DNA of 64,000 nucleotides from Piscibacillus halophilus (lineage in GTDB: Bacteria; Bacillota; Bacilli; Bacillales; Alkalibacillaceae). Under the pieces are notes generated by a model. The model did not search any database. It saw only the letters and a program-made list of their open reading frames with translations, and was not told the origin of the DNA. Below are positions 1-64,000 of the stretch, piece after piece. Position 1 is the stretch's first letter. Each line of letters begins with the position of its first letter. The position numbers and the translations under genes are program-made. The stretch spans positions 1 through 64,000 of the forward strand of contig NZ_FOES01000001.1 of assembly GCF_900110685.1 (NCBI RefSeq), read 5' to 3'.

Positions 1-57
1 GTTTGGGTTTTGTTCAAGTAGGTCCATTTGTTTAGCATTAAAAATTGTATTACTCAT
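1..57 (-). CDS. Transposase-like protein, N-terminal fragment (cut by window edge)
   Basis: Nineteen codons from an ATG at 57 run off the left edge, preceded by a good AGAGGTG ribosome binding site near 66-72. The peptide begins MSNTIFNAKQMDLLEQNPN. The pattern of a short start, then I-F, Q-M-x-x-L-E and N-P-N resembles, from memory, the N-terminus of helix-turn-helix (OrfA-like) transposase proteins common in Bacillaceae. Only the first residues are visible, so the family is tentative. It lies where ctaF would be expected upstream of ctaG, so a mobile element may sit inside the cytochrome oxidase region. Confidence 0.4.
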   Translation of the reverse strand, partial: MSNTIFNAKQMDLLEQNPN

Positions 58-90
58 GTTTAAACACCTCTTTATCGTTAATCCTTACCA

Positions 91-212
91 GCAGTAGAAA
101 TACACGAGACTCCTACGGGAACAGCACGAGCTGAAAATCACCCAAAGTGAACGTTAGTGAACTTTGGGAAGTTGAAGCCGTGCCAGTGGAAAGCGAAGTG
201 TATTTCCACTGC
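91..212. repeat. Dispersed Bacillaceae-type inverted-repeat element
   Basis: The ends are inverted: gcagtagaaatacac (91-105) pairs with gtgtatttccactgc (198-212) with one mismatch. Inside are the strings cgagactcct, gggaacagcacgagctga and gccgtgcc, followed by an inner hairpin (cccaaagt 141-148 with actttggg 161-168). I recall very similar strings recurring in intergenic regions of Oceanobacillus-like genomes. There is no other copy in this window. It lies between the transposase fragment and ctaG. Function unknown. Confidence 0.65.
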
Positions 213-296
213 GGCAGATCATAAAATTCTTTTGATAAATCGTCCTAGTTATGACTAATTTCATTATAACAATGAGAGATAATCAACATAACAAAA

Positions 297-336
297 CCCC
301 AGTTAGGAACTTTTTTAATTAGTCCACTAACTGGGG
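297..336. repeat. Hairpin upstream of ctaG
   Basis: Perfect 10-bp inverted repeat: ccccagttag (297-306) with ctaactgggg (327-336), around a 20-nt loop. On the minus strand it is followed by TTTTGTT, so it could terminate a leftward transcript, but no minus-strand gene is seen to its right. The rest of 213-477 holds no gene that I can support. Confidence 0.4.
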
Positions 337-477
337 GGGTATAGTTCCGCTCAAAAGCTGGCTTTTTTATTTGCGTTAATTTCAACAATTTTATTAACGA
401 TAAGGGATTTAGTCGTGTTAACGTTTAGATTGTTGTATACTAATTGGTGATAGACGAGAACCTTCGAGGTGATATTC

Positions 478-1392
478 ATGTGGGATAAAATACAAATATT
501 TGGATTTCGGGCACTCTGGAGTCCTGAAATTATTTTCATAACACTTATTCTAGGTTTACTATTTTACTTATTTACAGGACCTTTAAAACATAAAGCTGGA
601 TTAAAAGAAGGACCGACACGAAAACAAAAATTTTATGTATACATCGCTTTAATCCTATTTTATATTGTTAAAGGATCACCATTGTACTTATTATCACACA
701 TCGTATTAATGGCACACATGGTCCAAATGGCTGTGTTCTATTTAATAATCCCGATCCTTATCATTAAGGGATTACCACAGGAATGGTGGAGGAAAATCTT
801 CAAGACTCCTGTAATTAAACAAATATTAAACTTGTTAACGAAGCCATTAATCGCTGTACTTTTCTTTAATGCAACATTCTCTCTATATCATATACCAGCG
901 ATTTTAGATTTTTCAAAAACGGATAATTTAGTTCATTGGTCTGTCACGTTATTTATATTCTTTGCAGCTTTTTGTTTCTGGTGGCCATTAATCACACCAC
1001 TTGAAGAACAAGAATATATTAAACCTTTATATAAAATTTTCTACATTTTTGGAAGCGGAATATTAATTACGCCAGCTTGTGCGTTAATTATCTTCGCAGA
1101 TGCACCATTGTATGCGACTTATTCGGAACCTGACGCCTTTATGCAAGCTATGGCACTATGTGTTCCAATCGATGTATTGCAAAATATGACTCTTGGTGGA
1201 CCTCAATTATTTTTAAATATGCCGTTAGTATATGACCAACAAGCAGCAGGAATCATCATGAAGGTATTACAAGAATTAATTTATGGTGCAGTATTAGCTC
1301 GAGTTTTCTATAATTGGTTTAGAAAAGAAAATCGCGGGATTGACCCATTACCATCACAGCAAAATTTAACGCCGAATTATGAAAGAGGTTGA
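478..1392 (+). CDS. ctaG: Cytochrome c oxidase assembly factor CtaG
   Basis: A 304-residue polytopic membrane protein of the caa3-type CtaG family, needed to assemble active cytochrome caa3 oxidase, probably through copper delivery to CtaD. The start is taken at ATG 478 (MWDKIQIFGF), because the in-frame GTG at 469 lies inside the GAGGTGAT ribosome binding site. Several hydrophobic helices are visible, with His-rich membrane segments such as YLLSHIVLMAHMV and the family-typical opening G-F-x-A-L-W-S-P. ctaM follows after 5 nt. In B. subtilis ctaG ends the ctaCDEFG operon. Here the upstream 400 bp instead hold a repeat and a transposase fragment, so it may be transcribed separately. Confidence 0.93.
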   Translation: MWDKIQIFGFRALWSPEIIFITLILGLLFYLFTGPLKHKAGLKEGPTRKQKFYVYIALILFYIVKGSPLYLLSHIVLMAHMVQMAVFYLIIPILIIKGLPQEWWRKIFKTPVIKQILNLLTKPLIAVLFFNATFSLYHIPAILDFSKTDNLVHWSVTLFIFFAAFCFWWPLITPLEEQEYIKPLYKIFYIFGSGILITPACALIIFADAPLYATYSEPDAFMQAMALCVPIDVLQNMTLGGPQLFLNMPLVYDQQAAGIIMKVLQELIYGAVLARVFYNWFRKENRGIDPLPSQQNLTPNYERG

Positions 1393-1397
1393 GGAAA

Positions 1398-1856
1398 ATG
1401 AATTTGCCACTTTTACCGACGATTAGTACATCATTTATTGTGATTAGTGCAATTTTTATTGCAATTGGATGGATTTTAATTGCTCAAAACAAACGAAAAC
1501 AGCATAAATATGTCATGATTACAGGTGCTGTTTTTGCACTATCGTTCTTTATTTTGTATATGTCACGTACGATTTTTATTGGAAACACTAGTTTTGGCGG
1601 TCCGGAAGATATGAAAATATATTATACAATCTTTTTGATTTTCCATATCTTTTTAGCTACAACTGGTGGTGTGTTTGGAATCGTAACGTTGATTTTAGCA
1701 TTTAAACGAAATATTTCTAAGCACCGAAAAATTGGACCTATTACTAGTGTTATCTGGTTTTTTACAGCCATTACAGGTGTTGCGGTTTACTTGCTCCTAT
1801 ATGTTTTATACGAAGGAGAGCATGGGCAAAATTTATTCCAAGCTATCTTTGGATAA
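1398..1856 (+). CDS. ctaM: DUF420 membrane protein CtaM/YozB
   Basis: A 152-residue protein with four predicted membrane helices, matching DUF420 (YozB in B. subtilis). The Staphylococcus aureus homologue CtaM is required for aa3-type oxidase function, so a role in terminal oxidase maturation is likely. The start is ATG 1398, with AAAGAGG about nine bases upstream; the TTG at 1389 abuts the Shine-Dalgarno. Conserved-looking histidines occur (IFHIFLATTGG and SKHRKIG). It follows ctaG directly and is closed by a strong terminator at 1856-1890, so ctaG-ctaM look like one unit. Confidence 0.85.
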   Translation: MNLPLLPTISTSFIVISAIFIAIGWILIAQNKRKQHKYVMITGAVFALSFFILYMSRTIFIGNTSFGGPEDMKIYYTIFLIFHIFLATTGGVFGIVTLILAFKRNISKHRKIGPITSVIWFFTAITGVAVYLLLYVLYEGEHGQNLFQAIFG

Positions 1857-1890
1857 AAAAAGCGTTCTGACAAAATGTCAGAACGCTTTT
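1856..1890. terminator. Bidirectional rho-independent terminator
   Basis: Long stem: aaaaagcgttctgaca pairs with tgtcagaacgctttt around a 5-nt loop, with A and T tracts on either side. It separates convergent ctaM (+) and the AI-2E-family gene (-) and can serve both. Confidence 0.9.
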
Positions 1891-1891
1891 C

Positions 1892-2950
1892 TTATATTTT
1901 TAGATTCCATTTTATAATTCCAGCTTCTTTAGCTGAATTAAACAGGATGACGACAAGTGGACCTAAGAAGAACCCTAAAAATCCAATTAACTGTAATCCT
2001 AAGAACATGGCAATTAAAGTTGGTAGAGGGGATAAACCGATATGGTGTCCCATTACTTTAGGTTCAATCGTACGTCTGATTGCTAGTAATATAATGGCAA
2101 GAATGGCCAACTTAGTTCCTAAAACTACGTCACCTGTAATAAGCATATACAATGACCAAGGTCCAAGAATAATGATGGACCCAATGATCGGGATTAAATC
2201 AACCAACCATATAATGATTGACATGATCAAAGCAACTTCAGGTGTAATAAGTAATAGACCTATTAAAGAAACTGTGAAAATGATTATACTAACTAGAAAC
2301 TGTGCTTTAAGAAAACCAAGTAACACATATGACAAACGTGCGTTCATGAATTTGAATTTTTCTTTAGTTTGTTCAGTCATCATTCCGTAAAACTTATCTC
2401 TTAAGTTAGGTAAATCTAGCATAAATAAAAATAAAGCAATTAAATAAACTAGTAAACTGATGAGAAAGTCCGGAATCTTCATGAAGAGTTGGGTGATACT
2501 TTCGACGTAATTGTATTCTTGTAATGTTTGCCCATAAGCAGTTAAATTTTCAGTAATACGCTTTTCAACAGATTTAATAAATTCATCAGGCCATTCTTCA
2601 GTAAAGGCATCCAGTTTAGTTTGAAATTCCACTAATTCAGATTCAAGATCGTTTATGTAAGCAGGGATATTTTCTGTGATCTTAATGACTTGACCTACCA
2701 CTTTTGTCGTGGTGTATGTACCAATTGTCGCTAAGATTAATATAAACACTAGAAAAACAATTGTAACTGAAAGCTTCCTAGAAATTCGAAACCGTCTAGT
2801 GTTAAACCGCACTAAAGGGTTTAAGAACAAAGCCGTAAGAAAAGCTAAAATAAGTGGGACTGAAATTGGTAAGATAAAGTAGGCTAGTAACAAAAGTAGT
2901 AAGATATATAGAGCAATCGTCCATTGTCTTTTAGTAATATTTTTGAACAA
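1892..2950 (-). CDS. AI-2E family transporter (YtvI-like permease)
   Basis: A 352-residue polytopic membrane protein of the AI-2E/PerM (UPF0118) family. It opens with two hydrophobic helices (residues ~10-45), a third at ~60-82, a soluble central segment (~85-150) and a C-terminal helix bundle containing the family signature around P-I-I-G-S and the G-H-x-I-G-L-S-P-L-P region. Such proteins export small molecules or act as ion antiporters; the substrate here is unknown. The start is TTG 2950, with an AAGGGG-like site upstream. It is transcribed convergently with ctaM. Some family members are sporulation proteins (YtvI), but nothing in the sequence shows that for this copy. Confidence 0.82.
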   Translation of the reverse strand: MFKNITKRQWTIALYILLLLLLAYFILPISVPLILAFLTALFLNPLVRFNTRRFRISRKLSVTIVFLVFILILATIGTYTTTKVVGQVIKITENIPAYINDLESELVEFQTKLDAFTEEWPDEFIKSVEKRITENLTAYGQTLQEYNYVESITQLFMKIPDFLISLLVYLIALFLFMLDLPNLRDKFYGMMTEQTKEKFKFMNARLSYVLLGFLKAQFLVSIIIFTVSLIGLLLITPEVALIMSIIIWLVDLIPIIGSIIILGPWSLYMLITGDVVLGTKLAILAIILLAIRRTIEPKVMGHHIGLSPLPTLIAMFLGLQLIGFLGFFLGPLVVILFNSAKEAGIIKWNLKI

Positions 2951-2988
2951 TTAAACCTAGTCCCCTTTCGTACTTAAAATCGTCATAT

Positions 2989-3017
2989 AAGGACTCAGCT
3001 ATATTAGCTGAGTCCTT
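2989..3017. terminator. Hairpin between YugN-like and AI-2E genes
   Basis: Perfect 12-bp stem: aaggactcagct (2989-3000) with agctgagtcctt (3006-3017), 5-nt loop. It lies just past the stop of the minus-strand YugN-like gene. In that direction it lacks a clear U-tract, so termination would be partial. Confidence 0.5.
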
Positions 3018-3029
3018 AATATGTTTTTC

Positions 3030-3407
3030 CTAATTAGCCTCTTCTTCGATAAATTGTTTTAATTGATTGTCGACATTAGAAAGTACGCGATCTGCTTTAT
3101 CGATAATATTTTGAGGGAAACCTTCTTCTTCACCGTATTCTACGCCGTGAGGGTAGTGGTGCTTACCTAATAGTGGAGTGAGTAGTTTGATGACTGCTTT
3201 TCCTGAGTCAACATCTCCTTCAACGGCATAACCACTTACTCGGATGTAATAAGTAATATTTTTTTCTGGGGAATTCACTTTTAAATCGTACGTGACGCGT
3301 TCATAATCCCATTGACCAGCTAAAACAAAACCATTTCTTTCCATGATATATGTTAGTGGTTGTAAGTCTAATACAGTGTCTTTAATTTCATTGTTTTCTA
3401 ATTTCAT
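3030..3407 (-). CDS. YugN-like family protein
   Basis: A 125-residue soluble protein. The start is ATG 3407 (MKLENNEIKD), which has AGAGGTG six bases upstream; the longer reading frame to 3470 has no such site. The core G-x-W-D-Y-x-x-x-x-Y-D, the Y-I-R-V-x-x-Y-A-V-E-G-D stretch and the late G-K-H-Y-P-H-G-V-E-Y segment fit the YugN-like family, whose role is unknown. It is transcribed alone, away from ylbD. Family assignment is from recall of the motif pattern, so moderately sure. Confidence 0.6.
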   Translation of the reverse strand: MKLENNEIKDTVLDLQPLTYIMERNGFVLAGQWDYERVTYDLKVNSPEKNITYYIRVSGYAVEGDVDSGKAVIKLLTPLLGKHHYPHGVEYGEEEGFPQNIIDKADRVLSNVDNQLKQFIEEEAN

Positions 3408-3605
3408 TTCATTCACCTCTACAATAAGTTTCATTAAATTCATCATATTATGAAACCGTGAATTTATCAATTATTTAAAAGTAAATATCGGTAATGTGTA
3501 ACATTTTAGTCAAATATTAATTGGATTTCTAGAATGATGAACACAATAACCCATTTCTACTTATAATATTATAGCAGTTCATAAAGTAAGAAAGGGTGAT
3601 GAATT

Positions 3606-3983
3606 ATGAATCGTTTAGATTTACCTGAAGAAGTTCGTGAATTCAAGAAGTTCGTTCAATCTAGGCAAGGGCTGGTTGATGATGTCCGTCGTGGTAAATA
3701 TAGCTGGCAAGAACTTTTCGATATATGGTATAAACATGGAGAAAAAGATCCGTTATGGGAAAAGTATGAACTAATTACACCACAAGATGATCACAAAGAC
3801 TCTGAATCTGGTTCTGGAAAATTCTCGAACTTATTGGACATGGTATCAAAGATTGATTTTGACCAATTTGAAAAACAGGTTAATAATTTATCCAAGACCA
3901 TTGATCAAGTCCAAGGATTTCTTCAAAAGAGGGGACATCATGACCCTTATCAACAGTATAACCAAAGAAAACGCTTCTTTTAA
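3606..3983 (+). CDS. ylbD: YlbD-family putative spore coat protein
   Basis: A 125-residue hydrophilic protein beginning MNRLDLPEEVREFKKFV, with a charged N-terminal helix, the K-Y-S-W-Q-E-L-F-D-x-W-Y motif at ~33-45, an acidic/Gly-Ser linker near 60-75 and a basic Tyr/Gln-rich tail (HHDPYQQYNQRKRFF). This matches YlbD, a putative coat protein conserved in spore formers. Ribosome binding site AAGGGTGATG precedes the ATG. It lies upstream of ricF as in B. subtilis, but ylbE, which lies between them there, is absent. Confidence 0.8.
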   Translation: MNRLDLPEEVREFKKFVQSRQGLVDDVRRGKYSWQELFDIWYKHGEKDPLWEKYELITPQDDHKDSESGSGKFSNLLDMVSKIDFDQFEKQVNNLSKTIDQVQGFLQKRGHHDPYQQYNQRKRFF

Positions 3984-4048
3984 CATGTAAATTCAGTATT
4001 GGTAATCTCACCTTCATTTTGATAAGATAAAAATATGGAGGTGAGTAT

Positions 4049-4495
4049 ATGCTCGCTAATATGGAAGTAATTGATGCACTTGAGCATGCAGAAAAGTTAG
4101 GCAAAATGATTAAGCAGTCAGAGGACTTTCACATATACACGAAAAGAAAACAAGATTTATACCAGGATTCAGAAGCTCGAAAACTGATGGATGATTTTGC
4201 TAAAATGAAAGAACATTATGAGGATGTACAACGCTTTGGCCGTTATCATCCTGATTATAGCAAAATTATGAAAGAAATTAGAGAACAGAAGCGTGATTTA
4301 GATATGCATGAGACAGTAGCGATTTATAAACAATCTGAAACTCAGCTTCAAGGTTTATTAGATGATGTTTCTGAGATTGTGGCAAATGCTATCAGCCCAA
4401 ATATTAAAGCACCTAGAGATGGCATAGCTCTAAAAGATACAGGATCTGGTTGTGGTTGCGGAAGTGGCGGCTCTTGCGGTTGCCAGGCCTCTTAA
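4049..4495 (+). CDS. ricF: RicF (YlbF), regulatory complex subunit
   Basis: A 148-residue helical protein with a cysteine-rich end (GCGCGSGGSCGCQ, residues ~134-146). It belongs to the YlbF/YmcA family. In B. subtilis RicF forms the Y-complex with RicA and RicT, which carries Fe-S clusters and affects RNase Y-dependent mRNA maturation, competence, biofilm formation and sporulation. The helical core around EHYEDVQRFGRYHPDY is highly typical. Start ATG 4049 follows GGAGGTG by five bases. ylbG begins 25 bases after the stop, suggesting co-transcription. Confidence 0.92.
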   Translation: MLANMEVIDALEHAEKLGKMIKQSEDFHIYTKRKQDLYQDSEARKLMDDFAKMKEHYEDVQRFGRYHPDYSKIMKEIREQKRDLDMHETVAIYKQSETQLQGLLDDVSEIVANAISPNIKAPRDGIALKDTGSGCGCGSGGSCGCQAS

Positions 4496-4520
4496 TCTCG
4501 TAAGAAATGAGGTAATAAAT

Positions 4521-4796
4521 ATGATAACAAAACGCCAAGGTTTAGTCGTTTGGGTGAAACATCATAAATATGTCAAACGCCTTCGAAGGTATGGCCATTT
4601 AATTTATGCTTCTAGAAAGCAAAAATACATCCTTTTATACGTCAACCAAGATGATATTGAAGATATTATGGAACAAATCAGAAGGTTGAATTTTGTAAGA
4701 AAAGTTGATTTTTCTTATAAACCTTTCATTGATACCGCATATCAAAAGAAGGGTGAAGTAGAAGAAAAAGAATATGAAGTCAGAAGTATTTACTAA
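4521..4796 (+). CDS. ylbG: YlbG family protein (DUF2129)
   Basis: A 91-residue cytosolic protein starting MITKRQGLVVWVKHHK at ATG 4521, with GAGG upstream; a longer frame to 4452 overlaps ricF and lacks a site. The sequence matches YlbG (DUF2129): a basic N-terminal half with R-R-Y-G-H-L-I-Y-x-S-x-K and the segment VNQDDIEDIMEQI. Molecular function unknown. It follows ricF and ends in a strong terminator. Confidence 0.9.
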   Translation: MITKRQGLVVWVKHHKYVKRLRRYGHLIYASRKQKYILLYVNQDDIEDIMEQIRRLNFVRKVDFSYKPFIDTAYQKKGEVEEKEYEVRSIY

Positions 4797-4832
4797 AAAA
4801 CTGAAGCCTTTTAGCCAGGCTTCAGTTTTTTT
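4795..4832 (+). terminator. Rho-independent terminator after ylbG
   Basis: Stem aaaaactgaagcc / ggcttcagttttt with a 9-nt loop, then a T run. It ends the ylbD-ricF-ylbG direction and, through its A tract, could also stop convergent ylbA. Confidence 0.9.
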
Positions 4833-4855
4833 GTATTTAAGAATAGATTTTCAGT

Positions 4856-5242
4856 TTAAGAGCGGATAATATGATTTAACCTTAAAACTGCGATTAATTG
4901 CTGATAGTATAGTTCGAGTTCATGATATGTATCAGAAGGTGGAACGACTAATTCAATGATCGGCTTATTTATTTGTTCGCTGAGTTCTTTAAAGGCGTCA
5001 TATCTTACATTTGAAGTGTTTCCTTCGGGCTTTGGGATGCCTTCTAGGCAAATATATATGGGTTGAAAATTCCCTTTTTCCGTCGGATTAAATACAGCAG
5101 CAATAGAAGTCTTTTCTTCGTCATTTTTAATGGTGTGGAATGCTAATAATTGATGTACGCGTTCAGGCATTGATTCGACTAATGTTATTAACTCATAAAC
5201 GTCCCCATAACCATCTCCAAGTTTTATAAAACGCTGTGTCAT
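4856..5242 (-). CDS. ylbA: YlbA/DUF7147 family protein
   Basis: A 128-residue soluble protein starting at ATG 5242 (MTQRFIKLGDGYGD) behind a GAGGAGG site. It contains Y-G-D-V-Y-E-L, a P-I-Y-I-C-L-E-G-I-P segment (~residues 68-77) and a C-terminal helix rich in Tyr and Leu. It resembles B. subtilis YlbA (DUF7147), sometimes misannotated as a methylthioribose kinase; no kinase motif is visible here. The position next to ylbG and rsmD, convergent with ylbG, supports the call. Function unknown. Confidence 0.65.
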   Translation of the reverse strand: MTQRFIKLGDGYGDVYELITLVESMPERVHQLLAFHTIKNDEEKTSIAAVFNPTEKGNFQPIYICLEGIPKPEGNTSNVRYDAFKELSEQINKPIIELVVPPSDTYHELELYYQQLIAVLRLNHIIRS

Positions 5243-5425
5243 ATTTTTACCTCCTCGACTCACTTTTTTTAATGTAGCATGTTTTAATTATTTTGTGAAT
5301 TAACATAGTCACTTTTATAACCTTTTGATAAAATAAAGTCGACTAAACTCGAAATATGAATTTTTGAGGAGTTATGGTTGTATTTAAATATATATTTAAA
5401 AGAATAATAAAAGTAACCAAAAAAA

Positions 5426-5463
5426 GTGGCTTTTCTTTAATCTATTGATTAAAGAAAAGCCAC
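5426..5463. terminator. Perfect 17-bp hairpin with minus-strand U-tract
   Basis: gtggcttttctttaatc (5426-5442) pairs without mismatch with gattaaagaaaagccac (5447-5463), loop TATT. On the minus strand it is followed by seven Ts, making an ideal leftward terminator. No minus-strand gene is seen to its right, so it may guard ylbA from antisense transcription or end a small antisense RNA. Confidence 0.7.
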
Positions 5464-5590
5464 AACTCTCCGTCATTCAACAGAGAGAGTACAAAAAGGG
5501 AGAGGAGAAACCGGAAGAAGGTCTTATGGGGAATGATAAGACTTTCTCCGAGTCGAACGGATTCCTCTTAGTTCCGTTCTAGCAGTTATT
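5464..5590 (+). ncRNA. ylbH-type structured leader RNA upstream of rsmD
   Basis: Three successive stem-loops: actctc/gagagt (5465-5470 with 5485-5490), a 12-bp stem with one G-U pair (5516-5527 with 5536-5547, loop ggggaatg), and gaacgga/tccgttc (5555-5561 with 5573-5579). A conserved leader motif upstream of ylbH (rsmD) in low-GC Gram-positives was described computationally and is in Rfam as the ylbH leader; position and gene agree. No ligand or mechanism is known, and I see no U-tract terminator in it. Confidence 0.6.
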
Positions 5591-5645
5591 ATTACCAGAG
5601 GAGTGAAATATATACATCTAAAAAATAAAAAAGTTGGTGATGAAA

Positions 5646-6694
<1,049 letters not shown>

Positions 6695-6711
6695 GTGATT
6701 TATAATAAGTT

Positions 6712-6757
6712 CCAGCTCTAATAGTCAAATTACTATGACTGATAGAGCTGGTTTTTG
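6712..6757 (+). terminator. Terminator after coaD
   Basis: Stem ccagctct (6712-6719) with agagctgg (6744-6751), plus an inner atagt/actat stem, followed by TTTTTG. It closes rsmD-coaD. Confidence 0.85.
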
Positions 6758-6795
6758 TATAAAGATAGTTTATATACTGAATTAAGAAGCTTATT

Positions 6796-8016
6796 TCACG
6801 GTCTTCTTAATCTTGAATAAATAATCGTGCAGCCAATGGCTAAAGCGGCTAATGATATTAAATAACCATATTGATCTAACCAATTCCACAAATCGAACCA
6901 AAAATAGTGATGTATAGTCTGACCTTCTGAATCAACCGTGATGTCATAAGGTGAAAACGCATTTCGATTTAAGTATAGTGGTTTAAATAATATAATCGTT
7001 AACCATACTGAAAATACTATGTGTAGTAGTCGTGCAAAAAAGTAAGGTGCAAATCTAATATCTGTGGAAGCTAATATGCTGGCTACTTGAGCTTGTATCG
7101 AAAATCCATTAAATGCAAGAACGGCGCTGACAAATACAAGTTGAATGAGTAATGATGCGTTGTCCGTTTGGGAAATCATTTGAGCTCCTAATGTTATTTC
7201 AAATAAACCTGTAATAAAAGGTAACGATAAACCTTCATGAATGTTAAACCAATCCAATACTTGTCCTAACAATATACTTATATTGTTAGTAATTCCAGTT
7301 AAAAACAATAATTTATTCATCACTGAGAATAATATGATGAATCCACCAATGGTTACTAATGTTTGAATGGAAGAAGAAACGGCTCGTCCAAGAACCTGCC
7401 CAAGTGGTTCATTCTTTTTTAAACGTTCGTGGTGAAGGGTATTCCATGCACGTCTAATAAATGATTCACGTTGATCATTGGTTTGTTTTTCGGTTTGGGT
7501 TTCTCGGTACTTATAAAATCTCATACAAAGCCCAACTAATATCGCGCCTACATAATGACTAATGGCTAGTAATAAGCCAGTTTTAGGGTCATGAAAAAAT
7601 CCGATTGATATAGCTCCAAAAATAAATAAAGGATTAGAGGCATTCGTAAATGATACTAGACGTTCGGCTTCAATTTGAGTTAAGACACCCTCTTGACGAA
7701 GTCTAGATGATATTTTAGCACCTGAAGGATACCCGCTAGCTAGTCCCATGCCAAGGACGACTCCCCCAGAGCCAGGAATATTAAATAGTGGTCTCATTAA
7801 TGGTTCTAAGATCATCCCTATAACTTTTACAATCCCGAATGCTAGCAATAATTCTGCTATAATAAAAAAGGGAAGCAAGGAAGGGAATACGATTTCAAAC
7901 CATAGCTTCAGTCCTCTAATAGACGCTTCTAGCGATTCATCAGGAAAGATAATAATAGCGACTGCTAAAAATATAGTACTAACAGTGTAAAAAATGGTTC
8001 TTATTTTATTTAACAC
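6796..8016 (-). CDS. ylbJ: Sporulation integral membrane protein YlbJ
   Basis: A 406-residue polytopic membrane protein with a nucleoside-recognition (Gate) domain. In B. subtilis YlbJ is made in the mother cell and needed for heat-resistant spores. The start is GTG 8016 (VLNKIRTIFY), preceded by AGGAGG; this gives the family length, whereas the longer frame to 8064 has no site. Typical features are FPSLLPFFIIAELL (~residues 45-58), GLASGYPSGAKISSRL and the FTNASNPLFIFGAI segment. It is transcribed opposite to coaD and divergently from ylbK. Confidence 0.92.
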   Translation of the reverse strand: MLNKIRTIFYTVSTIFLAVAIIIFPDESLEASIRGLKLWFEIVFPSLLPFFIIAELLLAFGIVKVIGMILEPLMRPLFNIPGSGGVVLGMGLASGYPSGAKISSRLRQEGVLTQIEAERLVSFTNASNPLFIFGAISIGFFHDPKTGLLLAISHYVGAILVGLCMRFYKYRETQTEKQTNDQRESFIRRAWNTLHHERLKKNEPLGQVLGRAVSSSIQTLVTIGGFIILFSVMNKLLFLTGITNNISILLGQVLDWFNIHEGLSLPFITGLFEITLGAQMISQTDNASLLIQLVFVSAVLAFNGFSIQAQVASILASTDIRFAPYFFARLLHIVFSVWLTIILFKPLYLNRNAFSPYDITVDSEGQTIHHYFWFDLWNWLDQYGYLISLAALAIGCTIIYSRLRRP

Positions 8017-8169
8017 AGGGATTCCTCCTATAGCTTTCCTGGCTGTACGAATAGACCATTGCATAGTAAAATATAATGAATAATGAAACAGGTTACGTCT
8101 TATACACTATACGCGGAATGGTCGAGTATATATGCATAGAAGAGATTATTTTTGACAGGAGAGAGGCAT

Positions 8170-8964
8170 ATGAGCCGACCAAAAATTGGATTAGCATTAG
8201 GTTCTGGTGGGGCACGAGGATTTTCGCATTTAGGTGTCATCAAAATCCTTGAAGAAAATAAAATTCCAATTGATTATATTGCTGGAAGTAGTATGGGGGC
8301 TTTAGTAGGGGCCTTTTATGGAGCAGGACAATCCATTGATCAAATGTATCAATTGGCTTTAACATTTAAAAGAAAATATTTTATGGATATCATGGTTCCT
8401 AAAATGGGTTTAATCCAAGGGGAAAGGATTAAATCTTACATAAAAATGTTTACTTATAATAAAAAATTAGAGGACTTTAAAATTCCTGTTTCCGTTGTCA
8501 CGACTGATATTTATAGTGGTGAAAAAATAATCTTTCAAAAAGGAGATGCTGCATCTGCCGTAAGAGCGAGTATTTCGATTCCTGGAATATTTGTCCCTGA
8601 AAAAGTAGATGACCGTTTGTTAGTTGATGGTGGCGTCATAGATCGAATTCCGGTATCAGTGGTTAAAGATATGGGGGCCGATCTTGTGATTGCAGTGGAT
8701 TGTTCAAAATTTGAAGAAAACACAGATGTTCATTCTATTTACGATATCATTATGCAGAGCATTGATATCATGCAAAATGAAATTACAAACTATCGCATGG
8801 TGGATGCGGATATTGTCATGCGTCCAGAAGTTTATTCATATAGTTCTAGAAACTATACTCAAATTGGAGAAATAATTCAAAAAGGGGAGGAAGAAGCTAA
8901 GAAGCATATTCAGTCAATAAACAAAGCTATAAAGGATTGGAAGGATCTTCATGAAAATAAATAA
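8170..8964 (+). CDS. ylbK: Patatin-like phospholipase YlbK
   Basis: A 264-residue cytosolic patatin-family protein, presumably a lipid acyl hydrolase. The oxyanion-hole motif GSGGARG (~residues 12-18), nucleophile elbow G-S-S-M-G (~42-46) and catalytic D-G-G (~156-158) are all present, so the Ser-Asp dyad is intact. Start ATG 8170 follows AGGAGAGAGG. It overlaps ylbL by 14 bases, which suggests translational coupling. The biological substrate is unknown. Confidence 0.9.
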   Translation: MSRPKIGLALGSGGARGFSHLGVIKILEENKIPIDYIAGSSMGALVGAFYGAGQSIDQMYQLALTFKRKYFMDIMVPKMGLIQGERIKSYIKMFTYNKKLEDFKIPVSVVTTDIYSGEKIIFQKGDAASAVRASISIPGIFVPEKVDDRLLVDGGVIDRIPVSVVKDMGADLVIAVDCSKFEENTDVHSIYDIIMQSIDIMQNEITNYRMVDADIVMRPEVYSYSSRNYTQIGEIIQKGEEEAKKHIQSINKAIKDWKDLHENK

Positions 8965-9976
8965 AAAACAATTATTGTTATATTCAATCATAATAGTGGC
9001 AGTTCTTTTTTTATCAAGCTATAAATTAGATTATTATATATACCAACCTGGTGGTATTTATGCTTTGGATGAAGTTGTTGAAGTAGATCAACGATTTGAC
9101 AGTGAAGGAGAGCTTCATTTAGTGACGGTTCGTGGTGGTCAAGCAACCCCTATTTATTATTTGTGGGCTAAAATTCGCCCTCATTATCAAATATATGATT
9201 TAGAGCAAGTCAGGCCTGAGGGTATTAGTCAAGAAGAGTATATGAATACGCAGCTTCATTTTATGGAGTCATCACAAGAAGCGGCAACAGTTGTGGCTTA
9301 TGAAGCGGCCGATAAAGATATAACGATTGATTATCAAGGTGTTTATATTATGGCTGTTGTGGATGGAATGCCTGCAGAAGGACACTTGATGCCAGGAGAT
9401 CAAATTATTGAGATGAACGGTCAAAGTGTGACGTCCTCTCAAGAAGTTATGGATTTGACATCATCTTATACGAAGGGTGATGAAATAGAATTGACAGTTA
9501 TTCGAGAGGATCAAGAACAAAATGTCTCATTTGAATTAGATACCTTCCCTGATGAACCTGATCGAGTTGGAATGGGAGTTTCTTTAGTGACAGACCGAGA
9601 AGTTGAAGTGAACCCAGATGTTCATTTTAATAGTGGAAGTATAGGAGGACCAAGTGCCGGTTTAATGATGTCATTAGAAATTTATGATCAGTTAACATCT
9701 GAAGATATTACAAAAGGTTATCAAGTCGCAGGTACAGGAGAAATAGATTATGATGGAAAAGTATATCGAATCGGTGGGATCGATAAAAAAGTAGTAGCAG
9801 CTGATCGTGATGGAGCAGAGGTATTTTTTGCGCCAAATGAAGGTGGAATAGAAGGTTCGAATTATGAAATTGCAAAACAAACGGCAGAAGAGATTGGAAC
9901 AGACATGGAGATCGTTCCAGTTGATACATTCCAAGACGCATTGGATTACTTAAATAATTTGGAACACAAATCATGA
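8951..9976 (+). CDS. ylbL: YlbL, membrane PDZ-Lon-like serine protease
   Basis: A 341-residue protein with one N-terminal membrane anchor (~residues 8-26), an extracellular region, a PDZ domain (~120-200) and a C-terminal Lon-type (S16) protease domain. The catalytic Ser is in GGPSAGLM (~237) and the Lys in I-G-G-I-D-K-K (~280). It belongs to the SepM/YlbL family. B. subtilis YlbL has been linked to removal of the SOS cell-division inhibitor YneA, and streptococcal SepM cleaves a secreted peptide. A hairpin terminator follows. Confidence 0.93.
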   Translation: MKINKKQLLLYSIIIVAVLFLSSYKLDYYIYQPGGIYALDEVVEVDQRFDSEGELHLVTVRGGQATPIYYLWAKIRPHYQIYDLEQVRPEGISQEEYMNTQLHFMESSQEAATVVAYEAADKDITIDYQGVYIMAVVDGMPAEGHLMPGDQIIEMNGQSVTSSQEVMDLTSSYTKGDEIELTVIREDQEQNVSFELDTFPDEPDRVGMGVSLVTDREVEVNPDVHFNSGSIGGPSAGLMMSLEIYDQLTSEDITKGYQVAGTGEIDYDGKVYRIGGIDKKVVAADRDGAEVFFAPNEGGIEGSNYEIAKQTAEEIGTDMEIVPVDTFQDALDYLNNLEHKS

Positions 9977-10009
9977 GATGTTTTTAATTATTCATTTAAG
10001 GAAATTAAA

Positions 10010-10041
10010 AAAGAAATGCCATTTTCATAAGGCATTTCTTT
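10010..10041. terminator. Bidirectional terminator ylbL/tmcAL
   Basis: Stem aaagaaatgcc / ggcatttcttt with a 10-nt loop and flanking A/T tracts, placed between convergent ylbL and tmcAL. Confidence 0.85.
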
Positions 10042-10044
10042 TCT

Positions 10045-11256
10045 TTATATCATAATAGGTCCACGAAGCTCTTGTTTTTTTAGTTGTTGTTTGAATTTTG
10101 GAGATAATGGACTGTAATAAGCGTCTGTCGCTTTTTCTTCTAATTGAAGCATTGGGTGATTTAACTCTTGAATATTTGAAATGAGTGGCACATCCATTTC
10201 CTTTTTAACAGATTGAATATATTGCCGTCCGTTTTGATTCATTCCCAGTATTCGAAGGTAAGGTGGTTCGGTTAGAGCTTTGTAAGGCTCTAATTGTTCA
10301 TGAGTTGTATTAGTTAATAAATGGACGAACATACGTTGCAGTCTTGTCCAGGTGTATCTTTTCGTTTTTAGAAGGGTCATCCAATGATGGAAACTACCAG
10401 CTTCTTGTACCGTGCTTTTTAATCGATACTCTAACCCTTCTATAACACCATGAATATTTCTTAATTCCTCATGTGTTTTGGTTTGTATTAGGAGCTGTAA
10501 AAATGGGAAATAAATTTCCCATTCATGCCAGGAGTGATAATCTTCTTTATATTTCTTAATTTGTTGTGCCGTGGCATAAGGTAAAGCATTTTGTATGTTA
10601 TTAGACATAGTACCCTGGGTTAATAACTCTTTACGAATACTTGTAGCACTCGCTATCTCATGCTCAATCTGTTCATCATGATATCCACTTTTAGTTCGCT
10701 TAATCGTTTCGGGTTTGATGGAGGTTTGTAGTTCTTTAATGGCTTTGACATAACTAAAGCCCAATATGTTATTTGGTTGTCCAAGATCAATTTCTCCAGA
10801 AGCTAAATCAATGGTCTGGTAAGCATTTTTACTAGCCTGTGGGAAAGACAAGCCTTCACTTAAAAATTGGTGTAGCTGTTGCTGGAAATATGGTTTATGC
10901 TTTAAGTAATGATCGTAACCTTCTAAGAAAGGTGTGATATTCCCTGCCTCACTCCCAAAACAAACATAGTCGACATTTAATTGTGATAGTGTTAAAATAG
11001 CACCCCTTGCGAATAAGTCAGAATATTGGACAGCATAAACAAACGGTAGTTCTAAAACAATATCGACTCCGTGTTGTAACGCCGCTTTTGTACGATGGAA
11101 TTTATCGATAATGGCTGGCTCACCGCGCTGTAAAAAAGAGCCACTCATAACTGCGACCATCACATCAGCGTTGGTGCGTTCCTTAGATTGTTCAACGTGA
11201 TAGACATGTCCATTATGAAAGGGATTATATTCAACTATTAAACCACATGCCTTCAT
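10045..11256 (-). CDS. tmcAL: tRNA(Met) cytidine acetate ligase TmcAL
   Basis: A 403-residue YlbM protein. TmcAL activates acetate with ATP and acetylates the wobble cytidine (C34) of elongator tRNA-Met. The N-terminal nucleotidylyltransferase-like domain shows GLIVEYNPFHNGHVYH with the HxGH-type motif (F-H-N-G-H), then MSGSFLQRGEPAI and an E-L-P-F-V-Y-A-V-Q segment. Start ATG 11256 has GGCGGTG six bases upstream. It is monocistronic, divergent from ylbN. Confidence 0.95.
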   Translation of the reverse strand: MKACGLIVEYNPFHNGHVYHVEQSKERTNADVMVAVMSGSFLQRGEPAIIDKFHRTKAALQHGVDIVLELPFVYAVQYSDLFARGAILTLSQLNVDYVCFGSEAGNITPFLEGYDHYLKHKPYFQQQLHQFLSEGLSFPQASKNAYQTIDLASGEIDLGQPNNILGFSYVKAIKELQTSIKPETIKRTKSGYHDEQIEHEIASATSIRKELLTQGTMSNNIQNALPYATAQQIKKYKEDYHSWHEWEIYFPFLQLLIQTKTHEELRNIHGVIEGLEYRLKSTVQEAGSFHHWMTLLKTKRYTWTRLQRMFVHLLTNTTHEQLEPYKALTEPPYLRILGMNQNGRQYIQSVKKEMDVPLISNIQELNHPMLQLEEKATDAYYSPLSPKFKQQLKKQELRGPIMI

Positions 11257-11356
11257 GTATAACACCGCCTAATTATTGTACTAACTCTAATTTAGAATGA
11301 TTAACATATAAAATCAAGATAAACTTGACTAAAAACTGTGGTGTTAAGAAAAAATA

Positions 11357-11385
11357 TTGACAAAAGGTTCATTTCCTTTTACAAT
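11357..11385 (+). promoter_or_regulatory. Sigma-A promoter for ylbN-rpmF
   Basis: TTGACA (11357-11362), 17-base spacer, TACAAT (11380-11385): near-perfect vegetative promoter, 27 bases before the ylbN ATG. Confidence 0.85.
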
Positions 11386-11411
11386 AACTCTTGTTGCCTT
11401 GAGGTGATATT

Positions 11412-11951
11412 ATGAAATTTTCCTTACAAAAAATTAAAAGAGAAGCTCCATATGATTTTGAAGATACAGTAAATGTAGATGAATTAGAAAGTATGGACAA
11501 TGATATTCGGAACATTACAGATGTAAAGGTAAAAGGTGAAGCGACCGTGCAAGGTGAATCATTTACGTTTCGCTACACGGTTAAAGGTACGATGACCTTA
11601 CCTTGTGCACGAACGTTAGTAGATGTTCCATACCAATTTGATGTTCAAGCAGTTGATCGATTTACAACAGTTGAGTATGAAGCGAAAAATAATGAAGATA
11701 TTCATTTTATTAATCAAGAAGTGCTTGACTTACTGCCTTATATCAAGGAAAATATTTTATTGGAAGTTCCAATTAGAGTTTATAGTGATGAGGCAACGAT
11801 CGACAATATCGTTTCTGAAGGAAGCGGTTGGGATCTTCTTCAGGAAGATGAACATGAAGAATTAAAAGCAAAACATGAAGAAGAGGGAAAAGAAAAGGTA
11901 GATCCTCGTTTATCTTCATTAAAAAACTTCTTTAATGACAAAAATGATTAA
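11412..11951 (+). CDS. ylbN: YlbN, DUF177/YceD family 23S rRNA accumulation protein
   Basis: A 179-residue acidic protein of the DUF177 (YceD) family, nearly always next to rpmF. Plant and E. coli homologues are needed for 23S rRNA accumulation, so a role in 50S assembly is likely. The family cysteine in M-T-L-P-C-A-R-T-L (~residue 63) is present, but the usual second downstream cysteine is not evident. The C-terminal segment (K-V-D-P-R-L-S-S-L-K-N-F-F, ~162-174) is typical of Bacillota. rpmF begins 55 bases later behind its own strong ribosome binding site. Confidence 0.9.
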   Translation: MKFSLQKIKREAPYDFEDTVNVDELESMDNDIRNITDVKVKGEATVQGESFTFRYTVKGTMTLPCARTLVDVPYQFDVQAVDRFTTVEYEAKNNEDIHFINQEVLDLLPYIKENILLEVPIRVYSDEATIDNIVSEGSGWDLLQEDEHEELKAKHEEEGKEKVDPRLSSLKNFFNDKND

Positions 11952-12006
11952 TGTTCAAGGAATCCCACTTTTGATATATGGGATCACTTAAAGGGAGGTG
12001 TAACAC

Positions 12007-12183
12007 ATGGCAGTACCAAAGAGAAGAACTTCTAAAAAAGTGAAGCGCCAACGTCGTACGCATAAGAAATTACATTTACCAAACATGGTAGAATGTTCAA
12101 ATTGCGGTGAATATACTAAACCTCACCACGTATGTAAATCATGTGGCCACTATGATGGTAAAGAGGTTGTTGAAGAGAAGTAA
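12007..12183 (+). CDS. rpmF: 50S ribosomal protein L32
   Basis: A 58-residue basic ribosomal protein of the large subunit, [20 protein letters not shown] at its start. It has a zinc ribbon, C-S-N-C (residues ~36-39) and C-K-S-C (~49-52), i.e. the C+ zinc-binding paralogue type. The AAGGGAGGTG ribosome binding site is very strong. It is expected to be co-transcribed with ylbN and ends at a terminator. Confidence 0.98.
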
Positions 12184-12188
12184 GAAAG

Positions 12189-12218
12189 AGATGTCTCATC
12201 ATTGAGGCATCTTTTTTT
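12189..12218 (+). terminator. Terminator after rpmF
   Basis: agatgtctc (12189-12197) pairs with gaggcatct (12204-12212, one G-U), followed by seven Ts. Confidence 0.9.
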
Positions 12219-12256
12219 ATATAACCTCAGTTATAGATTTTAAGGGAGAGGAAACT

Positions 12257-13018
12257 ATGGGAGATAGTTTATTAAAGGTTTACCCTGAACAGTTTGCGGT
12301 ATTAACATTAAATCGACCTCATAAATTAAATGCTGTATCTAAAACCATGATTCATGAACTAATTGAGCAAATAAATGAAATTGAACAAACACATGAGATG
12401 AAATTTTTGATTGTAACGGGAAGTGGAAATAAAGCCTTCTGTTCTGGTGGTGATTTAAATGATTTCCACGGGGATTTGGAAGAGGAAGAAGCTTATCAAA
12501 CATTGAAACCAATGCAAGAAATTCTATACAAAATAGCTACTTTACCTGTACCAACTATTGCTTGGTTAAATGGCTTGGCAAGAGGGGGTGGACTAGAGAT
12601 TGCATCTGCTTGTGACTTCCGTTTCGCAGTACCTGAAGAGAATTTTGGGTTTATACAAGGTAAATTAGGAATTTCTACTGGCTGGGGTGGAGGAACGCTT
12701 CTTTATAGAAGGATTGATACACAATTAGCCTTCCAGTGGTTAATAGAAGCCGATTTAAAAAAGTCGGATGAACTTTTGAAAATGGGGTTTGTTCAAAAAA
12801 TTGTGAATGATAGAAGTATATCATCAGATAATAAATTGTTAGAACCTTATCTAAATCGTAGTGCAGATCAAATGAGACTATGGAAAAGTCAACGACTAAA
12901 ATACATAGATTTAGATCAACTAAAACAACAAATGGATGATGAAGTTAGAGCATGCAGTCGCTTATGGGTTTCAAATGAACATAAACAGGCTGTTCAGCAA
13001 TTTTTATCCAAAAAATAA
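12257..13018 (+). CDS. Enoyl-CoA hydratase/isomerase family protein (crotonase fold)
   Basis: A 253-residue crotonase-superfamily protein. The oxyanion-hole segments are visible: A-F-C-S-G-G-D-L (~residues 59-66) and A-R-G-G-G-L-E-I-A-S-A-C-D (~108-120). The E of the second segment fits the first catalytic Glu. Where classical hydratases carry P-E-I before the G-x-x-P-G-x-G-G loop, this protein reads I-Q-G-K-L-G-I-S-T-G-W-G-G-G, so the second catalytic Glu appears to be missing and true hydratase activity is doubtful. A decarboxylase or isomerase relative is possible. It sits between rpmF and rsfA; the substrate is unknown. Confidence 0.85.
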   Translation: MGDSLLKVYPEQFAVLTLNRPHKLNAVSKTMIHELIEQINEIEQTHEMKFLIVTGSGNKAFCSGGDLNDFHGDLEEEEAYQTLKPMQEILYKIATLPVPTIAWLNGLARGGGLEIASACDFRFAVPEENFGFIQGKLGISTGWGGGTLLYRRIDTQLAFQWLIEADLKKSDELLKMGFVQKIVNDRSISSDNKLLEPYLNRSADQMRLWKSQRLKYIDLDQLKQQMDDEVRACSRLWVSNEHKQAVQQFLSKK

Positions 13019-13049
13019 TTTGTAAATCCTTCTAACCCCTTAATGAGTT

Positions 13050-13076
13050 GCATAGAGTAATATTAAAGTTAATAGA
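13050..13076 (+). promoter_or_regulatory. Possible forespore (sigma-F/G) promoter of rsfA
   Basis: GCATA (13050-13054) followed after 13 bases by GTTAATAGA, near the sigma-F/G pattern (GHATR, then GGHRARHT at 14-15 bases). The match is weak, but rsfA is forespore-expressed in B. subtilis. Confidence 0.3.
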
Positions 13077-13094
13077 GTTAAGGGGTGTATAGTG

Positions 13095-13550
13095 ATGTCA
13101 ACGAGGCAGGATGCATGGACGAAAGACGAAGATTTACTTTTAGCTGAGACAGTATTACGTTATATACGAGAAGGTAAAACACAAATGAAAGCTTTTGAAG
13201 AAGTTGGAGAGCGTTTATCTAGAACGCCTCAGGCTTGCGGTTTTAGGTGGAATGCTAACTTGAGAAAGCAATATCGACAAGCGATAGATTTAGCGAAACA
13301 AAGTCGAAAGAAATTAAATGATTCCACAAGTGTATCTTTAAGCTATCCTCGATTAAAGGCATTTGATGAAGTTATCAATCAATTAGAGCAAATCAAAGGT
13401 GTCTATTATAATCAAGAAGGTGCTAAAGAACAGTATCAGGTAAGCTCCGAACAACTACAATTGAAACAACAGCTTGAACAGTATGAACAAATCATAGATG
13501 AAATATATGAGAAGGTCAGTGAAGTTAGAAAGAATGCCCAGAGTAAATAA
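13095..13550 (+). CDS. rsfA: RsfA, forespore-specific transcription regulator
   Basis: A 151-residue protein (YlbO) with a Myb/SANT-like N-terminal DNA-binding domain: [18 protein letters not shown] (~residues 6-23) and [18 protein letters not shown] (~42-59). A Gln/Glu-rich coiled coil follows (~100-150). In B. subtilis RsfA modulates the sigma-F regulon. Start ATG 13095 follows AAGGGGTG; the GTG at 13092 is too close to the site. It is a single-gene unit ending in a strong terminator. Confidence 0.93.
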
Positions 13551-13591
13551 AAACGCTCTTCCATCTTTAAAATAGATGGAAGAGCGTTTTT
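13549..13591. terminator. Bidirectional terminator rsfA/ylbP
   Basis: Perfect 18-bp stem aaaaacgctcttccatct / agatggaagagcgttttt with a 7-nt loop, between the convergent genes. Confidence 0.95.
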
Positions 13592-13596
13592 AAGGT

Positions 13597-14076
13597 TTAT
13601 TGTTCATTTTGTTTTTCGTCTACGCCTTGTGGCATCCAAATAAATGGGTTTTCTCCAAAATCACGTTCCATTTCATAAGTAGCTGGTTGGAAGCCCATTT
13701 TCTCCCAAAAACCTTGAGAGTTTATTCTTGCATTTGTTTTAATTGGTAATCCATAACTTTTAGCGAATTCGACTAACTTTTTACCAAATCCTTTATGACG
13801 GTAGTTCTCAAGAACTTCTAATTTCCAAAGTTCTAGATAGTCTTGTTTTGGATCAAAGTAGTAATCATATTTTTTATCTACTTGGTATAAGCTCATTCGA
13901 GCAACTAAAGAATTACCATAATAAATTCCGAAGAACGGGGATTCGCTATTGTTTTCAATCATATTATGTTGCAAATCTTCTAGCATAGATAGTTCTTGGA
14001 TACCGTACTCTTTAAACTTTTTAAATTCTTCAAGTGTTTTAAAATTAATCAGTAAACGTTCTACCTCGCCTGACAT
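13597..14076 (-). CDS. ylbP: YlbP, GNAT-family N-acetyltransferase
   Basis: A 159-residue acetyltransferase-fold protein. The acetyl-CoA-binding loop is at LEVLENYRHKGFGKKLVEFA (~residues 93-112, R-x-K-G-x-G-K). The end is family-typical: N-P-F-I-W-M-P. The start is ATG 14076 (MSGEVERLLI) with AAGGGGG upstream, giving the same length as B. subtilis YlbP; the longer frame to 14145 is not supported. The substrate is unknown. It is divergent from panE. Confidence 0.9.
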   Translation of the reverse strand: MSGEVERLLINFKTLEEFKKFKEYGIQELSMLEDLQHNMIENNSESPFFGIYYGNSLVARMSLYQVDKKYDYYFDPKQDYLELWKLEVLENYRHKGFGKKLVEFAKSYGLPIKTNARINSQGFWEKMGFQPATYEMERDFGENPFIWMPQGVDEKQNEQ

Positions 14077-14227
14077 GTCTATAAGCCCCCTTAATCTTGC
14101 TAATCTCATTATAATATAAAATGAAATGATTGAAAATGAAAGCAATATAATAAATCTGAAGCAATTCGATTTTCATAGGTCTATTTTCTGATAAAATAAA
14201 AGAAAAGGACTAAGTGAGTGATATTCC

Positions 14228-15094
14228 ATGGATATAGGAGTTATCGGATTAGGGTCAGTTGGGTTGTTCATAGCTTCTCAATTGTCAAAAAGACATCGTG
14301 TAACAGGTTATGTTAGAAGAACGGAACAGCAAAATGAAATTGTACGACAAGGGATTTTATTAGATGACCATAAATATGAAATAGATGTTAAAATCATTTC
14401 TGAGTTGAAGATGCATGATCTTTTAATCATATGCGTCAAACAAACTCAAATGGATTCTTTATTACCTTACATACAAAATTTAGATTCGACTCATATTTTA
14501 TTCATACAAAATGGTTTAGGCCATGTTGAAAAAGTTAATGGTCTAAATCATGTTTTATTTTTCGGCGTGTGCCAACATGGGGTTACTAAAATAAATGATT
14601 ATCAAATAAGACTTAATGGACTGGGGCAAATTCGTATTGGTTCTGATCAAGGCAGTAAGAGTGCAGAAATCATCCAACAACAACTAGATGATGAAAGTTT
14701 TCCAGTTTATTATGATCAAGATATCTTTTCTACCATTCAAGAAAAGTTGGTGGTAAATAGTGTAATTAACCCGCTTACGGCTTTATTTGAAATTCCTAAT
14801 GGTGAAATTTTAAAAAACTCGTATTTGAAGAGTATGGCCAAACAATTAACTAGTGAAGCAGCCAAAGCATTCTCACTTAATGAAGAACGATGCTGGGAAT
14901 TAGTTCATACCGTTGCAGAAAACACCCAAGAAAACTACTCCTCAATGTTAGTAGATCTACAACAACATCGTTTAACTGAGATTGACTATATCAATGGTTA
15001 TATCGTCAAACACTCAAAACATGATGTACTTTTACAACACTTTATGTACCAATGCATTAAAGCAAAAGAAATGAATCGATTGCAAAGGAGTTAG
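14228..15094 (+). CDS. panE: 2-dehydropantoate 2-reductase PanE (YlbQ)
   Basis: A 288-residue NADPH-dependent ketopantoate reductase making pantoate for CoA synthesis. It has an N-terminal Rossmann GxGxxG (I-G-L-G-S-V-G, ~residues 6-12), V-K-Q-T-Q (~77-81), I-Q-N-G-L-G-H (~96-102) and the catalytic-lysine helix E-K-L-V-V-N-S-V-I-N-P-L-T-A-L (~174-188). Start ATG 14228 has a weak GTGAGTGAT site. The DUF3397 gene begins 2 bases after its stop. Confidence 0.9.
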   Translation: MDIGVIGLGSVGLFIASQLSKRHRVTGYVRRTEQQNEIVRQGILLDDHKYEIDVKIISELKMHDLLIICVKQTQMDSLLPYIQNLDSTHILFIQNGLGHVEKVNGLNHVLFFGVCQHGVTKINDYQIRLNGLGQIRIGSDQGSKSAEIIQQQLDDESFPVYYDQDIFSTIQEKLVVNSVINPLTALFEIPNGEILKNSYLKSMAKQLTSEAAKAFSLNEERCWELVHTVAENTQENYSSMLVDLQQHRLTEIDYINGYIVKHSKHDVLLQHFMYQCIKAKEMNRLQRS

Positions 15095-15096
15095 TT

Positions 15097-15468
15097 ATGG
15101 ATTATTTCGCCACATTAATTGCCTTGTTAGCTACCGTTCCATACGCCACATTTTTTGTGATTTTTTACATCTCAAAGAAAATTACAAATCAAGCGACTCG
15201 TTCAACCAAATTAGCAGCAGATTGGTCAAGCTTATTTTTTATATTGGCCGTCAATGCTCTTTTGTTTTTAATATTTGATTATTCTTTTTTAATATGGTTC
15301 TTGGTTATGTATATGGTGGCGATGATTATTGTTATAACGATTCAATGGCGTAATGAAATAGATGTGAATTTTAGGATGGCTTTTCGAGTAGTTTGGAGAG
15401 CTGGATTTATATTGTTAGCCATTAGTTATATCGTGTTATTACCTATTGGAATTTATATGACATATTAA
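15097..15468 (+). CDS. DUF3397 membrane protein
   Basis: A 123-residue protein with four predicted membrane helices (~6-25, 44-62, 66-84, 98-119). It fits DUF3397, a small family lying next to bshC in many Bacillaceae. A ribosome binding site (AAAGGAG) lies in the end of panE, so the two are probably co-translated. Function unknown. Confidence 0.8.
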   Translation: MDYFATLIALLATVPYATFFVIFYISKKITNQATRSTKLAADWSSLFFILAVNALLFLIFDYSFLIWFLVMYMVAMIIVITIQWRNEIDVNFRMAFRVVWRAGFILLAISYIVLLPIGIYMTY

Positions 15469-15558
15469 TTTCAAAACATATGATGTGAAAATTCAATCGT
15501 AATTCGTTACAATAACAAACGGAATTATCATGCGAGATCGTCAAAGGAAGGTATTAAT

Positions 15559-17181
15559 ATGAATTGTCAACCGATCGAATTAAAAAAGCAATCATCTTTA
15601 ATAAAAGATTATCGAAACCGAAGCGAAAGTATTTTTACTCATTTTCATTATGATCCGTATCAATTGAGGAGCTTTAAAAAGCGTTATGAATACTTAATGC
15701 ATCAAACATATCAAAGAGATAAATTAGCTGATGTGTTAATATCACAAAATCAAAAATGGGGGTTAACTGAACAAGTAAAAGATCATATAGAACAAATAAG
15801 AAATCCTGAATCGGTTGTGGTAATTGGCGGTCAGCAAGCCGGCCTTTTAACTGGTCCACTTTATACCATTCATAAAATTGTGTCTATTATCCTTCAGGCT
15901 AAGGAACAACAAGAACATTTAGGGAAGCCGGTCATACCTGTTTTTTGGATAGCTGGAGAAGACCACGATTTTGAAGAGATTAATCATATATTTGCGATGA
16001 AGGATCAAAGGCTAAAAAAATATAAGGTGAAATCTGAATCTCTTGATAAAAAACCAGTATCAAAGCGAATAATCGATGTAGAAGAAATTAAATCATGGGT
16101 AAACCAATTATTTTCAACTTTTAAAGAAACAGAACATACTAAACACCTATATCAATCAATTATTAACGCTATTCAACATGGTGATTCGTATGTAGATTTC
16201 TTTGCAAAAATGATTCACCAAATGTTCGCTCATGAGGGGTTAGTATTAGTTGATTCGGATCACCCAGATATTCGATGTTTAGAGAAAGATTATTTTATTC
16301 AATTAGTTGAACATCAACCTGCTATCGCTCAATCCGTTGTTAATCAACTTAAAGAGCTTGATTCAAAGTCTTATTCGATAAATTTAGATGCAACGACAGA
16401 AGATGGGCATTTATTTTATCATATGAACGGTGAACGCCTTTTACTAGAGGTGGAAGATGGACGATGGGTATCAAAGGATGAGCAAGTTTCCTTTACTCAT
16501 GAGGAATTAGTTGAAGAAATTCAAAAGAAACCAGATCAATTTAGTAACAATGTTGTAACACGCCCGATCATGCAGGAGATGGTATTCCCGGTACTATCCT
16601 TTATTGGTGGACCCGGAGAGATTGCATACTGGTCTACTTTAAAGCCAGCTTTTGAAACATTAAATTTGCAGTTTCCAATCATTACGCCGCGTCTAACGAT
16701 TACATTGTTAGACTCTAAACATCAACAATGGTTAAAACGTTTTGGATTACCATTTGAACAAGTAATGACTGAAGGAACTAATCGTTATAAAATTAATTGG
16801 TTAAAACGCCAGACATCTTCACCGATTGAAGATGTGGTAGAACAGGTTGAACAAGATATTGAATTGATTCACCAACCATTACAAGATCTGGCTTCTGAAA
16901 TTCAAGTTGACCTTGGTGAATTTGCGCAGTCCAATTTGAAATTGATTCAATCTGAGTTAAAAAAACTAGAGAAGAAAATGATGAAAGAGGTAAAGCGGAA
17001 ACATCAACATACTATTTCACAACTTGAGGAATTAAATGCCTATTATTATCCTCATCACAGCTTGCAAGAAAGAGTGTGGAATATCGTCTATTTCATGAAT
17101 GAATATGGGTTGGATTTACCCAAGAAGTTGTTAGAGGTTCCACCCAGGTGGGAACAAGACCATTTAGTGGTAGAACTTTAA
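15559..17181 (+). CDS. bshC: Bacillithiol biosynthesis cysteine ligase BshC
   Basis: A 540-residue YllA protein, the putative enzyme adding cysteine to GlcN-malate in the last step of bacillithiol synthesis. Typical elements are VVVIGGQQAGLLTGPLYT (~residues 90-107), PVFWIAGEDHDFEEINH (~127-143), F-I-G-G-P-G-E-I-A-Y-W and a C-terminal coiled coil (~400-490, rich in Glu/Lys/Gln). Length equals the family norm. It is followed by a terminator and the mraZ control region. Confidence 0.97.
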   Translation: MNCQPIELKKQSSLIKDYRNRSESIFTHFHYDPYQLRSFKKRYEYLMHQTYQRDKLADVLISQNQKWGLTEQVKDHIEQIRNPESVVVIGGQQAGLLTGPLYTIHKIVSIILQAKEQQEHLGKPVIPVFWIAGEDHDFEEINHIFAMKDQRLKKYKVKSESLDKKPVSKRIIDVEEIKSWVNQLFSTFKETEHTKHLYQSIINAIQHGDSYVDFFAKMIHQMFAHEGLVLVDSDHPDIRCLEKDYFIQLVEHQPAIAQSVVNQLKELDSKSYSINLDATTEDGHLFYHMNGERLLLEVEDGRWVSKDEQVSFTHEELVEEIQKKPDQFSNNVVTRPIMQEMVFPVLSFIGGPGEIAYWSTLKPAFETLNLQFPIITPRLTITLLDSKHQQWLKRFGLPFEQVMTEGTNRYKINWLKRQTSSPIEDVVEQVEQDIELIHQPLQDLASEIQVDLGEFAQSNLKLIQSELKKLEKKMMKEVKRKHQHTISQLEELNAYYYPHHSLQERVWNIVYFMNEYGLDLPKKLLEVPPRWEQDHLVVEL

Positions 17182-17206
17182 CCACTCATCCACCACCATC
17201 CCCCAC
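17182..17206 (-). repeat. GTGG repeats facing away from mraZ
   Basis: Read on the minus strand, GTGG occurs at 17206, 17196, 17193 and 17185, i.e. with 10-11-base periodicity like MraZ sites but in the opposite orientation to the mraZ operator. It sits between bshC and the terminator at 17248. Chance cannot be excluded. Confidence 0.35.
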
Positions 17207-17247
17207 TACAAAATCCGATAACCAAATACCTCTTAAATTCGCGGTTT

Positions 17248-17284
17248 AAAGCATATCCAGATCAATTCTGGATATGCTTTTTTA
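17248..17284 (+). terminator. Terminator after bshC
   Basis: aaagcatatccag (17248-17260) with ctggatatgcttt (17268-17280), then TTTT. It separates the panE-bshC unit from the dcw cluster. Confidence 0.9.
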
Positions 17285-17311
17285 ATTTTTACTAAAAAAA
17301 TTTAAAAATGA

Positions 17312-17360
17312 AGTGGTAGAAAGTGGGGGAATGTGGTAAACTAAATTAAAAGTGGGGCGA
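17312..17360 (+). promoter_or_regulatory. MraZ operator: 10-bp direct repeats upstream of mraZ
   Basis: Three consecutive decamers, agtggtagaa (17312), agtgggggaa (17322) and tgtggtaaac (17332), then agtggggcga at 17351 next to the mraZ start. MraZ is known to bind direct repeats of TGGGN-type half sites at 10-bp spacing and to repress its own cluster. The last repeat overlaps the ribosome binding region. Confidence 0.75.
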
Positions 17361-17365
17361 AGTCT

Positions 17366-17797
17366 ATGTTCATGGGTGAATTTCAACATAATATAGATTC
17401 CAAAGGAAGAATCATTGTACCTGCCAAGTTCAGGGAAGGGCTTGGAGAATCTTTTGTCTTAACTCGTGGATTAGACAATTGTTTATTTGCATACCCACAA
17501 GAAGAATGGCGAATTCTAGAAGAAAAATTAAAGAAATTACCATTAACAAAAAAAGATGCCCGTGCATTTACTCGGTTCTTCTTTTCAGGAGCAGTTGAGT
17601 GCGACATAGACAAACAAGGACGTATAAACATTCCTTCGCCACTTAGAAAATATGCCGATCTAGATAAGGAATGTATTGTGATCGGGGTGTCTAATCGTAT
17701 TGAATTATGGGCTAAAGAAAAATGGACAGACTATGTAGAGGAGTCCGAAGAGTCGTTTGCCGATATTGCAGAGAACTTAATGGATTTCGATATTTAA
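17366..17797 (+). CDS. mraZ: Transcriptional regulator MraZ
   Basis: A 143-residue protein with two AbrB-like (SpoVT/MraZ) DNA-binding repeats, each containing the D-x-K/Q-G-R motif: [14 protein letters not shown] (~residues 10-23) and [14 protein letters not shown] (~89-102). MraZ is the first gene of dcw clusters and autorepresses it. Near-identity to B. subtilis MraZ is evident ([31 protein letters not shown]). rsmH begins 17 bases later. Confidence 0.98.
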
Positions 17798-17814
17798 GTT
17801 AAAGAGGTGCCTAA

Positions 17815-18789
17815 ATGTTCGATCACTACAGTGTACTCAATAAAGAAGCAATAGAAGGTTTAAACATCAAAGAGAATGGAATATATGTGGACTGTACACT
17901 TGGTGGGGCAGGTCATTCTAAAAATATTGTAAAAAAACTTTCATCTGATGGAAGGCTCATTGCCTTCGATCAAGATTTGAAAGCCATCCAATATGCAGAA
18001 GAAGTTCTGTCAGAATACCAAGATCGAATCACTTTAGTTCATGAGAATTTTGCTCATTTAGAGGAGGAACTTGATCAACTTGGTGTTAATGAAGTTGATG
18101 GAATTATTTTTGATTTAGGAGTGTCCTCGCCTCAGTTAGATGAAGCGGAAAGAGGTTTCAGTTATCAACATGATGCTCCTTTGGATATGCGAATGAATCA
18201 AGACAGCTCGTTAAGTGCTTATCAAGTAGTTAATGAGTGGGCATTTGAAGATTTGGTAAGAATTTTTTCGCGATATGGGGAAGAGAAGTTTTTCAAACAG
18301 ATCGCAAGAAAGATTGAAAAAGCGAGAGAAAATAAACCAATTGAAACGACGTATGAATTAGTTGATCTAATAAAAGAAGGAATTCCAGCATTTGCAAGAA
18401 GGAAAGGTGGACATCCAGCAAAAAGAGTGTTCCAAGCTATTCGGATTGCGGTTAATGATGAACTAAATGTCTTTGAAAAAGCGTTAGAACAAGCTGCAAG
18501 AAAAGTAGCAATTGGTGGACGTATTGCTGTCATAACCTTTCACTCATTAGAAGATCGGATTTGTAAACAGTCTATGAAAAAATGGAGTTCTAGTCCACCT
18601 ATTCCAAAGGACATTCCGGTATTACCGGAGGAAGTAGAACCCCCGTTTAAATTAATTACAAGAAAACCCATTATACCTAGTGAATCAGAGCTCGAGGAAA
18701 ATCGACGTTCAAGATCAGCGAAGTTAAGAATTGTTGAGAAGGTAAAAGAATGGGAAGAACAATATTCTATTAATCGAAGGAGGCAATAA
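17815..18789 (+). CDS. rsmH: 16S rRNA (cytosine1402-N4)-methyltransferase RsmH
   Basis: A 324-residue MraW protein methylating N4 of C1402 in the ribosomal P site. Motifs: [10 protein letters not shown] (SAM loop, ~residues 26-35), FDQD (~54-57), [11 protein letters not shown] (~99-109), [23 protein letters not shown] (~197-219) and TFHSLEDR (~241-248). Ribosome binding site AGAGGTG. Its 3' end carries the GGAGG for ftsL. Confidence 0.98.
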
Positions 18790-18792
18790 CAG

Positions 18793-19164
18793 ATGGCTGC
18801 TGAAGAAATTAGAAAGTATTCAATGATACCTGAAAGGAAAACGCAACAAACACCAAGTCCTAAGAAACAACGTTTTGTTAAGAAAGCATGGTTTACAAAA
18901 GGTGAGAAGTTATTATATACCTCCGGCTTAGTTATCATTGCCATTTCGATGATTTTCGTCGTTCAGTATTCTTCAAATGTTGATTCGGTTAACCGTGATT
19001 TGCAAAAAGTAAACTCGAATATTGAACAAGTAAAGACAGAGAATAATGCTTTACATGCTGAAGTTAAGGAAATGAGTAAACCAAGTCGAATTTTAGCTGA
19101 AGCTGAAAAACATGGTTTAACGATTAAAAATGCAAATGTGAAGCAGGCATCGCAAACTAATTAA
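18793..19164 (+). CDS. ftsL: Cell division protein FtsL
   Basis: A 123-residue bitopic divisome protein: basic cytoplasmic N-terminus (~1-38), one membrane helix (~40-58, TSGLVIIAISMIFVVQY) and an extracellular heptad-repeat coiled coil (~63-100) that would pair with DivIC and interact with DivIB. It starts 4 bases after rsmH, using a GAAGGAGG inside it. In Bacillus FtsL is unstable and rate-limiting for division. Confidence 0.93.
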   Translation: MAAEEIRKYSMIPERKTQQTPSPKKQRFVKKAWFTKGEKLLYTSGLVIIAISMIFVVQYSSNVDSVNRDLQKVNSNIEQVKTENNALHAEVKEMSKPSRILAEAEKHGLTIKNANVKQASQTN

Positions 19165-19177
19165 GGGTGTTAAGACT

Positions 19178-21418
19178 ATGACAAACTTAAACTATAAAAA
19201 TGTTATGTCATTTTTAATTATATCTATTTTTTCTTTAATTTTCTTGTTTTTAATCGGCCGTTTTGCTTACATCCAGATTACTGGAGAAGTACAATCGGTC
19301 GATTTACTTGATTATGCAGAAAAATTTCGTAACACAAGTAGCGTATTAGAAGCTGAACGTGGTGAAATTTACGATCAAACGGGAATGGTATTAGCAGGAA
19401 ATAAAACCGTTTATAATATGTATGCTGTTTTAAGTGAAGAGTATTCACAAAATTCTTCAGTGGATCTTCATGTAAAAGATATTCAAAAAACTGCTAGCTC
19501 ATTGGCACCTATTATTGGAATGGAAGAACAGCAAATAATAGATATTTTAGAAGAAGGAAAAGAAGAAGGATCCTTTCAGGTTGAATTTGGTCGATTCGGT
19601 AATGGGTTGTCTAAAGAACAGAAAGAAGAAATAGAGGAGCTTGATTTAACGGGAATTTATTTTGAACAAGATACAGAGCGTTATTATCCGAACGGAGCTT
19701 TTGCATCTCATGTAATTGGGTTTACTGAAGATCGATTAAATGAAGATAAGACAAAATATGAAACAGTGGGTGCTTATGGAATTGAACAAATGTATGATGA
19801 ACATTTAGGTGGAAAGGATGGTTTCATACGTTCACAGAGAGATAAGTATGGGTTCAAGCTTCTAAATGCTGATGAACACGTCCAATCTCCAGAGCATGGC
19901 CATGACGTATTTTTGACAATCGATCAAAAAATACAGACATTCTTAGAAGATACGATGACTACGGTACAAGAGGAATATAACCCAAAAAGAATGGTTGCGA
20001 TTGTGATGAATCCTAAAACTGGTGAAGTATTAGCGATGAGTAACCGCCCATCATTTGACCCGAATACAAGAGATGAAATCGAAAATTGGTATAATGATGC
20101 CATCTCAACCCCATTTGAACCAGGTTCGACGATGAAAATCTTCACTCTTTCTGCGGCAATTGAAGAAGGGGTTTACAATGGAGATGCTACCTTTGAATCT
20201 GGAAGATGGCGGATTAATGAAAATCGCAGCTACATTAGTGACCACAACAACGGAGAAGGCTGGGGAGAAATCACATATAATCAAGCTGTTCAGCACTCAT
20301 CTAATGTTGGCTTTGCTAAAATATTGTGGGAACAGCTTAAGCCTGAGAAATATTTAGAGTATATTTCAGCTTTTCAACTTGATCAGCCGACCGAAATTGA
20401 TCTAGAAGGCGAAAGGGTAGGACAAATAACATATACTTATCCTAGAGATCAAATTAATACAGCGATTGGACAAGGTTCTACGTTTACCCCTATTCAAATT
20501 ATGAAAGGGGCGACTGCCCTTGCTAATGGCGGAAAAATGATGAAACCATATATTACGTCTAGGATTAGTGATATCAATGGTAATAAAACCCTTTATAAAG
20601 CTGAGCCAGAAGTTGTGGGAGAACCAATTTCTGAAGATACGGCCAATCAGGTGAAAGATATTTTAGAAACGGTTATTACATCAGAAGACGGTACTGGCGG
20701 TCCCTTTAAATTAGATAATTTCACCTCGTTTGGTAAAACAGGAACCGCACAAATTCCTGATCCTAGTGGAGGGTATAAAACTGGTGTTGGCGAATATGTG
20801 TATTCGTTTATAGGTATGGCACCAAAAGATGACCCTAAATTAATGATGTATGTAGCAGTGGAAGAGCCAGAAGTAGAATATAGTTACTATGGTTCACAAA
20901 CAACCTCATATATTTATAAAACGGTGATGGAGAATAGTTTACATTATTTAGAAATTGAGCCAGATCAATCAAATGAAGATACAATAGAACCTATCAAATT
21001 AAATCAATTATATGATAGAAATACAGATACGGTCGTGAATGAACTAGAGGAACAAGGGTTTAATGTTACAGTCCTTGGTAATGGCGATCAAATAGTAGAT
21101 TCTTTACCGAAAGAAAATGAATCTGTATACCCAAACAAACGTATTATTTTAGAAACAAATGGTGAGCTAACGATGCCAGATTTAACAAATTGGACGTTAA
21201 GAGATGTATTTTCCTTAGTTGAATTAGTTGATATGGAATTGGACTTTATGGGTGAAGGATTCGTAACGAAACAAAATATTTCGGCTGGTAGCTCAATATC
21301 AGATGAAAGTAAATTGGTAGTTGAGCTCAGCTCTAAATCAGATTCTAACGAAGAAGATGATGAAGAGTCAGAGAATGAAGAAATAGAAGAAGGAGAAGAA
21401 GTAGAAGGCGAACAATAA
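19178..21418 (+). CDS. pbpB: Penicillin-binding protein 2B (FtsI-type transpeptidase)
   Basis: A 746-residue class B PBP, the divisional transpeptidase. It has an N-terminal membrane anchor (~10-32), a pedestal/dimerisation domain (~60-230), the transpeptidase domain with S-T-M-K (~residue 315), S-S-N (~377) and K-T-G-T (~522), and C-terminal PASTA repeats (~605-720). The last ~25 residues are a strongly acidic tail (Glu/Asp runs, ending EGEEVEGEQ) that would lie outside the cell. I do not recall such a tail in B. subtilis PBP2B. Start ATG 19178 follows AAGGGTG. Confidence 0.97.
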   Translation: MTNLNYKNVMSFLIISIFSLIFLFLIGRFAYIQITGEVQSVDLLDYAEKFRNTSSVLEAERGEIYDQTGMVLAGNKTVYNMYAVLSEEYSQNSSVDLHVKDIQKTASSLAPIIGMEEQQIIDILEEGKEEGSFQVEFGRFGNGLSKEQKEEIEELDLTGIYFEQDTERYYPNGAFASHVIGFTEDRLNEDKTKYETVGAYGIEQMYDEHLGGKDGFIRSQRDKYGFKLLNADEHVQSPEHGHDVFLTIDQKIQTFLEDTMTTVQEEYNPKRMVAIVMNPKTGEVLAMSNRPSFDPNTRDEIENWYNDAISTPFEPGSTMKIFTLSAAIEEGVYNGDATFESGRWRINENRSYISDHNNGEGWGEITYNQAVQHSSNVGFAKILWEQLKPEKYLEYISAFQLDQPTEIDLEGERVGQITYTYPRDQINTAIGQGSTFTPIQIMKGATALANGGKMMKPYITSRISDINGNKTLYKAEPEVVGEPISEDTANQVKDILETVITSEDGTGGPFKLDNFTSFGKTGTAQIPDPSGGYKTGVGEYVYSFIGMAPKDDPKLMMYVAVEEPEVEYSYYGSQTTSYIYKTVMENSLHYLEIEPDQSNEDTIEPIKLNQLYDRNTDTVVNELEEQGFNVTVLGNGDQIVDSLPKENESVYPNKRIILETNGELTMPDLTNWTLRDVFSLVELVDMELDFMGEGFVTKQNISAGSSISDESKLVVELSSKSDSNEEDDEESENEEIEEGEEVEGEQ

Positions 21419-21503
21419 TATAGTATTTGTAGAAACAGTGGTCTAAATAGATACGTTTTTTCATAGTTTTAATACAAGCATAGGTGTAAAGGAGAATGAA
21501 ACA

Positions 21504-23432
21504 TTGAGACGAATTGCTGCTATTACTGTGAAAAAACGTTTGATCGCTGTTTTTTTATTGATTGCACTATATTTTTTAATCATGGTTGGAAGGTTGGCGT
21601 ATGTCCAATTGATTTCTAGTGCAGAAATATTAGAAAAAGCAGAAGAGCTATGGAGTCGTGATATCCCTCTATATGCTGAGCGAGGTAAAATATTAGATCG
21701 TAATGGAGAAGTTTTAGTGGACAATCAATTGGCTCCAACCTTAGCGGTTGTGCCAAGGCAAATTGAAAATCCAGAAGATGTCGCAAAGAAGCTGGCGGAT
21801 ATTATACCTATTTCGGAGGAAAAAGCTCTGGAGCATTTAACAAAAGTTGCATCAGTGGAAATTATTCATCCAGAAGGACGTAAGTTAACGGAAGAACAAG
21901 CAACCGAAATACGTATGTTAAATGAGCCAGGGGTTTATTTAGCTCAAGACTCTAAGCGATCCTATCCTCATGATGAACAGCTAGCTCATGTATTAGGGTT
22001 TACCGGAATTGATAATCAAGGTTTAATGGGACTAGAGGCTAGCTATGATGATCAACTAAGTGGCGATTCAGGTGCTTTGTCATTTTTCTCAGATGCTAAA
22101 GGAAGACGTCTTAACCAATTATCTAATCGATATAGTCCACCTGAAGATGGACAGCACTTATCATTGACGATAGATGCTGAAATTCAATCGATTGTCGAAA
22201 GAGAATTAGATATCGCTGAAGCCAAGTATGACCCTGATGGAGCACTAGCCATTGTCATGGATCCAAACAATGGTGAAATTCTTGCGATGTCTAGTAGGCC
22301 GACTTTCCATCCATCTGAATATCAATCGGTGTCTCCCGAAGTTTATAATCGAAATTTACCAGTGTTCAGCACGTATGAACCAGGTTCAACATTTAAAATT
22401 GTTACGCTAGCATCAGCCTTAGAAGAAAATCTGATTGATTTAGACAAAGATACATACTACGATTCTGGCCATGTCAAAGTAGCAGGGGCTAGAATTCGTT
22501 GTTGGCATAGCGGTGGACACGGTAGCCAGTCTTATCTAGAAGTTGTTCAAAACTCTTGTAACCCAGGTTTTGTCAATCTCGGTCAAATGTTAGGTGAAGA
22601 AAAACTATTTTCATACATTCGAGAGTTTGGTTTTGGTGAAAAGACGGGTATTGATTTGCAAGGTGAAAGTAAAGGAATATTATTTAGTGAAGATCAAATC
22701 GGTCCTGTAGAGGTAGCAACTTCTGCATTTGGTCAAGGTGTATCCGTAACCCCTATTCAACAAATTACAGCTGTTGCAGCAGCGATCAATGGCGGGTATT
22801 TGTACGAACCTTATGTTGTGAAAGGGTTAATTGACCCTGTTACGGGTGAAGAAACTGAATCACGTGAACCCACACTTAAAAAGCGGGTTATTGGTGAAGA
22901 GGCATCTAGTGAAGTACGTCGTGCGTTAGAAACGGTGGTCGCTAAAGGTACAGGACGTGGAGCTTATTTAGATGGATATCGGGTCGGAGGAAAGACTGGT
23001 ACTGCACAGAAAGTAGGCCCAAATGGTCGTTATCTAGAAAACAACCATATCGTATCATTTATTGGGTTTGCACCTGCAGATGATCCACAATACTTAGTGT
23101 ATATCGCCGTTGATAACCCTAAAAATACAGTCCAATTCGGTGGTGTTGTTTCAAGTCCAATAGGTGGAAAAGTCCTTGCAGATGTTTTAAGTGTTAAAGG
23201 TGTTGAAAAACGTGATGGTGGGCTTGAAAAAGAATATCAATGGACAGAACCACCACTAGTAGAGGTTCCTGGTTTAGTAGGGGAAGAAGTAAATGACATA
23301 AGAAACTTCTTATATGACCTAAGACTTGATGTTCATGGTGAGGGAGACACTATTATATCTCAATCTCCAGAGCCGGGTGAAAAAGTAGAATCAGGATCAA
23401 CCATCCGAGTTTATCTAGGAGAATCCGATTAA
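21504..23432 (+). CDS. spoVD: Sporulation-specific penicillin-binding protein SpoVD
   Basis: A 642-residue class B PBP required for spore cortex peptidoglycan, working with the glycosyltransferase SpoVE. It has an N-terminal anchor (~10-30), a dimerisation domain, the transpeptidase motifs S-T-F-K (~residue 296), S-C-N (~351) and K-T-G-T (~495), and a single C-terminal PASTA domain (~580-640). The start is TTG 21504 with AAAGGAGA upstream. The 85-base gap after pbpB should hold the sigma-E promoter known in B. subtilis, but I find no clear match. It lacks the acidic tail seen on PBP2B. Confidence 0.95.
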   Translation: MRRIAAITVKKRLIAVFLLIALYFLIMVGRLAYVQLISSAEILEKAEELWSRDIPLYAERGKILDRNGEVLVDNQLAPTLAVVPRQIENPEDVAKKLADIIPISEEKALEHLTKVASVEIIHPEGRKLTEEQATEIRMLNEPGVYLAQDSKRSYPHDEQLAHVLGFTGIDNQGLMGLEASYDDQLSGDSGALSFFSDAKGRRLNQLSNRYSPPEDGQHLSLTIDAEIQSIVERELDIAEAKYDPDGALAIVMDPNNGEILAMSSRPTFHPSEYQSVSPEVYNRNLPVFSTYEPGSTFKIVTLASALEENLIDLDKDTYYDSGHVKVAGARIRCWHSGGHGSQSYLEVVQNSCNPGFVNLGQMLGEEKLFSYIREFGFGEKTGIDLQGESKGILFSEDQIGPVEVATSAFGQGVSVTPIQQITAVAAAINGGYLYEPYVVKGLIDPVTGEETESREPTLKKRVIGEEASSEVRRALETVVAKGTGRGAYLDGYRVGGKTGTAQKVGPNGRYLENNHIVSFIGFAPADDPQYLVYIAVDNPKNTVQFGGVVSSPIGGKVLADVLSVKGVEKRDGGLEKEYQWTEPPLVEVPGLVGEEVNDIRNFLYDLRLDVHGEGDTIISQSPEPGEKVESGSTIRVYLGESD

Positions 23433-23512
23433 TTCAAAACTTTCATCGTTATATAAGCATAAGTTTGCTATAATATTGTTGTAATTCATTAATACTAAAG
23501 GTAGGAGATACC

Positions 23513-24997
23513 ATGCATTTACATGAACTAGTAGAAAGTCTAAACATCTATAAAACAGACGCAGACGAGAGATTAGAAAATGTTGACGTTAAAAACATAG
23601 AAATGGATTCTAGAAAAGTTGAAAACAACTCATTATTTGTATGTATAAAAGGAACACAAGTAGACGGACATCAATTTGTTAAAGATGCTGAAGAAAATGG
23701 GGCCTGTGCAATAGTGGCTGAAGACACGGTTGATACAACCCTGCCTGTGATTTATGTACCGAGTACTGTTAAGGCATTAGCTGTTTTAGCCGATCGCTTT
23801 TACGGTACACCTAGCAAGTCCTTAAACATTGTTGGGATTACAGGCACAAATGGTAAAACAACTACTACGTACTTACTTGATGGGATCTTTAAAGAAAACA
23901 ACCAAAACACAGCTATTATTGGCACTATTGATATGAAGATAGGGGATAAGACTTACCCATTAAATAATACCACTCCGGATAGTTTATTTTTGCATAAACA
24001 TTTACACCTGATGAAAGAACAAGGCGTTGATACCGTTATTATGGAAGCATCCTCTCACGCTTTACATCAGGGAAGAGTCCATGGGGTTCAATTCGATACA
24101 GTCGTATTTACGAACCTTACTCAAGATCATTTAGATTATCATCTAAATATGAATGATTATGCTTATGCAAAATCACTATTATTTGCTCAATTAGGGAATG
24201 ATTACACTCAAAACAAAATAGCTGTCATTAATGCCGATGATCATTATTCTGAAGTGATGTCGAAAGCATCTCCATTCCCGTTTATTCCATATGGGTTAAC
24301 CGATGATGCTTATATTAAAGCGAAGAACTTAGATTTACAAGCTGATTCGACTTCGTTTGAAGTTCTTACTCCTAATGAGCAATTCAAAGTCGAATCTAGA
24401 CTTACAGGAAAGTTTAATATTTATAATATTTTAGCGGCTATTTCAGTCGCTTACCAATACCGAATTTCTAGTGAGATTATTCAAAAAGCATTACGCAATA
24501 TTAATGGAGTACCAGGGCGTCTGGAAAATGTCGACGTAGGTCAACCTTATTCCGTTATTGTAGATTACGCTCATACACCGGATTCATTAGAAAATGTTTT
24601 ACAAACCTTAAATGAAATTAAAGAGAACCGGATTATTACAGTTGTTGGTTGTGGTGGTGACCGTGATCGTTCTAAAAGGCCGAAAATGGCAGATGCTTCA
24701 ATTAAATATAGCCAATTATCGTTATTTACTTCAGATAACCCAAGAACAGAAGATCCTAAGCATATTTTGAAGGATATGACAGGTCATCTTAAGGGTGATG
24801 AGTTTAAAGTCATCATTGACCGTAAAGAAGCAATTAAGGAAGCCATTTGGACTGCTAAAGAAGGTGACATTATCTTAATTGCTGGAAAAGGTCATGAAAC
24901 CTATCAAGAAGTTAATGGTGCACGCCATCACTTTGACGATCGTGAAATTGCAAAGACATACATTGAAGAAAGAATGAAGGAGTCCCAAAGCACATGA
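23513..24997 (+). CDS. murE: UDP-MurNAc-tripeptide synthetase MurE (meso-DAP adding)
   Basis: A 494-residue Mur ligase adding the third residue to UDP-MurNAc-L-Ala-D-Glu. ATP loop GITGTNGKTTTTYLL (~residues 107-121), TTPDSL, carbamylated-lysine region Y-A-K-S-L-L-F, and S-D-N-P-R (~403-407). The DNPR motif is the signature for meso-diaminopimelate rather than lysine, as expected for a Bacillus-type wall. It overlaps murF by four bases (ATGA). Confidence 0.97.
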   Translation: MHLHELVESLNIYKTDADERLENVDVKNIEMDSRKVENNSLFVCIKGTQVDGHQFVKDAEENGACAIVAEDTVDTTLPVIYVPSTVKALAVLADRFYGTPSKSLNIVGITGTNGKTTTTYLLDGIFKENNQNTAIIGTIDMKIGDKTYPLNNTTPDSLFLHKHLHLMKEQGVDTVIMEASSHALHQGRVHGVQFDTVVFTNLTQDHLDYHLNMNDYAYAKSLLFAQLGNDYTQNKIAVINADDHYSEVMSKASPFPFIPYGLTDDAYIKAKNLDLQADSTSFEVLTPNEQFKVESRLTGKFNIYNILAAISVAYQYRISSEIIQKALRNINGVPGRLENVDVGQPYSVIVDYAHTPDSLENVLQTLNEIKENRIITVVGCGGDRDRSKRPKMADASIKYSQLSLFTSDNPRTEDPKHILKDMTGHLKGDEFKVIIDRKEAIKEAIWTAKEGDIILIAGKGHETYQEVNGARHHFDDREIAKTYIEERMKESQST

Positions 24998-26334
24998 AGA
25001 AATTTGACTTGAACTTTTTAGCAGAAATCTTCCCAAATCATACAGATTTCATTAATCAAGAAATACATGAAATATATAGGGATAGTCGTGAAAAGGTCAA
25101 CCATGGTTTATTTGTTCCAATAATTGGAGAAAACTTTGATGCACATGACTTTATCCCACAAGCTATTGAAAATGGCGCGGTTGCAATTTTATCAAGTCGA
25201 GAAGAATTAAATGATGTTCCAGAAGGGTTCCCGGTTTTTTACGTGGAGGATACAATTGAAGCTTTGCAGACTCTAGCTAATAGGTATCGCCACCTCGTTG
25301 ACCCGATTGTCGTTGGTATAACTGGTTCAAATGGAAAAACTACAACTAAAGAAATTGTGGCTAGTTGTTTAGCTACTAAATATATTGTATGGAAGACCAA
25401 GGGGAACTTGAACAATCATATTGGTCTTCCTTTGACTGTTTTAAGCATGGAACCCAACTGTGAAGTCTTAGTGGCTGAAATGGGTATGAGTGGATTTGGT
25501 GAAATTGAACGATTGTCTCATATTGTACAGCCAGATTATGGCATTATTACGAATATAGGTGAATCCCATATTGAGTACCTTGGAAGTCGTGAGGGGATCG
25601 CAAAAGCTAAATTAGAAATTACAGCTGGTTTTTCACAAAATAGTGTCCTGATTTATGATGGTGATGAACCACTTATTGCGGGAGGATCACGTCCTTATAA
25701 AGAATTGACTTGTGGCTTTTCTGAAAACTTGGACTATGTTATTCGAGATGTCAGACAATGGAATGATTATACTGAATTTACAATCAAGGGGCAAAATGTA
25801 GAGATTCCACTATTAGGTAAACACCAAGCTAAAAATTCTACTTTTGCCTATGCTTTATGTGAAGAATTAGAGATTGATCTATCTAAAATAAAGAATCAAT
25901 TAAAACAACTACAGTTGCCTTCAATGCGTTTTGAACAAATCAGAGCCATTAATGGTGCAACGATTATAAATGATGCATATAATGCTTCTGCGACATCTAT
26001 GATAGCTTCCATTGATGTCTTAAAGCATATGAATTATAATAATAAAATTGTGGTTCTAGGTGATATCTTAGAATTAGGTGAGTATTCAGAAGGAGACCAT
26101 AGAAGAGTTGGAGAATCGATTGATTCTTCTATTGATCAAGTATTAACGATTGGTGCAGATAGTCGTTTTATATTAGAAGGCTTAAACGATACGTTCGAAG
26201 GTACCTATCAGCACTTTGACGATAAGTCTGCGCTCACTGAATTTCTAAAAGAACAATTAGATTCTGAAACAGTTATTTTGTTCAAAGCATCTAGAGGCAT
26301 AAAATTAGAAGAAATCGTAAATGAGTTAATTTAA
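24994..26334 (+). CDS. murF: UDP-MurNAc-pentapeptide synthetase MurF
   Basis: A 446-residue Mur ligase adding D-Ala-D-Ala to UDP-MurNAc-tripeptide. ATP loop [14 protein letters not shown] (~residues 108-121), N-N-H-I-G-L-P (~142-148), [16 protein letters not shown] (~160-175) and N-D-A-Y-N-A-S (~327-333) are diagnostic of MurF. It overlaps murE by an ATGA junction and precedes mraY. In B. subtilis murF is elsewhere, next to ddl; here it keeps the murE-murF-mraY order seen in E. coli. Confidence 0.96.
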
Positions 26335-26359
26335 GGGTATAAGAAGGGAAGGGAAATCT

Positions 26360-27349
26360 ATGTTACCACAATCGGTGTTACTCATCACAATCGCAATAGC
26401 ATTTCTATTCTCTGTACTAATATCCCCAGTTTTAATCCCTTTCTTAAAGAGATTAAAGTTCGGCCAAAGTATCAGAGAAGAAGGACCTCAATCGCACCAA
26501 TCTAAATCTGGAACACCCACAATGGGTGGAATTCTAATTATTTTATCCATTATTTTTACATCGTTATTTGTGATATGGAAATACGAAGGAACAGGTTTTA
26601 CTAGTGAGTTCTTGATCTTATTATTTGTTTTAGTTGGTTACGGATTAATAGGATTTTTAGATGACTTTATTAAAATCATAAAAAAACGTAATCTAGGTCT
26701 TACCTCTAAGCAAAAGATGTTGTTTCAACTCTTTATTGCAGTAGTGGTATATATTGTCTTACATAACCAAGGTTATGATACGACAGTTACAATACCTGGA
26801 ACGGATTTTTCAATAGAGTTTGGATGGTTCTATAGTATTTTCTTATTAGTCATGTTGGTTGGAGCATCTAATGCTGTTAACTTAACCGATGGACTAGATG
26901 GGTTAGTCGCAGGAACAGCTTCTATTGCTTTTGCAGCTTTTGCTATTATAGGTACTTACCATCATGTTGAACCGGAAATCACCGTGTTTTCTTTAGCCGT
27001 TGTCGGTGCTCTATTAGGATTTTTAGTATTTAACAGTCACCCAGCTAAGGTATTTATGGGAGATACAGGGTCACTCTCAATCGGTGCTATTCTAGCCATG
27101 GTTGCGATACTCATGAAGCTTGAGATTCTTCTTGTAGTCATTGGTGGAGTATTTGTCATTGAAACGTTATCCGTTATGATTCAAGTCGTATACTTTAAGC
27201 TGACAGGCGGTAAAAGAATATTTAAGATGAGCCCATTGCATCACCATTATGAACTATCAGGTTGGTCAGAATGGCGTGTTGTTGTAACGTTCTGGTTCGT
27301 CGGGTTAATCTGTGCTGTATTAGGCTTATTTATTGAGGTGTGGATGTAG
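26360..27349 (+). CDS. mraY: Phospho-MurNAc-pentapeptide transferase MraY
   Basis: A 329-residue integral membrane enzyme with about ten helices that transfers phospho-MurNAc-pentapeptide to undecaprenyl phosphate to form lipid I. Motifs: [10 protein letters not shown] (~residues 48-57), L-D-D-F (~98-101), NLTDGLDGL (~174-182, catalytic Asp region), F-M-G-D-T-G-S-L (~233-240) and the P-L-H-H-H-Y-E (~295-301). Its stop codon overlaps the murD start by one base. Confidence 0.97.
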
Positions 27350-28695
27350 TGAAAACGTTGGACAATTTTCCATATGAAAAGGTTTTAGTGTTGGGCTTAG
27401 CCAGAAGTGGTGAAGCGGCTGCCCAATTGCTTTACGATAGTAATGTATCGTTTAGAATTAATGATTTAACTCCAATTGAAAACAACGAAGTGGCTCAAAG
27501 ATTTGACCAATTAGGCATTGAAGTTGTGACAGGTAGTCATCCACAATCGGTATTAGATGATGTAGATTTGGTTGTTAAAAACCCAGGAATACCTTATAGC
27601 CATGAGATTGTTGAAGAAGCTTTAAATAGAGATATTCCAATTATTACTGAAGTGGAATTATCTTTCTATTTAATAGATGGTCCTATTATAGCCATTACGG
27701 GATCAAATGGTAAGACAACGACAACCACTTTAACATATGAGTTATTAAGAGCAGGCGGTTTAGATCCTTTAATTGCAGGAAATATTGGTAAAGTGGCTAC
27801 AAACGTTGCTCGTGAACAAAAAGAAGCTCAGCCGGTTGTCATGGAGTTGTCTTCGTTTCAACTTAAGGCAATTGAGAAATTTAAGCCGGACATTGGAGTA
27901 CTCATCAATATTACAGAAGCTCATTTAGACTACCATAAGACAATGGATGATTATGTTGGCTCTAAGTTGAATATTACAAAGTATCAGAATGAAAATGATA
28001 TGTTAATATATAACGCTGATGATGAATGGTTAGTTAATAAAGTACAAGATTCAAAAGCAAATTTACTTCCTTTTTCAGTATCAGGTAAAAATAAAGATGG
28101 TTTATATGTTGACCATCAACAGGTATATCACAACGATGAGCTAATTGTTTATCGAGACGAGATCGCGTTACCAGGTGATCATAACTTAGAAAATATATTA
28201 GTTGGTATTGCGATTGCTAAGCAGTTTAATATACCGAATAACACTATACAATCGGTATTAAAAGCATTTACAGGTGTAAAACATCGACTTCAATATGTAA
28301 ATAAGATTCATGACAGGTTCGTATACAATGACTCAAAAGCTACAAATATTTCGGCTACACTTAAAGCTATACAAGCTTTTAAACAACCGATTATTTTAAT
28401 AGCCGGTGGACTTGACCGAGGAAATGAGTTTGATGAGTTAATACAAGCTTTTGAGCACGTTAAAACTTGTATTGCATATGGTCAGTCAGCATCAAAAATC
28501 AAGGAAGCTGGCGAGCGAAATCAATATAAATCTATTCAAACGGTAGACAGTCTTGAAGAAGCAACTATTAAAGCTTATGAAGTTAGTCAAGAGGGAGACG
28601 TCATTTTATTTTCCCCTGCTTGTGCTAGCTGGGATCAATTTAAATCATTTGAAGAACGTGGAGACATGTTTATTCAATTGGTGCATAAGCTGTAA
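27349..28695 (+). CDS. murD: UDP-MurNAc-L-alanine:D-glutamate ligase MurD
   Basis: A 448-residue Mur ligase adding D-glutamate. N-terminal nucleotide-fold segment (V-L-V-L-G-L-A-R-S-G), [14 protein letters not shown] (~residues 117-130), E-L-S-S-F-Q-L and the H-R-L-Q-Y segment with N-D-S-K-A-T-N (~319-325), all typical. I take GTG 27349 as the start because GAGGTG lies 8 bases upstream; GTG 27340 is inside that site. Spacing to spoVE is 56 bases. Confidence 0.96.
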   Translation: MKTLDNFPYEKVLVLGLARSGEAAAQLLYDSNVSFRINDLTPIENNEVAQRFDQLGIEVVTGSHPQSVLDDVDLVVKNPGIPYSHEIVEEALNRDIPIITEVELSFYLIDGPIIAITGSNGKTTTTTLTYELLRAGGLDPLIAGNIGKVATNVAREQKEAQPVVMELSSFQLKAIEKFKPDIGVLINITEAHLDYHKTMDDYVGSKLNITKYQNENDMLIYNADDEWLVNKVQDSKANLLPFSVSGKNKDGLYVDHQQVYHNDELIVYRDEIALPGDHNLENILVGIAIAKQFNIPNNTIQSVLKAFTGVKHRLQYVNKIHDRFVYNDSKATNISATLKAIQAFKQPIILIAGGLDRGNEFDELIQAFEHVKTCIAYGQSASKIKEAGERNQYKSIQTVDSLEEATIKAYEVSQEGDVILFSPACASWDQFKSFEERGDMFIQLVHKL

Positions 28696-28751
28696 TAGGG
28701 GCTTGTCTACCAATAGCCCCGACTTCAATAAAGGAGTAGGGGTGTTTTTTT

Positions 28752-29858
28752 GTGAATAAAAAATCGGAATCCCAGATGGATTATGTTTTGTTAGCAGCTA
28801 TTCTCATTTTGTTATTGATTGGTGTACTCATGGTTTATAGTGCATCTTCCGTGTGGTCTGAATATAAATTTGGGGATGCCTTTTTTTATTTAAAGCGTCA
28901 GGTATTGTTTGCCATTGTAGGTCTGATTGGAATATGGGTTATGGTCAAAATCCCATATTTTAAATGGGTTAATATGGCGGTTACCATTTATATAGTTTGT
29001 ATATTATTATTGGTCGCTTTATTCATTCCTGGTATCGGAATGGTTCGTGGAGGAGCTAATAGCTGGATAGGTGTAGGAGCGTTTAGTATCCAACCGAGTG
29101 AGTTTATGAAACTAGGGTTAATCCTATTGTTTGCTAAAATACTTCCTACCAGACAACACGATTTACCTTTTCTATTTAAAGGTTTTTTTCCTATGTTAGG
29201 TCTAATCGTGTTCCCATTTGGCTTAATTATGTTACAACCAGATTTAGGAACTGGATTAGTGTTGGTTTTAACTGGAATGCTACTTTTGTTTATTGCAGGA
29301 GCGAAGATCAGTCATTTCATTGGTTTAGCTGTAATGGGTTTAGTGGCTTTAGCGGGACTCATTATATCTGCACCTTATAGGATAAGTCGGATTCAAGCGT
29401 TTTTAGATCCTTGGGAAGATCCTTTGGGTGACGGGTTTCAAATTATTCAATCCCTATATGCAATTGGCCCTGGAGGTTTAATGGGTATGGGATTTGGGAA
29501 TAGTATGCAGAAGTATTTCTATTTACCTGAACCCCAGACTGACTTCATTTTTTCCGTCATGGCTGAAGAGCTTGGTCTAATAGGTGGATCCTTCATTTTA
29601 TTCCTATTCTTTGTCATCGTGTGGCGAGGGATTTTAATTGCTGTTCATTCACAAGACCTATCAGCATCACTGGTGGCGTTTGGTATTACATCCATGATCA
29701 TGGTTCAGGTTATGATTAATATTAGTGTTGTCATTGGACTTATTCCAGTCACTGGTATTACATTACCTTTATTAAGTTATGGAGGATCGTCATTAACTTT
29801 AACATTAGTATCATTTGGTATATTGTTAAATATCAGTCGTTATGCGACAATAAAGTAA
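28752..29858 (+). CDS. spoVE: SEDS glycosyltransferase SpoVE
   Basis: A 368-residue polytopic SEDS-family peptidoglycan polymerase. In B. subtilis the gene at this position is SpoVE, which makes spore cortex glycan with SpoVD. Shared stretches include MVYSASSVW, SWIGVGAFSIQPSEFMKL (~residues 110-127), Q-P-D-L-G-T-G, SAPYRISRI, GDGFQIIQSLYAIGPGG and GLIPVTGITLPLLSYGGSS (~330-348). The start is GTG 28752. An FtsW paralogue would be expected elsewhere. murG, which follows spoVE in B. subtilis, is not here. Confidence 0.93.
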   Translation: MNKKSESQMDYVLLAAILILLLIGVLMVYSASSVWSEYKFGDAFFYLKRQVLFAIVGLIGIWVMVKIPYFKWVNMAVTIYIVCILLLVALFIPGIGMVRGGANSWIGVGAFSIQPSEFMKLGLILLFAKILPTRQHDLPFLFKGFFPMLGLIVFPFGLIMLQPDLGTGLVLVLTGMLLLFIAGAKISHFIGLAVMGLVALAGLIISAPYRISRIQAFLDPWEDPLGDGFQIIQSLYAIGPGGLMGMGFGNSMQKYFYLPEPQTDFIFSVMAEELGLIGGSFILFLFFVIVWRGILIAVHSQDLSASLVAFGITSMIMVQVMINISVVIGLIPVTGITLPLLSYGGSSLTLTLVSFGILLNISRYATIK

Positions 29859-29899
29859 AACTGACCCTTAAAATAGAATGAGTTTAAAGGATGGTTAAA

Positions 29900-30799
29900 A
29901 TGCAACATATAGTAGATAAATTAAACAATAAATCCGTAGGAAAAGTAACATTAAATGAACCATTGAAAAAACATACGACAATAAAAATCGGCGGTCCAGC
30001 TGATTTGTTTATTCGCCCTAATTCAATTGAAGCACTACATGATACTTTAGAGATTTTAAGAGAGCATGATATACCTGTTAGAGTTATAGGGCGTGGATCT
30101 AATTTATTAATTCCAGATGAAGGGATTCGGGGTGCCGTCATTCAATTCGGAAAAGGCCTTGATCACCTAGTAGTTAATGAGGACCAAATACTAGTTGGTG
30201 GCGGATACCCATTAGTCCGATTAGCTGCTATTATTAGTCGTGACGAACTTAGCGGCTTTGAATTCGCTGGAGGTATTCCTGGTAGTGTTGGAGGAGCTGT
30301 TTTTATGAATGCTGGCGCACACGGCTCCGATATTTCCAAAATATTAGTCAAAGCCCATATTTTATTTGAAGATGGAACGACTGAGTGGTTATCAAATGAA
30401 GATATGAAATTTGATTATCGAAAATCTGTTTTACAAAATGAACGAAAAGGGTATTGTTTAGAAGCTGTCTTTCAGTTGCAAAAAGGAAATAAAAAAGAAA
30501 TCTTAGCTGAAATGAATAAGCATAAAGATTATCGTCGAGAAACACAACCATGGGATTATCCATGTGCTGGAAGTATTTTTAGAAACCCTCTACCAAACCA
30601 TGCTGGACAATTAGTAGAAGAATTGGGCCTTAAAGGGCATCAAATAGGAGGGGCTAAGATCTCTGAAATGCATGGAAATTTTATTGTGAATGATGGTGAC
30701 GCTTCCTACCATGATGTCATGGCTTTGATTCAACTCATTAAAGAGCAAGTGAAAGAAAATTATGATATCGATATGGTTACAGAGGTTGAAATTCTTTAA
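29900..30799 (+). CDS. murB: UDP-N-acetylenolpyruvoylglucosamine reductase MurB
   Basis: A 299-residue FAD enzyme reducing UDP-GlcNAc-enolpyruvate to UDP-MurNAc with NADPH. FAD-binding T-T-I-K-I-G-G-P-A, V-I-G-R-G-S-N-L-L, F-A-G-G-I-P-G-S-V-G-G-A and N-A-G-A-H-G are present. C-A-G-S-I-F-R-N-P marks the type II enzyme (Cys/Ser region of the proton donor). Start ATG 29900: AAAGG lies nine bases upstream and abuts the ATG at 29891. It follows spoVE directly, with no murG between. Confidence 0.96.
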   Translation: MQHIVDKLNNKSVGKVTLNEPLKKHTTIKIGGPADLFIRPNSIEALHDTLEILREHDIPVRVIGRGSNLLIPDEGIRGAVIQFGKGLDHLVVNEDQILVGGGYPLVRLAAIISRDELSGFEFAGGIPGSVGGAVFMNAGAHGSDISKILVKAHILFEDGTTEWLSNEDMKFDYRKSVLQNERKGYCLEAVFQLQKGNKKEILAEMNKHKDYRRETQPWDYPCAGSIFRNPLPNHAGQLVEELGLKGHQIGGAKISEMHGNFIVNDGDASYHDVMALIQLIKEQVKENYDIDMVTEVEIL

Positions 30800-30837
30800 A
30801 TTAAGCAAAAATACCTTATTTTTAAACCGTCGAATTA

Positions 30838-30846
30838 TGCTATAAT
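30838..30846 (+). promoter_or_regulatory. Possible promoter of divIB (extended -10)
   Basis: TGCTATAAT (30838-30846) is a full extended -10 element. The -35 region (near 30817-30822, TTATTT) is weak. The 86-base gap and the murB end make a divIB promoter plausible. Confidence 0.5.
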
Positions 30847-30885
30847 AATGAAATAGAATCTATTTATTAAGGGGAAACTTTTTGA

Positions 30886-31671
30886 ATGGCTGAAAAAAAA
30901 GTAGTTTCGATTGAAGATCGAATTCCTCAACTAAAACAACTAAGAAAGAAAAAAGCAAATAGACGGTTTATTACATATTTAACGTTAATTTTGCTTTTAA
31001 TCCTCGTGATTGTTTATTTACAGTCACCGCTTAGTCATATTTATTCTGTAAATGTAGAAAACAACAGAGTAGTTGATACAGAGGAAATTATAGAATTAAG
31101 TGAATTATCACGTGACCAATCATTTTGGTCCATTGATCAAGAAGCAGTTGTAGAAAAAATTGAAAATCATCAAGAAATTAGTGACGTGACTGTTAATCGA
31201 AGTTGGTATAATCAAGTGACTATATCAGTTGAAGAGTATAGTCGAGTAGGTTATGTTAAATCTAGCAATCTATTTAAACCAATTTTAGAGAATGGTAAAG
31301 TATTGGATGATACTGAATTAAAGGTTCCTAAAGGAGATGCACCGGTATTATATGGTTTTTCTGAACAAGAACCTTTAACCCGTTTGACTCAACAGTTGGC
31401 TGAATTAGATTCGGCGGTTGTCCAATTGATTTCAGAAATTTATTGGGAACCTGAGGATACGAACAAAGATCAAATTAGGATGTTTACTACTGATGGACAT
31501 GAAGTCATCGCATCCATTCATAATTTCAAGGATAAAATGAAATTGTATCCTTCCATTGCACAACAAGTGACATCTGATATGGAGGGGATTCTTTATATCG
31601 ATGTTGGTGCATATTTTCAGCCATATAACTCAAACGATGAAGTTGAGTTAGAAGCATCTGAAGAGGAATAA
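30886..31671 (+). CDS. divIB: Cell division protein DivIB (FtsQ)
   Basis: A 261-residue bitopic divisome protein: basic cytoplasmic part (~1-26), one membrane helix (~27-46), a POTRA domain (~50-118, starting I-Y-S-V-N-V-E-N-N-R-V-V), a beta domain (~120-225) and an acidic end. It forms a complex with FtsL and DivIC. ATG 30886 has AAGGGGAAA upstream. The ylxW-ylxX-sbp genes that follow divIB in B. subtilis are missing. Confidence 0.93.
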   Translation: MAEKKVVSIEDRIPQLKQLRKKKANRRFITYLTLILLLILVIVYLQSPLSHIYSVNVENNRVVDTEEIIELSELSRDQSFWSIDQEAVVEKIENHQEISDVTVNRSWYNQVTISVEEYSRVGYVKSSNLFKPILENGKVLDDTELKVPKGDAPVLYGFSEQEPLTRLTQQLAELDSAVVQLISEIYWEPEDTNKDQIRMFTTDGHEVIASIHNFKDKMKLYPSIAQQVTSDMEGILYIDVGAYFQPYNSNDEVELEASEEE

Positions 31672-31711
31672 GTAGTTTAATTGAAGGCTTGTTATTTTTT
31701 TGAAGTTTCTA

Positions 31712-31740
31712 GAAGGTATTATCTAATAAATATGGAATTA
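31712..31740 (+). promoter_or_regulatory. Sigma-H promoter upstream of ftsA
   Basis: gaAGGtATT (31712-31720), 11-base spacer, atgGAATta (31732-31740). This matches the sigma-H consensus RnAGGAwWW-N11/12-RnnGAATWW with one mismatch. In B. subtilis ftsAZ has a sigma-H promoter (P2) that raises FtsZ at sporulation onset. Confidence 0.7.
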
Positions 31741-31786
31741 AAGAATAAGGAATAGAACATGTTATGAGCCTTAGTCGGAGGTGCAA

Positions 31787-33115
31787 ATGTTGAATCGTAG
31801 TGAAATATTAGTCAGTCTAGATATCGGTACTTCCAAAGTCAAAGTAATAATCGGAGAAGTTTCCAAAGATACGATGAATGTTATTGGGGTTGGAGTTGCT
31901 GAATCAAAAGGAATGAAAAAAGGTGCAATTGTAGATATTGATCAAACCGTTCATTCTATACAAAATGCAGTTGATCAAGCAGAACGTATGGTGGATATGG
32001 AAATCCATCGTGTCATTGTAAGTATTAATGGTAGTCATATTGATTTGCAAGACTGCCATGGGGTCGTTGCAGTATCAAGTGAAACCCGTGAAATATCTGA
32101 TGAAGACATTGAACGAGTTATTGAAGCTTCACAAGTCATGTCGATTCCTCCAGAAAGAGAAATCGTTGATGTTTATCCTAAACAGTTTATAGTCGATGGA
32201 CAAGATGAAATTACAGACCCAAGAGGAATGATTGGCGTTCGATTAGAGATGCAAGGTACTTTAATCACGTGTGGTCGAACTAACTTACATAACATTTTAA
32301 AATGTGTTGAAAGAGCAGGATTAGAGGTTCAAGATATTTGTCTACAACCACTAGCATCTGGTGATGTTGCTCTATCAAGAGATGAGAAAAATTTAGGTGT
32401 TGGATTAGTTAATATTGGGGCTGGAAGTACAACGATTTCAGTTTTCGCGGATGGGAATTTAGTACAAACTTCAGTGATTCCACTTGGTGGAGACAATATT
32501 ACAAAAGACCTTTCTATAGGGTTGAAAACAACGACTGAAGAAGCTGAAATCATTAAGCAGGAATATGGACATGCTTACTTAAAGGAAGCTTTGGAAGAAA
32601 ACACTTTTTCTGTGACAACGATTGGTAGCAATGACCAACAAACCTTTAGTCAGGTTCAAATAACAGAAATTATTGAAGCTAGGTTGGCTGAAATTTATCA
32701 TTTTGTTATGCAAGAGTTTCGAAGAATGGGATATCGTGATTTACCTGGTGGCTATGTACTAACAGGTGGAGTTATGAGTCTTCCTGGCGTGGATTTACTC
32801 GCTAGAGACATTTTTCAATCCAATGTTAGAATTTCAGTTCCAACTCATATAGGTGTTCGAGAACCACACTTTACAGTTGGTTTAGGAACCTTGCAATTTG
32901 CTTATCGTAATGCGAAAATACAAGGTAAAGAATATGTTACCGGAGTTAAAATTGAAGAACAAGAAACGAATCCGAAACCAACTAAACCAACTAAACCAAC
33001 CAAACCATCTAAATCTATTAAAGTTGAAAAGAAAGAGAAGAAAGAACCTGAAAAGACAAGAAGTAAGAATAAAGACAGTATAGTAAAACGACTTCAAAAC
33101 TACTTTTTCGATTGA
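31787..33115 (+). CDS. ftsA: Cell division protein FtsA
   Basis: A 442-residue actin-like ATPase tethering FtsZ to the membrane. It shows the phosphate-1 loop SLDIGTSKVKVIIGE (~residues 9-23), a phosphate-2 region (V-N-I-G-A-G-S-T-T-I-S-V-F) and L-T-G-G near 325. The tail has a Lys-Pro-Thr repeat (residues ~397-408) and a C-terminal amphipathic helix (SIVKRLQNYFF) for membrane binding. I take ATG 31787, five bases after GGAGG; GTG 31781 lies in the site and TTG 31790 is possible. It is followed by ftsZ after 62 bases. Confidence 0.96.
   Translation: MLNRSEILVSLDIGTSKVKVIIGEVSKDTMNVIGVGVAESKGMKKGAIVDIDQTVHSIQNAVDQAERMVDMEIHRVIVSINGSHIDLQDCHGVVAVSSETREISDEDIERVIEASQVMSIPPEREIVDVYPKQFIVDGQDEITDPRGMIGVRLEMQGTLITCGRTNLHNILKCVERAGLEVQDICLQPLASGDVALSRDEKNLGVGLVNIGAGSTTISVFADGNLVQTSVIPLGGDNITKDLSIGLKTTTEEAEIIKQEYGHAYLKEALEENTFSVTTIGSNDQQTFSQVQITEIIEARLAEIYHFVMQEFRRMGYRDLPGGYVLTGGVMSLPGVDLLARDIFQSNVRISVPTHIGVREPHFTVGLGTLQFAYRNAKIQGKEYVTGVKIEEQETNPKPTKPTKPTKPSKSIKVEKKEKKEPEKTRSKNKDSIVKRLQNYFFD
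32975..33010 (+). repeat. 9-bp tandem repeat inside ftsA
   Basis: Four copies of a 9-mer (aaaccaact, aaaccaact, aaaccaacc, aaaccatct) encoding the Lys-Pro-Thr linker of FtsA before its membrane-binding helix. In-frame length changes by slippage are possible. Confidence 0.85.
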
Positions 33116-33177
33116 TATGAGTGATTCCTTCACAAAAAGTCACTGAATGTAATTTTGAAACAATAGGAGGAACAAAG

Positions 33178-34320
33178 ATGTTAGATTTCGAATCAAATGT
33201 AGATCAATTAGCTAAAATAAAAGTAATCGGTTGTGGCGGCGGTGGGAGTAACGCTGTTAACCGAATGATTGAACATGGAGTACAAAATGTAGAATTTATC
33301 GCGGTGAACACAGATGCGCAAGCTCTTAATCTATCAAAAGCTGAAACCAAACTTCAAATTGGTGAGAAATTAACTAGAGGACTCGGGGCAGGTGCGAACC
33401 CAGAAGTCGGTAAGAAAGCTGCAGAAGAAAGTAAAGAGTTAATCGAAGAGGCGTTAGCTGGTGCTGATATGGTTTTCGTTACCGCTGGTATGGGAGGCGG
33501 AACTGGAACAGGTGCTGCCCCGGTTATTGCTCAGATTGCTAAAGAATTAAATGCTTTAACAGTTGGAGTAGTGACCCGTCCATTCTTGTTCGAAGGTCGT
33601 AAACGTTCTACACAGGCGACAAGTGGTGTTGAATCACTTAAAGCCAACGTAGATACACTTATTGTGATTCCAAATGATCGATTATTAGAAATCGTCGATA
33701 AAAACACACCTATGTTAGAAGCTTTCCGTGAAGCGGACAACGTATTGCGTCAAGGTGTACAAGGTATTTCTGATTTAATTGCCGTACCTGGATTAATTAA
33801 CGTCGACTTCGCTGACGTCAAAACGATTATGGCAGATAAAGGCTCTGCTTTAATGGGGATCGGTGTTGCGACAGGCGAAAGCCGAGCAACTGAAGCTGCT
33901 AAAAAAGCTATTTCCTCTCCATTATTAGAAACATCTATAGATGGCGCTCATGGTGTTTTAATGAACATCTCAGGTGGAGCTAATTTAAGTCTCTTTGAAG
34001 TACAAGAAGCAGCAGAAATTGTTACTTCAGCAGCTGACCAAGAAGTTAACGTGATTTTCGGTTCCGTCATTAATGAAAATCTAAAAGATGAAATCGTGGT
34101 TACGGTTATTGCGACTGGCTTCGATGAGAATAAGAAGGAAGAATACAATCAAAATCCAAGCTTCCAACAAAAGCCAACACAAAACCCTTCACCAATTGGA
34201 GGAGGACAATCACAGCAGCAACAACAACCTAGACAGGAAGCGCCTAGACGTAAACCTTCATTTGAAGAAGATACATTAGACATTCCAACATTCTTAAGAA
34301 ATCGAAATCGCGATCGATAA
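33178..34320 (+). CDS. ftsZ: Cell division GTPase FtsZ
   Basis: A 380-residue tubulin homologue that forms the Z ring. GTPase motifs: [15 protein letters not shown] (~residues 16-30), [13 protein letters not shown] tubulin signature (~103-115) and synergy-loop N-V-D-F-A-D (~206-211). It has a variable Gln/Pro-rich linker (~317-362) and the conserved C-terminal peptide (D-I-P-T-F-L-R-N-R) that binds FtsA, SepF and others. Start ATG 33178 is set by ATAGGAGG; the frame upstream to 33121 is intergenic. Confidence 0.99.
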
Positions 34321-34330
34321 GAATACTTAA

Positions 34331-34362
34331 CCCTTGAAGATGATAAATCTTCAGGGGTTTTT
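34331..34362 (+). terminator. Terminator after ftsZ
   Basis: cccttgaaga pairs with tcttcagggg (one T-G), followed by TTTTTTG. It ends the dcw transcript. Confidence 0.85.
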
Positions 34363-34491
34363 TGATATAGCTATCCTTTTTTCTGTATTTTTGTTTTCTA
34401 TCCGGGAGGGAGGACTCGCACTTGAATATGAAATATATAACAAATCGCTGTGATTCAGATTAGACAAAAGGTATCAAAATTAGATGAGAAA

Positions 34492-34531
34492 AGAGCCGAA
34501 AAATTGACATGATTTTTCGGCTCTCTTTTTT
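34492..34531 (+). terminator. Second terminator-like hairpin before spoIIGA
   Basis: Perfect 13-bp stem agagccgaaaaat (34492-34504) with atttttcggctct (34512-34524), loop tgacatg, then a T tract. It overlaps the -35 of a candidate spoIIG promoter. Confidence 0.75.
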
Positions 34532-34536
34532 ATACT
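34504..34536 (+). promoter_or_regulatory. Candidate spoIIG promoter with unusually long spacer
   Basis: TTGACA (34504-34509) and TATACT (34531-34536) separated by 21 bases. In B. subtilis the Spo0A-activated spoIIG promoter has consensus-like elements 22 bases apart. Near matches to the Spo0A box (TGNCGAA) occur at 34494-34500 (AGCCGAA) and, on the minus strand, at 34462-34470 (TTTGTCTAA). Confidence 0.5.
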
Positions 34537-34604
34537 TTTATATAAATAGAACTTGATCATTAATTGCAAAAAACAGAAAACTAATTTAACTAGGGATGAA
34601 TGCC

Positions 34605-35519
34605 GTGCAAATCTATTTAGATTTAATCTGGATACTCAATTTTATATTTGATTGGTTAGTATTGCTCGTAGTTGCATGGGCCATCCGCCAACCTTTTTCT
34701 CACTTAAGGTTATTATTTGCTAGTTTATACGCTTCTTTAATTGTACCTTTGTCATTTGTTCCAAGTTTGGACTGGCTTAATTGGCCACTAGTTAAGTTAG
34801 CCTATTCAATCGGGATTATATTAATTGCATTTCCTTTTCACTCGATTCGACGATTTGTAGTTTATTTTTTTAGTTTTTACTTTATCAATTTTTCCATTGG
34901 AGGTGGATTATTTGGATTACATTATTTCTTACAGTCTCAACAAATTAATCTGCCCTGGTTAAATCAAGTTGCATATGGAAACATGGTTAGTTGGATATTC
35001 GTACTAATCTTTTTCCCAATCTTTATTTATTTCACCAAAGATCGTTTGCAAAATTTATCCGTTATTAAGTTAAAACACGAACAAATTTATGATGTAGCTG
35101 TGCACATTGATGTGCAAAACAAGTACTATTTGAAAGGTTTCTATGATACAGGCAACCAACTCACCCATCCACTAACGAATAAGCCCATTATGCTGATTGA
35201 TGAAATCATTGCTAAATCATTGTTTGGTCAAGAGAAGGTTGAACAATTAAAATCTAAGCCTTTTCATGAACCTGATTACGAAAATCCATTTGAATATATC
35301 CCATTAAAAAAAGCAGGAGGTGATATTGGGTATATCCCTGTATTTCAAGTAAATCAAATATCCATCAGAGTGAATGACTTTATTCATTCTTCTAAACGAG
35401 TTTATGTTGGAATTCACTTTGGAGAATTCTCAAATAGCATGTCTTATAACTGCTTACTACACCCATTACTATTTCAATCTAAAAATACTAAGGTTCAACA
35501 TGTGAAAGGAGTAATCTAA
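34605..35519 (+). CDS. spoIIGA: Sigma-E processing peptidase SpoIIGA
   Basis: A 304-residue membrane aspartic protease that removes the pro-sequence of sigma-E in the mother cell. The N-terminal half has five hydrophobic helices (~1-150). The C-terminal half has the retroviral-type active site G-F-Y-D-T-G-N-Q-L (Asp ~179), DTG rather than the DSG of B. subtilis; both fit the family. Start GTG 34605 (V-Q-I-Y-L-D-L-I-W) is spaced from AGGG; ATG 34596 abuts that site but cannot be excluded. It overlaps sigE by one base, coupling protease and substrate. Confidence 0.95.
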
Positions 35520-36238
35520 TGAAGCGAGTATGGTACCGAATAAAATTTTTCTTTTTATCAATCGTATTAAAATTAAGAGGCAAGGCAGATGAGGTTTATT
35601 ATATTGGAGGAAGCGAGGCATTACCTCCACCGTTATCCAAAGAAGAAGAAAAAGAAATGCTTGATCGTGTAGTTGAAGGTGATGACAGAGCTAAATCTAA
35701 ATTAATTGAACATAACTTACGGTTGGTCGTCTATATCGCAAAAAAATTTGAGAATACAGGCATCCATATTGAAGATTTAATTAGTATTGGCTCAATTGGA
35801 CTGATTAAGGCCGTCAATACATTTAACCCAGAGAAAAATATTAAATTAGCGACATATGCATCTAGATGTATAGAAAATGAAATACTAATGTACTTAAGAA
35901 GGAATAATAAACGTAAAACTGAGATTTCTTTTGATGAACCTCTAAATGTAGATTGGGATGGTAATGAGTTATTATTATCAGATGTTTTAGGAACCGATGA
36001 AAATATCATTACGAAAGACTTGGACTTATCTGTTGATAAAAATTTATTAAAATCAGCTTTATCAAAATTAACAGGTCGAGAAAAACAAATCATGGAAATG
36101 CGATTTGGTCTTAGCGGCCATAAAGAACAAACTCAAAAAGATGTTGCAGAACAATTAGGAATATCACAATCTTATATTTCTCGCTTAGAGAAAAAAATTA
36201 TAAGAAGGTTAAAAAAAGAATTTAATAAAATGGTTTAA
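35519..36238 (+). CDS. sigE: RNA polymerase sporulation sigma factor SigE
   Basis: A 239-residue precursor of the early mother-cell sigma factor. The first ~28 residues form a hydrophobic, basic pro-sequence ([20 protein letters not shown]), followed by the conserved processing region [13 protein letters not shown]. Regions 2 ([22 protein letters not shown], ~residues 79-100) and 4 (helix-turn-helix [21 protein letters not shown], ~202-222) are intact. Start ATG 35519 overlaps spoIIGA. Confidence 0.98.
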
Positions 36239-36317
36239 AAACCTTATCTTTCCTGTATGCTTCCCTTTTCGCGAAATTGTATTAACCGAGTATAATATTT
36301 TGAAAATAATAGATGCC

Positions 36318-36345
36318 GCATAAAAACTTCCGTTATGGAGACACT
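36318..36345 (+). promoter_or_regulatory. Sigma-F/sigma-G promoter of sigG
   Basis: GCATA (36318-36322), 14-base spacer, GGAGACACT (36337-36345). This fits the forespore pattern GHATR-N14/15-GGHRARHT with two mismatches in the -10. spoIIIG (sigG) is transcribed from such a promoter in B. subtilis. A start point near 36352 would leave a leader of about 30 bases. Confidence 0.55.
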
Positions 36346-36360
36346 TTAAACTGAACATCA

Positions 36361-36375
36361 TCTCCATGCGGGAGG
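36361..36375 (+). promoter_or_regulatory. Leader hairpin over the sigG ribosome binding site
   Basis: tctcc (36361-36365) pairs with ggagg (36371-36375, one G-U) across the loop atgcg, so part of the GGGAGGGG ribosome binding site is in a stem. A similar leader stem-loop in B. subtilis spoIIIG reduces early translation. Confidence 0.5.
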
Positions 36376-36382
36376 GGCATAT

Positions 36383-37165
36383 ATGTCAAGACATAAAGTT
36401 GAAATATGCGGTGTCGATACATCGAAGCTACCAGTCTTAACGAACGAAGAGATGCGAGACCTATTTAGAAGAATGCAATCTGGAGAAGTACAAGCTAGGG
36501 AAGAATTAGTGAACGGAAACCTAAGACTCGTTTTAAGTGTCATTAAACGATTTAATCATCGTGGAGAAAATGTCGATGATTTGTTCCAAGTAGGATGTAT
36601 TGGGTTAATGAAATCAATCGATAATTTTGACCTTGGACAAAATGTTAAATTCTCCACCTATGCAGTACCAATGATTATTGGTGAAATTAGAAGATATTTA
36701 AGAGATAACAACCCTATAAGAGTGTCAAGATCATTAAGAGATATTGCTTATAAGGCGTTACAAGTTAAAGAGCAACTAATGAGTAAAACTTCTACGGAAC
36801 CAACGACACAAGAAATAGCACGTGAGATGGATGTACCTCAGGAAGATGTTGTTTTTGCGTTAGATGCAATTCAAGATCCTGTTTCGTTATTTGAACCAAT
36901 TTATAACGATGGTAGTGATCCGATTTTTGTCATGGATCAGCTTAAAGATGAAAAACAAAAGGATTCGTCTTGGATTAATGATTTGGCGATCCGTGAAGGT
37001 ATTAAAGGGTTAAATGATCGAGAAAAATTGATTATTAATCAACGCTTCTTTGAAGGGAAAACTCAAATGGAAGTAGCTGAAGAGATCGGAATCTCACAAG
37101 CTCAAGTTTCCCGTTTAGAGAAATCAGCAATTAAAGAAATGAATAAAAATGTTTTAGAAAATTAA
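36383..37165 (+). CDS. sigG: RNA polymerase sporulation sigma factor SigG
   Basis: A 260-residue late forespore sigma factor (SpoIIIG). It opens MSRHKVEICGVDTSKLPVL, typical of sigma-G. Region 2 reads NVDDLFQVGCIGLMKSIDNFD (~residues 63-83), region 3 DIAYKALQVKEQL and region 4 QMEVAEEIGISQAQVSRLEKSAI (~228-250). ATG 36383 follows GGGAGGGG. In B. subtilis it can also be read through from spoIIGA-sigE; no strong terminator separates them here. A terminator follows the gene. Confidence 0.98.
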   Translation: MSRHKVEICGVDTSKLPVLTNEEMRDLFRRMQSGEVQAREELVNGNLRLVLSVIKRFNHRGENVDDLFQVGCIGLMKSIDNFDLGQNVKFSTYAVPMIIGEIRRYLRDNNPIRVSRSLRDIAYKALQVKEQLMSKTSTEPTTQEIAREMDVPQEDVVFALDAIQDPVSLFEPIYNDGSDPIFVMDQLKDEKQKDSSWINDLAIREGIKGLNDREKLIINQRFFEGKTQMEVAEEIGISQAQVSRLEKSAIKEMNKNVLEN

Positions 37166-37178
37166 TATTCAATCAAGG

Positions 37179-37210
37179 TAGTCCCTGAATTTCAGGGGCT
37201 ATTTTTTTAT
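37179..37210 (+). terminator. Terminator after sigG
   Basis: tagtccctga pairs with tcaggggcta (one G-U), then eight Ts. Confidence 0.88.
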
Positions 37211-37246
37211 GTTATTTCATATATGTATGACAAAGGGGGGATTATG

Positions 37247-37504
37247 ATGTTGTTATCAGAGTTACAAACGAAGGATATCATTAATGTTGAAAACGGTGAA
37301 AAAATAGGCTTTGTCAATGACTTAGAAATTGACGTGACAGTTGGCGTCGTATTAGCATTGGTCGTAACAACACGAAGTAAATTGTTTGGTTTATTTGGTC
37401 AAGATGAGGAATTATTAATACGTTGGTCACATATCGACACCATTGGCGAAGATGTTATATTAGTTCGTGTACCTTCCAGAAGACAAATAGAGTCCGAAAT
37501 ATAG
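37247..37504 (+). CDS. ylmC: YlmC/YmxH family PRC-barrel protein
   Basis: An 85-residue PRC-barrel protein: LLSELQTKDIINVENGEKIG near the start, D-L-E-I-D (~residues 25-29) and I-R-W-S-H-I-D-T-I-G-E-D-V-I-L-V. The YlmC/YmxH family is conserved in spore formers. The start is ATG 37247, six bases after AAGGGGGG (ATG 37244 is also possible; the frame from 37223 precedes the site). It sits between sigG and ylmD as in B. subtilis. Function unknown. Confidence 0.9.
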   Translation: MLLSELQTKDIINVENGEKIGFVNDLEIDVTVGVVLALVVTTRSKLFGLFGQDEELLIRWSHIDTIGEDVILVRVPSRRQIESEI

Positions 37505-37557
37505 AAGAAAATTGGCTTAAACTATGATAAAATGGGAGTAATATAAGGAGCGATATC

Positions 37558-38352
37558 ATGGAAATATTGGAATTATCTAAACATCAATTACTAGAAGTTT
37601 CCCCTTGGAAAGAATCCGGGGTCCGTGCAGGTTTTTCAACGAGAAAAGGTGGCTTTAGTGAACCGCCATTTGACTCCATGAATTTAGGTATCCACGTTCA
37701 TGACCAAAAAGAGCATGTATTAAAAAATAGACAACGCTTTAGTGAGCTAATTGATACTAATTTAGATCAATGGAAGTCATTGAATCAAGTTAATAGTGAC
37801 CAAATAGTTGATTTATCTGAACCTTATGATGACCAACAGTATATACATCATGACCCAAAAGAAAATGCAGATGGTATGATCACCAATGTAAAGGGAGATG
37901 TTCTGACAGCTTTTTATGCTGATTGTGTTCCGCTATTGTTTAAATCAAAAAATTCTAAATGGATAGGGGTGGCGCATGCTGGTTGGAAAGGAACGGTTCA
38001 AGAAATTGGCCCTAAGATGATCCAGCGTTTTGGTGAAAAAGGTATTAAACCAGCTGAAATGGAGGTCGTGATTGGACCTTGCATTTCTAAAAAGAATTAT
38101 GAGGTGGATCAACGTGTAGTTGACCATATTCCACCTAAATACCATAATGAGGTTTTAACCCCTACAACAGAAGGACATTATTTATTGGATTTAAAACGAC
38201 TAAATTTTCTATATTTAGTCGACAATGATCTTAACCATGATGATATTTATATTACGAATTATTGTACTTATGAGGATGAAGAGTGGCTATATTCTTATAG
38301 ACGCGACAAAGGTAAAACAGGACGTATGATGGCTTTTATATATTTAACATAA
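37558..38352 (+). CDS. ylmD: YlmD/PgeF laccase-domain purine nucleoside hydrolase-like protein
   Basis: A 264-residue member of the polyphenol oxidase/LACC1/YfiH family, now known to include purine nucleoside phosphorylase/deaminase activities and a peptidoglycan-editing factor (PgeF). Conserved metal-site elements: G-F-S-T-R-K-G-G, Y-A-D-C-V-P-L-L (~residues 120-127), H-A-G-W-K-G-T (~140-146) and G-P-C-I-S (~178-182). It begins the ylmD-ylmE-sepF-ylmG-ylmH run. Confidence 0.92.
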   Translation: MEILELSKHQLLEVSPWKESGVRAGFSTRKGGFSEPPFDSMNLGIHVHDQKEHVLKNRQRFSELIDTNLDQWKSLNQVNSDQIVDLSEPYDDQQYIHHDPKENADGMITNVKGDVLTAFYADCVPLLFKSKNSKWIGVAHAGWKGTVQEIGPKMIQRFGEKGIKPAEMEVVIGPCISKKNYEVDQRVVDHIPPKYHNEVLTPTTEGHYLLDLKRLNFLYLVDNDLNHDDIYITNYCTYEDEEWLYSYRRDKGKTGRMMAFIYLT

Positions 38353-38380
38353 ACCACTAGACGTACAAGAGGGGATATTT

Positions 38381-39061
38381 ATGTCGATTCAGGAGAACTA
38401 TGAAAAAATCATGAAGCGAATTATTCAGGCTTGTCAGCGTTCGGGGCGTCAAGCCGATGACATTCAAATGATTGCAATAACGAAATATGTTTCAATTGAA
38501 ACAGCCCAAAAAGCTGTTGATACAGGAATTAAAAATCTTGGAGAAAATCGCCTTGAGGGCTTTCAAAAAAAATATCATGCTATTGGAAATCAAGTAAAGT
38601 GGCATTTTATTGGTACATTACAGTCAAGAAAAGTAAAAAATATTATAGAAGAAGTCGATTACATTCATTCCTTGGATCGTCTTTCCTTAGCTAAGGAAAT
38701 TAATAAACGATCTAAACGAAAGATTCCATGTTTTGTACAAGTTAATACGAGTGGTGAAGAATCAAAACATGGTTTAGATCCTGATGAATTACAGTCTTTT
38801 ATAGACCAATTAAGTCAGTATGAAAATGTTGAGGTTGTTGGTTTGATGACCATGGCCCCTTTAATAGAGGATCAAGATACAATTCGTTCTTGCTTTAAGA
38901 AGCTGCGTCATTTAAGAGATGAAGTGCGTGATCGACAACTTGAATACGCACCTTGTACATATTTATCAATGGGAATGAGTCATGATTTTGAGATCGCGAT
39001 TGAAGAAGGGGCGACTCATATAAGAATTGGTTCAAGTTTAGTAGGCAACAAGAGTAAATAA
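38381..39061 (+). CDS. ylmE: YlmE, PLP-binding homeostasis protein (YggS/PLPBP family)
   Basis: A 226-residue alanine-racemase-like barrel protein that binds pyridoxal phosphate and buffers vitamin B6 and amino-acid pools. The PLP lysine is in M-I-A-I-T-K-Y-V-S (~residue 34). Other motifs are G-E-N-R, W-H-F-I-G-T-L-Q (~75-82) and L-S-M-G-M-S-H-D-F (~194-202). It sits just upstream of sepF; loss of the homologue is often linked to division phenotypes in this cluster. Confidence 0.95.
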   Translation: MSIQENYEKIMKRIIQACQRSGRQADDIQMIAITKYVSIETAQKAVDTGIKNLGENRLEGFQKKYHAIGNQVKWHFIGTLQSRKVKNIIEEVDYIHSLDRLSLAKEINKRSKRKIPCFVQVNTSGEESKHGLDPDELQSFIDQLSQYENVEVVGLMTMAPLIEDQDTIRSCFKKLRHLRDEVRDRQLEYAPCTYLSMGMSHDFEIAIEEGATHIRIGSSLVGNKSK

Positions 39062-39075
39062 GAGGAGGTTCAACC

Positions 39076-39516
39076 ATGAGTTTGAAAGATAAAATTAAAT
39101 CATTTTTTGAATTTGAGGAGTATGATGAAACGGAAGAACCTGTTCGTCAACAAAGAGAACAAGAGCCGAGTAATGAGCAAGAACATACTTCACAGAAGCA
39201 AAAAGACAACATTGTTAGTCTTAAATCGATCCAGCAAGACGCCAAAATGGTATTATGTGAACCAACCGAATATAATGAAGCTCAGGAGTTGGCTAACCAT
39301 TTAAAGAAGCGTCAATCTATTGTGGTGAATCTACAACGTTTAGATCCTCAAACAGGGCGTAGAGTCGTAGATTTCTTAAGCGGCACCGTCTATGCACTAA
39401 ACGGAAATATTCAGAAATTAGGTCAACAAACTTTTCTATGTACACCAGAACACGTTAATATATCAGGAAATATTAGCCAACTATTTGATGAAGAAGAACA
39501 ATTTAATGGAAAGTAG
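39076..39516 (+). CDS. sepF: Cell division protein SepF
   Basis: A 146-residue protein that forms rings, tethers FtsZ to the membrane and shapes the septum. It has an N-terminal amphipathic helix (SLKDKIKSFFEF), an acidic Gln/Glu-rich linker (~15-52) and a globular domain with E-P-T-E-Y-N-E-A-Q-E-L-A, V-V-N-L-Q-R-L and V-V-D-F-L-S-G-T-V-Y-A-L-N-G. Ribosome binding site GAGGAGG. Confidence 0.96.
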   Translation: MSLKDKIKSFFEFEEYDETEEPVRQQREQEPSNEQEHTSQKQKDNIVSLKSIQQDAKMVLCEPTEYNEAQELANHLKKRQSIVVNLQRLDPQTGRRVVDFLSGTVYALNGNIQKLGQQTFLCTPEHVNISGNISQLFDEEEQFNGK

Positions 39517-39525
39517 GTAAATAGT

Positions 39526-39795
39526 ATGATGATGTACTTAGCCAATATTATTATTCTTGGTTTAGAAATTTATTCATTTGCGTTAATTGCTTATATTTTA
39601 ATGTCTTGGTTCCCAGGCGCGAGAGATTCGTCAATTGGCCAAATGTTAGGCAAAATTTGTGAACCTTTTTTAGAACCATTTAGAAAAATAATACCGCCAT
39701 TAGGTATGATCGATATTTCCCCAATTGTAGCTATTATTGTATTAAACCTTGCAGCACAAGGCGCTCGAGTATTGTTCTATAATATTTTATTTTAA
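39526..39795 (+). CDS. ylmG: YggT family membrane protein YlmG
   Basis: An 89-residue protein with two membrane helices (~4-28 and ~65-86) around the conserved Y-I-L-M-S-W-F-P and C-E-P-F-L-E-P-F-R-K-I-I-P-P segments. YggT proteins lie in division clusters and affect septum or nucleoid organisation in several bacteria; the mechanism is unclear. Three ATGs in a row (39526, 39529, 39532) make the exact start uncertain. Confidence 0.93.
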   Translation: MMMYLANIIILGLEIYSFALIAYILMSWFPGARDSSIGQMLGKICEPFLEPFRKIIPPLGMIDISPIVAIIVLNLAAQGARVLFYNILF

Positions 39796-39834
39796 ATTCA
39801 ATTATTATAACCGATATAAGTAGTGAGGGTAATT

Positions 39835-40608
39835 ATGGACATCTATCAACATTTTAGACAAGAAGAACAAGCTTTTATCGATCAAGCCTTAGATTGGAAA
39901 GAGCAAGTTGAAGTACAATATAAAAGAGTGGTAACAGACTTCTTAGACCCTCGCGAACAAACGATATTTCAGTCTATTATTGGTAAGCAAAGTGATCTTC
40001 AACTTCGTTTTTTTGGCGGTTATGACCAAGCTGAACGTAAACAAGCCATTTTAGCTCCTTTTTACGAAGAGGTTGGACAAGATCAATTTGATTTAACTGT
40101 ATTAGAAGGGTCTTATCATCAAAAATTTGTATCATTAAGTCACAGAGATGTATTAGGGACGTTAATGTCTTTAGGGATTCAACGCAAGAAAATTGGAGAT
40201 TTAATAGTCGAGGATGGTATATTTCAGATTATTTTAGATCGAGACATTGCAGTTTTCGTACAGATGCAGTTAACGAAAATCAAACATACATCGATTTCGT
40301 TAAAAGAAGTTCCCTTTACGCAAATTATTGAGCCGAAACATAAATGGGACGAAAAAGATACTACGGTATCATCTACTAGACTAGATGTTGTATTAAAAGA
40401 AATTTATCAGATGTCCCGACAAAAAGCTCAAGATTTTATAAACAAAGAAGCTGTGAAGGTCAATTACCGTGTTGTCCAAGATCCTGCTTTTACTGTTGAG
40501 CCTGGAGATTTAATTTCACTAAGGAAAAAGGGAAGAAGTAAAGTCATCGATATTTTGGGCGAAACTAAAAAACAAAAGTATCTTATTCGTATAGCAAAAT
40601 TAAAGTAA
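39835..40608 (+). CDS. ylmH: S4-domain RNA-binding protein YlmH
   Basis: A 257-residue protein with a YlmH-type N-terminal domain (F-F-G-G-Y, ~residues 58-62) and a C-terminal S4 RNA-binding domain (~178-240, SSTRLDVVLKEIYQMSRQKAQDFI). Recent work on B. subtilis places YlmH in ribosome-associated quality control with RqcP-like activity. Start ATG 39835 follows GTGAGGGT; the GTG at 39823 lies within that site. Confidence 0.93.
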   Translation: MDIYQHFRQEEQAFIDQALDWKEQVEVQYKRVVTDFLDPREQTIFQSIIGKQSDLQLRFFGGYDQAERKQAILAPFYEEVGQDQFDLTVLEGSYHQKFVSLSHRDVLGTLMSLGIQRKKIGDLIVEDGIFQIILDRDIAVFVQMQLTKIKHTSISLKEVPFTQIIEPKHKWDEKDTTVSSTRLDVVLKEIYQMSRQKAQDFINKEAVKVNYRVVQDPAFTVEPGDLISLRKKGRSKVIDILGETKKQKYLIRIAKLK

Positions 40609-40690
40609 AATATTGAAGGAATTAAATAGTTGTTGTCGAATATAGAACAGTAATCTACCGACGTATGAGTACAATAAGGGGGCAATAAGA

Positions 40691-41206
40691 ATGGGATTAA
40701 CGCCATTAGATATCCATAACAAGGAATTTACTAGAGGTTTTCGTGGTTATGATGAAGACGAAGTAAATGAGTTTTTAGATCAAGTGATTAAAGATTTTGA
40801 AAAGGTCATTCGTGAGAAAAAGTCATTAGAAGATAGAGTAAAGGAACTAGAGGAAAAGAATAGTCATTTTAACAACATTGAAGAAACGTTAAATCGTTCG
40901 ATATTAGTCGCTCAGGAAACAGCTGATGAAGTGAAAAACAACGCTAATAAGGAAGCAAAATTAATCATTAAAGAAGCTGAGAAGAACGCAGATCGCATCG
41001 TGAATGAAGCATTAGCAAAATCACGTACAGTTTCGATGGAAATTGAAGAGCTTAAGAAACAAGCTAAAGTGTTCCGTACAAGATTGAAAATGTTAGTCGA
41101 AGCTCAATTAGATATCATTGATAATGATGACTGGGAAGACTTATTTCAGTTAGAGTCGGAAGAAGATGATGAACAGCGAATTGATGAATATTCAACTTCT
41201 GAATAA
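40691..41206 (+). CDS. divIVA: Cell division initiation protein DivIVA
   Basis: A 171-residue coiled-coil protein that binds negatively curved membrane at poles and septa, recruiting MinJ/MinCD and, in sporulation, RacA. The membrane-binding N-terminus MGLTPLDIHNKEFTRGFRGY and DEDEVNEFLDQVI are diagnostic. Coiled coils span ~32-60 and ~70-140, with an acidic tail. The 82-base gap after ylmH could hold its own promoter, but I see no strong match. Confidence 0.97.
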   Translation: MGLTPLDIHNKEFTRGFRGYDEDEVNEFLDQVIKDFEKVIREKKSLEDRVKELEEKNSHFNNIEETLNRSILVAQETADEVKNNANKEAKLIIKEAEKNADRIVNEALAKSRTVSMEIEELKKQAKVFRTRLKMLVEAQLDIIDNDDWEDLFQLESEEDDEQRIDEYSTSE

Positions 41207-41212
41207 TTTTTC

Positions 41213-41241
41213 TTGACGAAATTCGCATTTTTCCATATAAT
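41213..41241 (+). promoter_or_regulatory. Sigma-A promoter for ileS
   Basis: TTGACG (41213-41218), 17-base spacer, TATAAT (41236-41241). Strong vegetative promoter just upstream of the T-box leader; a second TATAAT lies at 41251. Confidence 0.85.
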
Positions 41242-41282
41242 TTCATATCGTATAATAATATTAAAAATGATTTAAAAACGTA

Positions 41283-41510
41283 GATGGGAACAGTACTTAA
41301 GAGTTATGCGTTTAAGCGAGCTAGGGTTGGTGCGAGCCTAGTAACGATACCTTAAGGAAGATCATCCCGGAGTTCCTTTTTGAACGAAGTAGAAAAGGAC
41401 GGTTCATTCACGTTAAGAATGTTGAGTGGAATAATCAATATCGGTTATTCAATCAGGGTGGTACCGCGAGTTTTCTCGTCCCTATGTGGGATGAGAAAAC
41501 TCTTTTTTTA
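41283..41510 (+). promoter_or_regulatory. T-box riboswitch of ileS (isoleucine)
   Basis: The T-box sequence AGGGTGGTACCGCG is at 41455-41468. Stem I is closed by gatggga with tcatccc; a CAGTA S-turn (41291-41295) faces the specifier loop, with ATC (Ile) at 41361-41363. The terminator is gagttttctc (41468-41477) with gagaaaactc (41493-41502) plus an inner tccc/ggga, then seven Ts. Uncharged tRNA-Ile would stabilise the antiterminator and allow ileS transcription. Confidence 0.93.
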
Positions 41511-41579
41511 TCTCTTCATTTTTTCGTCAAGAATGATATTGGACTATTTACGATCTTATCAATATTAAGGAGGATTTGC

Positions 41580-44336
41580 ATGAGTTATAAAGAAACGCTC
41601 TTAATGCCGCAAACAGACTTCCCAATGCGTGGTAACTTACCGAAGCGCGAACCTGAAATGCAGAAACGTTGGGAAGAAGAAAATATTTATGAAAAAGTAC
41701 AAGAACGCACTAAAGGTCGACCATTATTTGTGCTACACGATGGTCCTCCATATGCAAATGGTGACCTACACATGGGGCATGCGCTCAATAAAATTCTAAA
41801 AGATTTTATTGTACGTTATAAATCGATGTCCGGTTACCATGCTCCATACGTACCTGGATGGGATACACACGGGCTTCCAATTGAAGTCGCCCTTACAAAG
41901 AAGAAAAAAATTAAACGTAAAGAACTAAGTATTACTGAATTCAGAAAACTATGTGAAGAATATGCACTTGATCAAATCGATCGTCAGCGTGAACAATTTA
42001 AACAATTAGGTGTTCGTGGTGACTGGGATAACCCATATATTACTTTAAAACCTGAATTTGAGGCTCAGCAAATTAAAGTATTTGGTGAGATGGCAAAACG
42101 TGGCTATATCTATAAAGGTAAGAAGCCGGTTTATTGGTCGCCATCTTCTGAATCAGCGTTAGCTGAAGCGGAAATTGAATATCAGGATAAACGTTCACCT
42201 TCTATTTATGTCGCTTTTGATGTAACGGATGGAAATGGTGTATTAGATGGCGATGAAAAAATCGTAATCTGGACGACAACTCCTTGGACGATTCCTGCTA
42301 ACTTAGCTATTGCTGTTCATCCTGAATTGGAATATGCAGTAGTAGAAGCAAGTGGTTCTAAATATGTCATTGCACATGACTTATTAGAAGAAGTCACTCA
42401 GAAGCTTGAATGGGAAAACCCAACAGTTGTTAAATCTCTAAAAGGTCAAGATTTAGAGCGCGTCGTTGCAAAACACCCATTCTACGATCGTGATTCACTA
42501 GTCATTCTAGGTGAACACGTTACAACTGAATCTGGTACGGGTTGTGTTCACACGGCACCAGGTCATGGTGAAGATGACTTCTGGATTGGAAAACAATATG
42601 ATTTAGATGTTCTTTGCCCTGTAGATGAAAAAGGTGTCTTTACAGAAGAAGCACCAGGATTTGAAGGCCAGTTTTATGACAAAGCAAACAAAGAAATCAC
42701 GCAAAAATTAGATGAAGTAGGAGCATTATTAAAGCTTGAATTCATCACTCACTCTTACCCACATGACTGGCGTACGAAAAAGCCAACGATTTTCCGTGCT
42801 ACATCACAGTGGTTTGCTTCTGTTAAAGATTTCCGTGAAGACTTGCTTGAAGCCATCAAAAACGTGAATTGGCACCCTCATTGGGGTGAAATCCGCATGC
42901 ACAACATGGTGAAGGATCGTGAAGATTGGTGTATTTCACGTCAACGTGTGTGGGGTGTACCAATTCCAGTATTCTATGGAGAAAACGGTGAGCCAATTAT
43001 CAATGAAGAAACGATCGAACACGTAGCCAACTTATTTAGAGAACACGGTTCAAATGTTTGGTTTGAACGCGAGGCTAAAGATTTATTACCAGAAGGATTC
43101 ACTCATCCATCAAGCCCGAATGGAAAGTTTACAAAAGAAACGGATATCATGGATGTTTGGTTTGACTCAGGTTCGACACATCAAGGAGTATTAGTTGAAC
43201 GTGATGATTTAGACCGTCCAGCCGATTTATATTTAGAAGGGTCAGATCAGTATCGTGGTTGGTTTAACTCTTCGTTAACAACTTCAGTGGCTGTAACAGG
43301 TAAAGCACCTTATAAAGGTATTTTAAGTCACGGATTTACTTTAGATGGTGAAGGTCGTAAGATGAGTAAATCTCTTGGCAATGTGATGGTTCCTTCTAAG
43401 ATTATGAAGCAATTAGGAGCCGACATTTTACGTCTTTGGGTAGCAAGTACAGATTACTCAGCTGACGTACGTGTATCAGACAATATTTTAAAACAAGTGG
43501 CAGAGGTCTACCGTAAGATTCGTAACACATTCCGTTTCTTACTTGGCAACTTACACGATTTTGATCCGACTAAAGATGCCGTTCCAGAAGCAGATTTAGA
43601 AGAAGTCGATCAGTATATGTTAATTCGTTTACAAGAAACCATTTGTAAGGTACGAAAAGCATATGATGATTATGAGTATTCAACGATTTATCATACTATC
43701 AACAACTTCTGTACGGTTGATTTAAGTTCATTCTATTTAGATTTCGCAAAAGATATTCTATATATTGAAAAAGCAGACGATCACCGTCGTCGTAGTATTC
43801 AAACGGTTTATTACGACATGATTGTAAGTTTAAGCAAACTACTATCACCAATTCTGTCTCATACTTCAGAGGAAGTTTGGCAGTATATCCCAGGGGTTGA
43901 AGAAGAAAGTGTTCAACTAACAGATATGCCTGAAGCTAGAGAAGTTAAAAATGAAGCAACGATTAAAGGAAAATGGGAAGACTTTATGGAAGTCCGTGAA
44001 GATGTGTTAAAAGCATTAGAAGAAGCACGTGCGGATAAAATCATTGGTAAGTCATTGGAAGCAAAATTAACAATCGTACCAAAAGATGAAGCAACCATGG
44101 ACTTATTAGAATCCATGAAACATTTACATCAGTATTTAATCGTATCAGAGGTTAATTTAGCTCAGAGTCACGATTTAGCAAAATCATATGACAGAGTTTC
44201 AGTAGCTGTAGAAAAACATGATGGTGAAAAGTGTCAACGTTGCTGGGTGGCATCACATACCGTTGGAAAAGATGAAAAACACCCTGATTTATGTGAACGT
44301 TGCGCAGATGTGGTAGATAAAAAGATGGAGTCCTAG
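41580..44336 (+). CDS. ileS: Isoleucyl-tRNA synthetase
   Basis: A 918-residue class I synthetase of the bacterial (type 1) form. HIGH motif in [13 protein letters not shown] (~residues 57-69), the CP1 editing domain with T-T-T-P-W-T-I-P (~235-242), K-M-S-K-S (~597-601) and a C-terminal zinc finger C-Q-R-C ... C-E-R-C (~888-911). Start ATG 41580 follows AAGGAGG; the open frame upstream is T-box leader. Codon use looks smoother than in the accessory genes that follow. Confidence 0.98.
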
Positions 44337-44358
44337 AATATAATTAAGTAGTTCAGTT

Positions 44359-44402
44359 CACCCCAAAGTTAGAGTAAAAGTCTAACCTTTGGGGTGTTTT
44401 TA
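44359..44402 (+). terminator. Terminator after ileS
   Basis: caccccaaagttaga pairs with tctaacctttggggtg (one bulge), followed by TTTTTA. It isolates ileS from the downstream cassette. Confidence 0.9.
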
Positions 44403-44517
44403 TATGGTCAAATTATTTAAAAAGTCGTGTGAGACGGAATTTTGTAAGTATCACATCGTGTTCATTCCATTACCAAGTACATATCAACATATTTTTCAGA
44501 AAATCCCAAGTAAATAT

Positions 44518-44545
44518 TTTACAAAAATAAATAAAATGTTAAAAT
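44518..44545 (+). promoter_or_regulatory. Promoter of the 44.6-48.3 kb cassette
   Basis: TTTACA (44518-44523), 16-base spacer, TGT-TAAAAT (extended -10, TAAAAT at 44540-44545). It lies about 40 bases before the first ribosome binding site and downstream of the ileS terminator, so the cassette has its own start. The stretch 44403-44517 holds no gene that I can support. Confidence 0.55.
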
Positions 44546-44584
44546 TTGAATATTAAAAAAATTTAGAGAGAGGAGGCGTAAACT

Positions 44585-44647
44585 ATTCATCTAAGTGAGA
44601 CACAAACAAAAAATAAGAATAGGAGGCTATTAAATAAAAAAAGTTAG
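44585..44647 (+). CDS. Possible 20-residue upstream ORF with ATT start
   Basis: AGGAGG (44571-44576) is followed after eight bases by ATT (44585), opening a frame that would read (M)HLSETQTKNKNRRLLNKKS and stop at TAG 44645. No ATG, GTG or TTG is available in the right place. The frame contains the next ribosome binding site (44621-44626), and its stop overlaps the start of the secreted-protein gene in another frame, as in leader-peptide coupling. It could equally be a gene remnant whose start codon mutated. Confidence 0.3.
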   Translation: MHLSETQTKNKNRRLLNKKS

Positions 44648-45044
44648 TCTAATTACTGTTTTAGTTATTACATTTATGGTTACTTTTTCAGTCATTATTA
44701 TTGCTGAGGAAAGTAATTCTCAAGTAAGTGGTGAGGAAATAGAAGAAAATCACATAAATTCAATAGTGGTATCTGTAACACCTACTAGTCAGAGAGTCCA
44801 AGGAGCGGAACGAGCTAATTGGACTGTTTATGCATCACATAATAATGGGAGTATGCCTATCACTTATACTTTAAATCCAGGTGACGGCTCTAAGTCTCTG
44901 GAATATACTTCATACAGTAGTTCACACAGTTTTAGTCATCGTTATAACCCTAGTGGAAGTTTAAAAAACTTTAATGTAACAGCTAGGGCTATTTACGATT
45001 ATGGCATGGATCATGATTACGCAACAGTTACATGGGTTCGTTAA
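44634..45044 (+). CDS. Small secreted protein with PKD-like domain (apparent ATA start)
   Basis: Translation from ATA 44634 gives 136 residues with a classic signal peptide: K-K, a hydrophobic core of about 20 residues (SLITVLVITFMVTFSVIII) and a cut near A-E-E. AGGAGG (44621-44626) is seven bases before this ATA, and a stop codon lies immediately upstream in frame. The first ATG (44676) would remove half the signal sequence and has no ribosome binding site. The mature part is an acidic linker plus one ~80-residue beta domain (Y-T-L-N-P-G-D-G-S, then H-S-F-S-H-R-Y-N-P-S-G, V-T-A-R-A, D-Y-A-T-V-T-W), like a PKD fold. No cysteines. Function unknown; probably a substrate or partner of the adjacent ABC system. 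Confidence 0.6.
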   Translation: MKKVSLITVLVITFMVTFSVIIIAEESNSQVSGEEIEENHINSIVVSVTPTSQRVQGAERANWTVYASHNNGSMPITYTLNPGDGSKSLEYTSYSSSHSFSHRYNPSGSLKNFNVTARAIYDYGMDHDYATVTWVR

Positions 45045-45049
45045 TAAGA

Positions 45050-45088
45050 ATAAAACAAAGGTTGCACTAGGTGTAACCTTTGTTTTAT
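45050..45088 (+). terminator. Attenuator-like hairpin between secreted protein and permease
   Basis: ataaaacaaaggtt (45050-45063) pairs perfectly with aacctttgttttat (45075-45088), loop of 11. The U-rich part is inside the stem, so termination may be partial. This would give more secreted-protein mRNA than transporter mRNA. Confidence 0.6.
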
Positions 45089-45104
45089 AACAAGGTGGGA
45101 TAAA

Positions 45105-47603
45105 ATGTTTTCACTTCACGTACAACATATTATAAATAATAAAAAGTCAATAATTGTCATGATTCTCATGTTAATTGTGATCTTCACTTTAAGTCCAACG
45201 GCTTTTAAGATGGTATGGGAAGGTCATGAGCAGGTTAATGCTGATATAACCGATTTTTCCAGAGGTGATTACGATTTACTTGTTCGTGCAAGTCAATCAG
45301 AAATTGAAAGAGAACTCGGTGTGGTTGAGGAGAATTATCTAGGTGTTGGTAATGGTGGAATTACATATGAACAATGGGAAAACATCAAAAAAGACCCACG
45401 AATTGAAACCGCTGCACCCGTTGCATCTTTAGGATTTTTTACTAAGATTGATCAGATGTATCAATTACCAAAGGAAGAAGGGTCCAATCGGTATACCGTT
45501 AGTTACAAAACAACAGATGGTGTTAATACTTATTTGATTAATCAACAGACTGCTTATTTGTTCAAGGATAATGAGGTAGTTTATGATTATTTTTATCCTA
45601 TAGAATTAATGAATATATTTGGAGAATTTGATAATGCAAACTTCGAAATTCCCTCCTCATATCATCCAGTAATAGCTATTGATCCACAAGAAGAGAAGGA
45701 ATTAACAGGAATAGATTTTTCTATATTAAATAAAAACATTAACAACGTTCAGACATTCCCTGAAGAAAGTCAGTTAATACCACTCATTGATATAGCAGAA
45801 TCGTCGACACCTATTACAACTGAAGTTTTAATAGAGAGATTAGACATTACTCATCAAGAAATTAACGATTTGAAACAGGCTGTTGATTTGTCACCAAATC
45901 AAAGCTTAAGTGATTTAGAGTATTATGCTGAACTTAGAGGGGAACATGTTGAAGAGCGAGATGAAGTCAAGGAAGCTTTAGACACCATTGAAGAAACCGA
46001 TGAGCAAGTACATATCATTAATTTTTTTGAGCATCTTAGTCCTTTTGAACAAGAATGGTATATGATTGATGATGATTATAATATTGTTATGGAATCTGAG
46101 TATGACATAGACGAGCATGGAGAAGCGGGAAGGTCTTCTGGATACTTATCTCAAAATGTTATATACAAATCATTATCACCTAAATATCAAAAGACGCAGA
46201 ATGGTTTATCTATAGAACTATTGGACTATGAAGGGGAAATACCTATTCATCGTGACTTGGAACAAGTTCAGTTTCAAGAATATGATGTGAATGGTGATAA
46301 TAGTGATTTATTGAATCTATTTCAAGTTGACACTGTTACTGTGGGAGAGTATGTTGATTCCTTAGCTGCTAGTCCGATGGGTATTTATCACTATCAATAT
46401 GGACACCTAAAAGAAACAGGAGAACAACTGAAACCGACTCATCACCCAGGAAGTTTTTTATCTTTACCAGCCAATGGGCTGATTTCAATCGACTGGGCGG
46501 ACGAGTTTAAGGGTGAAGCACCAATAGATGCTATTCGTGTCAAAGTAGCTGGATTATCTGGTTATACGGAAGAAGCCTCTCAGAAAATTCAGCACGTAGC
46601 TGAAGAAATTGAAGAGATGGGACTTCATGTTGATATTGTGGCTGGGGCTTCACACCAAAATATTGATGTTCAAGTTGAAGGAATTGGCATGGTTGTGATG
46701 CCTTGGACAACATTGGGAGCAGCAGAATCAATAATTAATAGTTGGAATGTATTCTCAATTGTTATTTCAATATCTTTTATACTAGTAGCACTATTATCAT
46801 TCGTAGCGCGAATTCGCACAATGGAACATGAGTTATATGAAGATAAAATTAGATTAGGATTAATAGGATGGAAACCATCAACGATTCAAACATTTTATAG
46901 AGCACAGTGGGGAATTCAAATAGTGTTAAGTGTTGTTCTATCATTAGTAATATTACTTCTTTCGTTTGGAATTGATATTTTAATGTTAATAGGATGGAGT
47001 ATCACTATTTTTATAGTTATGATCATACATGCCAGTTTTACAGTTTTGTATAAGCAAAAAAATAATAAAACACATAAACCTAGACAATCATTTTTAATAG
47101 CGAATATTTATTATTACCGTAGACATATACAAGCAGCGAGTTTACAGCTTTTATTTTCCACTTCAGTTATTGCATTTTTGCTTACCGTACAACAAGTTGT
47201 TTCAAATCGTATCAGTGTCACAGATTTAGGGCAATATATTCATTTTCAAATTAATGAACTACAAATCATTCTTTTATTAAGTGTCGTGTTATTAACAGTA
47301 TACACATTAAGTGAATCCATTTACCGAATGTGGAAGGAACGTGAAGAACAGATTGAATTTCTAAAGGTAATGGGATGGCAAAATAAAGATATTAGAAGGT
47401 CCTATACAAAAGAAACTTTATCATGGGTGAGTCCTTCTGTAGTTATGGGGAATATAATTGGGATCATAGCAGTCGTAGTTTTTTTCCCAGTGAATTTAAC
47501 AGTCGTAGGTATTAATTTGATTGTTACCTTAAGTATATTGTTTGCCTTGACAATTGTTTTGAAAGTGGGATTAAGACAAATTTTGATGAGAGGGGTATCT
47601 TGA
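45105..47603 (+). CDS. Large FtsX/MacB-type ABC transporter permease
   Basis: An 832-residue membrane protein: one N-terminal helix (~15-37), a very large extracellular domain (~38-545), three helices (~545-567, 603-622, 625-650), then a second group (~678-698, 718-738, 775-795, 801-821). The ectodomain end (A-I-R-V-K-V-A-G-L, then V-D-I-V-A-G-A-S and V-Q-V-E-G-I-G) and the following helices fit FtsX-like permeases. Such MacB-type proteins act as mechanotransmitters that expel peptides or lipoproteins from the outer face of the membrane rather than classical importers. Start ATG 45105 follows AAGGTGG. It overlaps the ATPase gene. The substrate is unknown; the small secreted protein is the obvious candidate. 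Confidence 0.75.
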   Translation: MFSLHVQHIINNKKSIIVMILMLIVIFTLSPTAFKMVWEGHEQVNADITDFSRGDYDLLVRASQSEIERELGVVEENYLGVGNGGITYEQWENIKKDPRIETAAPVASLGFFTKIDQMYQLPKEEGSNRYTVSYKTTDGVNTYLINQQTAYLFKDNEVVYDYFYPIELMNIFGEFDNANFEIPSSYHPVIAIDPQEEKELTGIDFSILNKNINNVQTFPEESQLIPLIDIAESSTPITTEVLIERLDITHQEINDLKQAVDLSPNQSLSDLEYYAELRGEHVEERDEVKEALDTIEETDEQVHIINFFEHLSPFEQEWYMIDDDYNIVMESEYDIDEHGEAGRSSGYLSQNVIYKSLSPKYQKTQNGLSIELLDYEGEIPIHRDLEQVQFQEYDVNGDNSDLLNLFQVDTVTVGEYVDSLAASPMGIYHYQYGHLKETGEQLKPTHHPGSFLSLPANGLISIDWADEFKGEAPIDAIRVKVAGLSGYTEEASQKIQHVAEEIEEMGLHVDIVAGASHQNIDVQVEGIGMVVMPWTTLGAAESIINSWNVFSIVISISFILVALLSFVARIRTMEHELYEDKIRLGLIGWKPSTIQTFYRAQWGIQIVLSVVLSLVILLLSFGIDILMLIGWSITIFIVMIIHASFTVLYKQKNNKTHKPRQSFLIANIYYYRRHIQAASLQLLFSTSVIAFLLTVQQVVSNRISVTDLGQYIHFQINELQIILLLSVVLLTVYTLSESIYRMWKEREEQIEFLKVMGWQNKDIRRSYTKETLSWVSPSVVMGNIIGIIAVVVFFPVNLTVVGINLIVTLSILFALTIVLKVGLRQILMRGVS

Positions 47604-48310
47604 TGGATATTAATGTAATGAATCTATCCAAAACTTATGAATCAAACGTGGAACAAAAGAAAGTATTAGATCAAGTGACATTTAAAGTGAATAAGGGAGA
47701 ATGGGTTAATATTATTGGACGTTCAGGTTCAGGAAAAACAACACTCCTTAAATGTTTAAGTGGAATAATGTCCGCTGATCGTGGTTCAATAATAAACATA
47801 GGTGATTTACCCATTCATTCAAAATCTGAAGAAGACCGACGTGAATTCCGTAGACAACACATTGGGTATATTTATCAAGATTATCAGCTATTTCCTGCTT
47901 ATACAGCTAAGCAAAATGTGATGTTGCCGGAATTACCATATCAAAATGAATCGATATTGTTAAAACGCGCAGAAGAATTAATGGAACAGCTGAATATAGA
48001 ACATCGACAAGATGCATTACCTAATCAATTGTCAGGTGGTGAACAACAACGTGTAGCAATTGCAAGAGCATTACTTAACAATCCTGATATTTTCGTTTGT
48101 GATGAACCAACAGGGAATTTAGATCGATCCACAAGGGATGAAGTGTTACAAATATTAAAGCAATTGCAAGAAGAAGGGCGAACAATCTTATTTGTGACTC
48201 ATGATTATGATGTTATTGAATATGGGGATCGTATATTTGAAATGGATGATGGTAGGTTAGAAGAAGTTTCCCAAAAAACACTTATAATAGAAAAACCTAT
48301 CAAAAATTAA
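47603..48310 (+). CDS. ABC transporter ATP-binding protein (LolD/MacB type)
   Basis: A 235-residue ABC ATPase: Walker A G-R-S-G-S-G-K-T-T (~residues 39-47), Q-loop Y-Q-D-Y-Q-L-F-P (~93-100), signature L-S-G-G-E-Q-Q-R (~142-149), Walker B I-F-V-C-D-E-P-T-G-N-L-D (~162-173) and H-loop V-T-H-D (~197-200). The Q-loop and D-loop pattern is that of the MacB/LolD export family, matching its FtsX-type permease. ATG 47603 overlaps the permease stop (TGATG). A terminator follows the cassette. Confidence 0.92.
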   Translation: MDINVMNLSKTYESNVEQKKVLDQVTFKVNKGEWVNIIGRSGSGKTTLLKCLSGIMSADRGSIINIGDLPIHSKSEEDRREFRRQHIGYIYQDYQLFPAYTAKQNVMLPELPYQNESILLKRAEELMEQLNIEHRQDALPNQLSGGEQQRVAIARALLNNPDIFVCDEPTGNLDRSTRDEVLQILKQLQEEGRTILFVTHDYDVIEYGDRIFEMDDGRLEEVSQKTLIIEKPIKN

Positions 48311-48402
48311 TTCTAAGACCTTTAAAACATTTCCGATCAAATTTTCAATATTAATAAACAAACCCTTAAAACATAATGTTTTTATGCTCAAATAGAAAAT
48401 GG

Positions 48403-48436
48403 ACGTTTCCGACTTTAGACCGGAAACGTTTTTTCT
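48403..48436 (+). terminator. Terminator after the ABC cassette
   Basis: acgtttccg (48403-48411) with cggaaacgt (48421-48429), loop of nine, then TTTTTC. Confidence 0.88.
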
Positions 48437-48503
48437 TGTTAATCGTCTAATTTAAGATTTTATGGTAAAATTCTATAGGATAGCTATTAATGGAGGTAGC
48501 AAA

Positions 48504-48977
48504 GTGAAATACTATATCATAACACTACTTATAATTATTTTTGACCAAGTAACTAAATGGACAGTCGCCAATTCAATGCAGTTATTTGAATCTGTACAAG
48601 TGATTCCAGGCTTTTTTTGGATTACTTCTCATCGTAACTCAGGTGCAGCTTGGGGTATTTTAGAAGGGCAGATGTGGTTATTTTATCTTGTCACGTTGAT
48701 CGTGATAGGAGTCATTATTTATTACATGCAACTATATAAAGATAGTTATCCATGGCTAATGGTTGGCTTTGCTTTTATTTTAGGAGGAGCAATCGGTAAC
48801 TTTATAGACCGAATCTTTTTACAAGAAGTGATTGATTTTATTGATCTAAATATTTTTGGATATGATTTCCCAATTTTTAATATTGCCGATTCAGCCCTAA
48901 CGGTAGGTGTGATTTTAGTCATTATCATCATGTTAATTGATGAAATGAAGAATAAAGGAAAGAAAGTCAATGAGTAA
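48504..48977 (+). CDS. lspA: Lipoprotein signal peptidase LspA
   Basis: A 157-residue membrane aspartic peptidase (type II signal peptidase) with four helices. Catalytic and conserved boxes: F-D-Q-V-T-K-W, R-N-S-G-A-A-W-G-I-L, G-G-A-I-G-N-F-I-D-R-I (first Asp) and F-N-I-A-D-S-A (second Asp, ~residue 130). The start is GTG 48504 after TGGAGGT; the frame reaching 48462 has no site. It overlaps rluD by eight bases. Confidence 0.96.
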   Translation: MKYYIITLLIIIFDQVTKWTVANSMQLFESVQVIPGFFWITSHRNSGAAWGILEGQMWLFYLVTLIVIGVIIYYMQLYKDSYPWLMVGFAFILGGAIGNFIDRIFLQEVIDFIDLNIFGYDFPIFNIADSALTVGVILVIIIMLIDEMKNKGKKVNE

Positions 48978-49881
48978 ACAGCATTTTGTTGTAACAAAAG
49001 AATATCAAAATAAGCGAATTGATAAAGTGTTAACAGACTTAAACAAAGAAGCTTCGAGAAACCAGGTTCAGTCTTGGATCAAGGATGGCTATGTATACGT
49101 TAACGGAGAATCAGTTAAGAGTAACTATAAGTGTCAACTTGAAGACCAAATCGAATGGGAAGAACCAGAAGTTCAGGAGCTTGAAATTGAGCCTGAGAAT
49201 ATTCCTTTAGACATTAAATATGAAGATGAACATTTACTTGTTGTTAATAAGGAGAAGGGAATGGTAGTACACCCGTCACATGGACACCGTACAGGTACGC
49301 TAGTCCATGCTCTACTTTATCATTGTAATGATTTATCGGGAATTAATGGCGTTCATCGCCCAGGGATTGTTCATCGAATTGATAAAGATACGAGTGGTTT
49401 ACTTCTAGTGGCTAAGCACGATAAAGCCCACGAACTACTTTCAGAACAATTAGCGAATAAAGAGGTCAACCGTCAGTATGAAGCCATTGTTCATGGTGTT
49501 ATTGAACATGATAAAGCAACCATCGATGCCCCTATTGGTCGGGACCCAAATGATCGTCAAAAGATGGCAATTGTTGAAAGTGGAAAACCAGCTATCACTC
49601 ACTTTTCGGTCGTAGATCGGTTTGAGAAATTTACTCATGTCTATTGCGATTTAGAAACGGGCCGTACACATCAAATTAGGGTACATTTTCAATATATTGA
49701 CCATCCCTTAGTAGGAGATCCAAAGTATGGGCGACGTAAAACATTAAATGTTCAAGGACAAGCCTTACACGCTAGAAAGTTGTCATTCACTCATCCGATG
49801 ACAGGAGAACAAATGACATTTACCTCTGAACCACCAGAAATTTTTCAAGAAACACTAGAGAATGTGGCAAAAATCTATTGA
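48970..49881 (+). CDS. rluD: 23S rRNA pseudouridine synthase RluD-type (YlyB)
   Basis: A 303-residue RluA/RluD-family pseudouridine synthase: N-terminal S4 domain (~15-75) and catalytic domain with H-R-I-D-K-D-T-S-G-L (~residues 136-145, catalytic Asp), then E-T-G-R-T-H-Q-I-R-V-H. B. subtilis YlyB sits in the same place, between lspA and pyrR. The pyrR promoter overlaps its stop codon. Confidence 0.93.
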   Translation: MSKQHFVVTKEYQNKRIDKVLTDLNKEASRNQVQSWIKDGYVYVNGESVKSNYKCQLEDQIEWEEPEVQELEIEPENIPLDIKYEDEHLLVVNKEKGMVVHPSHGHRTGTLVHALLYHCNDLSGINGVHRPGIVHRIDKDTSGLLLVAKHDKAHELLSEQLANKEVNRQYEAIVHGVIEHDKATIDAPIGRDPNDRQKMAIVESGKPAITHFSVVDRFEKFTHVYCDLETGRTHQIRVHFQYIDHPLVGDPKYGRRKTLNVQGQALHARKLSFTHPMTGEQMTFTSEPPEIFQETLENVAKIY

Positions 49882-49905
49882 CATTTTTCATGAAAGCTTT
49901 AAAAT
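49878..49905 (+). promoter_or_regulatory. Sigma-A promoter of the pyr operon
   Basis: TTGACA (49878-49883), 16-base spacer, TAAAAT (49900-49905). The -35 overlaps the rluD stop codon. It lies just upstream of the first PyrR attenuator. Confidence 0.8.
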
Positions 49906-49921
49906 GAATAATTAGAATAAA

Positions 49922-50599
<678 letters not shown>

Positions 50600-50610
50600 C
50601 TAAATATAGA

Positions 50611-50729
50611 AAACCTTTAAGTATAGTCCAGAGAGGCTAGGAAGGTTGTGAACGTGACTTGTATGATATTACCGAGAGTAGTATGTACAGGTGTACCTCT
50701 TTGCGACCTTTCGTAAAGAGGTTTTTTTA
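50611..50729 (+). promoter_or_regulatory. PyrR attenuator 2 (pyrR-pyrP intercistronic)
   Basis: PyrR-binding core TCCAGAGAGGCT (50627-50638) in the hairpin acctt (50613-50617)/aaggt (50642-50646). The antiterminator pairs ggaaggttg (50640-50648) with cgacctttc (50704-50712). The terminator is acctcttt (50695-50702) with aaagaggt (50715-50722), then seven Ts. Confidence 0.95.
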
Positions 50730-50759
50730 TGGACGAAAAACCATTTAGGGGGAGATCAA

Positions 50760-52136
50760 ATGAATTCAACTGATAAAGTTTTAGATGTTAGAGATGTACC
50801 GAAATGGAATAAGTGGATAATTTTAAGTTTACAGCATTTATTTGCGATGTTCGGTGCGACGATATTAGTACCATTTTTAACGGAAATGTCTCCGAGTGTA
50901 GCGTTGATTACGAGTGGACTCGGAACATTAGCCTACTTGTTAATCACTAGAGGTCAAATACCGGCTTACTTGGGATCAAGCTTTGCCTTCATTACACCGA
51001 TAGTCGTGGCAACTCAGGTTGAGAGTTTAGCAGGAGCCATGGTAGGGGCATTTTTAGTCGGTGTTGTATACGGAATCGTGGCTTTATTGATCCGATTAGT
51101 TGGAGTGAATTGGTTGCTTAACATTTTACCTCCAGTTGTTGTGGGGCCCGTTATTATGGTCATTGGTTTAGGGTTAGCACCAACAGCTATTGACATGGCG
51201 ATGAATGATGCAGATGGGAACTACAGTTTAACGTTTATCGGAGTTGCACTAATAACATTATCGATTACCATCATCGCATCCATTTTCTTTAAAGGATTTT
51301 GGAAAATCATCCCGATTTTACTAGGTATTGTTGGTGGATACCTAATTGCCTTATTTGCTGGCATTGTCGACACTTCATCGATTAAAGCTAGCTGGAATGA
51401 ACTGATGAACGCTAGTAGCATGGGAGAGTTTTTCGCAGCTGTTTTCACGAAACCAGATTTCTTAATACCATTTGTAGATTTTTCACCATTTAGCGTAATA
51501 AGCTGGTCCATTGTCGGAATTATGGTTCCAATCGCCTTAGTGACGATTACAGAACATATTGGTGATCAGATGGTTTTATCAAAAGTTACGAGCCAAAACT
51601 TCATTAAAAAACCAGGTTTACACAGGTCTATCTTAGGGGATGGAATTGCAACTGTGATTGCTTCTATGTTAGGTGGGCCACCAAATACGACTTATGGCGA
51701 GAACATAGGGGTTCTTGCAATTACAAGAGTGTTTAGTGTGTTTGTCATCGGAGGAGCAGCAGTATTAGCGATCTTCTTCGGTTTTATTGATATCATTGCG
51801 GTCATCATTGAGTCAATTCCAACACCCGTTATGGGTGGAGTGTCCATCCTACTATTCGGGATTATTGCTTCAAGTGGATTAAGAATGTTAATAGACAATC
51901 ACGTTGACCTTGGGAAAAACCGCAATTTAATCATTGCCTCCGTTATTTTAGTCATTGGGATTGGCGGGATGTACATTGAGGTTCAACTTCCGGATTTTGA
52001 TCTACAAGTTTCTGGAATGGCTTTATCAGCCATTGTCGGGGTCATCTTAAACTTAATTCTACCTGGTAGAGAAGAGGCTTCTAAAGGTGATGATCGCATG
52101 TTTGAAGTAGATAAAAAGAATCGACAAGCAAGCTAA
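50760..52136 (+). CDS. pyrP: Uracil permease PyrP
   Basis: A 458-residue NCS2-family uracil:proton symporter with about 14 membrane helices. Start V-R-D-V-P-K-W-N-K-W, Q-H-L-F-A-M-F-G-A-T, Y-L-G-S-S-F-A-F-I (~residues 73-81), T-E-H-I-G-D (~266-271) and G-G-P-P-N-T-T-Y-G-E-N (~303-313) are signature elements. ATG 50760 follows AGGGGGAG. Only 15 bases separate it from pyrB. Confidence 0.96.
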   Translation: MNSTDKVLDVRDVPKWNKWIILSLQHLFAMFGATILVPFLTEMSPSVALITSGLGTLAYLLITRGQIPAYLGSSFAFITPIVVATQVESLAGAMVGAFLVGVVYGIVALLIRLVGVNWLLNILPPVVVGPVIMVIGLGLAPTAIDMAMNDADGNYSLTFIGVALITLSITIIASIFFKGFWKIIPILLGIVGGYLIALFAGIVDTSSIKASWNELMNASSMGEFFAAVFTKPDFLIPFVDFSPFSVISWSIVGIMVPIALVTITEHIGDQMVLSKVTSQNFIKKPGLHRSILGDGIATVIASMLGGPPNTTYGENIGVLAITRVFSVFVIGGAAVLAIFFGFIDIIAVIIESIPTPVMGGVSILLFGIIASSGLRMLIDNHVDLGKNRNLIIASVILVIGIGGMYIEVQLPDFDLQVSGMALSAIVGVILNLILPGREEASKGDDRMFEVDKKNRQAS

Positions 52137-52151
52137 TAAGGAGGAATATTT

Positions 52152-53045
52152 GTGAATCATTTTTTCTCTATTAATGATTTATCGAAAGATGAGATTTATA
52201 GAATTCTAGACGATGCGCAGCACATTCAAGAACAAAGAACTATCCGATCGCTAAATAAAACAGCAGCTTTGTTGTTTTATGAACCATCGACGCGCACAAA
52301 GTTGAGCTTCGAGAAGGCTTGTATTAATTCAGGTGTGAGTCTCTTATCATTCACACCTGAAACATCAAGTGTCACGAAGGGCGAATCACTGTATGACACA
52401 GTTAAAACGATCGAAGCAATCGGGGCTGATTTGGTAGTCATCAGACATGGTCAGGAACGCTATTACGAAGAACTTTCTAATATATCAATCCCTATTATTA
52501 ATGCAGGTGATGGAACAGGAGAGCACCCTACGCAAAGTTTACTAGACTTGTTTACAATCAGGCAGGAGTTTAACCGATTTGAAGGGTTAAACGTGGTCAT
52601 CTGTGGAGATATTTTACACAGCCGAGTAGCCCGGTCGAACGCTCAAGCCCTAATGAGACTAGGCGCTCATGTGAAAATGGTTTCTCAATCGGAATGGCAA
52701 GACCCAAGTCTATCAGTTGATTATATCCATATGGATGAAGCGGTTGAAGAGGCTGATGTGTTAATGCTTTTAAGAGTTCAAAAAGAACGTCATAAACAAC
52801 AAGCAGATGTCAACGACTATTTAACAAAATATGGTCTTACCGTAGATCGAGAAAAACGGATGAAAAAAGATAGTATCATTATGCATCCAGCACCAGTTAA
52901 TCGTGGCGTTGAAATTGATTCCTCATTAATTGAGTGTGATCGCTCTCGTATTTTTAAGCAAATGACTAATGGGGTTGCGATTAGGCAAGCCATTATTAAC
53001 ACATACACAACTAAAGGAGGAAAATCCTATGAACTTACTTATTAA
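52152..53045 (+). CDS. pyrB: Aspartate carbamoyltransferase catalytic chain PyrB
   Basis: A 297-residue enzyme condensing carbamoyl phosphate and aspartate, the committed step of UMP synthesis. Carbamoyl-phosphate loop S-T-R-T (~residues 47-50), [10 protein letters not shown] (~125-134), and H-P-A-P-V-N-R-G (~241-248). As in other Bacillaceae no pyrI regulatory chain is present. The start is GTG 52152 behind AAGGAGG. It overlaps pyrC by 17 bases. No PyrR attenuator lies in front of it. Confidence 0.97.
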
Positions 53046-54303
53046 AAATGCCCATGTACTAGAACAAGGATTAGTCGATGTTTTAATTGAATGTGGAAAA
53101 ATTAAAGCAATTGGAACTAACCTCAGCAAACCTAATGTTAAAGTTGTTGAAGCAAAAGGCCAATACCTATTTCCTGGTTTTGTAGATGTTCACATTCATC
53201 TTCGCGAGCCAGGTGGGGAGGCAAAAGAAACAATAGAAACTGGAACATTAGCTGCGGCAAGAGGTGGTTTTACAACAGTTTGTTCAATGCCTAATACTAA
53301 TCCTGTTCCTGATTCAGAAGAATCTTTAAAGGAAGTTTTAAATCGTATTGAAGAAACAGCTCACGTTAGAGTTCTTCCTTATGTTGCGATTACTAAATCC
53401 CAAGAGGGTTATGCATTAGTTGATATTGACACATTAAAAGATCAAGGAGCTTTTGCTTTTACAGATGATGGAGTAGGTGTTCAATCTGCGAATATGATGT
53501 TAGACGCTATGAAGCGAGCTAAGAAAGCAGGTGCTTCAATTGTAGCGCATTGTGAAGAAAACACACTAGTCTATGATGGTGTGATGCACGATGGTCAGAA
53601 AAGTATTGAGTTAAACCTTCCAGGTATCCCTTCTGTTAGCGAGTCTGTACATATTGCTCGTGACGTTCTACTTGCTGAAGCAACAGGTTGTCATTATCAC
53701 GTATGTCATGTGAGTACAAAAGAATCCGTTCGCGTGATTCGAGATGCAAAACGTGCTGGCATTCCTGTTACAGCTGAGGTCTCTCCTCACCATTTATTAT
53801 TATGTGAAGATGATATTCCATCTGATGATGCGAATTATAAAATGAATCCTCCGTTACGTTCAAAAGACGATCGTCAAGCTCTTATTGAAGGATTATTAGA
53901 CGGTACGCTTGATTGTATCGCTACCGATCATGCTCCTCATACGGAACAAGAAAAATCCAATGGGTTTCTAAACTCTCCATTTGGAATCGTTGGCTTAGAA
54001 ACGGCATTTCCTTTACTGTATACACATTTTGTTAAAAACAACACATTTACATTACAGCAATTAGTTGATTGGATCACCATTAAACCTTCACAAATCTTTA
54101 ATTTACCTTATGGAACGATGAAGGTCGGTTCAGTTGCTGACTTAGTATTAGTCGATTTAGATCAACAGCAAACTATTGATTCGTCTGAGTTTGCCTCAAA
54201 AGGTCGTAACACACCGTTTAACCAATGGAATGTTCAGGGGATTCCAACGATGACATTAGTTGAAGGAAAAATAATTTGGAGAAAGGAAGAGGCTCATGTC
54301 TAA
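53029..54303 (+). CDS. pyrC: Dihydroorotase PyrC
   Basis: A 424-residue zinc amidohydrolase (type I dihydroorotase) cyclising carbamoyl aspartate. Metal-binding [10 protein letters not shown] (~residues 56-65), H-C-E-E (~176-179), H-V-S (~228-230) and A-T-D-H-A-P-H (~301-307). ATG 53029 follows AAAGGAGG inside pyrB; the frame back to 52969 is part of pyrB. It overlaps pyrAA by eight bases. Confidence 0.97.
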
Positions 54304-55381
54304 ACGCTATTTAATCCTAGAAGATGGTTCTTGGTTTGAAGGTAAAGCATTTGGAGCACCTATAACTGAAAAATTCGGTGAAGTCGTGTTCAATACTGGC
54401 ATGACAGGTTATCAGGAAACCATTTCTGATCCATCCTATTGTGATCAGTTTGTGGTCATGACCTATCCGTTAATCGGAAATTACGGCATTAACCGAGATG
54501 ACTTTGAAACTATTCAACCATCCATCTCAGGTTTTATTGTAAAAGAGTATGCAGAATTTCCATCAAACTTCCGAAAAGAATGGTCTTTAGACAGTTTTTT
54601 AAAACAGAAAGAAATTCCTGGAATAGCGAATATTGATACGAGACGACTTGTAAAAAAGATACGTGAACAAGGAACGATGAAAGGTGTCATGGTGGAATCA
54701 ATTGAGGACTTAGAAGCAATTAAAGCACGTTTAAACGATTTTACGTTTAAGCGTGATCAAGTCCAAAGGGTTTCAACGGTTAAGCCATACGTTGTTCCAG
54801 GAAAAAGCGAACGAATTGTACTAGTTGATTTTGGTATGAAACATGGAATTTTAAGAGAGTTTACTCAAAGACATTGTCATATCACAGTCGTACCTTATAA
54901 TACTTCAGCTGAAGAAGTCCTACAGTTAAAACCTGATGGCGTCATGTTATCGAATGGTCCAGGAGACCCGAAAGATGTGACAGTAGGTATTGAATTAGTT
55001 AAAGGTTTAATCGGGAAAGTACCTATTTTTGGAATATGTCTTGGCCACCAGCTTATAGCTCTTGCTTGTGGTGCTGATACACATAAGATGAAGTTCGGTC
55101 ATAGAGGGAATAATCATCCAGTCAAAGATTTGCGAACAGGTGAAGTTTGGATGACATCTCAAAATCATGGATATGCCGTTACTCAAGAATCATTAGCTCA
55201 AACGAGTTTAAAAATGACTCAAATTGCATTAAATGATGACACTGTAGAAGGGTTGGAGCATGAACTTTATGATGTTTTTTCAGTTCAGTATCACCCTGAA
55301 AGCTCACCAGGTCCACAAGACTCGAACCAATTATTTGATCAATTTTTACAGAAAGTAACAGGAGGGGTTACTCATGCCTAA
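54296..55381 (+). CDS. pyrAA: Carbamoyl phosphate synthase small subunit (pyrimidine-specific)
   Basis: A 361-residue glutaminase subunit (CarA). The N-terminal domain includes [10 protein letters not shown]; the class I amidotransferase domain has F-G-I-C-L-G-H-Q-L (nucleophile Cys ~246) and Q-Y-H-P-E (~329-333), with S-N-G-P-G-D-P upstream. It supplies ammonia to PyrAB. It overlaps pyrC and pyrAB by eight bases each. Confidence 0.97.
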
Positions 55382-58300
55382 ACGTACAGACATCGAAAAA
55401 ATTCTTGTGATCGGTTCAGGTCCAATCATTATAGGTCAGGCTGCGGAATTTGATTATGCTGGTACTCAAGCATGTCAAGCTTTGAAAGATGAAGGCTATC
55501 AAGTCATCTTAGCTAACTCTAACCCAGCCACAATTATGACGGATGAAACCATGGCTGATCAAATTTATATGGAACCATTAACACCTGAATTTTTAACTAA
55601 AATAATACGAAAAGAAAAGCCAGATGCTATCTTACCAACATTAGGTGGTCAAACAGGTTTGAATATGGCAATGGAATTAGACCGAAGAGGCATTTTAGAA
55701 CAATATGGTGTTGAATTGCTTGGCACGAAATTAAGTGCAATTCAACAAGCTGAAGACCGTGAATCGTTTAGAAGTCTCATGTATGAATTAGGAGAACCCG
55801 TCCCGGAAAGTGATATTGTTCAAACAGTTGATGAAGCAAAGCAATTTGCTCATGCGACAGGCTATCCAGTCATTGTGCGTCCTGCTTACACTATGGGGGG
55901 GACTGGAGGAGGAATCTGCGAGACGGAAGAGGAATTAGTAGAAATTGTTCGTAATGGATTAGACGCGTCACCAGTAAACCAATGCTTAATCGAAAAAAGC
56001 ATTGCAGGATATAAAGAAATTGAATATGAAGTTATGCGAGATGGAGAAGACCATGCCATTGTGGTTTGTAACATGGAAAATATTGATCCAGTCGGTATTC
56101 ATACAGGCGATTCAATGGTTGTAGCCCCTTCGCAAACATTAAGTGATTATGAATATCAAATGTTAAGAAATGTATCCCTTAACATTATCCGTGCGCTTAA
56201 AATCGAAGGTGGATGTAATGTCCAACTAGCACTAGATCCTAACAGCTTTAATTATTATGTGATTGAAGTTAACCCAAGAGTGAGTCGTTCGTCAGCCCTT
56301 GCATCTAAAGCTACTGGGTATCCGATTGCACGGATTGCAGCCAAAATAGCTGTCGGATTAACGTTAGATGAAATGATTAACCCTGTAACAGGTTCCACTT
56401 ATTCTCATTTTGAACCAGCTCTTGATTATGTGGTCACTAAAATTCCACGCTGGCCATTTGATAAATTTCACGCAGCAAATCGAACATTAGGGACTCAAAT
56501 GAAGGCAACAGGAGAAGTGATGGGAATAGGAAGAACGTTAGAAGAATCATTACTTAAATCTGTACGTTCATTAGAAATTTGTACGAATGACTTGTACTTA
56601 CCTAAAGTTGAAAAGTTATCAATGGAAAACCTGATGAAACGATTGAAAGTTGCAGATGATGAACGACTTTTCCTAATAGCTGAAGCCTTTAGAAGAGGAT
56701 TTACACTCGAAGACATTCATCATTACACCGAAATTGATTTATTTTTCTTATATAAATTACAAGGTTTAATTCAGTTAGAACATCAATTAGAAAAAAATCA
56801 TTGGGATTTAGAACTAATGAAAGAAGCAAAACAAAAAGGGTTCATGGATGAGACAATCGCAAGGTTATGGAACACAGCAGAAGAAGATGTTCGGTCATTT
56901 AGAGTTATGAACGATTTATGTCCAGTTTACAAAATGGTAGATACGTGTGCAGCTGAATTCACATCGGAAACACCATACTTTTACAGCACCTATGAAGAAG
57001 AAAATGAGTCACAAGTTACCAATAGAAGGAAAATATTAGTCATCGGATCTGGTCCAATCCGAATTGGTCAAGGAATTGAGTTTGACTATGCTACTGTCCA
57101 CTCAGTGCTAGCACTTAGAGAAGCGGGTTATGAAGCGATTATTATGAACAATAATCCAGAGACAGTATCAACTGATTTTCAAATCTCAGATAAACTATAT
57201 TTCGAACCGTTAACATTGGAAGATGTCCTCAATGTGATTGACTTAGAAAAACCAGAAGGTGTCATTGTTCAATTCGGTGGGCAAACGCCCATTTCATTAG
57301 TCGATGGATTAGAGAAGTATGGGGTTCCGATTTTAGGTACCACTAAACAATCGATTGACATAGCTGAAGACCGAGACCAATTTGAGCAAATGCTTGAAAA
57401 GTTAAATGTCCCAAGACCAAATGCTCGAATCGCGACAAGCGAACAAGAAGCTATTGAGCAAGCAAAAGAATTGGGCTTTCCAGTATTAGTCCGACCTTCT
57501 TATGTTCTTGGTGGTCGAGCAATGGAAATTGTTTATGACGAAAGTGATTTAAAACACTATATGAAATATGCTGTTGAAGTTCACCAAGATAAACCAGTGT
57601 TAATTGATCGTTACTTAACAGGGATTGAATTAGAAGTAGATGCGATCTGTGATGGAGAAACCGTCGTAATTCCAGGAGTTATGGAACATATTGAACGTGC
57701 AGGCGTACACTCTGGGGATTCGATTGCCGTTTACCCGACTCAAAATATCTCCAAGGATATCAAAGAGAGATGTGTTGATATTACTAAGAAAATCGCTAAA
57801 GAATTACAAATCAGAGGCTTAATCAATATTCAATTTGTTTATCATCAAAATGAAGTTTATGTGTTAGAAGTGAACCCAAGATCGAGTCGAACAGTGCCTT
57901 TCTTGAGTAAAATAACTGGTGTGACGATGGCAAACCTAGCAACACAAATTATGTTAGGGAAAACATTGAAAGAATTAGGCTATATCGATGGTGTCATACC
58001 AGAGAGAGGCTTAATTTCTGTAAAAGTTCCGGTATTCTCTTTTGAAAAACTAAGAAGCGTGGATATCACCCTAGGACCAGAAATGAAGTCTACAGGCGAA
58101 GTGATTGGAAGAGATCAAAACTTAGAAAAAGCATTATATAAAGGAATTATAGCATCTGGATTATCCGTACCAACTGAAGGTGCTGTCTTATTAACGGTTG
58201 CAGATCAAGACAAATCAGAAATGCAGGCTATTGCTAGTCGTTTCCATGCCATTGGATTTGAACTATTTGCGACTGAGGGTTCAGCAAATGCGATTGAATC

Positions 58301-58573
58301 TATGGGAATCCCAGTCCAAAAGGTTAATAAAATTGGTTCTCAAAACAATTTACTAGAATTAATTGAATCGGGTAAAGTGCAGTTCGTGATCAATACGTTA
58401 TCTCGAGGTAAACAGCCTCATACGGATGGATTTAAAATCCGTAGAGAAGCGGTTGAACATGGAGTCGCATGTTTAACATCTTTAGACACAGCTAGAGCCA
58501 TGATTAGTGTCATCGAATCGATGACATTTACAGCTGAGCCGATGCCGAAGCAAGGAGCGGTGGTGTTAGTTTA

Positions 58574-58574
<1 letters not shown>
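55374..58574 (+). CDS. pyrAB: Carbamoyl phosphate synthase large subunit (pyrimidine-specific)
   Basis: A 1066-residue CarB with two homologous ATP-grasp halves: [22 protein letters not shown] near residue 10 and its echo [20 protein letters not shown] near 552. G-G-T-G-G-G-I (~178) lies in the first half. The C-terminal ~130 residues form the allosteric MGS-like domain. It is slightly shorter than B. subtilis PyrAB but complete. It overlaps pyrK by one base. Confidence 0.98.
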
Positions 58575-60927
<2,353 letters not shown>

Positions 60928-60953
<26 letters not shown>

Positions 60954-61530
60954 GATCGGAGCCTTAAAATTAAATACAGAGAAATATTTCACTTGGACAT
61001 CGGGTATTCAATCTCCAATCTATTGCGATAATCGACTCATTATTTCGTATCCTGAAGTAAGAGAAGAAGTGATAGAGGCGATGGTGAATAAGATTAAAGA
61101 AACTTATAAAGATGTAGATGTGATCGCAGGTTGTGCAACTGCTGGGATCCCTCATGCCGCCTGGGTAGCAGATCGTCTTAACCTACCCATGGTTTATGTT
61201 CGTGATAAAGCGAAGAAGCATGGGTTAAACAACCAAATCGAAGGGCGAATAAATAAGGGAGATCGGATTTTAATTATAGAAGATTTAATCTCAACAGGCG
61301 GTAGTTCAATTAAGGCGGCCAATGCGGCAACGGATGCAGGTGGTCATGTATTGGGGATTCTCTCAATTTTTTCATATAACATGAAAAAAAGTTTGGAAAA
61401 TATGAAAGAACATGGTTACCAATCGGATAGCCTTCTAACATTTGATACTTTATTGAACGAATTACAGTCTAAAGGACAATACGATGAACAACAAATTAAA
61501 GATTTATTAGAATGGCGAGATGCATTTTAA
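60928..61530 (+). CDS. pyrE: Orotate phosphoribosyltransferase PyrE
   Basis: A 200-residue enzyme making OMP from orotate and PRPP. Y-F-T-W-T-S-G-I-Q-S-P-I-Y-C-D-N-R (~residues 20-36), V-R-D-K-A-K-K-H-G (~90-98) and the PRPP motif I-L-I-I-E-D-L-I-S-T-G-G-S-S (~111-124). ATG 60928 lies seven bases after AAAGGAG; ATG 60925 is slightly too close. It is the last gene of the operon, followed by a terminator. Confidence 0.96.
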
Positions 61531-61537
61531 GAGAATC

Positions 61538-61577
61538 TCACACGTGAATGTTGATGTAAATTCACGTGTGATTTTTT
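61538..61577 (+). terminator. Terminator of the pyr operon
   Basis: tcacacgtgaat (61538-61549) with attcacgtgtga (61560-61571), then TTTTTT. Confidence 0.92.
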
Positions 61578-61667
61578 GATTAATCTACTTTTAAAATTAA
61601 AAGTCAGATTAATTAGAAATATATGTTAAGATTAGTTTATTAATAAGAGTTTCAAGGAGGGAATACG

Positions 61668-62759
61668 TTGATAGATGTTAGATCATTACAATTAGATCAA
61701 CAAAGACGTCAAATTTTTATTTCGGATATCCATGCTAGCTTGGACTTACTAAAAAAGCTATTAAGGAAAGTTAATTATACATATGAAGATTACTTGTTTA
61801 TAAATGGCGACCTTTGTGATAAAGGAAAGAACAGTCTAGAAGTCATTCATTTTGTAAGAGAATTAACTCTAAAATCTGACCGTGTGTTTGTGACCAAAGG
61901 GAATTGTGATATTCTTCATCGTTATGTTTATGAAGGTCACGAAGGAATCTATGACTATATGAAAAACCGGAAAGAAACATTGCTGAACGAAATGTTGGAG
62001 ATACACGGTAAAACATTAGATGATTTTAGCCATATAAAAGGTTTAAGTGAGTTTTACTATCAAAACTTTAAAGAAGAGTTAGAATGGTTAGATTCCCTTC
62101 CAGTAGGATATGAAACAGATGAGTTCCTTATGATTCATGCTGGAATCAATCGAACCTTGGAACAAACAGACCAAACCACCGCACTGCAAATACCTTCTTT
62201 TTATGAAAAAGGGCACTCTGAAGATAAGGTGATTATTGTAGGACATTGGCCGGTTGTAAATTATCGTTTTAACAACGTGTGCTCGAACAACCCAATGATC
62301 GATTTTGATAAACGAATCATTGCGATTGATGGTGGAAATACAGTCAAAAGAGATGGTCAATTAAATGCTCTTATAGTAGAAAATAAAGATTATTCATATA
62401 CTTACGTAGATTCCTTGACAGACAAATCGTACATAAAAACAGATTACACTCCACCTGAGGATGTCGTAGGAACCGTTAGTTATCCCTATTATGAGGTGAC
62501 GATCCTTCAGGAAAATGAATATTTCACTTTATGCAAAAATGATCAACTTAATGTAGAGCAGTGGATCAAAAACGAATATCTAAGTAGCCGTAATGGGAAT
62601 AAAGCCACTTCAAAATCAGTCAGTACGACTTTACTGTCTGTTAAGGCTAAAGAAGAAGTTTACTTATTAGACGATAAGTGTGAAGGATATTCTTTAGTCA
62701 AAAAGCAAAGTGGAGAAATAGGTTGGGTACCGAAAGATTACTTAGAAATTAGATTATAA
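61668..62759 (+). CDS. Metallophosphoesterase fused to an SH3-like domain
   Basis: A 363-residue protein. The N-terminal ~235 residues are a calcineurin-like phosphatase: I-S-D-I-H-A-S (~residues 18-24), N-G-D-L-C-D-K-G (~46-53), K-G-N-C-D (~79-83, with Cys where His is usual), M-I-H-A-G (~155-159) and V-G-H-W-P (~190-194). It resembles the PrpE/Ser-Thr phosphatase or diadenosine tetraphosphatase branch. The C-terminal ~100 residues are beta-rich and end in G-W-V-P-K-D-Y-L, like a bacterial SH3 domain. No signal peptide, so cytosolic. Start TTG 61668 follows AAGGAGGG. The substrate is unknown. Confidence 0.75.
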   Translation: MIDVRSLQLDQQRRQIFISDIHASLDLLKKLLRKVNYTYEDYLFINGDLCDKGKNSLEVIHFVRELTLKSDRVFVTKGNCDILHRYVYEGHEGIYDYMKNRKETLLNEMLEIHGKTLDDFSHIKGLSEFYYQNFKEELEWLDSLPVGYETDEFLMIHAGINRTLEQTDQTTALQIPSFYEKGHSEDKVIIVGHWPVVNYRFNNVCSNNPMIDFDKRIIAIDGGNTVKRDGQLNALIVENKDYSYTYVDSLTDKSYIKTDYTPPEDVVGTVSYPYYEVTILQENEYFTLCKNDQLNVEQWIKNEYLSSRNGNKATSKSVSTTLLSVKAKEEVYLLDDKCEGYSLVKKQSGEIGWVPKDYLEIRL

Positions 62760-62795
62760 ATAATAATATTACCTTCATGGAGAGTGAATTTGTGA

Positions 62796-63233
62796 ATGGT
62801 GTTTCGTTCAAAAAAAGATCGTTATGTTAATCGTCTCATAGTGCTGAGCATCATTCTTATAGGCGTCAGTACTTTATTTCCATTGTTTCTAGATGGTATT
62901 AATTTAACTGGAACCGTCGTTTTAATGTCTATATTTTTGGTCACATCCGTATTTATACTATGGGTGTACTATGGAGTTAAATATGTTTTTTATGATGAAT
63001 ACCTTTACGTTAAAGGTGGACCTTTCAGAAGTAAAATTCATTATAAAGACATCACTCAAGTTGCACCTACGGATGACATATTAACAGGATATCGAATCTT
63101 ATCATCCCGTGATGCCATTGAAATTTTTTATAGAACTGCCATTCTAGGAAGTGTCAAAATTTCACCACAGAATAAAGATGAGTTCATAGACGAATTAATC
63201 AAACGATGTCCTAATATTAAAGTAAAAACATAG
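62796..63233 (+). CDS. Membrane protein with bacterial PH-like (DUF1200) domain
   Basis: A 145-residue protein: short basic N-terminus, two membrane helices (~12-33 and ~37-60), then a cytosolic ~80-residue domain (Y-D-E-Y-L-Y-V-K-G-G-P, I-H-Y-K-D-I-T-Q-V, S-R-D-A-I-E-I-F-Y, S-V-K-I-S-P-Q-N-K-D-E-F-I-D-E-L). This pattern fits the bPH_4/DUF1200 family. Its function is unknown. Start ATG 62796 has only a distant GGAGAG; GTG 62799 is possible. It follows the phosphatase by 36 bases. Confidence 0.7.
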   Translation: MVFRSKKDRYVNRLIVLSIILIGVSTLFPLFLDGINLTGTVVLMSIFLVTSVFILWVYYGVKYVFYDEYLYVKGGPFRSKIHYKDITQVAPTDDILTGYRILSSRDAIEIFYRTAILGSVKISPQNKDEFIDELIKRCPNIKVKT

Positions 63234-63297
63234 AAAATGTAGTACCTCAGCATTCTACAGGTTATAATAGGAATTGATTAGAAAGAGGTCAATTTAT

Positions 63298-63864
63298 ATG
63301 AACAATAATAAATTAGTTCTCATAGCTGATAAGTTAAATAAAACAAATGTAAAATGGGGGATAGGTGGTTCACGGCTTTTATACCAACATGGATTAATAG
63401 ACGTTGTGAATGATTTGGATATTATCGTTAGTAAGGCTGATGTAGAACCTGTTATTGGCGAACTTAGAAGCTTAGGAGACGATATAAACGCCAATCGGTT
63501 AGGCCCATATAAAACGACTTTTTATTATAAATTTAACATCATGGGTTTACCCGTGGATATCATGGGTGAATTTAAAATAGAATATGAGAATGGAATCTAC
63601 GTATTACCTTTTGAAAAGCATGAGGTTGAGTATTTTAATATTCATGGAATAGAAGTTCCTTTTTGTACATTAGAAGACTGGTTTATCCTTTATCAATTAA
63701 TACCTAATAGGGAAGAGAAAGTACAAATTATTGAAAATTACCTTATGGATGAAGGTATTCGCCATCCAGAGGTGTTACAACAATCTTTAGCAAATCCTCT
63801 TCCAGAAAAAATTCGCAATAGAATTTCACCTTTGATTAATGAAGCATATAACGGAGGAATGTAA
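63298..63864 (+). CDS. Nucleotidyltransferase-like protein
   Basis: A 188-residue soluble protein. Near the N-terminus it has W-G-I-G-G-S-R-L-L (~residues 19-27) followed by N-D-L-D-I-I-V (~38-44), the G-S...DxD pattern of the polymerase-beta nucleotidyltransferase superfamily, as in aminoglycoside nucleotidyltransferases or toxin-like AbiEii/MNT proteins. A third acidic residue could be in V-D-I-M-G-E. Start ATG 63298 has AGAGG upstream, and a TATAAT at 63263 may be its -10. The substrate is unknown; nothing near it suggests an antitoxin partner. Confidence 0.6.
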   Translation: MNNNKLVLIADKLNKTNVKWGIGGSRLLYQHGLIDVVNDLDIIVSKADVEPVIGELRSLGDDINANRLGPYKTTFYYKFNIMGLPVDIMGEFKIEYENGIYVLPFEKHEVEYFNIHGIEVPFCTLEDWFILYQLIPNREEKVQIIENYLMDEGIRHPEVLQQSLANPLPEKIRNRISPLINEAYNGGM

Positions 63865-63880
63865 TCAAATGAAACATACC

Positions 63881-63914
63881 AAACCACCTTACATTTTAAA
63901 CATGAAGGTGGTTT
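63881..63914. terminator. Hairpin terminator after nucleotidyltransferase gene
   Basis: aaaccacctt (63881-63890) pairs with aaggtggttt (63905-63914). There is no long T tract, so strength is uncertain. It lies between convergent genes. Confidence 0.6.
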
Positions 63915-63939
63915 GTAAGTTCAGGCAACCGTTCAACTT

Positions 63940-64000
63940 TTACTTGTCTTGATCCATCTTCGTTTCGATTTCTTCGATTCGTTCAATGATTTCATCCATA
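63940..64000 (-). CDS. Unknown protein, C-terminal end (cut by window edge)
   Basis: Minus-strand frame ending at TAA 63940-63942, with at least 19 codons reading MDEIIERIEEIETKMDQDK; the ATG at 63999 may be internal. It is highly charged and probably coiled coil. Too little is present to name it. Confidence 0.45.
   Translation of the reverse strand, partial: MDEIIERIEEIETKMDQDK

Follow-up and report, generated by a model that had tools for sequence, protein, structure and literature searches.

What is the function of a three-gene unit that stands between ileS and lspA in Piscibacillus halophilus, and is it a system in its own right? In the window, a stretch of 64,000 nucleotides from this bacterium, the ileS-lspA interval holds, in order, a gene for a Sec-type protein of 136 codons, an 18-bp stem-loop, a gene for an FtsX-type permease of 832 aa and a gene for a LolD-like ATPase. 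The initial annotation had placed the unit correctly and had considered it self-contained, and the three genes do recur as a set. The site is empty in the 20 relatives in which both flanking genes lay within the stretch compared: their ileS-lspA gap is 68–1085 bp and contains no cassette copy. In G001, G006, and G007 the two genes are spaced by 68–120 bp, and similarity to these empty sites stops at 44305–44334 and restarts at 48432–48441, giving an inserted cassette that extends approximately over 44335..48432 (forward strand). We refer to it as a movable cassette of three genes that occurs across many relatives of Bacillus and encodes a secreted single-PKD protein together with a membrane machine.

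The small reading frame (44634..45044, forward strand) is real, and its start codon is ATA, from which it counts 136 codons. This ATA lies immediately behind an in-frame TAA and 6–7 nt past an AGGAGG, and ATA is also found at the equivalent start position in the relatives L041 and L051. The first ATG (44676), counted from which the gene has 122 codons, falls within the signal peptide and has no Shine-Dalgarno site. Because the family includes one relative at 47% identity and 30 further members, we regard the frame as protein-coding. A BLAST search of 60 relatives with the small protein alone matched only the paralogue in the same genome; BLAST alone was thus insufficient, and the wider family was reached by profile search.

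The encoded Sec-type protein is assigned a single PKD-like domain on the basis of a family alignment (A2), an AF2 model, VIA-align and Pfam. The model has a pLDDT of 92–98 across residues 41–136, and the top seven rows of its VIA-align search are all PKD domains (Z 10.8–11.2); Foldseek alone gave unspecific Ig-like matches. Matrix and S-layer domains are also among the structural neighbors. By its predicted structure the secreted domain is a PKD beta-sandwich, with the same fold as known PKD domains (PF18911, PF00801; e.g., that of Clostridium collagenase) at an rmsd of about 2 Å over 84 residues, but here a single domain makes up the entire mature protein, which is secreted free, without a lipobox or sorting signal. 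The Pfam PKD_4 model matches the best family member with an e value of 3.3e-5 and the window member with 0.046; because the latter reaches 14.2 bits against PKD/PKD_4, under the gathering cut-off of 27, we call it PKD-like and not a Pfam member. A sequence search of PDB with the small protein gave no significant match.

The coordinates of the permease and ATPase genes stand as initially annotated. The permease (45105..47603, forward strand) matches PF02687 over the cut-off (e value 1.3e-6), and its stop is overlapped by the gene for a LolD/MacB-like ATPase of 236 aa (47600..48310, forward strand; PF00005, e value 2.7e-37) that scores best against LolD, at 203.5 bits to TIGR02211, below that model's cut-off of 307.75. 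An AF2 model of the permease (pLDDT 84.6) has eight TM helices and one large ectodomain (approximately residues 52–538) after TM1. Its best structural matches are YbbP (Z 25.6) and BceB (Z 22.3), with LolC, MacB, and FtsX also matched, and the ectodomain is matched by the periplasmic domains of LolE and MacB. This model and the domain content place the permease among the Type VII (MacB/LolC/BceB/YbbP) proteins, with an FtsX domain, a separate ATPase and a predicted mechanotransmission fold. Proteins of this type generally move no substrates across the cytoplasmic membrane, and an extracytoplasmic partner typically defines them (PMC12646458). Because of this rule, and because the small protein itself carries a Sec signal, the term exporter used in the initial annotation is unsupported as worded.

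The closest fold for the whole permease is that of YbbAP-TesA from Escherichia coli, which likewise has two FtsX halves in one chain, a separate ATPase and a soluble extracytoplasmic partner encoded nearby (PMC12646458). However, YbbP has 10 TM helices and two large periplasmic domains, compared with 8 helices in the model and one such domain here, and TesA is an esterase whereas the partner here is a PKD domain. BceAB-type antimicrobial peptide transporters also pair an FtsX permease that has a single large ectodomain with a separate ATPase, but their ectodomain lies between TM7 and TM8 instead of TM1 and TM2, and the sequence match to them runs through the FtsX domain only. Unlike BceAB modules with a two-component system, the copies in this genome have no adjoining pair of histidine kinase and response regulator genes, and a crude scan for histidine-kinase motifs gave a match in 1 of 52 loci. 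MacB and LolCDE have the Type VII fold in common with the permease, and LolD is the best-scoring relative of the ATPase; in contrast to them, the system here has no MacA, TolC or lipoprotein substrate and its permease is a double FtsX chain.

The hairpin reported 3' of the small gene is also real. This 18-bp stem-loop (45050..45088, forward strand) at the junction with the transporter genes folds with −22.6 kcal/mol (z −6.2), and stem-loops with z < −3 occur at this place in 20 of 29 loci, compared with 15 of 173 other gene junctions (P = 8e-12), their sequence varying from locus to locus. The stem-loop suggests that the small protein and the transporter proteins are made in unequal amounts. 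As the initial annotation had proposed, the order of Sec-type small protein, large membrane protein and small ABC ATPase is shared with lactococcin-972-type loci (lcn972-orf2-orf3, scbABC), and the stem-loop after the small gene is common to both, being present in those lactococcin-type loci that were checked. Homology to lactococcin 972 was nevertheless rejected on negative profile comparisons: hhalign detects no similarity between the small proteins (probability 3%) or between the membrane proteins (1%), and the lactococcin-type membrane protein carries DUF1430 (bact_immun_7tm type) whereas the permease has FtsX only and a different ectodomain. TIGR01653/PF09683 did not match the small protein of the window and matched only one of 33 family members (e value 0.012), and PF09683 had no match in this genome. 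The suggestion that the small protein is PKD-like and not lactococcin-like is thus borne out by the structural matches and the lactococcin comparisons, the Pfam PKD_4 score of the window member itself staying below threshold. Two other links were rejected: the antibacterial protein JUQZ-1/BLB8 (NF053514) matches 3 of 33 members weakly (best e value 0.004, below the family cut-off), JUQZ-type genes having no ABC genes within 1.5 kb, and the match to LMxysn_1693 is restricted to the signal peptide region.

The small gene and the permease co-occur. Among 397 genomes of the order, 12 encode both, 7 the permease only, 2 the small gene only and 376 neither (Fisher P = 1.6e-16), and one of the two small-gene-only exceptions adjoins a broken ATPase. 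Neither of the outcomes named beforehand as contrary, a lack of co-occurrence or a characterized antibiotic-sensing family without a small partner, was found. The small gene accompanies only permeases of ~830 aa and is absent beside more distant long permeases. Distances between small proteins correlate with those between ectodomains (r = 0.82, or 0.49 as a partial correlation that takes the TM part into account; Mantel 0 of 1,000). The cassettes are mobile: they form patchy islets with decayed copies, and this genome itself has a second, intact copy and a third, decayed one. Carriage by plasmids or phages was rejected (no plasmid record above 58% coverage, no viral contig), as was a role in anti-phage defense (no match by PADLOC).

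The small gene is broken beside an intact permease and ATPase in seven loci, which sit on seven branches, and the reverse is seen in two (binomial P = 6e-6, in a comparison where the transporter is about eight times longer than the small gene). Strict one-way loss is ruled out by L071 and L083, which have a broken permease and an apparently intact small gene. In a further 16 loci the transporter is intact and the small gene absent, so that 23 loci in all have an intact transporter and no working small gene, although these counts are few and were ascertained via the permease. Lactococcin-972-type loci that kept the transporter genes and lost the small gene are also known, and pneumococcal scbBC without scbA (PMC11796350) resembles the 16 transporter-only loci. 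Because at least a dozen losses of the small gene left the transporter in place, the small protein is not an essential subunit, and export is unlikely to be the only task of the transporter.

The initial annotation had left open whether the small protein is an antagonist, a signal or an envelope protein; the sequence evidence favors an antagonist with self-protection over the other two. We tentatively read the cassette as encoding a putative antagonist of PKD fold and a Type VII ABC transporter dedicated to self-protection, a bacteriocin-like arrangement whose chances we would put slightly under even. The small protein would be made in excess, its message trimmed or protected by the stem-loop, would exit through Sec with cleavage of its signal peptide, and would fold outside the cell as one free PKD-like beta-sandwich. 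Beyond that, we infer toxicity, target, binding and protection: the protein may harm related cells, with the cell wall or the membrane surface as its probable site of action, and the ectodomain of the Type VII ABC machine may recognize it, so that the machine, driven by ATP, would pull it off the membrane or target and protect the producer. The co-occurrence, the confinement of the small gene to one permease subfamily, the correlated distances, the patchy islets with decayed copies, the preferential breakage of the small gene with 16 transporter-only loci, and a stem-loop shared with loci whose small protein is a bacteriocin are all consistent with this reading. On the other hand, the mature proteins are not consistently cationic (charges range from −5 to +6), and PKD domains are widespread binding modules that are not toxic. 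The transporters that were kept might act on a different substrate, loss of the small gene beside a kept transporter would also be expected if the small protein were an optional modulator, and high expression by way of a stem-loop would suit an abundant envelope protein as well.

We consider it rather unlikely that the small protein belongs to the transporter as a working part, or modulates it, as in TesA/YbbAP, EnvC/FtsEX or YsaD/YsaCB, the complex doing an envelope job (for example, removal of a lipid-cycle antibiotic) that the small protein tunes. The structural matches to YbbP and BceB, the co-variation with the ectodomain, the extracytoplasmic partners typical of Type VII transporters (PMC12646458) and YsaD, a secreted peptide from an operon shared with the Bce-like transporter YsaCB of Lactococcus (PMC7438565), point this way; the unequal product amounts suggested by the stem-loop, the repeated losses of the small gene and the near absence of kinase genes from the loci in a crude scan argue against it. 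MacB and LolCDE free their substrates from the outer face of the membrane, and by the same Type VII mechanism the transporter might release a signal or a protein of the envelope or matrix and drive it through the wall. A free secreted PKD domain with matrix and S-layer neighbors would fit, but this reading is improbable given the 23 loci that have an intact transporter but no working small gene, the lipoprotein nature of known Lol substrates as opposed to a protein without a lipobox, and the fact that, to our knowledge, Gram-positive bacteria need no release machine for soluble Sec proteins. Hitch-hiking alone, in which a secreted protein shares an islet with an unrelated, mobile resistance transporter but does not cooperate with it, would explain why the transporter often stands alone. 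It is very improbable, however, given that the small family is linked near-exclusively to one permease subfamily, that this linkage holds for two gene orders and that the distances match.

If the antagonist reading is true, a common and supposedly passive binding fold would have become a secreted weapon or signal, with an ATP-driven protection machine of its own; the lactococcin-972 layout would have a second lineage in Gram-positive bacteria, unrelated to the first; and Type VII ABC transporters would gain a further partner class. It is possible, though we hold this more cautiously, that the cassettes constitute an undescribed antibacterial family with a single PKD fold and its own Type VII ABC self-protection transporter, spread in islets in Bacillaceae and with related forms in other phyla. 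What the transporter genes do in lactococcin-972-type loci is itself unverified (PMC11796350), so an independent system of the same layout offers another setting for testing this. Even with a different function, the link between an abundant secreted protein and its conserved transporter partner in dozens of genomes is undescribed in the literature surveyed.

As to the remaining expression signals, hairpins at both flanks had been taken for terminators. Both fold (44359..44396, forward strand, −21.1 kcal/mol, z −4.8; 48403..48429, z −2.9), but of the two only the right one appears in the terminator pattern scan, where it is assigned to the minus strand. The proposed promoter exists as a site in the pattern scan (TTTACA-16-TAAAAT with an extended TG; 44518..44545, forward strand), but is unproven because such sites are no commoner in the region than in shuffled sequence (16 vs. 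21.8). A possible uORF in an ATT frame (44585..44647, forward strand), with GAGGAGG upstream at 44571–44577, would overlap the start of the small gene, and an alternative in a GTG frame (44595–44633, forward strand) would end at that start; L034, L038, and L052 likewise have a second Shine-Dalgarno site upstream.

Between ileS, which ends at 44336, and lspA, the window carries a small gene, a stem-loop, a permease gene and an ATPase gene. The frame of the small gene (44634–45044) is preceded at proper spacing by AGGAGG; its first codon is ATA, immediately preceded by an in-frame stop. An 18-bp stem-loop (z −6.2) separates it from the permease gene (45105–47603; FtsX domain, PF02687, E 1.3e-6), which is followed by a gene for a LolD/MacB-type ATPase (47600–48310) scoring below the equivalog cut-off for every equivalog among the matches listed. 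ATA starts with well-placed Shine–Dalgarno sites occur in three genera (window 44634 and, among the loci of our permease-profile scan, L041:3840 and L051:3727), and no in-frame alternative start was found upstream of ATA at these three sites; the codons may be rare starts, reflect coupling to an uORF or be weakening mutations. An extra Shine–Dalgarno site lies 50–63 nt 5' of the small gene in four members, all from one permease clade (window 44571–44647, L034, L038 and L052), and possible short frames behind it end at or overlap the small-gene start.

The cassette is an islet. No copy was found between ileS and lspA in the 20 relatives with both genes inside the fetched stretch; the gap is 120 bp in the genus's single other genome, which is 82% complete, and 68–120 bp in two further relatives, and similarity to these short-gap relatives ends at 44305–44334 and returns at 48432–48441. 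A second copy in the same genome is intact and flanked by a hydrolase lipoprotein and a 5'-nucleotidase (contig C55), and a third is decayed, with small gene and permease broken and the ATPase open (contig C76, L157:6089–9509), its neighbors resembling spoIID and a SpoIIQ-like peptidase.

GTDB genomes were profile-scanned with seven permeases, yielding 71 loci, mostly from Bacillaceae, the majority of which encode a Sec-type protein of one family (118–150 aa) directly 5' of the permease or ATPase. The gene orders small-permease-ATPase and small-ATPase-permease both occur, and only two switches between them are needed on the permease tree. We independently scanned 397 genomes of the order with a small-protein profile and with the permease, counting close-family permeases (>700 bits) and small genes at E <1e-7: 12 genomes have both, 7 the permease only, 2 the small gene only and 376 neither (Fisher p 1.6e-16). 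One small-only genome has a broken small gene adjoining a broken ATPase, and the other a lone PKD protein close to a contig end. The cassette genes belong together. For more distant, longer permeases (frames of ~850–1540 aa), no small gene was found within the stretches read. In an actinobacterial (Nitriliruptoraceae) contig a PKD-like small protein lies immediately 5' of a related permease (L099:889–3893), and the pair is therefore not limited to Bacillota.

AlphaFold2 models residues 41–136 of the small protein as eight strands (pLDDT 92–98), and PKD domains fill the seven best VIA-align rows (Z 10.8–11.2; rmsd 1.7–2.0 Å over ~84 residues, with one row at 3.2 Å over 92). Pfam PKD_4 matches 4 of 33 family members (best E 3.3e-5; window member E 0.046). 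Neither a lipobox nor a sorting motif was seen when the alignment was inspected by eye, and no catalytic motif was obvious. In the AlphaFold2 model of the permease (pLDDT 84.6), the helices follow a 1+3 and 1+3 plan, and a single ectodomain of ~490 residues comes after TM1. The structures that it matches best are those of YbbP (Z 25.6, 505 residues, rmsd 7.6) and BceB (Z 22.3). Type VII transporters act at the outer face of the membrane, and it is usually a partner protein that defines them (PMC12646458); in this cassette, the evident candidate for that partner is the small protein. Distances among small proteins correlate with those among ectodomains (r 0.82), and partial correlations of 0.49 and 0.54 remain when the transmembrane part and the ATPase, respectively, are controlled for.

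Folds with z < −3 were found in 20 of the 29 junctions after the small gene, compared with 15 of 173 other same-strand gene junctions and 6 of 264 random stretches (p 8e-12). The sequence varies among loci while the structure recurs, which suggests that the small protein is produced in excess over the transporter. The element also occurs in lactococcin-972-type loci, which served as our yardstick: three give z −4.6, −6.9 and −5.5, and a fourth, folded over a longer stretch and without a z-score, gives −32.8 kcal/mol.

Among 49 loci with an intact permease, the small gene is intact in 26, broken in 7 (L008, L035, L057, L059, L062, L081 and L082) and absent in 16, where "absent" may conceal an unrecognized partner. 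The seven broken genes fall on seven branches, and permease and ATPase are open in all seven loci; the reverse, an intact small gene with a broken permease, occurs in two (L071, L083). As the transporter is ~8 times longer, neutral decay would be unlikely to place 7 of 9 first lesions in the small gene (p 6e-6, from small numbers and loci found via the permease). In pneumococcus, scbBC is likewise known without scbA (PMC11796350). In Terrihalobacillus insolitus, a ~1.5 kb insertion splits the small gene and leaves the transporter intact (L062:2087–4246).

Taken together, the gene layout, the expression element, the mobility of the islet, the matching distances and a secreted gene that is lost before the transporter lead us to prefer an antagonist with self-protection over an exporter or an obligate subunit, tentatively and at slightly under an even chance; toxicity, target and binding are inferred. 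A modulator like YsaD of Lactococcus (PMC7438565) is also compatible with the data. Neither the small protein nor the permease falls in a lactococcin-972 family, and our literature search found no paper linking a transporter of this kind with PKD domains and bacteriocins; the cassette is a new family whose layout and transporter mechanism are already known.

A Bacillota metagenome contig has two small genes in tandem 5' of a longer permease (1343 aa; L085:3976–4855), and another locus has one small gene and one ATPase followed by two full-length permeases in tandem (L039:2293–7813). In an Anaerolineae contig (L101:3364–8559), two related permeases each follow a Sec-type peptide of ~90 aa that is rich in Cys, does not resemble the PKD family and may represent a further partner class.
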